From positions 1 to 39,378 of IMG/VR virus record IMGVR_UViG_3300021091_002693: 39,378 nt of DNA. One strand, written 5' to 3'. A model generated the notes under the pieces. The model made no database searches and had not been told where the DNA came from. It was given only the letters and a program-made list of their open reading frames with translations. This document shows positions 1-39,378 of the stretch, in pieces; position 1 is the stretch's first letter, and every line of letters begins with the position of its first letter. Position numbers and translations under genes: made by a program. The stretch is from a virus.

Positions 1-98
1 ATGGCGATCCATGGCAGCACGGACGCCAGGATAAGGAGGATTCCAAGTTTGAGCGACATGCCGCTTGACGCTTCGTTTACGAACTCTTTGGCGCGCAT
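1..98 (-). CDS. N-terminal part of a small membrane-associated phage protein (cut by window edge)
   Basis: The minus-strand frame opens at an ATG directly after the stop of the upstream tail-protein gene (TAA then AATG) and stays open to the window edge, giving about 32 residues. It begins MRAKEFVNEASSG, followed by a hydrophobic stretch (LGILLILASVLPWIA) that could be a transmembrane helix or signal anchor. Short phage proteins starting MRAKEF are, in my recollection, common in large marine phages, but the function is unknown. The first 60 bases are about 57% GC, well above the rest of the window. The C-terminus lies outside the window, so no family can be assigned. Confidence 0.6.
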   Translation of the reverse strand, partial: MRAKEFVNEASSGMSLKLGILLILASVLPWIA

Positions 99-99
99 T

Positions 100-627
100 T
101 TAACCTTCTGAACCGATAGGTACATTACCGTATTCAGTGATAATAGTCTCATCGCTCTCAGTGACCATTGGCACTGCGGCTCCTAAATCTCCTACGTAGG
201 TCACTTGATATGCTATGAAATGATTGATCGTATAATCTCCTAAGGGTGATACAAGCAGCCTTACATTACCACTAGTTACATCCATGTCGTAGGTTACTAA
301 CCAATCACCTGTATTGGTTATACCATATGTAACAAACGAAACATTTGATCCATCATTACTGATGGCTGCACCTATAAGTGCGTTTTGATTGTCAGAAGTA
401 TCGTCCCTGTAACTATGTAATTGTATCAATGCTTGTGTAAATTCGTCCGCTGGATAAGAAAAAATCACTTGATTAGCAGTATCACCTATAGTAACTGCGC
501 TAGTTATGTTGGTAGCAGACTGCTGGATGAAATTGAAGTTGTTATTGATCTTTTGAAACGCTGTACGCAGCGGGTCGCCTTCACCATCATTAGGCAATGT
601 ACCTATGTTTACAAGTTGAATTGGCAT
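100..627 (-). CDS. Virion structural / tail-fibre-associated protein
   Basis: A 175-residue protein whose first 35 residues carry the signature NIGTLPNDGEGDPLRTAFQK followed by INNNF. This module begins many structural (tail fibre, neck or baseplate) proteins of T4-like marine phages. The rest is rich in T, S, V, N and G with alternating hydrophobic residues, as expected of a beta-structured fibre domain, and ends in IGSEG. A ribosome site ATAGGAG lies about 6 bases before the ATG, and a late-type promoter box GCTAAATA lies about 20 bases upstream, back to back with the box for the plus-strand spanins. Structural assignment is inferred from the N-terminal signature; the exact virion location is unknown. 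Confidence 0.65.
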   Translation of the reverse strand: MPIQLVNIGTLPNDGEGDPLRTAFQKINNNFNFIQQSATNITSAVTIGDTANQVIFSYPADEFTQALIQLHSYRDDTSDNQNALIGAAISNDGSNVSFVTYGITNTGDWLVTYDMDVTSGNVRLLVSPLGDYTINHFIAYQVTYVGDLGAAVPMVTESDETIITEYGNVPIGSEG

Positions 628-645
628 GTTTATAACTCCTATCTG

Positions 646-660
646 TATTTAGCATAAATA
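646..660. promoter_or_regulatory. Back-to-back T4-type late promoter boxes
   Basis: Two -10 boxes resembling the T4 late consensus TATAAATA abut here. GCTAAATA on the minus strand (646-653) faces the structural gene, and CATAAATA on the plus strand (653-660) faces the spanin genes. The plus-strand start site predicted 6 bases after the box falls two bases before the spanin ATG, so that transcript would be nearly leaderless. There is no -35 element, as expected for late promoters read with a phage sigma factor. Inference from sequence similarity only. Confidence 0.5.
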
Positions 661-667
661 ACTTCAT

Positions 668-1114
668 ATGTGGATAATCAACTGGTTACCAGAGTTCGTA
701 GTCCATCTGATATTCTTAGCAGGTGCCCTTGGCACGATAGCTGGTTTCGTGCTAGGATTCGTACCCTTTGTAGGTAAGTACAAACTTCCAATACAGATCA
801 TAAGTCTGCTGCTATTAAGTTTGGGTGTATACTTGGAGGGCGGGCTAGCAGAAAAGGCCAAGTGGGAACTTAGGCTTAAAGAGATGGAAGTAAAGGTCGC
901 TGAGGCAGAGGCCAAATCGGCTGTGGTAAATACTGAGATAGTAGAAAAGATTATTACACAAAAACAAGTGATTAAGTTAAAAGGCGATAAAATAATAGAG
1001 TACATCGATAGAGAGGTCAAGGTTTTTGACAACACTTGTGCTATACCAGTAATCGCTATTGATGCGCATAATATGGCTGCTAAAAATCAGGTTCCAGCAG
1101 AGGACGAAAAGTGA
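668..1114 (+). CDS. Inner-membrane spanin subunit (Rz-like)
   Basis: A 148-residue protein with two N-terminal hydrophobic segments (about residues 9-34 and 40-57), then a charged, heptad-like helix (about 60-105, rich in E, K, A and V) and a short hydrophilic tail. This is the architecture of an inner-membrane spanin: membrane anchor plus periplasmic coiled coil that joins an outer-membrane lipoprotein to fuse the two membranes at lysis. The following gene overlaps by 4 bases and encodes such a lipoprotein, which is the strongest support. Most Rz proteins have one anchor, so the second hydrophobic segment is unusual. No Shine-Dalgarno sequence precedes the ATG, which lies 8 bases after a late promoter box. 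Assignment rests on architecture and the gene pair. Confidence 0.68.
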   Translation: MWIINWLPEFVVHLIFLAGALGTIAGFVLGFVPFVGKYKLPIQIISLLLLSLGVYLEGGLAEKAKWELRLKEMEVKVAEAEAKSAVVNTEIVEKIITQKQVIKLKGDKIIEYIDREVKVFDNTCAIPVIAIDAHNMAAKNQVPAEDEK

Positions 1115-1392
1115 GTAAAAAACTACTACTATTTTGCGTAGCAATTACTTTATCATTAGTGTCTGGCTGTGCGACTACTGTGCCTGTTACACAAAAGTTT
1201 CCTGAGGCCCCTCAAACACTTATGGAAAAATGTGAGCAACTTGATACTATAGATCAGCCCAACATAGTGTTTAGCGAATTTCTAAAAACAGTGACTAAAA
1301 ATTATACCAAGCATCATAGTTGTAGCAAACTAGTAGAGGCTTGGCAAGATTGGTATAGGGCGCAGAAAAAAATCAATGATGAAATCAAGTAG
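1111..1392 (+). CDS. Outer-membrane spanin lipoprotein (Rz1-like)
   Basis: A 93-residue protein starting at GTG, overlapping the stop of the inner spanin gene (GTGA). Residues 1-19 form a signal peptide and VSGC gives a lipobox with the lipidated cysteine at position 20. The mature part is short and hydrophilic, with two further cysteines (in EKCEQL and HHSCSK). This fits an outer-membrane lipoprotein partner of the preceding coiled-coil protein, acting in the final lysis step of a Gram-negative host. The gene ends convergently with the DegT aminotransferase gene, overlapping it by 8 bases; no terminator is seen between them. Confidence 0.72.
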   Translation: MSKKLLLFCVAITLSLVSGCATTVPVTQKFPEAPQTLMEKCEQLDTIDQPNIVFSEFLKTVTKNYTKHHSCSKLVEAWQDWYRAQKKINDEIK

Positions 1393-2479
1393 CAAAGAAA
1401 CTCTTTACTTGTCTAGCGATAAACTCTACCTCGCTATCACTTAATTCGGGATATATAGGCAAACTTAATAAACCCTTAGTTAACATCACGCTAGTGCTTA
1501 ACATATTAGGTTTTACTTTAATATTATTAGATAGCGGTAACTCACTTAATGCTTTGTCATAATGAATTTTGATATCGATTCCTTTTTCGATTAACCATGT
1601 AGATAACTGGTCACGTTTGTTTGTATAGATTACGAATTTTTGATCAGCATGTATCATATGGTCTCGGCTTAAACAATAAAAATCCATATTTTTGAATTCA
1701 TTGAGATAATAATATCTAATCTCTTTTCTGCGCCATTGCCATTTGTCTATCTGCTTCGTCCTAATTAATAAATGTGCGCAATCTAATTCGCTCATTCTAC
1801 TATTAGTGCCCGATATGTCGTGACTATGTTTGCCGTTGCTACGGTAACTTAATGCAAAATCATAAAGGCTACGATCATTAGTAACTATAGCCCCGCCGTT
1901 ACCGCTTGAAGGCAGGTTTTTAGTAGGGTCAAAACTTATAGCCATGCCCTGCCCTATATCATCCGCTACTAGCCAGTGCTGCGCTCCATCTACAATGTCA
2001 TTCACTCCAGCAGGATTGCGTGGTGGGCTTGCGCCATAAAGTCCTACATTACAAGTATGTTTAGTAAAGTCATCCAATAAGTTATTACTATTATCCAATG
2101 ACATTAATCCGTTTTTATCTGTGTCTATCAATTCGACTTCGTATCCAGTGTTGATGAAGGCATTAAGTGTGGCTACATAAGTAATATTGGGTATACGAAT
2201 TACAGGTTTGATGATATTGGTAGCATCTGATTCATCATTCATGAGTAGGTCGTGTTGAAGTCTAGACCACTTAGCTATAATCTCTAATGCCTGCGTACCG
2301 CTATGCACGGTAACAGCAAAATTAACACCTGTCTTACTAGCGAGCCATGTCTCAAATGCTAATGTATATGAGCCATTCATCCAGGTACCTGATTGCATAA
2401 CTTTATCTGTTATGTCTAGTAGTTCTTCTTTAAGGTTGCGATATTGCCTTGCTAAACCAAAAAATGGTATCTTATGCAT
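1385..2479 (-). CDS. DegT/DnrJ/EryC1/StrS-family PLP aminotransferase
   Basis: A 364-residue, full-length member of the sugar aminotransferase family, which transfers an amino group from glutamate or glutamine to a keto sugar using PLP. Visible family landmarks: HSGTQALEI (phosphate-binding region, about 59-67), DGAQHW (164-169, the usual D-x-A-Q), SFDPTKNL with the PLP lysine at 187, and the glycine-rich GNGGAIVTND. The C-terminal GTNSRMSELD and LPIYPELSDSE motifs are also present. It is the last gene of the thyA-epimerase-radical SAM operon and overlaps the radical SAM gene by 8 bases, which suggests a nucleotide-sugar or glycan-precursor pathway. The PLP lysine is present, so the enzyme is probably active; the substrate is unknown. 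Confidence 0.85.
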   Translation of the reverse strand: MHKIPFFGLARQYRNLKEELLDITDKVMQSGTWMNGSYTLAFETWLASKTGVNFAVTVHSGTQALEIIAKWSRLQHDLLMNDESDATNIIKPVIRIPNITYVATLNAFINTGYEVELIDTDKNGLMSLDNSNNLLDDFTKHTCNVGLYGASPPRNPAGVNDIVDGAQHWLVADDIGQGMAISFDPTKNLPSSGNGGAIVTNDRSLYDFALSYRSNGKHSHDISGTNSRMSELDCAHLLIRTKQIDKWQWRRKEIRYYYLNEFKNMDFYCLSRDHMIHADQKFVIYTNKRDQLSTWLIEKGIDIKIHYDKALSELPLSNNIKVKPNMLSTSVMLTKGLLSLPIYPELSDSEVEFIARQVKSFFAT

Positions 2480-3692
2480 GTTTTTTTACCATGTTATATA
2501 ATTTAGTATTGGCTTTTTCTAGGCTAGTATTTCTTATTTTATCTAATGTCTGATTGAAACTTAAAAAATCTATCAATTTTGTCTTGTCATAATGGTCTTC
2601 ATAACATTTGACCTTTAATGAATTAATGAAGTTCTTAAATTCATTTGATTGGTATTTGCATTCTGTCATCATCCATATATAGATTTTTCTAAAACAATCT
2701 ATCTTGTATTGTTTAGGTAAATAGATTATGTTATTATGTTCAGGATTGAACACGTAGCCGGGCCTTATATCAATGACCCTTCTACCATGTTTTTTATTGA
2801 AATTTTCAAAATAGTCAAACAATTCTACTAACCTATTTAAGTTCAATGTCTGCACTACAGGTCCTGCAACTAATGTGATATTGTCACCTATACTGATTAA
2901 CTCTTTTATAGTGTTATCAACAGTTTTAAAATCTGTAGGATATCTTATATATGTATCGAGGTCATCAATAGCATCTATGCTCATCTGTATAGTGACCTTT
3001 TTAAATTGTTTGAGTAATTGGTAAAACTTAGGATTAGTATTAGTCATGTTAGTATTGATAATCAATCTAACATCTGATCTTCCATGATCTAATAACCGCT
3101 GCATGATATCATAGTTCTTTTTGATCAATGTGGGTTCGCCACCCGTCATGTATACCGTGACTAAATTAGGAATATGCTTATCTATGTTATCATTAAAAGT
3201 ATCAGTCTCATACCAGCGATCTACAGATACTTTACTTTTAAGATAGAACTTGTCTAATATAGGACTTGGGTTTTCGTTAAACTCATCTTCGACTAGGCTG
3301 CTATTCATAGGACTACACATCCTACATTTTAAATTACATTGGTTACCTAATCTTAAATCAATATATTTTATATTAATATCGCTACTTGTATCCGTAAAGA
3401 CTCTATCTTTGAAAGTTTCATTATTGATTAGTCTACGGCTTTCTCTGCCGGTACTCTCATTACTGTAGCATGTCTCACAGCCATCAATCTTTACACCGTC
3501 TAGCATATCACGGCGTAATTTTTTATAGTAATTGCTGTTATAGATAGTTTCTAGTTTATCAACACCTAAATTATAAGGTGTACCATCATCTTTTGTTATA
3601 GTGTCTCTGCTAACACAACAAGGGCGTAATGTCCCGTCTGGATCAGTGGTAACACCTAACCAGGCTAGCGAACAGTAAGATTCATTATTCAT
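2472..3692 (-). CDS. Twitch-type radical SAM protein
   Basis: A 406-residue radical SAM enzyme. The core cluster motif CNLKCRMC has cysteines at 119, 123 and 126, followed by GGEP (184-187), which binds SAM. In front of the core is an N-terminal cysteine-rich module: C7, C25-C26 in LRPCC, and C72/C75. This fits an N-terminal twitch/SPASM-like auxiliary iron-sulfur site, an arrangement shared with three other proteins in this window. The reaction cannot be told from sequence; twitch/SPASM relatives modify peptides or sugars. The gene overlaps the epimerase by one base and the aminotransferase by 8 bases, so the three are probably co-translated and share a pathway. Confidence 0.85.
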   Translation of the reverse strand: MNNESYCSLAWLGVTTDPDGTLRPCCVSRDTITKDDGTPYNLGVDKLETIYNSNYYKKLRRDMLDGVKIDGCETCYSNESTGRESRRLINNETFKDRVFTDTSSDINIKYIDLRLGNQCNLKCRMCSPMNSSLVEDEFNENPSPILDKFYLKSKVSVDRWYETDTFNDNIDKHIPNLVTVYMTGGEPTLIKKNYDIMQRLLDHGRSDVRLIINTNMTNTNPKFYQLLKQFKKVTIQMSIDAIDDLDTYIRYPTDFKTVDNTIKELISIGDNITLVAGPVVQTLNLNRLVELFDYFENFNKKHGRRVIDIRPGYVFNPEHNNIIYLPKQYKIDCFRKIYIWMMTECKYQSNEFKNFINSLKVKCYEDHYDKTKLIDFLSFNQTLDKIRNTSLEKANTKLYNMVKKHA

Positions 3693-4663
3693 TATCCAAT
3701 CTTATTCTTCCAGTATTCGCTATTACTAAGCCATTGGTAATATTTCTGGAAGCCTTCTTCTACGTCTACTTTAGGATTAAAATTAAAATCTCTACGGGCA
3801 GCATCAATATTTAATGCGCCTCGGCTAGGGAAGTCACTATCTTTGTCTTTGACATTGATGCTGCCCTTGCCTACGATCTTTACTGCTAACTCTGCTGCTT
3901 CTAACAGTGTGCGGCTATGGCTCTTTGTGATATTATAAGTCTTATTATTAGTGTTTTCACTAAGTGCAGCTGCAACGATACCGTCTGCTGCATCATCAAC
4001 GTAAGTGAAGTCTAGTGTCTCTCCTGCTCCATTAACATTGAGCATACCTCCGCGCATTGCTGTAAGCATGAACTTGGCTATAACTCTGTCTTCAACATCA
4101 AGTGGCCCGTATACAGCACTAGGGCGAATTATAGTATGTGTGAAAAAATTCCTACGCGAGTAATCTTTAACAAGCCATTCCCCTGCTAACTTCATTATTC
4201 CATATTGTCCTTGAGGTTTGCAAATAGCATCTTCTGCAACATCATCATCAAAGTCGCCATATACCATGCTACTACTTATATAAACAAATTTCTTTACATA
4301 ACCCTGTTTGCTTTCTTCTAAAAGATTCAGCAGCCCTTCACACATGACTTTAGCGCCATAGGGTGGGTTAGCGTTAACAACTTTCTGTCGAGGGAAACTC
4401 GCCATATGTATTACAATATCAGGCATGAATCTTTTAAATACATGATTCATTAGAAATCTATCGCTGATATCAAACACCACATTTTCTACAGCACCGGTTT
4501 TTTTCTTGCGCTGTTCCATGAGATAATCAATCTCATCTTGTGGTATGATTCCATAATTAGTTTGCGTATCTACAACTAATACACGATGTTTTAAGTCTTT
4601 TAATCTACGCACGACATTATGTCCTATGAGGCCATAACCGCCTGTTACTAATACATCACTCAT
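3692..4663 (-). CDS. NAD-dependent epimerase/dehydratase (extended SDR)
   Basis: A 323-residue extended short-chain dehydrogenase/reductase. The Rossmann motif GGYGLIG lies at residues 8-14, the catalytic serine region ISSS at 129-132, and YGIMK gives the Y154-x3-K158 pair. Downstream are RPSAVYGP and the sugar-nucleotide-binding region DFTYVDDAADGI. Enzymes of this type epimerise or dehydrate nucleotide sugars such as UDP- or GDP-hexoses. The neighbours (DegT aminotransferase, radical SAM) agree with a role in making a modified sugar. The start overlaps the preceding small gene by 8 bases. All catalytic residues are present; exact sugar specificity is not readable. Confidence 0.85.
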   Translation of the reverse strand: MSDVLVTGGYGLIGHNVVRRLKDLKHRVLVVDTQTNYGIIPQDEIDYLMEQRKKKTGAVENVVFDISDRFLMNHVFKRFMPDIVIHMASFPRQKVVNANPPYGAKVMCEGLLNLLEESKQGYVKKFVYISSSMVYGDFDDDVAEDAICKPQGQYGIMKLAGEWLVKDYSRRNFFTHTIIRPSAVYGPLDVEDRVIAKFMLTAMRGGMLNVNGAGETLDFTYVDDAADGIVAAALSENTNNKTYNITKSHSRTLLEAAELAVKIVGKGSINVKDKDSDFPSRGALNIDAARRDFNFNPKVDVEEGFQKYYQWLSNSEYWKNKIG

Positions 4664-4895
4664 ACTTTAATTTCCAATATGTCAACGCAGGTCCATCTAG
4701 ATATGCAATAATATTATACTTATATCCAAAACAGGATGAATCTATGCGCCTCTCCCACATAGGTTGTTGTACGCTATTCTCCATGATCCATTTGCCCTCA
4801 TCGCTTTGCTGCCATTTCCATATAGGTTCAGCAACAAATATATCGGGGTCTTCGACATCGCCCATAGTTATAGTGTGTACTACTATCTTTTGCAT
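4656..4895 (-). CDS. Small conserved phage protein with EPIWKWQQ motif
   Basis: A 79-residue protein starting MQKIVVHTITMGDVEDPD and containing EPIWKWQQSDEGKW and PMWERRID, with a tryptophan/tyrosine-rich C-terminus (ALTYWKLKYE). It looks like a compact globular domain without signal or membrane segment. I recall similar small proteins in T4-like marine phages, all without known function. It overlaps the stop of thyA by one base and the start of the epimerase by 8 bases, so it is read as part of that operon. Position beside thyA hints at nucleotide metabolism or regulation, but this is only context. Confidence 0.65.
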   Translation of the reverse strand: MQKIVVHTITMGDVEDPDIFVAEPIWKWQQSDEGKWIMENSVQQPMWERRIDSSCFGYKYNIIAYLDGPALTYWKLKYE

Positions 4896-5743
4896 TATAC
4901 TGCCATCTTAGCTTTTATACTATCATGGCTTTTGTAGTTTTGCAACTTTATGTCGTCCATAGTAAAACTATCGATATTATTAATATTAGGATTTAACCAT
5001 AATTTAGGTAACGGATATTCTTGTCTTTGCAATTGTTGATTAACCTGCTCTAAATGATCTTTATAGATATGGGTATCACCTGTAGATATTATTAGTTCTC
5101 CAACCTTAAGATCACAGACCTGAGAAAGCATATGTGTTAGCAAAGCATAACTTGCTATATTGAAAGGCAATCCAAGAAATACATCCACGCTGCGCTGATA
5201 CATATGACAACTTAGTTTATTGTCTTTACTAACATAATATTGGCTCATCACATGGCAAGGAGGTAACACCATATCATTTAGTTCCCCAACATTCCAAGCA
5301 CTTATCATATGTCTTCGGCTGAATGGGTCAGTCTTTAATCTATCAACAAGATGTGATATTTGATCTACTAATTTGCCCCAGCGTGGGCTTTCCCATTTGC
5401 GCCACTGCACGCCATATACTTTACCAAGATCACCTTCAAATTTAGATTTAGATTTCCAGTAGGGAGCTAAAGCGTTCGGCGTCCAGATCGTGACTGTACC
5501 TTCTTTCGAGCCGTGCGTGATCTCGGCGAGGCGCCTCTCATCTCTAGACCCCTCAAGAAACCATAGTAACTCGCCCACACAAGCTTTCCAAGCCAGCTTC
5601 TTTGTAGTAATTGCTGGAAAACCGGAATCAAGATCAAAACGCAACTGGCGACCAAAAACACTAATAGTGCCCACACCAGTTCTATCATCTCTTGATTCCC
5701 CATTTTTTAAAATATCTTCTAGTAGGTCGTGATAAACTTTCAT
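4895..5743 (-). CDS. thyA: Thymidylate synthase ThyA
   Basis: A 282-residue, full-length thymidylate synthase: converts dUMP to dTMP with methylene-tetrahydrofolate in the cytoplasm, supplying thymidine for an AT-rich phage genome. Motifs: RDDRTGVGT (18-26), SRRH phosphate site (142-145), catalytic cysteine C163 in LPPCHVMSQ, LPFNIASY with the dUMP-selective asparagine N195, and GDTHIY. The asparagine rules against a dCMP hydroxymethylase, which has aspartate there. A 120-base patch inside the gene (5461-5580) is about 57% GC against about 40% on either side, suggesting a recombination mosaic. The start overlaps the preceding gene by 4 bases. Confidence 0.93.
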   Translation of the reverse strand: MKVYHDLLEDILKNGESRDDRTGVGTISVFGRQLRFDLDSGFPAITTKKLAWKACVGELLWFLEGSRDERRLAEITHGSKEGTVTIWTPNALAPYWKSKSKFEGDLGKVYGVQWRKWESPRWGKLVDQISHLVDRLKTDPFSRRHMISAWNVGELNDMVLPPCHVMSQYYVSKDNKLSCHMYQRSVDVFLGLPFNIASYALLTHMLSQVCDLKVGELIISTGDTHIYKDHLEQVNQQLQRQEYPLPKLWLNPNINNIDSFTMDDIKLQNYKSHDSIKAKMAV

Positions 5744-6048
5744 TTAAATCTACTTAATAATTTATCTGTTTCTGGTTGTACTGTCTCTGCTATGCTTTCT
5801 ATATTTAAAATAAATTCAACTCCTGCAATTTTATCATCATACTCCGCTAATTTGCGGCTCACAGCCTCTTCGATTTGATCGGGCGATAATCCATGACTAA
5901 GGAATCGTTTAATATTGATTGTCTGTTGTTTTTTCCCAGATTTCCCATGGAGTTTAATCACAAGTTTTGCGATAAACTCTATGGGAATTTTTTGTTTGTC
6001 AACATCATCAATAATATGTTCCCACTGTTTAATAAAGTCCGGGGACAT
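5740..6048 (-). CDS. Small conserved phage protein upstream of thyA
   Basis: A 102-residue acidic/lysine-rich protein: MSPDFIKQWEHIIDDVDK, then KLVIKLHGKSGKKQQTINI, and a C-terminus EFILNIESIAETVQPETDKL. It looks like a mixed alpha/beta domain with no signal peptide or metal site. I recall similar proteins in T4-like cyanophages as conserved hypothetical, but this is memory rather than a search. It precedes thyA with a 4-base overlap (ATGA type) and follows the 6062-6763 gene by 13 bases, so it is likely co-transcribed with both. Function unknown. Confidence 0.65.
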   Translation of the reverse strand: MSPDFIKQWEHIIDDVDKQKIPIEFIAKLVIKLHGKSGKKQQTINIKRFLSHGLSPDQIEEAVSRKLAEYDDKIAGVEFILNIESIAETVQPETDKLLSRFK

Positions 6049-6061
6049 GATTTATATAATC

Positions 6062-6763
6062 TTATGCAGTTGTATTTGTTTTAGTTTTCTTTGATGCTGT
6101 ATTAACAGTTTTGGCTTTGATCACTTTCGTAGATTTGACCTTGACTGGATCTAGTGCTTGCGCTTCTTTTAATAAGCGTTGTGCTTCAGCCATGAGACCT
6201 TTTGCTTCACGATCCATGCGCTCAGCCTGTTGACGCAAATTATTAGCAAGACCTGTGTCATCAAGCGCAGCGTTGGCTGCTGCTCTTAATGCTGCATCAG
6301 AACCAGCGGGAGCCGGTCGTTGATCGCCACGCAAACGCTTTGCGACTTGCAATGGATCTTGTAGACCCATGCTCTGATCCATCTCTGCTAGCTTTTTAAC
6401 TGCATCTTCACCTTGCTTCATCTCATCAAGTATCTTGTTGAGTTCGTCAAGTTTGATCTGCACGCCTGGTTGCGGAGTCATCACTATAAGTTCTGTGCGA
6501 ACTTTTTTCAGCATACCTTCGCCGTGTAATTTCTGAAGTATGATGCTTCCATCCTTAGCATGAGTGCGATTCAATGCCAGCGCGAGGTCTTCACTGTTTT
6601 GACCTATATCACTTTCGATACAAGCCATGAGCGGATCATGAATATTTTGTCCAAGTACCTCTGTATAAACTACCAATGCCATGTGCGGCTCGCCGGGTAC
6701 TTCACGGAATACTACCGCTACTTTACGATCCCCTTGCTTACCTATATGTCTTAAAAACGCCAT
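6062..6763 (-). CDS. Conserved phage protein, coiled C-terminus (MAFLRHIGKQGDRK)
   Basis: A 233-residue protein. The start chosen is the ATG of MAFLRHI because AGGAG lies 7-8 bases before it; an ATG 15 bases further upstream encloses that ribosome site and is less likely. The N-terminal about 120 residues form a domain (VAVVFREVPGEPHMALVVYT, then DELNKILDEM). A long helical region with DREAKGLMAEAQRLLKEAQA follows, ending in a lysine/threonine-rich tail. I recall homologues in T4-like cyanophages near replication or nucleotide genes, without assigned function. A late-type box TTAAATAC lies about 23 bases upstream, so it may head the thyA operon's late transcript. Confidence 0.7.
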   Translation of the reverse strand: MAFLRHIGKQGDRKVAVVFREVPGEPHMALVVYTEVLGQNIHDPLMACIESDIGQNSEDLALALNRTHAKDGSIILQKLHGEGMLKKVRTELIVMTPQPGVQIKLDELNKILDEMKQGEDAVKKLAEMDQSMGLQDPLQVAKRLRGDQRPAPAGSDAALRAAANAALDDTGLANNLRQQAERMDREAKGLMAEAQRLLKEAQALDPVKVKSTKVIKAKTVNTASKKTKTNTTA

Positions 6764-6785
6764 GTGTTTTCTCCTCATTTGTGAA

Positions 6786-6793
6786 GTATTTAA
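6786..6793 (-). promoter_or_regulatory. Candidate late promoter box before the 6062-6763 gene
   Basis: TTAAATAC on the minus strand, one or two bases from the T4 late consensus TATAAATA, lies in the 55-base gap between two genes. The gap is long for this genome and holds AGGAG before the downstream ATG, so a start of transcription here is plausible. No -35 element is seen. Confidence 0.35.
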
Positions 6794-6818
6794 CTAGATC
6801 ACTTGAGATAAAATTATT

Positions 6819-7061
6819 TTAAGACCAGGTAAGTTCGTATAGCATAGCCTCCTGCGGGTCTTCGAAATAAATCTTAGCTTGCATATCAAATATTGTATTG
6901 CGATTATTTTGCAGACCTATATAATATCGCCCATGCAATCTTTCAAGCACCCAGAGTTTTGCTTCATCAGTCAGCGGAGCAATCACAGCCGTAAAATGTT
7001 TTGGGCAATATGACATTTCCCTTGCTTTGTTCCAAGTATCAATATTAATTGACAAGTTCAT
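6819..7061 (-). CDS. Small phage protein of unknown function
   Basis: An 80-residue protein (MNLSINIDTWNKAREMSYCP ... EAMLYELTWS) with no recognisable motif, no signal and no membrane segment. The central part (WVLERLHGRYYIGLQN) is aromatic-rich. Its first 17 bases overlap the end of the preceding gene, typical of this cluster, and a 55-base gap with a possible promoter follows. Coding is supported by its place in the gap-free array; no function is proposed. Confidence 0.55.
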   Translation of the reverse strand: MNLSINIDTWNKAREMSYCPKHFTAVIAPLTDEAKLWVLERLHGRYYIGLQNNRNTIFDMQAKIYFEDPQEAMLYELTWS

Positions 7062-7467
7062 CTTTAGTCAGTTCCACTAGCATCTTATATTGATTATATG
7101 CATTGACGACCGCAGGGACATCTGTAGGTCTAGGAGCGATCTCAAGCCACAATTGATCTCTGTTTAATTCAGGATGCACGAATCCTTGAAAGTTGTTATA
7201 CAATCTGGGCTGATGAATCTTACCATGCTCGTACAGGTCGTGAGCCAACTCTTTGAGACTGTCAAGATCAAATTCACATAGATCGTAATTGCCGGGCCTG
7301 GTAGCCCATTTATTACCATCGTTGTAATATTGTTCTACTATACGCATGAGCCCGTCATGGTCCTTGAAAGAAGTACGGGTGATGATCAATAAAACATCGT
7401 CCACGGACACTTCGCCATCCATGATTGATTTTAAGCAACCACCGAAACTTGTACCTATCAGCATCAT
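7045..7467 (-). CDS. Conserved-looking phage protein (MMLIGTSFGGCLKS)
   Basis: 140 residues if started at the ATG that overlaps the previous stop as ATGA; a TTG 30 bases upstream would add ten residues but lies wholly inside the preceding gene. The N-terminus IGTSFGGCLKSIMDGEVSVD, the middle LAHDLYEHGKIHQPRL, and WLEIAPRP give the look of a soluble enzyme-like or nucleotide-related domain. I recall proteins with SFGKC ... GKIHQPR in T4-like cyanophages as conserved hypotheticals. No catalytic motif is identified. Part of the tightly packed small-gene run. Confidence 0.6.
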   Translation of the reverse strand: MMLIGTSFGGCLKSIMDGEVSVDDVLLIITRTSFKDHDGLMRIVEQYYNDGNKWATRPGNYDLCEFDLDSLKELAHDLYEHGKIHQPRLYNNFQGFVHPELNRDQLWLEIAPRPTDVPAVVNAYNQYKMLVELTKDELVN

Positions 7468-7754
7468 ATATATTGATCTATCAATGTACCTGCCCAATAT
7501 GCATATTTGAAATCATTATAAGACTTCTGCTTATCTAGTATTTGATATCGTCTAATGTCTTCTAATTCTTGGTTAAGCATTCTTTTTTCTACTAACCTAA
7601 GTTTTTCATTAAAAGTCTCTAGCCTGATCTGTTCTTTCCTATCAATCTCTCTTTGCTGCTGTAGCAAATAAGATTGATAATCTTCCTTAAACTTATTATA
7701 CGCAAGTGTATAATCAAGCCTGGGAGTAGGAACGAATGTTATCTGTTCAGTCAT
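7464..7754 (-). CDS. Small coiled-coil phage protein
   Basis: A 96-residue protein dominated by a charged helix rich in E, K, R, Q and L (about residues 20-75, for example RLVEKRMLNQELEDIRR), likely a coiled coil, ending YWAGTLIDQYI. There is no signal peptide or enzyme motif. It overlaps the previous gene and the following gene by 4 bases each, so translation is probably coupled. Function unknown; a structural or scaffold role would fit the helix but is only a guess. Confidence 0.6.
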   Translation of the reverse strand: MTEQITFVPTPRLDYTLAYNKFKEDYQSYLLQQQREIDRKEQIRLETFNEKLRLVEKRMLNQELEDIRRYQILDKQKSYNDFKYAYWAGTLIDQYI

Positions 7755-8125
7755 ACTATGGCTTTTTTGCTTTGTTTGATATAATCGCTGTAAATCTTAT
7801 TGCCATTTTCACGAATCCATTCAACTATAGATTGAGGATCGGCAGCAAATGTTTTGCGGACCTGACGCTCACTCAAGTAAGTCTGAAAACTATAAATCTC
7901 GTAATTACGATGGCTATTTGCCCTAGCCCTTACTATCAACAAAGCCAATGGTATAGGATTAGGGGGCTTACGGTCTATAGACTCCTCTTTTAATATTTTC
8001 CAGACTTTTTCCTTGTTATAGTTATCTATTACTTTTTTAGCATCATCTATACTAAAAACACACTCAAGACCTAGCATGTCCCACATAGCAAGGAAACTAT
8101 TAACTTTCTTTTTTCTTGAGGGCAT
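7751..8125 (-). CDS. Conserved phage protein (WDMLGLECVFSIDDAK)
   Basis: A 124-residue protein with a lysine/arginine-rich start (MPSRKKKVN), then LAMWDMLGLECVFS, a segment IPLALLIVRARANSHRNYEI, and SIVEWIRENGNKIYSD near the C-terminus. I recall the same order (WD..GLE, RAR.N..R.YEIY, IR..G.KIYSD) in T4-like cyanophage hypotheticals, so this is probably a widespread phage family of unknown role. It overlaps its upstream neighbour by 26 bases and its downstream neighbour by 4. Confidence 0.65.
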   Translation of the reverse strand: MPSRKKKVNSFLAMWDMLGLECVFSIDDAKKVIDNYNKEKVWKILKEESIDRKPPNPIPLALLIVRARANSHRNYEIYSFQTYLSERQVRKTFAADPQSIVEWIRENGNKIYSDYIKQSKKAIV

Positions 8126-8354
8126 ATAGTATCTCTAATTTCTCTAATGCATCATTGATAGTTGGATCATCACAAGCCATTAAAACAACTTCTTTGAGAT
8201 CGACCCATCGTCTTGTTAATTCCGATTCCTTTTTCCAGTCCGGATCTATATGTGTGAGTTTTCGGGTAAGATCGCCGTGCTTCCGTACATATACTGTCTT
8301 ACCACCATCCGGGCTTTCGTAAATAGTTATCTCTTGACTATTTTTTATGATCAT
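8100..8354 (-). CDS. Small phage protein with SPDGGKTVYVR motif
   Basis: 84 residues from the ATG of MIIKNSQEITIYE. A longer reading is possible in the same frame but lies entirely within the end of the VWA gene, so the short form, overlapping that gene's stop by 17 bases, is preferred. The N-terminus carries YESPDGGKTVYVRKHG and the rest is charged and helical (DPTINDALEKLEILYALK). I recall the SPDGGKTVY segment in other phage small proteins. Function unknown. Confidence 0.6.
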   Translation of the reverse strand: MIIKNSQEITIYESPDGGKTVYVRKHGDLTRKLTHIDPDWKKESELTRRWVDLKEVVLMACDDPTINDALEKLEILYALKKKES

Positions 8355-9648
8355 TATATAGCGCGAAAGTCCCGAACGGGGGTTTAGGATCGGGATCGCC
8401 ATGAATGATCCAAGTAGTGTCGCAATAATTTTCATCGCCCCAACTACCGAAAGGATAGCCATCAGTGAATACTATCAATCGATTGGGAACTCGACCCTCT
8501 TCTTTAAGATGTTTAAAGATACAAGTAAAGTCAGTACCACCACCGCCCATCAATTCGTAATCTTCAACGCTATCAAGGTTCTCGCTAGTGAAAGTTTGCG
8601 GATTATAAACTTCTGTATCAAAACATGCGATATTGATACGATAGCCATCGAATGCACTCATCATGCCAGTAACTTCGCTTATGAATGCCTTGCCTTGATC
8701 GTTACTGATGCTACCTGATAAGTCAATGAAAACATCAACATCGATCTCCTCGCCTGGAGTCATAGCAGGCATGATAGCATCCATGTGCCAACCGCGGCGA
8801 CTAGGACGAATGAAACTAAAGTCAGTCTTGATAGCACTAGTCAAATTAGTCTGAATCAGTTCACGCCAGGGCATGATAGGATTAGTAACATTTTTGATAA
8901 GACGCTCAACGCCTAATGGCAACGAACCTGCCTCAGAACTATTGGCTGCATTAAGAATAGCCTGTTTGATCTCCTGCTTGAGTTGTTCGCGCTCCTCATC
9001 GCTCATTTTAGGACGCTTGCCTTTGCTTTTCTTATTGCCGTCCCCATCACTAGCAGTATCGCCTTCGCCTTCTCCGTCACCGTCACCGTCGAGGTGATCA
9101 TCGATCATCTGATTGAGCAAATCATCAAGGCTGATTTTTTCTGCATTCTTAATCAGATCATCATAGATTTCTTCGCTAGCCTTACCATCATATTTTGCTT
9201 CGTACAAGCAGGGTACGCTTGTAATGAACTGACCTACCTTGTGTCGTTTCAGATCGGCATTTACTGCATAGTCATTTGCGATATTGAAAATTTGAGGATC
9301 ACGGTCGCCGCGGCGACCAAAATGATCGTAGACAACATGTAATACTTCATGCGCAACCAAGAACTCAACTTCTTTAGGTTTTAGCAACATAATAAAACGG
9401 CTGTTATAATAAAACTTGCGCCCGTCAGTAGCAGCAGTAGCACACCAGTCATCAGCATTGATCAACTGAAGCCTTGTCGCAAGGTTACCGAAAAAACTAT
9501 GACGCAAAAGTAGACCGATACGCGCGGTCACCAATCTCTCGCGTGCCTCACGATCAATTTTGGTATCAGTGGGTCCAACAAGATTATCGAACTTTTTGTT
9601 ACGGCGAGACTTTTTTGCCCCTTTAGTTCCGGGAATAACATCGCTCAT
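8338..9648 (-). CDS. Putative metallopeptidase-fold protein with VWA-like domain (MoxR partner)
   Basis: 436 residues. The start is the ATG of MSDVIPGTKG, 7 bases after AGGAG; an ATG seven codons upstream coincides with the predicted transcription start and is less likely. The N-terminal half carries HEVLH (about residue 100), a zinc-peptidase-like motif, followed by NDYAVNADL. A low-complexity acidic/glycine linker (DGDGDGEGEGD) leads to a VWA-type region with DVFIDLSGSIS (MIDAS-like DxSGS) and FTDGYPFG. This domain order fits the VWA/DUF2201-type proteins that work with MoxR AAA+ ATPases; the moxR gene lies 0.75 kb upstream. The pair may act as a chelatase- or remodelling-type complex in the cytoplasm; the target is unknown. 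A sigma70-like promoter precedes it. Confidence 0.8.
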   Translation of the reverse strand: MSDVIPGTKGAKKSRRNKKFDNLVGPTDTKIDREARERLVTARIGLLLRHSFFGNLATRLQLINADDWCATAATDGRKFYYNSRFIMLLKPKEVEFLVAHEVLHVVYDHFGRRGDRDPQIFNIANDYAVNADLKRHKVGQFITSVPCLYEAKYDGKASEEIYDDLIKNAEKISLDDLLNQMIDDHLDGDGDGEGEGDTASDGDGNKKSKGKRPKMSDEEREQLKQEIKQAILNAANSSEAGSLPLGVERLIKNVTNPIMPWRELIQTNLTSAIKTDFSFIRPSRRGWHMDAIMPAMTPGEEIDVDVFIDLSGSISNDQGKAFISEVTGMMSAFDGYRINIACFDTEVYNPQTFTSENLDSVEDYELMGGGGTDFTCIFKHLKEEGRVPNRLIVFTDGYPFGSWGDENYCDTTWIIHGDPDPKPPFGTFALYNDHKK

Positions 9649-9675
9649 ATGCACACTCCTATCATTCATGTATAT

Positions 9676-9704
9676 ATTATAGTTGAATTAGTCAGATATG
9701 TCAA
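9676..9704 (-). promoter_or_regulatory. Sigma70-type promoter of the VWA gene
   Basis: Minus strand: -35 TTGACA (9699-9704), a 17-base spacer, and -10 TATAAT (9676-9681), both perfect consensus. The -35 is preceded by GGC, giving GGCTTGACAT as in three other promoters between 9.7 and 12.3 kb. The predicted start is near 9669, leaving a 21-base leader with AGGAG before the chosen ATG. Confidence 0.85.
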
Positions 9705-9714
9705 GCCATGTAAG

Positions 9715-9734
9715 TTGTTGTATTTAAGCAACAA
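9715..9734 (-). terminator. Hairpin after the oxygenase-like gene
   Basis: TTGTTG, 8 bases, CAACAA, beginning two bases after the stop of the 9736 gene and just upstream of the VWA promoter. There is no U-run on the minus strand, so it would be a weak terminator or a 3'-end stabiliser. A second hairpin in the same place relative to a stop codon and promoter occurs at 12273-12290. Confidence 0.4.
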
Positions 9735-9735
9735 T

Positions 9736-10329
9736 TTATGAAGCATCATACCAACGGGTGTAAACTATCCTCACATGATTTTTTCCATGTGGAAAGTATC
9801 CGTGGCCAAGATTCATGTTATGCCCAAATAACTTATTGGTTGTTGCTTTAGTCTTTATTCCAATATTCCAGAAATCCGGGCCGTCGGGCGTAGGGCATAC
9901 CATAAATTCACTATCTACATCCTCTTTACTTAAAGTTAATATTGTGAACCATAATTTTAATGGATCGGTAATATGTGTAATAATATTAAAATCTTTATGC
10001 CAGCCATATGCTTTCATATCTGGTGTAGGTCGGGGGTCTATCAAAGTGCTGAAATTAAATAACACGGGCACTTTGCAGCCTGCTATCATCAACCTGCTTT
10101 CTATTTTCTCAATAAGGCTTCTAGTGACTGGCGGAATATTATCTTTAAAAATAATATTGTTAGGATATCTGTTAGTCAAAACAGATGATTTTTGAAAACT
10201 AATTGATCCGTCATTGGCGATACTCAATCCTGTATCGATACATTGATTATCTGGATCCAGCATGATCTTATGAAAATCCTGATCTAAGAAATCAGGTTCA
10301 TAAAACCATTTATATTTTTCACGATTCAT
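9736..10329 (-). CDS. 2OG-Fe(II) oxygenase-like protein
   Basis: 197 residues from the ATG of MNREKYKWFYEP; a GTG 24 bases upstream is possible but lies inside a long RNA stem. The protein shows a metal-site pattern: H-x-D in YGWHKDFN, then about 70 residues later GYFPHGKNHVRIVYTRW with candidate distal histidine and 2-oxoglutarate-binding arginine. The N-terminal YEPDFLDQDF and middle LWFTILTLSKED fit the small Fe(II)/2OG dioxygenases found in phages. The gene sits between moxR and the VWA gene. Substrate unknown; the family assignment is moderate because the distal histidine cannot be fixed by eye. Confidence 0.55.
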   Translation of the reverse strand: MNREKYKWFYEPDFLDQDFHKIMLDPDNQCIDTGLSIANDGSISFQKSSVLTNRYPNNIIFKDNIPPVTRSLIEKIESRLMIAGCKVPVLFNFSTLIDPRPTPDMKAYGWHKDFNIITHITDPLKLWFTILTLSKEDVDSEFMVCPTPDGPDFWNIGIKTKATTNKLFGHNMNLGHGYFPHGKNHVRIVYTRWYDAS

Positions 10330-10337
10330 AAAAGGTA

Positions 10338-10390
10338 CCTGCCCAGTAGACACTAATGACTCTCACGTTAGTTAGCATCTACCGAGCAGG
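10338..10390 (-). other. Long RNA stem-loop between moxR and the oxygenase-like gene
   Basis: On the minus-strand RNA two 19-base arms (10372-10390 and 10338-10356) pair over their whole length with four G-U wobbles and a 15-base loop. On the opposite strand the same four positions would be A-C mismatches, so the structure is selected, if at all, as minus-strand RNA. It starts 12 bases after the moxR stop, and its 3' arm contains GGGCAGG, which could serve as the ribosome site of the downstream ATG at 10329. It may therefore block or time translation of the oxygenase, or protect the 3' end of the moxR message. No U-run follows. Confidence 0.65.
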
Positions 10391-10402
10391 ATTTAAACTT
10401 TA

Positions 10403-11497
10403 TTAGTTACCAGCCTCTACAATGTACTTGCCGTACTTCTTGTGAAACTCATCAAAGTTCTTTAACTGACTGGGTTCGATTGGCAACTTGAAAGTCTTCA
10501 AGGCGATCTTAGCACCCATGACGACAAGTTCAGTCTCAAAGTTTGCCATCATGTAATTGATGAAATTATCAGCCATCTGATGGAACTTCTTGCTATCAAC
10601 CTTATTTTCAATAGCATCACGCAATTCGTAACACATTGAAGTAGTCAGCGAATACATTGCCGAAATTTCTTTTACATTCAGATCCTTGACCTTACCTGAC
10701 AAGATATCAGTTGGGTTGGGCATCTTGCTAGAAATCTTGCGATGGGCCATAAACTTGACTGCAAGACCCTCGCCTACTGCGCCGGCTACAAGATTGAACA
10801 TAGTATCGTTGTCAGTATCAACTTCATCTTCAAGGATTTGAGATACGAAAGTCCAACTACGGGGAGTAGCGAAAGCACGGCTAGCACTCTTGCTATCGAA
10901 ATCATATAGATCCTGTTTTGCGAATGATAGATAGCCTACAACATCAGTATGGATACCTGCATTCACAGCCCAAATCTGCCAACTTGCGAAATCGGCTCGC
11001 ATTTCAAGATGGATGAAACGATTAGCGAGGGGCATGGGCATACGATAAGTCACGCCCTTGTCGCTTTCACGATTACCTGCTGCTACGATAACCACATTAT
11101 CAGGCAGTCGATATTTGCCTACAGCACGATTCAGCACTAACTGATAGCCTGCTGCCTGCACTGCAGGGGCTGCACTGTTCATTTCATCAAGGAACAATAC
11201 AATGATGGGATACTTGCTAGCAAGTTCAGCATCGGGCAGATCGATCGGCGGAGCCCAGTCCATGCGATTAGAATCTTTATTGTAATAGGGTATGCCCCGC
11301 AAGTCAGTAGGCTCCATCTGCGCCATGCGCAGATCGATCATAAGCCCACCAAGTTCGTTAGTGATATCCTGCACAACTTCAGACTTACCGATGCCGGGAG
11401 GGCCCCATAGAAATATCGGGCGCTTAGTCTTGAATGCTTTGAGAATTGCCTTGCGAGCCTGAACAGATGTAACTGTCAGATTGTCGGAAATAGCCAT
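10403..11497 (-). CDS. MoxR-type AAA+ ATPase
   Basis: A 364-residue AAA+ protein: Walker A GPPGIGKS (32-39), Walker B IVLFLDE (99-105), sensor-1 asparagine in VAAGNRESD (about 142), and MPMPLANRF in the arginine-finger region. The PTDLRGIPYY and VLNRAVGKYRLPD inserts fit the MoxR/AAA_5 class. These ATPases act with VWA-domain partners to remodel or load cofactors onto target proteins, and a VWA/HExxH protein is encoded downstream. The start has AGGAG (CTAGGAGACTCTCAC) and its own TTGACA/TATACT promoter. All ATPase residues are present, so it is probably active. Confidence 0.88.
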   Translation of the reverse strand: MAISDNLTVTSVQARKAILKAFKTKRPIFLWGPPGIGKSEVVQDITNELGGLMIDLRMAQMEPTDLRGIPYYNKDSNRMDWAPPIDLPDAELASKYPIIVLFLDEMNSAAPAVQAAGYQLVLNRAVGKYRLPDNVVIVAAGNRESDKGVTYRMPMPLANRFIHLEMRADFASWQIWAVNAGIHTDVVGYLSFAKQDLYDFDSKSASRAFATPRSWTFVSQILEDEVDTDNDTMFNLVAGAVGEGLAVKFMAHRKISSKMPNPTDILSGKVKDLNVKEISAMYSLTTSMCYELRDAIENKVDSKKFHQMADNFINYMMANFETELVVMGAKIALKTFKLPIEPSQLKNFDEFHKKYGKYIVEAGN

Positions 11498-11530
11498 GTG
11501 AGAGTCTCCTAAAACAATTGATATGTTTGA

Positions 11531-11559
11531 AGTATAGTACCTTCAAACGCTAATGTCAA
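11531..11559 (-). promoter_or_regulatory. Sigma70-type promoter of moxR
   Basis: Minus strand: -35 TTGACA (11554-11559), 17-base spacer, -10 TATACT (11531-11536), preceded by GGC. The stop codon of the upstream gene (TGA, 11556-11558) lies inside the -35 hexamer, so gene end and promoter share bases. The predicted start lies about 25 bases before the moxR ATG. Confidence 0.82.
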
Positions 11560-11831
11560 GCCTGATATCGTTCATATGAACGAATTGGGCTATAACGATT
11601 GGTGTGCTTTTCTTTCAACATCACACCAATGACACGGTCACCAAGCGCAGCTAACAGTGTGCCCAAATCCATATCCTCTTCAAGATACACAGTTTGGCCC
11701 CTCTGATAACTGTAATTGGTAATCTTGTTTGCGATACCCAAATCCATAAGCATCTTGCGCTTTACCGCGACCCAACCATGACCCGGGTCAGCATAGAATT
11801 TGAGAGTAATCAACTTTTCTTTCGGGAACAT
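11556..11831 (-). CDS. Small conserved protein with DPGHGW motif
   Basis: A 91-residue protein: KLITLKFYADPGHGWVAVKR, then SYQRGQTVYLEEDMDLGTLL, ending SPIRSYERYQA. The pattern DPGHGW...YSYQ.G..VYLEED is one I recall from small phage and plasmid proteins of unknown function. Two prolines and paired aromatic/charged strands suggest a small beta-rich domain. It is transcribed from its own sigma70-like promoter with AGGAAACTAAA before the ATG, and its stop codon is part of the moxR promoter. Confidence 0.7.
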   Translation of the reverse strand: MFPKEKLITLKFYADPGHGWVAVKRKMLMDLGIANKITNYSYQRGQTVYLEEDMDLGTLLAALGDRVIGVMLKEKHTNRYSPIRSYERYQA

Positions 11832-11860
11832 TTTAGTTTCCTGTAAATCGTATTATTTGT

Positions 11861-11889
11861 ATTATGAACCCAATCGTACCAAAAGTCAA
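11861..11889 (-). promoter_or_regulatory. Sigma70-type promoter of the DPGHGW gene
   Basis: Minus strand: -35 TTGACT (11884-11889), 17-base spacer, -10 CATAAT (11861-11866). The spacer GATTGGGT and upstream AAGGC match the next promoter upstream (12221-12249) nearly base for base, which points to a duplicated promoter module. Confidence 0.8.
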
Positions 11890-11892
11890 GCC

Positions 11893-12189
11893 TTATAGAG
11901 CCTGACGGATTCGGGACATGATATACTGCTCACGGCCCTGCATAGTCGGGGGAAGCCCTATGCTAGCAAGTAACTTTTGGACACGGGGGCAGACATAGCC
12001 CTTGCTTTCAAGAATCTTGAGGGGCGGTACGCCCTTGTCAAGTTGGCTGAAATATTCTTCGACCGTGAAATTCTTACAGAGGAAAGTCAGAAAACTACCG
12101 CGCCCACCCCGCTTGAAACGGGCTACGAAACGATTGCCATACATAGCAACCTCGCCCTGGGTAAATTCACTCTTAACAAACTTAGTCAT
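11893..12189 (-). CDS. Small basic phage protein
   Basis: 98 residues starting MTKFVKSEFTQGEVAMYGNR; GGAG lies 6 bases before this ATG, while an ATG 12 bases upstream would place GGAG inside its own second codon. The N-terminal half is basic with glycines (RFVARFKRGGRGSFLTF) and the C-terminal half is helical (PRVQKLLASIGLPP, then YIMSRIRQAL). The basic, glycine-rich strand could bind nucleic acid, but no known motif is matched. It has its own strong promoter, so it is probably an early or constitutive gene. Confidence 0.6.
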   Translation of the reverse strand: MTKFVKSEFTQGEVAMYGNRFVARFKRGGRGSFLTFLCKNFTVEEYFSQLDKGVPPLKILESKGYVCPRVQKLLASIGLPPTMQGREQYIMSRIRQAL

Positions 12190-12220
12190 ATCAGACTCCA
12201 TAACTCAACTTTATATATGA

Positions 12221-12249
12221 ATTATAGACCCAATCTGACCCAAAGTCAA
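12221..12249 (-). promoter_or_regulatory. Sigma70-type promoter of the 11893-12189 gene
   Basis: Minus strand: -35 TTGACT (12244-12249), 17-base spacer, perfect -10 TATAAT (12221-12226). It shares the core GGCTTGACTTT and spacer GATTGGGTC with the promoter at 11861-11889. The short inverted repeat AGCCTCGAAAAAGGCT sits just before the -35. Confidence 0.87.
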
Positions 12250-12272
12250 GCCTTTTTCGAGGCTCTGTAAGT

Positions 12273-12290
12273 TGTTGTTTTTAAACAACA
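12273..12290 (-). terminator. Hairpin after the 12292 gene
   Basis: Inverted repeat TGTTGTTT/AAACAACA directly after the stop codon of the 12292-12552 gene and upstream of the next promoter. It lacks a minus-strand U-run, so termination would be weak. Sequence and placement match the hairpin at 9715-9734; both are followed by AACTTACA and then GGCTTGAC. Confidence 0.4.
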
Positions 12291-12291
12291 T

Positions 12292-12552
12292 TTATTCCGA
12301 CAATTTTGCTATGATAATCATCTTTTCTAGATAATCTATGGCGCTAGCAAGGTTTTCTCTAGGCTGATCAACCACTGAATTTTTATGGCTTTGCCTAGCT
12401 GTGACTTCTGCGCTGCTTAACGCTGAAACTAAGTGCTGACAATTCTTAAGATACTTGTGCAGGTCTTTATTATAATTGATGCTGCGTAGTTGAACATATA
12501 GATCATCAACTACTTTGCTTGCCTCGATTGCAGTATTAAACCTGCGTTGCAT
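12292..12552 (-). CDS. Small helical phage protein (MQRRFNTAIEASK)
   Basis: 86 residues from the ATG of MQRRFNTAIEASKVVDDL; a longer form would run 78 bases into the preceding gene. It is mostly helical: VDDLYVQLRSINYNKDLHKY, then KNCQHLVSALSSAEVTARQS, ending SAIDYLEKMIIIAKL. There is no membrane segment or enzyme motif. It begins one base after the kinase-nucleotidyltransferase gene's stop, so it is probably co-translated with it. Function unknown. Confidence 0.6.
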   Translation of the reverse strand: MQRRFNTAIEASKVVDDLYVQLRSINYNKDLHKYLKNCQHLVSALSSAEVTARQSHKNSVVDQPRENLASAIDYLEKMIIIAKLSE

Positions 12553-12553
12553 A

Positions 12554-13411
12554 TCACTTAAGCCCCATCTCCTGTCTGATCTTGGTCGCTGAGATTCTAT
12601 GTATTGCATCATCAAAAACTTCCTGTTCAATCTTGTAACCTACATCACGCCCATATGTGATGTTCACGATATTGGGCACTACCTGTATAGTATACATGCC
12701 TTGATAGAGAGGGTCAAGATCATGGCGTATGTGATCTATAACCTGTCCGACAGCAAATGGGTTACTACCTTGCCAACCTTGACAGTCACGTATCATAATA
12801 CATACTTGACCCGTTTTCGCCAATGCTCTTTCAAATAAAGCACGATGACCTTTGTGCCAGGGTTGCCAGCGACCTAACATCTGTACCGTTTCTTTTTGAT
12901 AATCAAAGACTGGTCTACGTTCATCATTCAATATCCTGCTCCCTATAAAAGAGGCCCAAAATTCAGCATCCTTAGAGTTGATACGGAAGTCATATACTGT
13001 GGGCGGCACAAATGCTTTGTTAGTGTCTTCAAACCTACCTGCATCAATAGTATCCAACCATATCACCCAGTCTGCTTTGAAATTGTTGCGCATCTCTGGT
13101 AGTGGTGCTACGAAATCGCATATCACAAAATCGCCAGTGCTGCTAAAAGCGAAATCAAACATGCGAATACTTTGACGAATGCGACCTTCTTTGCTAAAGT
13201 CCCAATCGTTAAATCTTTTACGAATATCGTCAGCATTAAACCAATCAACTTTAGCCGACCAGTGTTTAGGCGATACTTCATATTCTGCCATTCGTTCCCA
13301 GGGCATGTGTTGCAATGTGCTGTAATCTTCTAGATATTTTTTAAGTCTGTCCGCTAGATAAGTCTTGCCTGAGCCAGGCAAACCCATGATTAAAATTCTT
13401 TTCGCTAACAT
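12554..13411 (-). CDS. APS-kinase-like / HxGH nucleotidylyltransferase fusion
   Basis: A 285-residue two-domain enzyme. Residues 1 to about 165 are a P-loop kinase: Walker A GLPGSGKT (10-17), then FNADDIRKRFNDWDFS and IRQSIRMF, resembling the LDGDNVR...R..NIRR pattern of adenylylsulfate kinases. Residues from about 172 form a nucleotidylyltransferase: GRWQPWHKGH with HKGH at 186-189, and ISATKIR (273-279), the signature pair of NMN adenylyltransferase-like HxGH enzymes. NadR has the reverse domain order, so this is not NadR. Likely roles are nucleotide-cofactor metabolism (NAD- or sulfate-linked) or activating a small molecule. It lies 3 bases after the MNT-fold gene in one operon. Both active sites look complete. 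Confidence 0.78.
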   Translation of the reverse strand: MLAKRILIMGLPGSGKTYLADRLKKYLEDYSTLQHMPWERMAEYEVSPKHWSAKVDWFNADDIRKRFNDWDFSKEGRIRQSIRMFDFAFSSTGDFVICDFVAPLPEMRNNFKADWVIWLDTIDAGRFEDTNKAFVPPTVYDFRINSKDAEFWASFIGSRILNDERRPVFDYQKETVQMLGRWQPWHKGHRALFERALAKTGQVCIMIRDCQGWQGSNPFAVGQVIDHIRHDLDPLYQGMYTIQVVPNIVNITYGRDVGYKIEQEVFDDAIHRISATKIRQEMGLK

Positions 13412-13414
13412 AAA

Positions 13415-14317
13415 TTATTTCACAACCTTTCCGCTAGTATTTAATTTAGGCGGTACTCCCGCGCGACTTATTTTGTTACCGAATTTTCTTGCGTCTTTTT
13501 TCATGGTATCAGGTCTGACATCTACTGTCAATGCTGTCTTAAATCTTGGGTCATTCTTTTCTTTTTCGCTAGGTATATAACCGCTTGCATTTTCTGCCAT
13601 GCTATTTTCTAAACTTAATTTCTCGCTACGCAACTCATTTCGTAGGTCATATAATTTTTGAAACAAACCTTGTTTGCGTATTGCTTTGAATGCTAGGTTC
13701 TCAGGACCAAACTCCCCTGTCTTTTCTAATCCTGCTTTACGATAACGCCTAACAATATCAAGTGCTTTATCTATACGGTTTAGGCTTCTTGTTTTAATCG
13801 CTAGTTCTATCAACTCTCCTAACTTCTCATACTTCGCTCTTGTAGCAGACTGATCAAAGTTGGCTCTGCGCTTGACCGGCATCTTGATCCAGTCTTTTTT
13901 AAGTACGCTATATTCGCCGAGGCTATGATGCGGCTGGTTGCTGTCTTGCACATACAGTTCTACAGGGACGCCGCGAACCTTGATATCATGGTTATCGTTA
14001 TATACGGTCTTTTTTGCATTGAATAATTCTTTGTATACTTCATCATCGGGTAACTTATCATAATCTACTAACAGATGTAAGTCTAGATCACTATGCGGAG
14101 TATATGAATAAGCAGCATTGCTGCCACTTATAGTGATGTCTTCGACTTTAAGACTGCTCAAACCAAGATAAGCCATGAAATCTTTTGCGATATCCATGAG
14201 CCTGTCATGAACCTCAGTATCTAATCTACCCTTGTCGGTCCATAGTGCAGGGTTAAGTTTATCGTGGAACTTAACAGCATCGGCTAAGTTAAAACTCTCA
14301 AGTTCTTTAATATCCAT
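13415..14317 (-). CDS. Pol-beta-type nucleotidyltransferase-like protein
   Basis: A 300-residue protein. The N-terminal domain has ISGSNAAYSYTPHSDLDLHL: the GS (65-66) and D78/D80 pair typical of the nucleotidyltransferase superfamily that transfers nucleotides to RNA, protein or small molecules. After a helical middle part comes a C-terminal tail with ASGYIPSEKEKNDPRFKTAL, a segment I recall from other phage proteins. The ATG lies exactly where transcription should begin from the TATAAATA box, so the message is probably leaderless; no Shine-Dalgarno sequence is present. The acceptor molecule is unknown. Confidence 0.75.
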   Translation of the reverse strand: MDIKELESFNLADAVKFHDKLNPALWTDKGRLDTEVHDRLMDIAKDFMAYLGLSSLKVEDITISGSNAAYSYTPHSDLDLHLLVDYDKLPDDEVYKELFNAKKTVYNDNHDIKVRGVPVELYVQDSNQPHHSLGEYSVLKKDWIKMPVKRRANFDQSATRAKYEKLGELIELAIKTRSLNRIDKALDIVRRYRKAGLEKTGEFGPENLAFKAIRKQGLFQKLYDLRNELRSEKLSLENSMAENASGYIPSEKEKNDPRFKTALTVDVRPDTMKKDARKFGNKISRAGVPPKLNTSGKVVK

Positions 14318-14322
14318 AAGAG

Positions 14323-14330
14323 TATTTATA
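14323..14330 (-). promoter_or_regulatory. Late promoter TATAAATA before the nucleotidyltransferase gene
   Basis: Exact T4 late consensus TATAAATA on the minus strand, followed by CTCTT and then the ATG. With the usual 5-base distance from box to start, +1 is the A of the start codon. The box also overlaps the T-rich tail of the tmRNA terminator, a very compact junction. Confidence 0.6.
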
Positions 14331-14333
14331 AAA

Positions 14334-14357
14334 GGAAAGGCCCCTAGGGGCCTTTCC
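14334..14357 (-). terminator. Rho-independent terminator of the tmRNA gene
   Basis: Perfect 24-base palindrome GGAAAGGCCCC-TA-GGGGCCTTTCC followed on the minus strand by TTTT. It lies 40 bases after the tag stop codon, where the tmRNA transcript should end. Confidence 0.85.
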
Positions 14358-14662
14358 GACTATTGGTTTATAAGGCGTCACCCCCATCTAGCCTTGTTTA
14401 GGCGGCTAGAGCGTAAACATCATCGTTTGCGTTTACTTTGTTTTGCTAGAATTACGTTCTTCGCCTATCGGACTGTCTGTTTGGCTACTACTTGCCCTGT
14501 CGAAACTATTCATCCCCGTTGACTCTGCATAATCAAAATTTTTATTCCATTCCCGCTCTGTAAAAAACAGATTGCGGGGCAAATCTACAACTCTACTGGT
14601 GGAGATGGCGGGATTCGCACCCGCGTCCAAAGCATCGTTCCCCTCACTTCTTACAGTCATAT
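14358..14662 (-). ncRNA. ssrA: Circularly permuted (two-piece) tmRNA
   Basis: Read on the minus strand, the acceptor part comes first: a T-arm GCGGG-TGCGAAT-CCCGC and the 3' acceptor strand CATCTCC followed by ACCA (CCA ends at 14597). A 79-base intervening segment with a strong hairpin follows (CCCGC/GCGGG and TCTGT/ACAGA arms, 14552-14578). The coding part then begins at 14517 with GGGGATGAATAGTTTCGACA, the normal tmRNA 5' signature. GGGGATG pairs with CATCTCC over 7 bp (one G-U), proving the circular permutation. The tag frame (14398-14430) lies in this part, and a stem CTAGCC/GGCTAG encloses its stop. tmRNA rescues stalled ribosomes and marks peptides for proteolysis. Position 55 of the T-loop is G instead of U. 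The outer boundaries of both mature pieces are estimates. Confidence 0.88.
14398..14430 (-). CDS. tmRNA proteolysis tag ANDDVYALAA
   Basis: The resume codon GCA is followed by AAC GAT GAT GTT TAC GCT CTA GCC GCC TAA, giving the ten-residue tag ANDDVYALAA. It keeps the conserved AND start and the YALAA end recognised by ClpXP-type proteases, and differs from the E. coli tag (ANDENYALAA) at two positions. The usual resume GCA and upstream AGTAAAC region are intact, so the phage tmRNA should be functional. Confidence 0.88.
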   Translation of the reverse strand, partial: ANDDVYALAA

Positions 14663-14677
14663 AAACCTCTACAGAAG

Positions 14678-14685
14678 TATTTATT
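14678..14685 (-). promoter_or_regulatory. Candidate late promoter of the tmRNA
   Basis: AATAAATA on the minus strand, one base from the T4 late consensus, lies about 15-20 bases before the estimated 5' end of the tmRNA acceptor piece and overlaps the stop region of the small gene upstream. It would allow the tmRNA to be made late in infection. Confidence 0.4.
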
Positions 14686-14905
14686 CGCTTTGGCTAACAA
14701 ACTCGTTTAGTTTCTTTGCTTCAGCAATAATATCTTCAGTAGTAGGTGCATTTGGCATAGTTGGAAACAATGCATTAGGATTTACATCCCTAGCAGCGTT
14801 CCATTGCATTTCTAGATTTGATCTTTCATAAAAGTATGGCTCAAAGATACTTTCTTTGGCCAATCTTAATAGATCCAAACGGATCTCGTATGGTGATTTG
14901 CTCAT
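14681..14905 (-). CDS. Small phage protein (MSKSPYEIRLDLLRLAKE)
   Basis: 74 residues from the ATG that follows AGGAGGTAATT, a near-perfect ribosome site; an upstream in-frame ATG would encode a less likely MLIKHTYTQEV extension. The protein is helical at the start (PYEIRLDLLRLAKES), has a central EMQWNAARD, a proline-rich stretch (FPTMPNAPTTED), and ends AKKLNEFVSQSE. I recall small phage proteins starting SPYEIR...L in T4-like marine phages, with unknown role. The tmRNA follows directly downstream. Confidence 0.7.
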   Translation of the reverse strand: MSKSPYEIRLDLLRLAKESIFEPYFYERSNLEMQWNAARDVNPNALFPTMPNAPTTEDIIAEAKKLNEFVSQSE

Positions 14906-14944
14906 AATTACCTCCTGTGTGTATGTGTGTTTTATAAGCAAAAG

Positions 14945-14952
14945 TATTTAGT
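14945..14952 (-). promoter_or_regulatory. Candidate late promoter of the SPYEIR gene
   Basis: ACTAAATA on the minus strand resembles the late box TATAAATA and spans the stop codon of the methyltransferase gene. A leader of about 30 bases containing AGGAGG would follow. Confidence 0.35.
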
Positions 14953-16216
14953 AAAACTCAAATAGTCCTGAATTATTTTCATGGTCACTATTATTTTTTC
15001 TGAATACCCATATAGGTTCAACAAATATGCTATTCTTGTCTGCTTCTACGATAGCATGGGGTCTGGCTTGCATACGCATACCGATCTTACCTAAGTAATA
15101 TGCATTGGGATATGTCAATATATCATCGACCATATCATCACATAGATTTAATCGTGTACCGTTATTAACACGCGGCTCTATAATGTTGACCATCATATAC
15201 GCATCATCTTTAAGTGTGTTCCATATCTTTCGATTTATCTTAAAGAAAAAATCATTTTTCCAACTATCAAACGTTGGATATCTTACCCAACTCTGTGTGC
15301 TACTATTATTGGCTGCATAGCGTTCAGTCTCATAATATGGCGGGCTTGTAAAATAAAAATCAAATGTATTTTCGTATTGGGTCAAATCAACATCTTCGCT
15401 AGGTAAATTATATATCACTACTGTTTTCTTACTGCCTATGCAAATAAATTTATCTTTATACTCCTTTAATACAGGAGCGCCACAGTCTAACAATTTTTCA
15501 TACCCAAGACATTGTATTTTATATGTTTCATAAACTTCAGGATTAGGATCACATCCTACATACAATTCAGTATCCGGCGTAGCGTAAAACCCCGCTAATC
15601 TATCTCCCCAACCACAACTAGTATCAAGTATTTTTCTAGCATCATATTTCCAATACAATGCTTTTGCTACGCTAGGCTTGAATTGTGTAGCAGTATATGT
15701 ACCTATTCTAAATGCCTCTCTAAATGTAGCATCATTGATATCTTTGTCTAACAACGCGCCTCGCCAAAAGTGCCAGTTCATGTTATTAAGTTTGGTTGTA
15801 TCATGCCATATGTCATATGGACTATCGACAAGATTGCTTCCGCACTTCATACGGTTAGTTTGCTGAAAATAATTGCTTACACTATTAAATACATGAGATT
15901 TATCAATCACACCTAATGGTTTATCGCAATACTTATATTTGTATTCTGCTCTTTCAAATACTATATCAGGATAACTATAATAGTCTCTCATGTTAGTCCT
16001 GCAAAACTTGAGAAACAATTCTGCCATATCAACAAAGGTTATATCTTTGATAGGAAACGGTACTTTGTTACTTACGATATAATCACTTAATGATTGGCGA
16101 ATGTCAGCTTTGTCATATTGCTGTATAAAATCTTTCCATAACAGGTTCGGGATACATGGAATGCCCCTGTCATCCACGTGCTGTTTCAAGAAGGCTATTA
16201 TATTCGGGTCTATCAT
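14948..16216 (-). CDS. SPPY-type amino DNA methyltransferase
   Basis: A 422-residue SAM-dependent methyltransferase. Motif I-like DTSCGWGDRLAG (198-209) binds SAM, GCDPNPEVYETY (221-232) fits motif II, and the catalytic motif TSPPYYETERY has SPPY at 291-294. The SPPY class methylates the exocyclic amine of cytosine (N4) or adenine (N6) in DNA. The N-terminal about 180 residues are extra and may recognise target DNA or another substrate. No restriction gene is nearby, so this is an orphan enzyme, perhaps protecting phage DNA. A strong sigma70-type promoter places the transcript start on the ATG itself, predicting a leaderless message. Confidence 0.8.
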   Translation of the reverse strand: MIDPNIIAFLKQHVDDRGIPCIPNLLWKDFIQQYDKADIRQSLSDYIVSNKVPFPIKDITFVDMAELFLKFCRTNMRDYYSYPDIVFERAEYKYKYCDKPLGVIDKSHVFNSVSNYFQQTNRMKCGSNLVDSPYDIWHDTTKLNNMNWHFWRGALLDKDINDATFREAFRIGTYTATQFKPSVAKALYWKYDARKILDTSCGWGDRLAGFYATPDTELYVGCDPNPEVYETYKIQCLGYEKLLDCGAPVLKEYKDKFICIGSKKTVVIYNLPSEDVDLTQYENTFDFYFTSPPYYETERYAANNSSTQSWVRYPTFDSWKNDFFFKINRKIWNTLKDDAYMMVNIIEPRVNNGTRLNLCDDMVDDILTYPNAYYLGKIGMRMQARPHAIVEADKNSIFVEPIWVFRKNNSDHENNSGLFEFY

Positions 16217-16222
16217 CTCAGC

Positions 16223-16251
16223 ATGATAGCATCAACAAGTATAAAAGTCAA
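16223..16251 (-). promoter_or_regulatory. Sigma70-type promoter of the methyltransferase gene, leaderless
   Basis: Minus strand: -35 TTGACT (16246-16251), 17-base spacer, -10 TATCAT (16223-16228), then GCTGAG and the ATG. Counting 7 bases from the -10 puts +1 on the A of the start codon. No Shine-Dalgarno sequence exists and no later in-frame ATG would keep the N-terminus. Confidence 0.7.
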
Positions 16252-16259
16252 GTGGCTTC

Positions 16260-16327
16260 GCTTCGGCTTGGATTCGAACCTTGTCCTAGTCTTATCGATC
16301 TGTACTTCCCACAGTACTGACCGAAGC
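16260..16327 (-). ncRNA. tRNA-like element with degenerate arms
   Basis: A 68-base minus-strand element with a perfect 7-bp acceptor-type stem GCTTCGG/CCGAAGC. It also has a D-arm-like stem GTAC/GTAC with loop TGTGGGAA, and a T-loop GGTTCGAATCC. Between them is ATAAGAC, which could be an anticodon loop (U33, AAG), but its flanks GATCG and TAGGA do not pair, and the outer T-stem has two A-A mismatches. No CCA follows. It may be a decayed tRNA, a tRNA mimic, or the 3' part of a longer small RNA started by the TATAAATA at 16428-16435. I do not call it a working tRNA. Confidence 0.4.
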
Positions 16328-16427
16328 TTTTTTTCTGGTTTATCTCTGCACCTGCATAGTGCTTTGATCCTTCAATAAAACCATCGCTATGCGACAAACA
16401 CTACTCCAGAAGGTCGTGCGGTTAGAT

Positions 16428-16435
16428 TATTTATA
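16428..16435 (-). promoter_or_regulatory. Late promoter TATAAATA upstream of the tRNA-like element
   Basis: Exact TATAAATA on the minus strand, about 20 bases downstream of the speD stop codon. The 237-base stretch from here to the methyltransferase has no credible open frame, only small hairpins (TCGC/GCGA, GCAC/GTGC) and the tRNA-like element, so the box may drive a non-coding RNA. Confidence 0.5.
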
Positions 16436-16453
16436 CTTTGATTGCTATTTTTT

Positions 16454-16825
16454 TCATATAGGCAATTCACTCAATCCATGTTCGCGGTCAAGATACTTCA
16501 TCTCTATCTTAACGGGCTTCCATTCTTTTAGTGCTTCTACTACATGATATGGATCTAATGGGCCACATGTATAGACATCCAATTGCATCAATGCAGGGTC
16601 TGACTCGTCCCATACATGTAATGCGACATGGCTAGTCTCAATGATGCTAACGCAAGTGATTCCGCGATTTCCCTTGACATCCAGATACTTTGCAAAGGGA
16701 CCCATCAATAATTTCATACCTATATTATCAATAAGATTACTTACCCAGATTTTAACACCTGCTTCAGTCATAGGAGGGTTTTTAACTTCAGCACGAATGA
16801 TTAAGTGTTTATGAAATATTGCCAT
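16454..16825 (-). CDS. speD: S-adenosylmethionine decarboxylase proenzyme (SpeD-like)
   Basis: A 123-residue bacterial-class AdoMet decarboxylase, which makes decarboxylated SAM for spermidine synthesis in the cytoplasm. The self-cleavage/pyruvoyl serine is S65 in ETSHVALH, with H70 and C87 (DVYTCG) as the conserved processing and proton-donor residues. The length matches the short SpeD form. The glutamate usually just before the serine is replaced by Thr, with Glu one position earlier, so processing may be altered. GAGGT overlaps the stop of the giant repeat gene 6-7 bases before the ATG, so the two genes are coupled. speD is a known auxiliary metabolic gene of marine phages. Confidence 0.85.
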   Translation of the reverse strand: MAIFHKHLIIRAEVKNPPMTEAGVKIWVSNLIDNIGMKLLMGPFAKYLDVKGNRGITCVSIIETSHVALHVWDESDPALMQLDVYTCGPLDPYHVVEALKEWKPVKIEMKYLDREHGLSELPI

Positions 16826-16836
16826 ACTAAATTACC

Positions 16837-19800
16837 TCATTTATATTTGTTTCTATAATAATCTTGTAGCCAGGACCATTCATAGGATTTTTTTAATTCT
16901 TCTATATCGCCCATAACATTATCGTAATATTCTACAGCATCTTTAGCGCCTTGTATACAACTATCGGCATATGCTCCTTTTGCTATTGTGGTCCATATAT
17001 TTAATCTTTCAAGCGCAATGTCAGCATAATCGCTTTTCAATTTTATAACTTCTCGGAAGGCAGTGCGCCAAGTACTATACGCATCTGTATTAAAGTTTGC
17101 AATGCCTGATAGAATGTCTATAGATTCATGTGGATCATCAAGCGTGAAGTCTAGTCCTTTGCCAATATTACCTAATGCTAATTTTTTATTATATGCGATC
17201 ATAGCCTGATGACCATATATCAATTCATTGACAGGATTCTTAGCTGTAAAGATATAATGTTTAGGTATCTGTAATCTATCAGGTTGCCAACTAAAATCAA
17301 AATGTTCATTGATCTTTAGTTTAGCAAACACAGTAAACATCCAGGGCGTATTGCTTGCTTCTGCTGCTGCGTGATATGCTGATACACGACCATTCACACC
17401 ATCTACCCTCACTACCTTATTGGGTAAATGCTTAGTAATTTTTAATAGATGTTTATAGTTATCTTCAGCGCAACTTTCCCCATTGCTCAGGAACACTATG
17501 TCTAGTGGCTTAGATTTTACTATGCGTTTTGATTTTGCTATATATGGATAATCATACAACTCATTATCAACATATAGTTTCGCTTCTTTTGGCAAGGTAA
17601 GAATCGTGCCACCTGTGCTTAATATTTCAATATTCTTAGTATGATCTGCCCATAAACACAGGGGCTCATCATAATTTACTGATACTTCACTATTATCAAT
17701 AGTCTTAAAGATAGCATAGGGAAAATCAAATTCTTTTTTGACTGAATCGATGTTAGTTTCATTATCTAATATAAACTCAGGAGCCTGCAATCGTTTAGTT
17801 CTGATATGATTATTATAGTTTATCTTATCATAATCTTCCAATAAATTCATATCATCAACCAGACTCTTTAATTTATTAACATCGATTAAGAATGTATCTC
17901 CGAACTTTTGTTTGTCGCTAGGAAACACATGTAGGTTTTCTTTAGCGAACGGGTCGCAGATATAAGTCATATCAAAGTTTTTATAGTCACATACTGAACT
18001 ACAGACCCATATATGATTGTCTTTAAGTTTCACTAAGGACAATATATCCTTGAATGATTGCAAGTAACTCTTGTTATATGGAACTGTGATTACATTCTTA
18101 CCTGTGGATTTGCTAGTCAACTGTTCGCGGATAATAGCAGCCTCACTATTACCATGATCTATCAGATAGATATCATATAGGCAATTAGTGGCTTTAGCAG
18201 TACGGTTCTTAACAAAGTTTAGATTGCTTAGATGTTCAATGATCTTGACATATTTTGTGTCTTCAGGGAATGTGTCCTTGTTCAACAAGTATGTAGTTCC
18301 CCAATGACTCCATTGCGTACCAAACACATGAACCATCTTTAATTGCCATGGGTTAGGATAATACTTGAAGTCGAAATTACTATAATCTAATTCGCTATTT
18401 AATATCCAAGTAAGTTGAGTAGTGCTTCTGTTCAGGCAACGGTATATAGTGTCTACCCAACTGTTTAGATATCGTGTCTTTTGTATGCCAGGGAATCGTT
18501 CTTGTAGTTTTTCAAATCTTTCTTTGGCTTCAATGTTACCCCTGTCAATCATAAAGATATCAGGCTGTATGAATAAGTCGGCTAGATATTCACTCTCTGC
18601 TTTGACATCACCTGTGACGAAATTAAATTGCGTGAATCCTTGCTTATATAGTTTGCTGTTAACGAAATATGTTTGTGTCTCTACTGCATCAGGACTACCG
18701 AACACATGTACAAATCTTGCTTGTTCAATGTTTGGACGCCAGCTGAAATTAAAACTACTGTAGTTGATGTTCTTATTCAATGCCCAGAACAATTCATCAA
18801 CATGTTGTTCTATCAAATCTTCAAGTGTAGTCTGTATATAATATTTAGGAATCTCCACGAACTCGCTATCGTGCTTTTTTGTCACACGCTGTATTTTGAT
18901 GATCTCGCCGTTGTTACTTTTAGTCTTGTATATAGGGCCATCATTGTCATCAAACAATGTGCCGAACTGATAGATGTATGGGGGACTGCCTGGATTAGGT
19001 CTCCAACTAAAATCAAAATCATCAGTATTGATGCCTTCTGGTATGACCCAGTTAGTCATATCGCTAACGACCTCTGCTGTGATATCATGTATGTATTTTC
19101 TCTCAGTAGCATTCTTTACATGATATTCTAATGTTGGTTCTACTTCGCTAGTATTCCACTGATTACCGAACACATAGATATAGGGAGGGCTAGTAGGATC
19201 AGGCCTCCAACTATAATCAAAGTCGCTTCTGACTTTGATCAACTCGCGCCACTTATTATAATCAGGCAATACATTAGCAACTTGCAGCATGTACTTCTTT
19301 TGTATAGCGCCCTTGACACGATATTCTAATGTTGGTTCTATCTCAGCAACATTCCACTGATTACCGAACACATAGATATAAGGTTCATCATGTGGATCAG
19401 GAACCCAACTATAATCAAAACTTGTTCTATCTACAGGTATGATCTCTGTGAATCTATCGTAGTTCTGTGCTAGTGTCGCTACAAACGAATTATCATATTT
19501 GTAATCGGTTGCTCCGCTAACTCTATACAATATAGTAGGCATCTTTTCTGCTGAGTATTGAGTGTTACCAAACGCATAGATGTAAGGTTGTTCTTTAGGA
19601 TTGGGTCTCCAACTAAAATCGAAACTATCTTCTATGATAGGATGTAATATCTTAAAGTTATTCTTGTTAGGCAGTACAGTAGCAACGATGTCATCTATGT
19701 ATTTGTATTCAGTAGCACCGGGAACGACATATTCTAATGTAGGTTCTACGCTGGCTATGTTCCACTGATTACCAAACACATAGATATAAGGGGGAGCCTT

Positions 19801-22800
19801 AGGATCAGGTACCCATCCATAATCAAATTTTGATTTATCTACGGGTATCTTTTCTACCCAGTGTGTCATGTTACTGGCTAATCTGGCTTTGACATCATCT
19901 ATGTATTTGATCTCAGTAGCACCATCTACTACATAACGAACAGTAGGCATGACTTCACCTGGATACTGCGTATTGCCAAACACATATATGAATAGATCAT
20001 CATATGGATCTGGCCTCCAACTAAAATCAAACTCGCTCTCTATAATAGGCAGTAACATCTCAAATTTGTTTTTATCTTGTGCTACTTTGCCTATGATATC
20101 ATGGACATACTTTATCTCGGTTGCGCCAGGTACATGATATTCAACTGTAGGTTGTTTCTCTGCACGATTCCATTGATTGCCGAACACATAGATATAAGGA
20201 GGTGCTTCCGGGTGTGGTACCCAACTAAAGTCAAAACTATCAGGCTCTAATCTAATCTTAACTTTAAAATTCTTATTGTCAACTAGTGTCTTTGCTTGTA
20301 TATCTTTGATATATTTCTTTTGTGTAGCATTATGTGTATGATATATAGGACCGCCTACATCATTCCATACTGTAGCGAACTCATAATCATAAGGTTCCTC
20401 TGTGCTATCTGGATGCCAACTGAAATCAAAACTATCAACATCTATATTACTAGGTATCTTCCAGTTAGTTTTATCAGATAATTTTATAGCGTGTTGAACA
20501 TCTACATACTTTGTCTCAAATGCATCTTCTACGATGTATCGAGGACCATCAGTCTTTTGATGTTGTGTACCAAACTCGTATATGAATGCAGGTTCAGTAT
20601 CATCTGGATGCCAACTGAAGTCAAATTCAGTTACATCTAAATCTTTAGGTATTATCCAATTTGATTTATCAGATAATCTTACAGCCTTTTGACTGTCAAT
20701 ATACTTGACTTCTGTTGCTCCCTCTACTGTGTATATCGGTCCGCCCGTCTTTTGCCATTGTGTACCAAATTGATAGATATATGGTGGACTTCCCGGGTCT
20801 GGTAACCATTCAAAATCAAATTTATCTAAGTCTATATAACTATTATAACGCCATTTAGTCATATCGGCAAATGTTTTTGCTACGATTGTGTTGACATATT
20901 TTAATTCTGTAGCACCCGGCATGACATACTTGATGACAGGCATGACTTCGGCACTATACTGCTCATTACCAAATACGTAGATATACGGTTGTTCAGTATT
21001 GTCTGGATGCCAACTATAATCAAAACTTTTGATTTTTATGACACATTGCCAGTATAGCGATGTAGGTTTCGCCTTTATTTTATCACTATACACATACTTG
21101 ATATCATTTGCGCCGTCTACCACATATCTAGGCCCACCGTTATTTTGATGCTGAGTGTTAAATTCATATATATAAGGTTCGTCATGTGGATTAGGTATCC
21201 AACTATAATCAAACTCACTATCATCAATATTATCAGGTGTGATCCAATGTGTTTTATTTTGTGCTAACTTAGCAACTATATCCATGATATATTTTTCTTT
21301 GACAGCGCCCGGCATACGATATTCAATAGTAGGCATCTGTCTAGCATCATGATGCTGATTACCAAAGATATAGATATAAGGTTCTTCTGTATTATCAGGA
21401 TGCCAACTGTAATCAAATGATTCTATGGAATGATCAACTAATATCCTAAAGTTTGTTTGATCGGGTAATCGTTTAGCAATTATACTTTCAACAATTTTTA
21501 CCTCAGCCGCTCCAGGGACGATATATCTAGGGCCACCATTCTTTTGATGTTGAGTACTGAACTCATAGATATAAGGAGGTTCAGTGTCGTCTGGATGCCA
21601 ACTAAAATCAAAGTTTGTAATGTCTACATCATCAGGTACTTGCCAGTCAGCAATATTAGGTAATTTTTTAACTTTTTGAAAACTTATAAATTTAAGTTCT
21701 GTTCCACCTGCTACTGTATATCTAGGGCCGCCGGTCTTTTGATGTTGCGTTCCAAACACATAAATGTAGGGACCATCTTTTTCATCAGGATGCCAAGTAA
21801 AATCAAAATCACTTATATCTATACCTAGTGGTATAGTCCAATTGTTTGATATTTCTGATGTAATAATAGTCGCTTTTTGCCCTTTTACATATTTGATATC
21901 AGTGGCCCCAGGTACTACGTATTTAGGTCCCCCAGTTTCTTGCCACTGTGTACCGAACTCCCAAATATAGTTAGGTTCCAATGGGTCAGGTCGCCAAGTA
22001 AAATCAAAACTTTTTATATCGATGTATTTAGGTATCTCCCAGCGATCATATTCGGGTAATACAACCACATCATCGGTCATATATTTGATTTCTGTTGCGC
22101 CAGGAACGATATACTCAATTGTCGCTTTATATTTGTTGCTGATATATTTGTTGCCCCAACGATAGATGTAGGGTGGATCATTGGGATTTGGTATCCAACT
22201 AAAATCAAACTTGTCTTCGTCAATATCTTGAGTTATGACCCAATGTGTCTTATCTATATCCAATGTGGCTACTATGTCTGAGACATATTTGATTTCTACT
22301 GCGCCCGGGACTACATATTGTATTGTAGGCATATCTTCTGCCTTATACTGATTATTACCGAACACATAGATATATGGTTGTTCATTTCTATCAGGGTGCC
22401 AACTATTATCAAAATGTTTTATCTTAACATTTTCATTGATTAGCCAGTTCGTTGTTGTAGGTAATGCTATTGCTATTTGACTATCAATATACTTTATCTC
22501 AGCAGCTCCCTCGACTACATATCTAGGGCCGCCTGTCTTTTGCCATTGTGTGCCAAACTCGTATATATAAGGTGGGTCTTCTACACCCGGATGCCAACTA
22601 AAATCGAACCCTGTAGTATCTACATCCTCTGGAATATTCCAGCGTGTCTTATCTGCTAGGGCGATTGCTTTTTGTACATCGATATATTTTTTATCAAATT
22701 TTATAGCATCTTTGACTTTATATACAGGACCACCTGACTCAGCCCACTGTGTGCCGAATATATAATTCATAGGTGGTGCATTACGCTCTGGATGCCAACT

Positions 22801-24372
22801 GAAGTCGAAACTATTCTGATCTATGTAATAAGGTATTTCCCAATTAGATTTATCAGGTAATGCTTTTGCTTTCGAGCCCGACACATACTTTATATCAACA
22901 GCATCCGGGGACTCGATATACTTCGGTCCGCCATCTTTCTGCCATTGTGTGCCAAACTCGTATATATAAGGTGGGTCTTTGGGGTGCGGTATCCAACTGA
23001 AGTCGAATGTTGATACATCGATATTTTCATCAACATGCCAGCATTCTTTCTTAATACCAATCGAGACTTTTACAGTGTCAATGTATTTGTATTCTGTAGC
23101 ACCTTCTACTACATAATGTAAAGTAGGCATGATTTCGCCTGAATAATATTGATTACCGAACACATAGATATATGGCTGCTCGCTAGTATCAGGGTGCCAA
23201 CTATAGTCGAAATCAATGATAGGAAAATCTGTGACTACTCTGAACTTATCTTTTTGCGGCAGATGTTTTACGGATCGATCATCAATATACTTTATCTCAG
23301 TAGCATTCTCGACTACATATCTAGGGCCATTTGTCTTTTGATGTTGTGTACCGAACTCATAAATGTAGGGCGGGTCATTAGGATTAGGCTCCCAACTATA
23401 ATCAAAATTCTTGTCATCGATAGTAAGAGGTACTGACCAGTTTGTCATGCATGGTTTGCGTACTACACGATCATTCATGTACTTGTATTGAGTGGCACTC
23501 TCTACTCTATAGACTACACTTGCTTTATCTCTTGGATCATTGTATTGATTACCCCATGCATAGATATAAGGTGGCGCGCCTGGATCTGGACGCCATGTAT
23601 AATCCATACCTGTGCAATCTTCATATATCTCAAATAACTCAGGCTTTGATTTCAATTTAGCATGCCATGCATTATCGATATACTTTCTTTCAACTGCACC
23701 TTCTACGTGATATTCTATAGTAGGCATCTCTTCAGCACGATAATGCTGATTGCCCCATACATAGATATATGGAGGATGTGTAGGATCCGGTACCCATGCC
23801 CAGTCAAAACTATTATCGTCTACTTCATGTATTATCTTGTAATTGTTTTTGTTAGGTTTTAGTTCTACAAACTTATCCATGTACTTGTAGTCAGTAGCAC
23901 CGGGTACATGGTATTCAATAGCAGGCTTGCTAGTAGCAGGGAAATATCTACAACTCCAAGCATAGATATAGGGAGGGTCAGTGGGATCGGGGTACCAACT
24001 AAAATCAAACAACTTTTCATCGACATCATAATTCAATACCCAATTATCAGACCTGCTTACAGTCCTTAATAGTTCAGGTACATCCTGTCTGTATATTATG
24101 TTGCCGCCTGTGTCTTTAGCACATAACCAAGTACCACTATCTTTATTATGCTGACTGGGCCAAACGTTATCATGTTCCCCTGTCCATACTTGATCATCAG
24201 GCAAGAACTCAAAATCAAAATCCCAATCAAAATTTGTATAGTCACAATATTCGTTGACTATCCAAAAATGTTCAGTTGTGGCTAATTGTCTAGCCTCGTT
24301 TAAATCTCTAGCAGGCTTTTCTAATGGATGGACGTTGGTTTTATTGCCGAAGTAGAATACATCTCTTAACAT
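16837..24372 (-). CDS. Giant FDFSW-repeat protein with glycosyltransferase-like C-terminus
   Basis: 2,511 residues. Residues about 122-1875 are some 26 tandem repeats of 65-68 residues with the core F-D-[FY]-S-W-x-P-(D/N)-(P/D), then PPYIYxFG(T/N)Q, then GATEIKYID and a closing W/F. The N-terminal 121 residues (HFWIVNEYCDYTNFDWDF) carry a related WxxN..DY.NFDWDF unit, and repeats 28-31 are longer and diverged. The C-terminal about 300 residues (DIVFLSNGESCAEDNY, then NTPWMFTVFAKLKINEHFDF) resemble a GT-A-type glycosyltransferase-like domain containing one FDFSW unit. The repeats therefore probably arose by duplicating a segment of that domain. No signal peptide or membrane segment. Role unknown: glycan binding or modification, or an adhesion or virion component. 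The ends are intact and no frameshift is seen. Confidence 0.85.
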   Translation of the reverse strand: MLRDVFYFGNKTNVHPLEKPARDLNEARQLATTEHFWIVNEYCDYTNFDWDFDFEFLPDDQVWTGEHDNVWPSQHNKDSGTWLCAKDTGGNIIYRQDVPELLRTVSRSDNWVLNYDVDEKLFDFSWYPDPTDPPYIYAWSCRYFPATSKPAIEYHVPGATDYKYMDKFVELKPNKNNYKIIHEVDDNSFDWAWVPDPTHPPYIYVWGNQHYRAEEMPTIEYHVEGAVERKYIDNAWHAKLKSKPELFEIYEDCTGMDYTWRPDPGAPPYIYAWGNQYNDPRDKASVVYRVESATQYKYMNDRVVRKPCMTNWSVPLTIDDKNFDYSWEPNPNDPPYIYEFGTQHQKTNGPRYVVENATEIKYIDDRSVKHLPQKDKFRVVTDFPIIDFDYSWHPDTSEQPYIYVFGNQYYSGEIMPTLHYVVEGATEYKYIDTVKVSIGIKKECWHVDENIDVSTFDFSWIPHPKDPPYIYEFGTQWQKDGGPKYIESPDAVDIKYVSGSKAKALPDKSNWEIPYYIDQNSFDFSWHPERNAPPMNYIFGTQWAESGGPVYKVKDAIKFDKKYIDVQKAIALADKTRWNIPEDVDTTGFDFSWHPGVEDPPYIYEFGTQWQKTGGPRYVVEGAAEIKYIDSQIAIALPTTTNWLINENVKIKHFDNSWHPDRNEQPYIYVFGNNQYKAEDMPTIQYVVPGAVEIKYVSDIVATLDIDKTHWVITQDIDEDKFDFSWIPNPNDPPYIYRWGNKYISNKYKATIEYIVPGATEIKYMTDDVVVLPEYDRWEIPKYIDIKSFDFTWRPDPLEPNYIWEFGTQWQETGGPKYVVPGATDIKYVKGQKATIITSEISNNWTIPLGIDISDFDFTWHPDEKDGPYIYVFGTQHQKTGGPRYTVAGGTELKFISFQKVKKLPNIADWQVPDDVDITNFDFSWHPDDTEPPYIYEFSTQHQKNGGPRYIVPGAAEVKIVESIIAKRLPDQTNFRILVDHSIESFDYSWHPDNTEEPYIYIFGNQHHDARQMPTIEYRMPGAVKEKYIMDIVAKLAQNKTHWITPDNIDDSEFDYSWIPNPHDEPYIYEFNTQHQNNGGPRYVVDGANDIKYVYSDKIKAKPTSLYWQCVIKIKSFDYSWHPDNTEQPYIYVFGNEQYSAEVMPVIKYVMPGATELKYVNTIVAKTFADMTKWRYNSYIDLDKFDFEWLPDPGSPPYIYQFGTQWQKTGGPIYTVEGATEVKYIDSQKAVRLSDKSNWIIPKDLDVTEFDFSWHPDDTEPAFIYEFGTQHQKTDGPRYIVEDAFETKYVDVQHAIKLSDKTNWKIPSNIDVDSFDFSWHPDSTEEPYDYEFATVWNDVGGPIYHTHNATQKKYIKDIQAKTLVDNKNFKVKIRLEPDSFDFSWVPHPEAPPYIYVFGNQWNRAEKQPTVEYHVPGATEIKYVHDIIGKVAQDKNKFEMLLPIIESEFDFSWRPDPYDDLFIYVFGNTQYPGEVMPTVRYVVDGATEIKYIDDVKARLASNMTHWVEKIPVDKSKFDYGWVPDPKAPPYIYVFGNQWNIASVEPTLEYVVPGATEYKYIDDIVATVLPNKNNFKILHPIIEDSFDFSWRPNPKEQPYIYAFGNTQYSAEKMPTILYRVSGATDYKYDNSFVATLAQNYDRFTEIIPVDRTSFDYSWVPDPHDEPYIYVFGNQWNVAEIEPTLEYRVKGAIQKKYMLQVANVLPDYNKWRELIKVRSDFDYSWRPDPTSPPYIYVFGNQWNTSEVEPTLEYHVKNATERKYIHDITAEVVSDMTNWVIPEGINTDDFDFSWRPNPGSPPYIYQFGTLFDDNDGPIYKTKSNNGEIIKIQRVTKKHDSEFVEIPKYYIQTTLEDLIEQHVDELFWALNKNINYSSFNFSWRPNIEQARFVHVFGSPDAVETQTYFVNSKLYKQGFTQFNFVTGDVKAESEYLADLFIQPDIFMIDRGNIEAKERFEKLQERFPGIQKTRYLNSWVDTIYRCLNRSTTQLTWILNSELDYSNFDFKYYPNPWQLKMVHVFGTQWSHWGTTYLLNKDTFPEDTKYVKIIEHLSNLNFVKNRTAKATNCLYDIYLIDHGNSEAAIIREQLTSKSTGKNVITVPYNKSYLQSFKDILSLVKLKDNHIWVCSSVCDYKNFDMTYICDPFAKENLHVFPSDKQKFGDTFLIDVNKLKSLVDDMNLLEDYDKINYNNHIRTKRLQAPEFILDNETNIDSVKKEFDFPYAIFKTIDNSEVSVNYDEPLCLWADHTKNIEILSTGGTILTLPKEAKLYVDNELYDYPYIAKSKRIVKSKPLDIVFLSNGESCAEDNYKHLLKITKHLPNKVVRVDGVNGRVSAYHAAAEASNTPWMFTVFAKLKINEHFDFSWQPDRLQIPKHYIFTAKNPVNELIYGHQAMIAYNKKLALGNIGKGLDFTLDDPHESIDILSGIANFNTDAYSTWRTAFREVIKLKSDYADIALERLNIWTTIAKGAYADSCIQGAKDAVEYYDNVMGDIEELKKSYEWSWLQDYYRNKYK
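18747..24009 (-). repeat. About 26 tandem coding repeats of ~200 bp
   Basis: The DNA behind the FDFSW repeats: units of 195-204 bases, alternating between two subtypes. One reads FGNQ...MPT.EY (14 copies), the other FGTQ...GGP.Y (12 copies). The units are well diverged in DNA sequence, so they are old duplications under protein-level selection, not recent expansions. Confidence 0.85.
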
Positions 24373-24385
24373 GCATTTACTTATT

Positions 24386-25021
24386 TCATAATTTTATTTG
24401 GTAATAATTATTTGTGCATTTATCCAGTGAATTATTTTGTATAAATTTACTTAAAAACGATGCGAGTAGCGTGTTTTCGTAGGAGCTGAAATGGTTTGGA
24501 TTTGAGTTCCAGTTAGACCAGTCCTTAATTGGCTTCACTGCGTATCTACTGCTTAATGACAATAAATCCGGTTTAAATTTTATGCCGTTTAATTTTGATG
24601 ATATTATTTCAGTATCCTTAAAACAGAATAGGTGTATCACATTTTTATCACTGACAATGTTATTTAGTTCATCAAACCACTGTATCATCGACCATCGATG
24701 AAAAGTTTCATCGTAAATATATTTCATGTAAAAATTATAGATTTCTTCTCTTTTATCAGCATCCTCAAAATACATTTGACTATTATGTATTCTTGCTACT
24801 TCTGTGTGACAAAATACGAAAATTTTAGTGTCATCAAATTTCTGTTTATTGAGATTTTTATATCTTAATAGATCGTTTCTAACCGGCCACCAAGAACTAC
24901 CCGGAAACCCCTGACCGGTTAATTTTAACTCTAACTCATTCGCTAGAATCAATGGCCAATCAGTGGCAGGATTTTTCCTACTGTAGCAAAAACTATCTCC
25001 GCTCACATAGATATAACTCAA
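24386..25021 (-). CDS. SGNH-hydrolase-like protein
   Basis: A 211-residue protein starting at TTG, which overlaps the carbamoyltransferase stop (TTGA); no ATG exists before the first motif. Block I is YVSGDSFCY (serine about residue 10), then GQGFPGSSWW, and FCHTEVARIHN. A late NPNHFSSYENT could give the catalytic His, although the usual D-x-x-H is not clear. A second copy of the same subfamily is encoded at 35336-36076 (GDSF, GKGFSGASWW, HTECQRIPS). SGNH enzymes often add or remove O-acetyl or other acyl groups from glycans. It follows a carbamoyltransferase, which also decorates sugars. Confidence 0.65.
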   Translation of the reverse strand: MSYIYVSGDSFCYSRKNPATDWPLILANELELKLTGQGFPGSSWWPVRNDLLRYKNLNKQKFDDTKIFVFCHTEVARIHNSQMYFEDADKREEIYNFYMKYIYDETFHRWSMIQWFDELNNIVSDKNVIHLFCFKDTEIISSKLNGIKFKPDLLSLSSRYAVKPIKDWSNWNSNPNHFSSYENTLLASFLSKFIQNNSLDKCTNNYYQIKL

Positions 25022-26499
25022 CTTATTACCCTAAGATTATAAAGTTTTTCAAAACGGTCAGCATCAATACGATCATTGACCATAGGCTCTCCGCGTATGT
25101 TTAGACTTGTATTCAATAGCATAGGACAACCTGTCTTATCATACCATGCTTCTAAGAGTTGTCGAATCCCAGATCCATCTTTAGGAACAGTCTGTACACG
25201 GCTAGTACCGTCATGATGAACAATAGCGGGATAAAGATCAGGATGCCTACAAGTAGCGATGACTTGCATATACCTGCTGTCATACCAGCCGCGAGGCATA
25301 ATAAAATACTCATTAACATATTCTTCTAGAATGACCGGTGCGAACGGTCTAAATTTTTGTCTACGTTTGATTTCATTGACTTTATCCTTTATCTCGGGCC
25401 CTCGTGGATCTGCTAACAAACTACGATTACCTAATGCGCGAGGCCCAAACTCTGCTCTACCGCTGGCAACTCCTACCATCTTATTATTTGTTAATTCGTT
25501 AATAACTTCTTTAACTGGATATGGTCCTTTAATATCTGTACCTAAGAACGCATCACGCCAATTAATCTTTTTGCCATATCCCAATGCTGCTGCACCGAGG
25601 CTGTTACCTGCATCGCCCGGATTAGGCATGATCCATATATCATGAAAGTATTTGCCTAATAGTCTATTAGCTAAACAATTCAATGCTACGCCTCCGCCAT
25701 ATACAAGATTCTTACTTTTGCCCAAACGTTTGGCTCTCATCATAACTTTTTCAATCAATATTTCACAAACAAGTTGTGCGCTTGCTGCGATATCCATGTC
25801 ATCTGCTTTGCTTAAATAATTGTCATCAACACCTATATGTAGATTTGATTTAAAGTCAATATTTTCAATATTTTCAAGCAGGTTGCTTGCCATGCGTTGA
25901 GCATAACTTGGCTTACCATATGCAGCCATACCCATTAAAATATATTCTTCGTCCATAGGACGTAAGCCTACCCGTTGTGTCATAGCACTATAGAACATGC
26001 CTATGCTATTAGGATATTTTTTGCTCCATAATTTCTTATATCGTGCATTATCTTTATCATCATACCATGCATCCCAAATAGTGATACAGTCCATTTCACC
26101 GATAGCGTCAATAACTACTACTGTAGCATCTGTAAATGGACTTGTTTGAAAGCCTGCTGCTGCATGAGTTTTATGATGAACATGTGTTTTGATTGGTCTG
26201 TCACCAAACATCTCATAAAGTTCGGGACCTACAATCTGCTTCACGCTTAATGGACCAATCGGTTGTCCTGCACGAAATTGGCGTAATGCTTTTAGAAGAG
26301 GTTTTTCATAATAGTGTAATTCAAAATTACTATCAACAAAATAGGAATTTGCTTCTAGAATTAATTCTTTACAAAGGTTAGAATCATGTTTTTTCTTACT
26401 ATATCTTTCACTATGTGCAGCAAATAGTATATTGCCAGTATCACTAACAATACTAAGTCCTGCGTCATGAAATCCGCAACTTAATCCTACATACATCAT
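25018..26499 (-). CDS. Carbamoyltransferase (NodU/CmcH family)
   Basis: A 493-residue enzyme of the O-carbamoyltransferase family, which moves a carbamoyl group from carbamoyl phosphate to a hydroxyl of a sugar or antibiotic through carbamoyl-AMP. Kae1-like N-terminal motifs: LSCGFHDAGLSI, AHSERYSKKKHD and the metal-binding HHKTHAA (about 107-113). C-terminal ATP/transfer motifs: YGGGVALNCLANRLL, GRAEFGPRALGNRSL and NTSLNIRGEP. Length is somewhat short of the usual 550-600 but both domains are complete. Carbamoyltransferases of this type are known in marine T4-like phages, with unknown acceptors. The start follows a 32-residue gene by 3 bases. Confidence 0.88.
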   Translation of the reverse strand: MMYVGLSCGFHDAGLSIVSDTGNILFAAHSERYSKKKHDSNLCKELILEANSYFVDSNFELHYYEKPLLKALRQFRAGQPIGPLSVKQIVGPELYEMFGDRPIKTHVHHKTHAAAGFQTSPFTDATVVVIDAIGEMDCITIWDAWYDDKDNARYKKLWSKKYPNSIGMFYSAMTQRVGLRPMDEEYILMGMAAYGKPSYAQRMASNLLENIENIDFKSNLHIGVDDNYLSKADDMDIAASAQLVCEILIEKVMMRAKRLGKSKNLVYGGGVALNCLANRLLGKYFHDIWIMPNPGDAGNSLGAAALGYGKKINWRDAFLGTDIKGPYPVKEVINELTNNKMVGVASGRAEFGPRALGNRSLLADPRGPEIKDKVNEIKRRQKFRPFAPVILEEYVNEYFIMPRGWYDSRYMQVIATCRHPDLYPAIVHHDGTSRVQTVPKDGSGIRQLLEAWYDKTGCPMLLNTSLNIRGEPMVNDRIDADRFEKLYNLRVIS

Positions 26500-26502
26500 A
26501 TA

Positions 26503-26601
26503 TTATTTGTAAATAAAAGGATCTCTTTTTCGCAACTCTTTTAAACGTTTACGATAAGCAATTTCGCGCATTAACTTTTTATACCAGCGTATTAAAAACA
26601 T
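26503..26601 (-). CDS. 32-residue basic protein ending KRDPFIYK
   Basis: A short gene between the SGNH gene and the carbamoyltransferase: MFLIRWYKKLMREIAYRKRL, then KELRKRDPFIYK. It has GTGAGGTAG before the ATG, a late-type AATAAATA box upstream, and ends 3 bases before the next start. It is strongly basic with a hydrophobic start, possibly membrane- or nucleic-acid-associated. I recall similar 30-40-residue proteins ending DPFIY from large marine phages. Function unknown. Confidence 0.6.
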   Translation of the reverse strand: MFLIRWYKKLMREIAYRKRLKELRKRDPFIYK

Positions 26602-26619
26602 AGACTACCTCACTAAATT

Positions 26620-26627
26620 TATTTATT
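26620..26627 (-). promoter_or_regulatory. Candidate late promoter before the 32-residue gene
   Basis: AATAAATA on the minus strand overlaps the stop of the SGNH gene and precedes the GTGAGGTAG ribosome site of the 32-residue gene. It could start transcription of the small gene, the carbamoyltransferase, the SGNH gene and the giant repeat gene. Confidence 0.4.
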
Positions 26628-27471
26628 AATCAATGAATGGTGCAAACTTTATAGCATGAAAATTGTGATGTCCTATACCAGGATGTCGTCCGTCTCTAGC
26701 CCTATCGTTTACTAGATCGTGTGGGGTAATCCAACATGGCATTAGTTTAGCATTATTTAAATTCAAACTTTGCAAAAACACATAAGTTGTCAAATCCCAA
26801 CTAGAAATTGATAATTTAATATTACGTGCTTTTGCCAGATGTTCAGCCTGATATACTGAATTTTTTAAATTTTTAACAAATTCTTCATCAGGCAGTATTT
26901 TATAGAATGTTGTTTCATCTATGTCGCAGTTCTGATTAAAAATACTCTTATGCCCTGGTATGACTGATAATAAAGAAATTTTACCCCATGGATTTGTTTT
27001 AGCAAGTTGAAATCTATTGTAAGATGGTAGTAACACCAAAGCACTTTGCATTTTAATATGCTTACTAACAATACAAAAAATATCAAGTATTGATTGAATT
27101 GAAGCACCTGATATACCAAAATTAAATATTGTTTTGTTTTGTTCTCTTGCTATTATTTGATGCCACAATGCATTTTTGGGTAGACCTTGGCCAAATGTGA
27201 AACTGCATCCAAAAGCCCCACAATCAATAGACTGTGATATTCTTTCTTCACGAAACCCATATTCATTTATTACATATGTGAATTTTTCAAATTTGTGTTC
27301 ATATTTTTCTTCGTCTAACCCATAATATTGATATTCTAGAAACCCCGTAGCATTTTTTTCATCATTGACCCAACGACGGTGAGCGGGCTCGTGACGGGTG
27401 TAATTTTTAACATCCTGTATTGACGCAGAATCAAATAAATTTATTTTACAAAGATCCTGTGTAGCTTTCAT
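26626..27471 (-). CDS. SGNH-hydrolase-like protein with N-terminal extension
   Basis: A 281-residue protein. After about 80 residues (ESRDLCKI-like start, then RRWVNDEKNATGFLEYQYYG) come the SGNH blocks: GCSFTFGQGL (block I, nucleophile serine near 90), FNFGISGASIQS, LVLLPSYNRFQ, and DGRHPGIGHHNFH near the end, giving the catalytic D-x-x-H. The domain is complete, more canonical than the two GDSF proteins elsewhere. It is the partner of the radical SAM gene upstream, separated only by a short fragment gene. Likely acts on acyl groups of a glycan or peptide; the substrate is not known. Confidence 0.7.
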   Translation of the reverse strand: MKATQDLCKINLFDSASIQDVKNYTRHEPAHRRWVNDEKNATGFLEYQYYGLDEEKYEHKFEKFTYVINEYGFREERISQSIDCGAFGCSFTFGQGLPKNALWHQIIAREQNKTIFNFGISGASIQSILDIFCIVSKHIKMQSALVLLPSYNRFQLAKTNPWGKISLLSVIPGHKSIFNQNCDIDETTFYKILPDEEFVKNLKNSVYQAEHLAKARNIKLSISSWDLTTYVFLQSLNLNNAKLMPCWITPHDLVNDRARDGRHPGIGHHNFHAIKFAPFID

Positions 27472-27542
27472 AATTTAAATAAATTTTTTGTACCCAAAGG
27501 CACGTGTCTGTTATAGCTACATCCATTTGCATAATAAATCAT
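27468..27542 (-). pseudogene. 24-residue SGNH N-terminal fragment or leader peptide
   Basis: A short open frame, MIYYANGCSYNRHVPLGTKN then LFKL, between the radical SAM gene and the SGNH gene. It starts with the typical beta-strand plus block I of an SGNH protein (NGCSY) but stops soon after. Its stop overlaps the next gene's start as ATGA. A GAGAA lies 8 bases upstream. It could be the remnant of a lost SGNH gene or a small coupled leader gene. Confidence 0.45.
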
Positions 27543-27543
27543 A

Positions 27544-28695
27544 CTAGTTCTCTATTAATATATCAAGTTCTGGCCACAATTCTTTAAAGTGCTTGACATC
27601 TTTGGCATATTTTGTTTCGTAATCCATAAGCCAAGATTTAAATTTTTCATCTACACTGTTAGTTGTATCAATTTCTTTAGCAAGTAACTCGTTTTTTACG
27701 TGTTGAAAGAAAATTCCCCCTTGATCAAAACTAGTTCTAGATTTAAAAATACTATATTCTTCACTATTAAAAAGTTCGTCAATTGATTTTAAGAAAATAT
27801 CACGTACTGGTTTACTAAATTCTGTGACACATAATGTATTTGGTTGTATCAACGTTTGCCAGTGTATTTGAAAGTCTAAGTCATTGCATAATTTATAAAT
27901 TTCTTTTAATCTTGTAGCACTTAGTAAATTGTAAGTTGGCTTTAGCATATAAGTATGTGTAGTATTTGTTTTTATTAATTCAAGATTTTTTAGCATACGA
28001 TCCCATGTAGCGCCATGACGCACATATTCAAACTGATCACCTATGTTTTCAAAACTTACACACCAATTTACATGTTTCTTTTTTGCTAATTCAGCATAGA
28101 CAGCACTATGTGTTAAGTTAGTGCTAAGGTTAGTCATAATATCTATGCCTATGTCATAGTTTAATGACTGTAATAAATCTACGTTTTGAGTGTGTAGTAA
28201 TGGTTCGCCACCACCCATTATAATGGCTTCCATATTGTCTTTACTATCTTTAACTAATTGCAATACACTAACATAATGATTAGTTTTTAGATCGGACATC
28301 GGTATACCTTTAACTTTTTGCCAAGTAGTACTCCACATTGTGCCGCAATATGCACAGTTTAAATTACATAAATTGTTCCAGCGCATATCCACCATCATAA
28401 GATCAAAAACATTAGGATCGTATAGTTTTTCATCTGTCATTTTAAACTTGTCAAAATATTGACGCTGACTTTCGCCAGCGTTATCTTCACATCCTTTACA
28501 GTAACTACAATAACTATTAGGCACGCCGTTTATAATGTCCTGCTTAAGTTGTTTTACTTTAGGATTATTAATGATATCTGTCAATGATTTTTCTTTTAAA
28601 TTGCCCCAACTCCATTGTCCGGCACAGCAACTTTTAACGTTGCCGTCGTCATATACGAACAAACTCATCCAAGGGCTTTTACAATAGTGTTCCAT
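27544..28695 (-). CDS. Twitch-type radical SAM protein
   Basis: A 383-residue enzyme with the same two-part layout as the protein at 2472-3692. The N-terminal cysteines are C5 (CKSPW), C23-C24 (VKSCC) and C63/C66/C69 (YCSYCKGC). Then comes the radical SAM cluster CNLNCAYC (110, 114, 117) and GGGEPLL. The segment VDMRWNNLCNLNC is nearly identical to YMDARWNNLCNLKC in the 36069 protein, so these two are close relatives. C63/C66/C69 could hold an additional iron-sulfur cluster. It precedes an SGNH gene, the same pairing as at 35.3-37.4 kb. Confidence 0.85.
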   Translation of the reverse strand: MEHYCKSPWMSLFVYDDGNVKSCCAGQWSWGNLKEKSLTDIINNPKVKQLKQDIINGVPNSYCSYCKGCEDNAGESQRQYFDKFKMTDEKLYDPNVFDLMMVDMRWNNLCNLNCAYCGTMWSTTWQKVKGIPMSDLKTNHYVSVLQLVKDSKDNMEAIIMGGGEPLLHTQNVDLLQSLNYDIGIDIMTNLSTNLTHSAVYAELAKKKHVNWCVSFENIGDQFEYVRHGATWDRMLKNLELIKTNTTHTYMLKPTYNLLSATRLKEIYKLCNDLDFQIHWQTLIQPNTLCVTEFSKPVRDIFLKSIDELFNSEEYSIFKSRTSFDQGGIFFQHVKNELLAKEIDTTNSVDEKFKSWLMDYETKYAKDVKHFKELWPELDILIEN

Positions 28696-28739
28696 ATATT
28701 ATTCTATCCAAAGTATGTTTCCATCTAATTCTATTAGGT

Positions 28740-29723
28740 TTAAGAAATCGGTAAATTAGCACTTTTTGTGCTCCAAAGTTTCTTATCAAACAAAGTAATA
28801 CTATGTATCTTGCTGTCCAAAAATTCAAACCAATCAATCTCATCTAAATTTGTAATATTGCCTAACGGATATCTGTCAAGTGTTTTATTTGAGAATTTTG
28901 ATTCTTCTCTGAATTTTTTAGTATTTAATATCTTGGTATATATTTTGTGAGGGTCGAATGTTACATTTGGAGTCATTAATAAGTTTCCAGTGATATCAAA
29001 TTCATGTAAATTATCATAATCTAACCAAGCCTTCATTTGGTCTTTTCCAGTTATATCTTCGTGCAACCATACAGTGGCATCCAATAATTTATGATTACTC
29101 TCAATAAAAAAATCAAAACCGCCTGCTTCTATAAATTCTATATTATCTTGATCAAACACCGAATTTTCTTTTTTCAACCAGTTTAAATTATTTGCATTAG
29201 TAAATTGAACACTATATTGTTTTACATGTTTATAATGCTGCCTTCTAGGTAAACGCATATAAGTCCAACCTTCTAAATGATGGGTATAGGTGTTTATATC
29301 TTGTATAACTTTGAACAATTCACTAGGATCTATCGTACTTGGAATTTTTTCTTCTTTCAATAAAAAGCGATGTTCACTTATAGTAAAAATTCTATGCCAA
29401 TCGTTTAAATGATATTGAAGAACGTCCTGGGGAAACGCTATCAATCTTTCGATTTCAAGTATTTCTTCTCCGTAATTTCCCAGTCCGTTGTTGTTTAAAA
29501 AACGAAGGCAATCTCGTATCTTAAGCAATTTATATACATTTACTTCTGCCGTGAGGCCAGAACTAACCGAATTTAACTCCGCTGTATACCACTCAATATT
29601 TGGACATTTATAAGATAACTTTTGTAAGTAATCTGTCCAACGTTCTACAAAAGAGTAATCAAACAGTTCAATGTTTATTTTTTTGTTTACTGATTCTTTA
29701 GTTGTATAGGTGTAACTTAACAT
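28740..29723 (-). CDS. Unrecognised 327-residue protein
   Basis: I do not recognise this protein. It is soluble, acidic, and rich in aromatic residues: FDYSFVERWTDYLQKLS, EWYTAELNSVSSG, HHLEGWTYMRLPRRQHYKH, then EAGGFDFFIESNHKLLDATV and VWLHEDITGKDQMKAWLDYD. The conserved-looking H/W/D residues in DATVWLHEDITG suggest an enzyme or binding domain. The gene overlaps the GT-like gene by 7 bases and precedes the radical SAM gene by 44 bases, so it belongs to the same pathway unit. No function proposed. Confidence 0.6.
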   Translation of the reverse strand: MLSYTYTTKESVNKKINIELFDYSFVERWTDYLQKLSYKCPNIEWYTAELNSVSSGLTAEVNVYKLLKIRDCLRFLNNNGLGNYGEEILEIERLIAFPQDVLQYHLNDWHRIFTISEHRFLLKEEKIPSTIDPSELFKVIQDINTYTHHLEGWTYMRLPRRQHYKHVKQYSVQFTNANNLNWLKKENSVFDQDNIEFIEAGGFDFFIESNHKLLDATVWLHEDITGKDQMKAWLDYDNLHEFDITGNLLMTPNVTFDPHKIYTKILNTKKFREESKFSNKTLDRYPLGNITNLDEIDWFEFLDSKIHSITLFDKKLWSTKSANLPIS

Positions 29724-30991
29724 AATTCTATAAACCTCGTATAATCATCATATTGAAAATATAAATTTTTTGGGTATGCCGCATTGTTAATAAAGAATTC
29801 TAGATTATATTGTGCTATTACGTCACAATTTTCTACCAAACTATTAAAATCTGTTGTATTATTGTTACGCATATTTTTTAAACGCACTAACTCTTTTACT
29901 ATAGCCAATGTACGTTCAGCATCATTTTCAATATTGTCGTAGGATTCATCTACATAACCATTAAAAGTTTTAAAACCTAATTTGCGAAAACTTTTAAGCA
30001 TACCACTAGCAGCTAAAATAATTACTGGTTTTCCTAACGCTATAGGATTGAAGGTTTTTTCGCTTAGAAAATGTTCTCCAAACCATCTTGTTTCTGATAC
30101 CACTTCAAAAATACTATTAATTCTTGCTTTTAACATCGGCATTTTTAATTCTGTTTGTGTTAATGGTTGATCAGTATGAGTATACTTACTTCTATCATCA
30201 ATTTTCAATGGATATATACTTTTTAACTTTTCTAGGTTATTAAGTATTTGCTCACTATCAGAGAGTTGATTAATATAATTTAAACAACCATATTTTATCG
30301 TACTAAAATCATTTTCTGGATCATAATTATATTTGGTCTTAGTTGGACTACTAATATAACCATCGTCTATTAAATTATAATGATTTAGTAAAGCAATAAG
30401 TGCTAGTCTATGACTCCAAGCATTCCAGTTGAATGTACAAAATAACTTTTTATTTTCAAATGTTAATTCTTCAATTGCTTCTTTTGGTAAAGCATAATTT
30501 TTATTATCTATCTGAAAAAACAAAGGACTTCCGTTATACTTACAAATCATTTTTTGTGTCTTGTTATATTTTTTACAAAATTTATCATAACATTCTTCTA
30601 TATTAACTGACCCGGTTGTATAAACTATCTTACCTTGCAGTTGTAAAAGATCAATTATGTTGTGCAATGCTTCAAAAAAATCGTCTTTGGCCCAACCTTC
30701 TGTATAACTACAAAAAATTGTTGCTCCATTGACATCAACATTAGGATAATGTATTTTTTGTTTATTGTTAATGTCAATTAAATTATTAGTTATATCTATA
30801 ATACATTCCATTGAATAACCATCTGTACAAAAAACATTATCAAATCCACTAATTTTGTTAGTTTCAATCCTTGAGGAAAAGTATTTTGCAGTTTCTTTAT
30901 TTTTTTCAGTGAGGATATCAAGATTTTTTGTAACCATTAATGCCCAATGGTTATCAGTTCGATGATATTCATTTACTAAAGATGCTAACAT
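29717..30991 (-). CDS. Glycosyltransferase-like protein (GT-B/exostosin-type C-terminus)
   Basis: A 424-residue protein. The C-terminal third has WFGEHFLSEKTFNPIALGKP, then VIILAASGMLKSFRKLGFKTF and YVDESYDNIEND. This SEKTF.PI..GKP..I.G pattern marks the nucleotide-sugar-binding region of exostosin/fucosyltransferase-like GT-B enzymes seen in marine phages and giant viruses. The N-terminal two thirds are not recognised. It overlaps the prolyl-hydroxylase-like gene by one base and the unrecognised gene by 7. Likely transfers a sugar onto a phage or host-surface acceptor; donor unknown. Confidence 0.65.
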   Translation of the reverse strand: MLASLVNEYHRTDNHWALMVTKNLDILTEKNKETAKYFSSRIETNKISGFDNVFCTDGYSMECIIDITNNLIDINNKQKIHYPNVDVNGATIFCSYTEGWAKDDFFEALHNIIDLLQLQGKIVYTTGSVNIEECYDKFCKKYNKTQKMICKYNGSPLFFQIDNKNYALPKEAIEELTFENKKLFCTFNWNAWSHRLALIALLNHYNLIDDGYISSPTKTKYNYDPENDFSTIKYGCLNYINQLSDSEQILNNLEKLKSIYPLKIDDRSKYTHTDQPLTQTELKMPMLKARINSIFEVVSETRWFGEHFLSEKTFNPIALGKPVIILAASGMLKSFRKLGFKTFNGYVDESYDNIENDAERTLAIVKELVRLKNMRNNNTTDFNSLVENCDVIAQYNLEFFINNAAYPKNLYFQYDDYTRFIELC

Positions 30992-31731
30992 TATTTTCTC
31001 GTAGGTATATCATAAGGTTCATCTAAGTCCTTATCATACCAATAAAGACTGCGATGTGGTCTATCATTTTCGTTGTGTTTCGCATCACTAAAATAATAAA
31101 AAAGTCTAAATGTATTTCTACTTACGCCCTGTGGGCAAGTCAGTGAGTCGGGGTATCCATGAAACCCACGTTTATGATAACGCCAGATAATGGCACGATT
31201 GAATACTGGGGCAACATTTTGTATTATCTTGTCTTTATTAAAATCTGTAAATTGTAAATGTCCTCCCCACTCTTCTTTCCAATTTGGATTTATATAGATG
31301 ATAAAACTTAACATTCTATGAAGTTTCAATTGTTCGTTCCAATTAAAATCACTATGTAGTTTTAAACAATCGCCGGTAAAACTTCTACTATATCCCGCAC
31401 CAACTAGATATGGATCGGGAATTAAATCTGTTATGCCAGTAACTTTTGTTAACCATTCCATACCTAAAGCACTGTGCATAATATTAACAAACTCAAATGC
31501 AAAGGGTGCATGTTCAAGTTGTTTGCACTCTTTCATAAAAGAACCATTGCGTGTAAATTCTGTCCAATGTTGCTCAGGTATAGATTCACATTCTTTCGAC
31601 AATTTTAAAGCAAATTCAGTTGGAAGGAAATTGTCTAATACAATCATTGGAAAGGGCGGAGTACCCACAAATGTATTGTTTAGTTTTTGAAAATCTGAAA
31701 AATTATCTTTAAGGTGTTTAATAATACGCAT
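30991..31731 (-). CDS. 2OG-Fe(II) oxygenase, prolyl-4-hydroxylase-like
   Basis: A 246-residue enzyme with a full iron/2OG site: H126-x-D128 in LKLHSDFNW, distal H191 in KRGFHGYPD, and R205/R209 in SRNTFRLFYYFSD. MLSFIIYINPNWKEEWGGHL is the typical P4H-like strand pair. It hydroxylates a peptide, sugar or small molecule using O2 and 2-oxoglutarate. The start has GAGGATATCCC before the ATG, with an AATAAATA box upstream. It heads the minus-strand operon containing the GT-like, unrecognised and radical SAM genes. Confidence 0.82.
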   Translation of the reverse strand: MRIIKHLKDNFSDFQKLNNTFVGTPPFPMIVLDNFLPTEFALKLSKECESIPEQHWTEFTRNGSFMKECKQLEHAPFAFEFVNIMHSALGMEWLTKVTGITDLIPDPYLVGAGYSRSFTGDCLKLHSDFNWNEQLKLHRMLSFIIYINPNWKEEWGGHLQFTDFNKDKIIQNVAPVFNRAIIWRYHKRGFHGYPDSLTCPQGVSRNTFRLFYYFSDAKHNENDRPHRSLYWYDKDLDEPYDIPTRK

Positions 31732-31747
31732 GGGATATCCTCATACA

Positions 31748-31755
31748 TATTTATT
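31748..31755 (-). promoter_or_regulatory. Candidate late promoter of the oxygenase operon
   Basis: AATAAATA on the minus strand, 17 bases before the oxygenase ATG, with GAGGA between them. One base from the T4 late consensus. Confidence 0.45.
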
Positions 31756-31772
31756 ACAGTAATTTACGGGTA

Positions 31773-31859
31773 CTATTTTATGAGTTTTCCGTTATGTTTT
31801 GCGATATCACTCTCATCTACTAGCCACGGTCCATGAACAGTAGGGAACGCACGGTTAAT
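31773..31859 (-). pseudogene. C-terminal remnant of a lost gene
   Basis: A minus-strand frame reading INRAFPTVHGPWLVDESDIA then KHNGKLIK and a stop. The composition and motifs (FPTVHGPWLVDE) look like the end of a real protein. There is no ATG or ribosome site, and a stop occurs about 14 codons further upstream. The 170-base gap between the two divergent operons thus seems to hold a decayed gene end. I cannot name the parent protein. Confidence 0.4.
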
Positions 31860-31874
31860 TTTCCGATAATTTAT

Positions 31875-31888
31875 GTATTTATAAATAC
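31875..31888. promoter_or_regulatory. Palindromic late promoter between divergent operons
   Basis: GTATTTATAAATAC is a perfect 14-base palindrome, so it presents TATAAATA on both strands. On the plus strand the predicted start is near 31893, about 10 bases before the DegT ATG, with no Shine-Dalgarno sequence. On the minus strand it faces the remnant gene and the oxygenase operon. Confidence 0.55.
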
Positions 31889-31903
31889 TTTTTTATAAGA
31901 TTT

Positions 31904-32557
31904 ATGAACATTACAGAACAATTAATCAAAAAAGGCTATACGATTAGTGACCCCTGGGATATAGTGACTTTGTTTGAAAATCAGTTATCTAACTACGCAG
32001 GTAGCAAATACGCAGTAGTTGTGGATAGTTGTAGCAGTGCCCTGTTTTTATGTATGAAGTATTTGGGCATACAAAACACTATCATTACATTACCCAAACA
32101 CACCTATGCTAGCGTACCCATGCAGTGCATACATGCCGGCAATAAAATAAGATTTCTTGATATACCCTGGTCAGGATTTTATAGATTGGGTAACACAGAT
32201 ATTATTGATGCTGCGGTGCGTTTTAAACGCAATATGTATATTAAAGATACCTATTACTGTTTAAGTTTTCATCATAGAAAGGTATTAAAAATTGGTAGGG
32301 GCGGAGTAATACTCACGGACGATAGTAAATTTGTAGATTGGTGTCGTCCTATGATTTATGATGGTCGCCACAAAAATATATTGCATGAAAATGATGATTA
32401 CGAATGTATTGGTTATCATATGTACATGACTCCAGAAGAGGCTGCTAAGGGTTTGTTACTTATGGAAAACATAGCGGATGATAACATTGACACTGGTAGC
32501 AATAATACATATAAAGATTTAAGTAAACAAAAAGTCTTTGAACCATACTTAGCCTAA
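31904..32557 (+). CDS. Half-length DegT-family aminotransferase
   Basis: A 217-residue protein matching only the large PLP domain of DegT/StrS aminotransferases: DSCSSALFLCMKYLG, LPKHTYASVPMQCIHAG, D102 in IDAAVRF, and SFHHRKVLKIGRGG with the PLP lysine at 126. The family norm is about 370 residues, so the C-terminal domain is missing; it ends cleanly and the next gene starts inside its stop (TAATG). It may be an active compact form or a PLP-binding subunit. It opens the plus-strand operon with a B12-type radical SAM enzyme and an amidinotransferase, suggesting a route to an amino- or guanidino-group-bearing product. Confidence 0.75.
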   Translation: MNITEQLIKKGYTISDPWDIVTLFENQLSNYAGSKYAVVVDSCSSALFLCMKYLGIQNTIITLPKHTYASVPMQCIHAGNKIRFLDIPWSGFYRLGNTDIIDAAVRFKRNMYIKDTYYCLSFHHRKVLKIGRGGVILTDDSKFVDWCRPMIYDGRHKNILHENDDYECIGYHMYMTPEEAAKGLLLMENIADDNIDTGSNNTYKDLSKQKVFEPYLA

Positions 32558-34314
32558 TGAACGTATATTTTTTTCAATGCCAAGAAGATTATAACAATAA
32601 CATGTACTTACCATACAGTTCAGGAGTACTGTGGGCATATATAAGTCAGTTTAAAGATATCACAGACAACTATAAATTAGTTGACATCTATTTTGAAAAG
32701 ATAGATCCAATTAAATACCTAGACAAAATAAAAAATATACCACCAGATGTTGTATTGTTTAGTAATTATGGTTGGAATACAGCATATCATTTGACAATAG
32801 CACAATTAATAAAAAAACATTATGCCAATTGTAAAATTATTATAGGCGGGCCCAATGCCCAACAAGATCAACAATATCTACAGGACCATAACTATGTAGA
32901 TATCAGTGTGTGGGGTGAAGGTGAACAAACATTATTAGAATTGTTTCGTGCATTATGCACACATAATGATTTGTCTAGTGTAAATGGTTTAGCATATATC
33001 TTAAACAATAATTATATACTTACCCCTATACGTGATAGATTTACCGATGTAAATCTTATTCCTAGCCCCTATCTTACAGGATTGTTTGACAATTTTTATG
33101 AGCGTTATGATTATAACTTCATGCCTGTATGGGAGACTAATCGAGGCTGTCCATACAGTTGTACATTTTGTGATTTGGGAGCAGAATATTACAGTAAGGT
33201 ATATCAGTTTGATACAGAAAGATTATTAAAGGAAATAGATTATTTTTGTGAAAAAAAAACTGAATATATTGAGATCGCAGATGCAAATTTTGGTATTATC
33301 AAAAGAGACTTAGAACTTACAAAATATATCAAAAAGAAATTTGATAATACTGGGTACCCACAAAAAATTAGTGCGACTTGGGCAAAAAGCAGTCCTGATA
33401 GATTATTTGAAATGAGCCAAATATTAGATAGTATTAATCGCAGCGGTATAACATTGGCATTGCAAAGTTCTAATACCACTGCATTACAAAATATTAAACG
33501 TATTAATATAGCGAACGAAAAATTAGAAACTATTAGTAAAAAATACGCAGCCCATAATATGCAAACCTACCATGATTTTATTATAGGGTTACCAGGGGAA
33601 ACATTAGATAGTTGGAAACGTGGGTTATTGTATGTCGTTGATATCAATCCAGAAGGTTGGATATTTGGTCATCCATTGGAAGCATATAAAAACACAGAAT
33701 TTAGTGATATAAATTATATTAATAAACATAACTTAGAATTTGCAATAACTCCGCAAGTTAGTTTTTTTGCTAAACGCAATAAAAATATACCCATAGAATA
33801 CGGCAAATATGTTATATCTAGTAACACATTAAGTAGAACTGATTATATAGAGTGTTTCTTATTTAAATGGTTTTTAATAAGTGTTCATAGTTTGGGTTGG
33901 GCTAATTATACTGCTCATAATTGTGGTGAGTCTGCAAGTATATTCTATAATAAATTCTATGATTGGATGAAGAAAAATAATTCGTTGTTAAATGAACAAT
34001 ACATTAAAACGAAAGAGTGTTTAGAACATACGCTTAAAGGAAACTTTTGGGGTAGACAAATGTTTGGTGATGATGACATTTATTGGGAGTATGAGAGTGC
34101 CAGTTGTATAGATTTTGAAAAAAATCGTAGTAGATTTTTCAATGATCTAAAGGAATTTTTACTTAATATGTATCCAAACCTCAATATAAATATTGTTGAT
34201 CAAAATGATCATCAAGTAGTCTCATTTGATAATAGTAAAAGTTTTAAAGATTTTTGCATTGAAATTTACTGGTATGGAAGAAGGAAAAAAGCATGGAAAG
34301 TTTCAGTAAAGTAA
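32557..34314 (+). CDS. B12-binding-domain radical SAM enzyme
   Basis: A 585-residue enzyme. The N-terminal about 130 residues fit a cobalamin-binding-type Rossmann domain (PPDVVLFSNYGWNTAYH, KIIIGGPNAQQD, VWGEGEQTLLELF) but without the D-x-H-x-x-G base-off histidine, so cobalamin may bind base-off without a His ligand. The radical SAM core is NRGCPYSCTFCDLG with cysteines at 198, 202 and 205, followed by EIADANFGI and FIIGLPGET. This class carries out C- or P-methylation, ring rearrangements and thiolations. It overlaps the amidinotransferase start by 22 bases. It is distinct from the twitch-type proteins elsewhere in the window. Confidence 0.83.
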   Translation: MNVYFFQCQEDYNNNMYLPYSSGVLWAYISQFKDITDNYKLVDIYFEKIDPIKYLDKIKNIPPDVVLFSNYGWNTAYHLTIAQLIKKHYANCKIIIGGPNAQQDQQYLQDHNYVDISVWGEGEQTLLELFRALCTHNDLSSVNGLAYILNNNYILTPIRDRFTDVNLIPSPYLTGLFDNFYERYDYNFMPVWETNRGCPYSCTFCDLGAEYYSKVYQFDTERLLKEIDYFCEKKTEYIEIADANFGIIKRDLELTKYIKKKFDNTGYPQKISATWAKSSPDRLFEMSQILDSINRSGITLALQSSNTTALQNIKRINIANEKLETISKKYAAHNMQTYHDFIIGLPGETLDSWKRGLLYVVDINPEGWIFGHPLEAYKNTEFSDINYINKHNLEFAITPQVSFFAKRNKNIPIEYGKYVISSNTLSRTDYIECFLFKWFLISVHSLGWANYTAHNCGESASIFYNKFYDWMKKNNSLLNEQYIKTKECLEHTLKGNFWGRQMFGDDDIYWEYESASCIDFEKNRSRFFNDLKEFLLNMYPNLNINIVDQNDHQVVSFDNSKSFKDFCIEIYWYGRRKKAWKVSVK

Positions 34315-35345
34315 ATTCCCACACTGAGTGGGGCAGATTGAAAGAAGTAGTTTTAGGCACTGTTAGTAATGCTAGAGTACCATTAATTAAAAATAACGAC
34401 ATACATTGCATAGATTATGCAAATTATGATTCTGTCGCTGGACTACCCGGAGGTCCTTATGCCCCCGTTGTTATATCCGATACACAAAATGATTTAGACA
34501 ACTTTAGAAGGATATTAGAGCAGCAAGGGGTAAAGGTTTTACGACCAGACGATAGACCAACACATTTACTACATGGAACAAATAATTGGAGAAGTGACGG
34601 CTATTATAACTACTGTCCCAGAGACAGTGCAATCATTATAGGTGACACTATCATAGAAACTCCCATGCCATTGCGTAGTCGTTATTTTGAAACATTTGGT
34701 CTGCGTAATATTTTTAAGTCTTATAGCAAAAATGGAAGTCGATGGATTAGCGCACCTAAACCTGAATTAACAGATGAATTATATGATCGCACAGACTTAA
34801 GTAAACCTACATTGACAGAATTTGAACCAGCATTTGATGCTGCTAATATAGTAAAATGTGGTAAAGATTTGTTTTATCTTAAAAGCAATAGTGGTAATCG
34901 TTGGGGCGGTAAATGGCTACAAGATACCCTAGGCGAAAAGTATAGAGTACATATACTTGATAATGTTTATGCCTATGTACATTTAGATACTAGCATTATG
35001 CCCTTAGCTCCCGGTAAAGTGTTATTAAATCCTGACCGAGTGAATGAAAATAACTTACCAGAGTTCTTTAATTCATGGACTAAAATATATAGCGAATCTC
35101 CTATACCTACGCCCTATTATGAAAACTGGGCCCCAGCAAGTCCTTGGATTGGAATGAATATTTTAAGTTTAGATGAAAAAACTGTGATTGTAGAAGCCTC
35201 GCAAACTAATTTAATTCGCCAACTAGAATCACATCATTTTAATATTATTCCTATAGCATTAAGACACTGTAGAACATTAAGCGGCGGGCCGCATTGCGTT
35301 ACTTTAGATACGGTAAGAGATGATGAATATAATGATTATAGTTGA
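34293..35345 (+). CDS. Amidinotransferase (glycine/inosamine amidinotransferase-like)
   Basis: A 350-residue enzyme of the amidinotransferase family, which moves an amidino group from arginine to an amine. Motifs: EWGRLKEVVLG (12-22), CPRDSAIIIG, FDAANIVKCG with D182, YVHLDTSIMPLAPGKV with H230, and LSGGPHCVTLD with the catalytic cysteine C335. The Cys-His-Asp triad is complete. AGAAGG lies before the ATG, inside the upstream gene. In known pathways such enzymes make creatine precursors, streptomycin guanidino groups or toxins; here, with an aminotransferase, a guanidino sugar or amino acid derivative is plausible. The gene ends convergently, overlapping the SGNH gene by 10 bases. Confidence 0.85.
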   Translation: MESFSKVNSHTEWGRLKEVVLGTVSNARVPLIKNNDIHCIDYANYDSVAGLPGGPYAPVVISDTQNDLDNFRRILEQQGVKVLRPDDRPTHLLHGTNNWRSDGYYNYCPRDSAIIIGDTIIETPMPLRSRYFETFGLRNIFKSYSKNGSRWISAPKPELTDELYDRTDLSKPTLTEFEPAFDAANIVKCGKDLFYLKSNSGNRWGGKWLQDTLGEKYRVHILDNVYAYVHLDTSIMPLAPGKVLLNPDRVNENNLPEFFNSWTKIYSESPIPTPYYENWAPASPWIGMNILSLDEKTVIVEASQTNLIRQLESHHFNIIPIALRHCRTLSGGPHCVTLDTVRDDEYNDYS

Positions 35346-36076
35346 ATGTCTCTGGGACCTACACTATAATTCTCAATGGCATCAATAATTATTGATGCCA
35401 ATTTTTTATTGTTTTCTTCCGTCAAATGATTTCTAGTTTGCAAGTCTTTCCAAGTATTTTCCGGAACAACCTTTATACTATCACTTAATTGACGCATCTT
35501 ATTGGTAAGTTTTTTGCAATCATCTGACATATCCCATAATGGCTTATTGAATGTTAATCCATTCTTAAAAATATATAAGAATTCATTTTCATCATAGAAT
35601 ACATGTAAATGAATAACAACTGGTATATCTTTAATTAATTCATCTAATTCTTTAAACCATTGAGTTTTTGCCCACTGATGAAAGTCTTGGTTATATAGAT
35701 ACTTATAGTAGCTTTGTCCAGCAATCAATACTTCATAAGGAGGAATCTCATCATCGCGCTCTTGTTTTTTTAGTTTGTGATAACTTTCAGCATTGAATAC
35801 GGATCCATAATTAAGACTGTAATTTTCATTGCTAGGTATTCGTTGACATTCAGTATGTGTTAAAATAAGGACCTTAGGTGTGTGTGTCTTTAAATAATCA
35901 TTTAAGTATCTCTTAGTTGACCACCAACTAGCTCCTGAAAATCCTTTACCCATTGGTTGTATATATTCAGTATACTTTATTAAATGGTCAGTAACAATCT
36001 TAGGCCAATCTGTTTGTAATGTTCTGCAAGAAGCAAAACTATCCCCTACTATTAATATGTCCTTCAAGTTATACAT
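35336..36076 (-). CDS. SGNH-hydrolase-like protein (paralogue of the 24386 gene)
   Basis: A 246-residue protein: ILIVGDSFASCRT (block I, serine about 13), GKGFSGASWW, LILTHTECQRIPS, and TRNHLTEENNKKL. These four blocks match the 211-residue protein at 24386-25021 in order and spacing, so the two form one subfamily. An insertion of about 20 residues (SYHKLKKQERDDEIPPYEV) distinguishes it. Block V reads RNHLTEEN, where the His may be catalytic. It overlaps the radical SAM gene upstream by 8 bases; the pairing radical SAM plus SGNH recurs at 26.6-28.7 kb. Confidence 0.65.
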   Translation of the reverse strand: MYNLKDILIVGDSFASCRTLQTDWPKIVTDHLIKYTEYIQPMGKGFSGASWWSTKRYLNDYLKTHTPKVLILTHTECQRIPSNENYSLNYGSVFNAESYHKLKKQERDDEIPPYEVLIAGQSYYKYLYNQDFHQWAKTQWFKELDELIKDIPVVIHLHVFYDENEFLYIFKNGLTFNKPLWDMSDDCKKLTNKMRQLSDSIKVVPENTWKDLQTRNHLTEENNKKLASIIIDAIENYSVGPRDIQL

Positions 36077-37367
36077 TTAAAAATTCTTTTATATCAACAT
36101 GTTCAGGGAACATTTCCCAAAAATTTTCATTTCTTATTAAATCTAACTTAGATTGAATTTTTAATAAATCTTCCTTGTGTAAGAATTCGTCACCTGAATC
36201 TACGCTATACATAAAAGCTATAGCATCTGTAATTTTATTAATCATTTGTACAGGGTATGTAGGCTGTAAAGGGCCTTTTCTTTTATCAATCCAACTTATT
36301 AAATCCATAAACTCTTTCCTGATCTTATTTTTCTTCCAAGTTGGTATAGATTTTAAACAGTAATGTTTAGGGACATCCAGTAAATTGATCAGGAAATGGT
36401 TAGGTTTAATGTACTCTTTTATTACCCATTCTTTATAAAAATTACACATGTTGTATGCATTTACCCAACTTAGTGTAAAGCTAATTTTAAAACTCACGTT
36501 AGGGCATTCTCTAATTAATCGTTCTCTATTCTCTACGATTATATCCCAGTCAGTTCCTTTTCTCCAATACTCTGCTTTGTCGTGACTAGCATCTAAACTT
36601 GCATGGATATTAATGTCTTTAAATTGTTTCCACAAATCAATTGCTTGATATTTACCTAACTTTAACTGAGAAAAATTAGTATTATAATGAATAGTTAACG
36701 GTTTCTCATCTGTTCCAGTATGACCCAACTGTATTAGTTTTTCTAATACTTTATAATGATCTTTTTGCATAAGTGGCTCACCACCTGCAAAATAAATTCT
36801 TTTGACATATGGTAAATGTTTTTCCATTTCTTCAAATAGTTGATCTTCATATTTACCTGAAAATGTGAATACATCTTCGGTTTTCAAACGATCTTCCTTA
36901 GTTAAGTTATATAATTTTGCATGTTCATCTATCCAGCTTGTACTAAATCTAGGACCGCATGTTCTACATTTTAGATTGCATAAATTATTCCAACGTGCAT
37001 CCATATATTGTAGTTTATGTTCAGGTAGTGTTCCATCATTTAAAGTATTGTTAATAATGTCGTGTGTATCTTCTGTAAAGAAATTTTCATTAGCCTCATC
37101 CCTATATGTTTTATGCACTATGTCTTGTCGTAAGTTGCATATTGCACATCCACTAACCGCTACACCATTAAGCATATCTAACCGCATCTGCTTAGTTGCA
37201 TCATTATTCCAAATTTCTTCTAATGTATTTTCTTTCATGCTGCCTATTTGCTCGTTTTGCAAATAGTTACAACACGGCTTTACATCACCGGGAGGTCCTA
37301 TGTACTGATGTATCCATGGATAGATACAGAATGTTTTACTGGTTTTAGCTTTCTCTAACGGTGTCAT
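36069..37367 (-). CDS. Twitch-type radical SAM protein
   Basis: A 432-residue enzyme with N-terminal cysteines C14 (FCIYPW), C32-C33 (VKPCC) and C74/C77 (GCAIC), a radical SAM cluster CNLKCRTC (130, 134, 137) and FAGGEPLM. The shared segment ARWNNLCNLKC ties it to the 27544 protein. Downstream the sequence has a basic region (TWKKNKIRKEF) but no extra C-terminal cysteines that I can see. It overlaps the next radical SAM gene by 23 bases and the SGNH gene by 8, so all are co-translated. Substrate unknown. Confidence 0.85.
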   Translation of the reverse strand: MTPLEKAKTSKTFCIYPWIHQYIGPPGDVKPCCNYLQNEQIGSMKENTLEEIWNNDATKQMRLDMLNGVAVSGCAICNLRQDIVHKTYRDEANENFFTEDTHDIINNTLNDGTLPEHKLQYMDARWNNLCNLKCRTCGPRFSTSWIDEHAKLYNLTKEDRLKTEDVFTFSGKYEDQLFEEMEKHLPYVKRIYFAGGEPLMQKDHYKVLEKLIQLGHTGTDEKPLTIHYNTNFSQLKLGKYQAIDLWKQFKDINIHASLDASHDKAEYWRKGTDWDIIVENRERLIRECPNVSFKISFTLSWVNAYNMCNFYKEWVIKEYIKPNHFLINLLDVPKHYCLKSIPTWKKNKIRKEFMDLISWIDKRKGPLQPTYPVQMINKITDAIAFMYSVDSGDEFLHKEDLLKIQSKLDLIRNENFWEMFPEHVDIKEFLNV

Positions 37368-38496
37368 GGTGTATAAATGATAATATGGGTTTTAAGACCA
37401 CTTTGTAATCAAATGATCTTAGATTGTCTTTATTTTTTAATGCGATCAGGCTTCGTTTAAATTTAGCTTGATCAAAACTATCGTGGAACTTAGTAAGCAT
37501 CGATTGCTTATAAAGGTCAAGCATTTTTTCAAATGGTATAGATTTTGGTTTTGTTGATAGTTTATCCATTGTATATTTTAACAACTGCTCTCTTTGTCCA
37601 AGAGACAGAATATCTACATTGTATAGGTCAGGTCCTTCTAACTTAGTTAAGTGTAAACTGACTTTGGGAAAATTATCTATGGCCCAATTATAAAAGTCAA
37701 CAAAATGCATACTATTCATCCAACTTAAAGTATAGTTAAATGACAATGTAAAATTGTCTTGCCTTTCAGCCAAATCGTAGTATTTTTGAATTGTGGATAC
37801 TGTCTCGTTCCAAACTGTACCATAACGTAAATATTCAAACGTATTTTCTATTCCGTCCAAACTTAACTGTAATGCCACAATTTTGAATTTTTGACAATAC
37901 TGATCTATTTTATCAGTATAAGTTGTAGAATTGGTTGTAATATGTATTGTAGTTTGGTTAGCATAAGGTTGTTCGCTGACCCAATCAATAAATTTGAATA
38001 TTAACGGATTGATAAGTGGTTCTCCCCCAAAAATTTCTATCTTCAATATATCAAAATCAGTATTGTTTAATACATTAGTTATAAAGTCAATTTTCTTAGG
38101 TGCTTGCTTACCTATTCTTACAAAATGTTTTTTATCTTTATCTGGCCCATATAATCCTAGTGCATCCCATTCGCCTATCAACTGTGAACTATGCATAGGG
38201 CTACATGTAACACATTTTAGATTGCATACGTTATCAAAACAAATACCTAAAATAAACTCTCTAGGATTATTAAATAAATGACGATGACTCCAAGTTGCAC
38301 CACTTGATTCTTGTTTTATACAATGTGAACAATTAGTAGCAATATCAAGACCACTAAGTTTTTCCCTGTATTCGGCTACGGTGTTAGCGGCGATTCCGGC
38401 TTTAAACCAACAGCAAGGCTTATATGGTTCATCTTCATTACTAATATAGATGCTATTAGTATGTGCTAGACAATTTTTAAATGGTGTTAGGTCCAT
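37345..38496 (-). CDS. Twitch-type radical SAM protein
   Basis: A 383-residue enzyme with N-terminal C9, C28-C29 (YKPCCWF) and C56/C59 (NCSHC), the radical SAM cluster CNLKCVTC (91, 95, 98), and EIFGGEPLI. TCSPMHSS after the cluster matches MCSPMNSS in the 2472 protein, marking those two as one subgroup, different from the NNLCNL pair. It overlaps the neighbouring radical SAM genes by 10 and 23 bases. Three such enzymes in direct tandem suggest a stepwise or combined modification of one substrate. Confidence 0.85.
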   Translation of the reverse strand: MDLTPFKNCLAHTNSIYISNEDEPYKPCCWFKAGIAANTVAEYREKLSGLDIATNCSHCIKQESSGATWSHRHLFNNPREFILGICFDNVCNLKCVTCSPMHSSQLIGEWDALGLYGPDKDKKHFVRIGKQAPKKIDFITNVLNNTDFDILKIEIFGGEPLINPLIFKFIDWVSEQPYANQTTIHITTNSTTYTDKIDQYCQKFKIVALQLSLDGIENTFEYLRYGTVWNETVSTIQKYYDLAERQDNFTLSFNYTLSWMNSMHFVDFYNWAIDNFPKVSLHLTKLEGPDLYNVDILSLGQREQLLKYTMDKLSTKPKSIPFEKMLDLYKQSMLTKFHDSFDQAKFKRSLIALKNKDNLRSFDYKVVLKPILSFIHHDTVRES

Positions 38497-39378
38497 GACT
38501 CTAACTCATAAAATACAGATTTAAAGTCTCGTTCTCTGCGCTTGTCATATTCTGTAGTAAATTTTTTAAATTGATCTACTCTCCAGTCGCGTTCAACAGG
38601 AGTCATAGTTAATTTGCGAGACTTCCAAAAATCATATACCATTTGCCAAGTTTCTTTTTCAACACTCTTGATTAATTCGTCATATTTTTTCATAAATTCA
38701 TTGGTATCTTCAAAATATTTATCAACACTATCAGGCAATATGCGCAGATCAAAGTGTTTAGGATCGACTAGTCGTGCGCAATTGAACATAATATCAATGC
38801 CATCATTGCGTAACTCAATAACTTTCTTAACAAATGTTTTAAAGTTGAAAATACTTAATAATCCAAATGTCACCATGATTCTAATGGGTACATGGAATGT
38901 AGTGCTGACTCTACGTACAGTATCTTCCCACTGTTTAACATCAAGACCATCACGAATGTACTCAGCTTGTGGGCCCCATGTATCCATACTAGTATACACT
39001 TCAAGACCTTTAATAGTTTTCGCGTTTAATAGTGTGGTGGCTTTTGTAAAGAATGCTTTTAGATTCTTTTCTGGAACGCATAGATTTGTATTAACAACTA
39101 GTGTGAGATTGGGATTATGGTTTACTGCTATGAAATCTAATAACTTCATGAAGTTACGTGTAGCAAGTGGTTCGCCGCCTGTGATTCTAAGATAGCGCAA
39201 ATCTTTATATGCATCAGGTAACCAACGCCAAAATGCATCAATATAAGGGTTGTCATCTTCTGGTAGCATATCGTGCATTTTGTCTTTATGCACAGTAGGA
39301 TCTTCTACAGGATAACTACCTAATTTACGTACTTCTTGTTCCCAACGTGAACTCTGTCCAGGACTGCAATAACTACAA
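38487..39378 (-). CDS. Radical SAM protein, N-terminus outside the window
   Basis: The frame is open to the window edge; the visible part is about 296 residues. At the edge it reads CSYCSPGQSSRW, the last two cysteines of the radical SAM cluster, matching CSPMxSS in two other proteins here. RITGGEPLATRNF follows, and the C-terminus has a basic region (KSRKLTMTPVERDWR). The GTG/ATG codons after the edge (VHKDKMHDM) are internal, not starts. The N-terminal twitch module would lie beyond the window. It is the first visible gene of the three-enzyme radical SAM operon. Confidence 0.8.
   Translation of the reverse strand, partial: CSYCSPGQSSRWEQEVRKLGSYPVEDPTVHKDKMHDMLPEDDNPYIDAFWRWLPDAYKDLRYLRITGGEPLATRNFMKLLDFIAVNHNPNLTLVVNTNLCVPEKNLKAFFTKATTLLNAKTIKGLEVYTSMDTWGPQAEYIRDGLDVKQWEDTVRRVSTTFHVPIRIMVTFGLLSIFNFKTFVKKVIELRNDGIDIMFNCARLVDPKHFDLRILPDSVDKYFEDTNEFMKKYDELIKSVEKETWQMVYDFWKSRKLTMTPVERDWRVDQFKKFTTEYDKRRERDFKSVFYELESWT

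Follow-up and report, generated by a model that had tools for sequence, protein, structure and literature searches.

How does a phage gene come to encode a protein that consists mostly of copies of one short segment, where was this segment taken from, and what might the product do? The questions are raised by the repeat gene P0001, which lies at positions 16837..24372 on the minus strand of a 39,378-base virus record (the whole stretch of DNA analysed, hereafter the window). A preliminary description of this DNA had given the same coordinates and a protein length of 2,511 aa, both of which proved correct, and had derived the repeats from the protein's own C-terminal domain, read as a segment of a catalytic domain multiplied into a solenoid.

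Architecture of the repeat protein and fold of its domains

Exploring the protein sequence, we found FDFSW-type motifs of 26 canonical units between residues 122 and 1786 at a spacing of 63-68 aa, bearing out the earlier estimate of about 26 tandem units. The motif [FM][DN]x[..][WFY]xP occurs 30 times in the protein; in 1,000 shuffles it appeared 0.03 times on average and never more than once. The units (63-68 aa each, about residues 107-1838; 18859..24054, minus strand like all parts of the gene) follow an N-terminal domain (residues 1-106; 24055..24372) that carries the motif FDWDFDFEF, and precede three longer copies absent from the preliminary description, to which the unit is related most closely. 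In protein order these are long unit 1 (residues 1839-1932; 18577..18858; FNFSW at 1874), delimited by secondary structure and by its similarity to long unit 2 (hhalign E 1e-15), long unit 2 (residues 1933-2062; 18187..18576; FDFKY at 2000) and long unit 3 (residues 2063-2200; 17773..18186; FDMTY at 2133). A linker region recognised from the secondary structure of the model (residues 2201-2287; 17512..17772) leads to the C-terminal domain (residues 2288-2511; 16840..17511), with FDFSWQPD at residue 2358. The unit-like segments reported earlier for both termini are present, but as parts of larger homologous domains. Given that near relatives are found on other IMG/VR contigs and that dN/dS is about 0.05, an assembly artefact was ruled out as the source of this open reading frame.

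AlphaFold2 models built from family alignments reached pLDDT 87.5 and pTM 0.74 for residues 1-426, and pLDDT 89.2 and pTM 0.60 for residues 1569-2511. Structure comparison of long units 2 and 3 and the C-terminal domain with GT-A structures gave Z 10-12 (about 10 for long unit 2, model residues 367-497, and about 10.8 for long unit 3, model residues 496-630); the end-domain matches comprised B4GALNT1 (Z 12.0, rmsd 2.9, 141 residues) and many glycosyltransferases (GTs) and nucleotidyltransferases at Z 9-12. The N-terminal domain matched B4GALNT1 with a modest Z of 6.0 (rmsd 2.9, 98 residues; model md4b04fd55b40), and its placing among GT-A domains is independently supported by its homology to long units 2 and 3 (hhalign E 1e-14 to 1e-15). 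Together, the models predict a GT-A fold, common to glycosyltransferases and nucleotidyltransferases, for the N-terminal domain in shortened form, for long units 2 and 3 as full domains and for the C-terminal domain, which folds like a glycosyltransferase as the preliminary description had held. The GT matches of the repeat-bearing N-terminal model fall on the N-terminal domain, outside the unit region; the repeat region itself had no confident structure match beyond two relatives of the same family, which is no proof of a new fold.

The family alignments revealed a metal-binding DxD motif in none of the tested domains, whether N-terminal, long or C-terminal. The position is occupied by xAK or xGK in 65/65 aligned rows of the C-terminal domain (FAK in the window protein), by xSE in long unit 2 (here NSE), mostly by SSI or SSV in long unit 3 (here SSV) and by NE(F/H/Y) or other residues in the N-terminal domain.

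Origin of the unit and its copy number in relatives

Profile-profile alignment of the unit with the second half of long units 1, 2 and 3 gave E 1e-8 to 1e-13, where the best of 40 column shuffles each reached 0.003. The unit matched the C-terminal domain only locally, over 24 columns (E 3.5e-5, with 0.006 as the best shuffled value), and long unit 2 is related to the C-terminal domain in its front part (E 1.4e-5). In the AlphaFold2 models the unit retains the strands from the DxD position on and is without beta1-alpha1-beta2-alpha2, the nucleotide-binding half. This front half is found in long unit 2, long unit 3 and the C-terminal domain and is missing from all 26 units; long unit 1 is intermediate, with one front-half helix kept and beta1-alpha1-beta2 missing. 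Each unit thus appears, from these alignments, to be the back half of a GT-A-like domain. Because the unit shares its ancestry with the corresponding segment of GT-A-like domains, the idea that a GT-like segment was multiplied into a solenoid stands; its qualification as catalytic does not, the C-terminal domain with xAK or xGK at the DxD site being no recognisable catalytic domain. Derivation from the C-terminal domain is probably wrong in detail, given E 3.5e-5 for that domain as against 1e-8 to 1e-13 for the long ones, and the likely template of the unit is the internal long domains. Parsimony suggests that the full domain came first and the truncated unit later, because the former is shared with cellular proteins and the latter is confined to phages.

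Searches with the whole protein returned nothing significant in Pfam, NCBIfam, PHROGs, PDB sequences or cultured phages (tblastn); a LAG1-DNAbind match (E 0.014) failed that family's cut-off. Residues 1856-2511 gave a chance-level match only in cultured phages (tblastn, E 2) and none among PDB sequences, and a literature search on the motif and the gene island found no description of the repeat family. No known family covers the protein, so that the repeat does not fall into an already characterised one, a possibility that the preliminary description had left room for.

Relatives were abundant in IMG/VR: a first scan gave 126 confirmed stretches, and another, based on the C-terminal profile, 386. 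Counting repeats per homologue in the 107 distinct complete proteins from uncultured large phages in which the N-terminal domain was present gave 0-33 units with a median of 10. Copy number changes fast between near relatives: pairs with 94%, 93% and 92% C-terminal identity carry 21 and 10, 3 and 12, and 33 and 22 units, respectively. At the lower end stands a protein of 358 aa (L159) consisting of the N-terminal and C-terminal domains and no units; canonical units are also absent from L156, L144 and L087, the last a 676-aa protein with several long domains. L159, L138 with one unit and L071 with 33 form a graded series. Some family members (L059, L145, L148, L121, L111 and L164) have no recognised N-terminal domain, the proteins of L059 and L148 beginning directly with a short unit, and in one contig region (L035 and L131) the repeat gene is broken into two ORFs near the C-terminal domain, possibly by a frameshift or an assembly error.

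The T4-type capsid protein Gp23 was found in 14 of 15 large genomes (320-364 kb). A Gram-negative-type porin gene is present in 12 neighbourhoods of the repeat gene and hints at Gram-negative hosts; the phage-borne copy at L007:21092-21970 matches Porin_4 at E 2e-18, and its cluster covers the 12 loci. A scan of genome contigs returned a single locus, L087, on a GTDB contig that is assigned to a Pacearchaeota MAG. This contig carries the repeat-free family member, a carbamoyltransferase and phage genes, and we read it as a phage contig because the neighbours match phage genes. The moraphages (PMC12619734) were considered as the lineage of the relatives and not equated with it, carbamoyltransferase and radical SAM genes being unmentioned there.

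Neighbour code of the array

In 1,006 pairs of adjacent units, direct-coupling analysis linked specific positions: those of the hairpin loop (35-44) in unit i are coupled to positions 20-24 in unit i+1, which follow directly on FDFSW. These couplings reached up to 9.6 sd, ten of them exceeding 4 sd; above this level one pair was found at i+2, none at i+3 and none in random pairs. The rule can be read by eye in one residue: a GGP-type loop in unit i is followed by His after W in unit i+1 in 334/379 cases across the family, as against 9/438 for other loops (odds 354, p 1e-163), and in 10/11 as against 0/14 cases within the window protein. The rows of unit pairs are related, so the p value overstates their independence; the lag contrast still holds, the family odds being 3-4 at lags 0, 2 and 3 (3.7 at lag 2). 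The beta-hairpin loop of unit i thus co-varies with the W-x-P-x loop of unit i+1, and neighbours are predicted to interlock. The restriction of the couplings to adjacent units, along with the loop-to-His rule, argues for an ordered solenoid with fixed neighbour contacts.

Gene neighbourhood and possible function

To characterize the setting of the gene, we compared 66 loci. The most conserved neighbour is a carbamoyltransferase encoded upstream of the repeat gene (Carbam_trans_N/C; 25018..26499, minus strand), with a homologue in 57/66 loci and adjacent in 29. A protein family without family assignment (29717..30991, minus strand) is near the repeat gene in 48/66 loci and adjacent in 28; searches of Pfam, PHROG and PDB gave no confident match to it. 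Between the carbamoyltransferase and the repeat gene the window has an SGNH-hydrolase-like protein (24386..25021, minus strand), so assigned by eye and without a family match. The speD-like S-adenosylmethionine decarboxylase (16454..16825, minus strand) lies directly downstream of the repeat gene here, and the earlier coupling of the two genes turned out to be incidental, speD being adjacent in 7/66 loci only. Further genes around the repeat gene encode radical SAM/SPASM proteins, a DegT aminotransferase, an epimerase and a 2OG-oxygenase. The window also carries a tmRNA called by ARAGORN (14307-14689, minus strand; tag peptide ANDDVYALAA), apparently phage-encoded, and showed no enrichment of the T4-type late-promoter motif TATAAATA.

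A stand-alone protein family that keeps DGD at the DxD site is homologous to the C-terminal domain: the two profiles align over 191 columns with E 8e-28 (hhalign), indicating that this domain is a DxD-less paralogue of the DGD protein. Polar residues N92, P93, Y99, D121, W148, R153 and E154 (A3 numbering) are invariant in the C-terminal domain and common to the DGD proteins. Stand-alone relatives are found on Streptomyces plasmids, beside GT genes, and in the phages, where they have a gene of their own (about 315 aa); the DGD protein is presumably an active glycosyltransferase. In 30/30 large related phages the DGD gene lies upstream on the same strand, roughly 8-31 kb away. Conversely, the repeat family is present on 17/20 DGD contigs, and on the remaining three, 10-17 kb separate the DGD gene from the end of the contig on the side where the repeat gene would be expected. 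Within the 39,378 bases of the window the DGD profile matches the repeat protein only, and by the spacing in relatives the DGD gene of this phage probably lies beyond the window end. One contig (G006, 299222-300793) has a 550-residue frame that matches the DGD family twice, one of the two matches containing an internal stop; it represents a second and perhaps decaying copy.

Our preferred reading, with a probability of about 0.45, is that the protein is a non-catalytic, length-variable solenoid made from GT-A-like domains that serves as an arm in a glycan-modifying complex. The array would form a fairly rigid arm that extends the reach of the flanking GT-A-like end domains or provides them with multiple sites for binding glycans or proteins, and changes in unit number would tune its length or valency. 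The protein would act in the cytoplasm, a location suggested solely by the lack of an obvious signal peptide by eye, together with the carbamoyltransferase and probably also the separate DGD protein of a surface-glycan island that might modify either the envelope polysaccharide of the host or the fibres of the phage itself. The glycan part of this reading is drawn mainly from the pelagimyophages, in which glycosyltransferases and radical SAM cassettes beside tail-fibre genes form a host-recognition cluster whose proposed role is modification of the host O-chain (PMC7029224). The island of G021 likewise comes after baseplate/fibre-type genes. The synteny of the repeat gene with the DGD gene and the carbamoyltransferase may go back to common ancestry within a single phage clade, not to a complex.

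The strongest rivals to a non-catalytic arm are a virion fibre and an active metal-independent transferase. As a virion protein, the array would be the shaft of a tail fibre or adhesin whose GT-A-derived ends bind a host glycan and whose unit number sets fibre length. The large, beta-rich protein and the fast change in copy number (21 as against 10 units at 94% C-terminal identity) fit such a role, as does the position of the island in G021, where baseplate/fibre-type genes (assigned by eye) on the same strand and a 6,605-aa ORF precede it. We nevertheless consider it doubtful, because an enzyme gene lies 3-14 nt from the repeat gene in many loci and the viral structure models matched were two uncharacterised relatives and GTs only; no known virion protein was matched by sequence, an absence that is compatible with a virion role. 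The long ORF of G021 (contig 206023-225838, L271-L272; 6,605 residues) is rich in Thr, Val, Gly and Ser and follows the baseplate-type genes, and most of the other large relatives likewise have open frames of some 4,800-6,600 residues whose PHROG match is similar.

Metal-independent GT-A enzymes exist, and loss of the DxD motif is no proof of lost activity. The C-terminal domain might accordingly be such a transferase, with the array as an acceptor-binding or processivity module: many of its invariant polar residues are those of the DGD proteins, a Lys stands at the DxD site in all aligned C-terminal homologues, and this Lys could form an active site with the conserved NPxN and WRTxFRE residues. 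Given that DxD is in no tested domain, that the units are without the entire nucleotide-binding half and that the same phages carry a separate DGD protein, we hold this to be of similarly low probability.

Comparison of individual units between species bears on two further explanations. Between the window protein and L005, dN/dS was about 0.05 in units and domains alike, and the units are under strong purifying selection. Reciprocal best units were mostly colinear (units 1-6 and 14-26 against L005, units 1-4 and 14-26 against L006), with gains and losses concentrated in units 6-13; they share 0.63-0.96 between species, as against about 0.37 for units inside one protein. Such individual conservation is what specific partners predict, and would suit a factor for counter-defence or host takeover that has nothing to do with glycans and reuses the GT-A fold as a protein-binding repeat; sugar-modifying enzymes are nevertheless the stable neighbourhood, and we regard this as improbable. 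Neutral expansion of repeats with no function of their own would fit a copy number that spans 0 to 33 and is most improbable in view of the dN/dS across units, their position-specific orthology and the neighbour code.

Whichever role applies, the proteins from two-domain and repeat-free through one unit to 33 units are an unusually complete series of part of an enzyme fold becoming a solenoid, and the one-residue neighbour code may help in understanding or designing repeat proteins. The DGD protein, the carbamoyltransferase and the pseudo-GT array make up a conserved, uncharacterised gene set in large water-borne phages, a pointer to how such phages may alter host or virion glycans. A bolder proposal, and an unlikely one, sees in the protein a new repeat-protein class: a neighbour-coded, length-adjustable rod of amputated GT half-domains that a phage polysaccharide-modifying complex would use as a molecular ruler or as a multivalent guide for glycans.

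Among known proteins the nearest are two from uncultured Caudovirales phages, A0A6J5L5L5 and A0A6J5LK21 (E 5e-100 and 3e-87, 33-36% identity), which by structure and sequence are members of one family with the window protein but differ in length (1,076 and 804 aa as against 2,511 aa). The DGD proteins of a Streptomyces plasmid (WP_030978560, 234 aa) and of the phages are homologous to most of the C-terminal domain; unlike the window protein with its FAK, they are single domains that keep DGD, have no repeats and are without a confident Pfam match. Human B4GALNT1, the SunS/ThuS glycosyltransferases, WrtF and K4 chondroitin polymerase have the GT-A fold as in the window protein, whereas they are active enzymes without half-domain repeats and share 5-12% identity with it; the two GT-A domains that K4 chondroitin polymerase has in tandem are a further likeness. 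The lysyl hydroxylase LH3 holds between its other domains a GT-like accessory (AC) domain that is thought to have lost its function (PMC6082870), which resembles the situation described here, but the AC domain is one full domain whereas the window protein carries a truncated and multiplied array.
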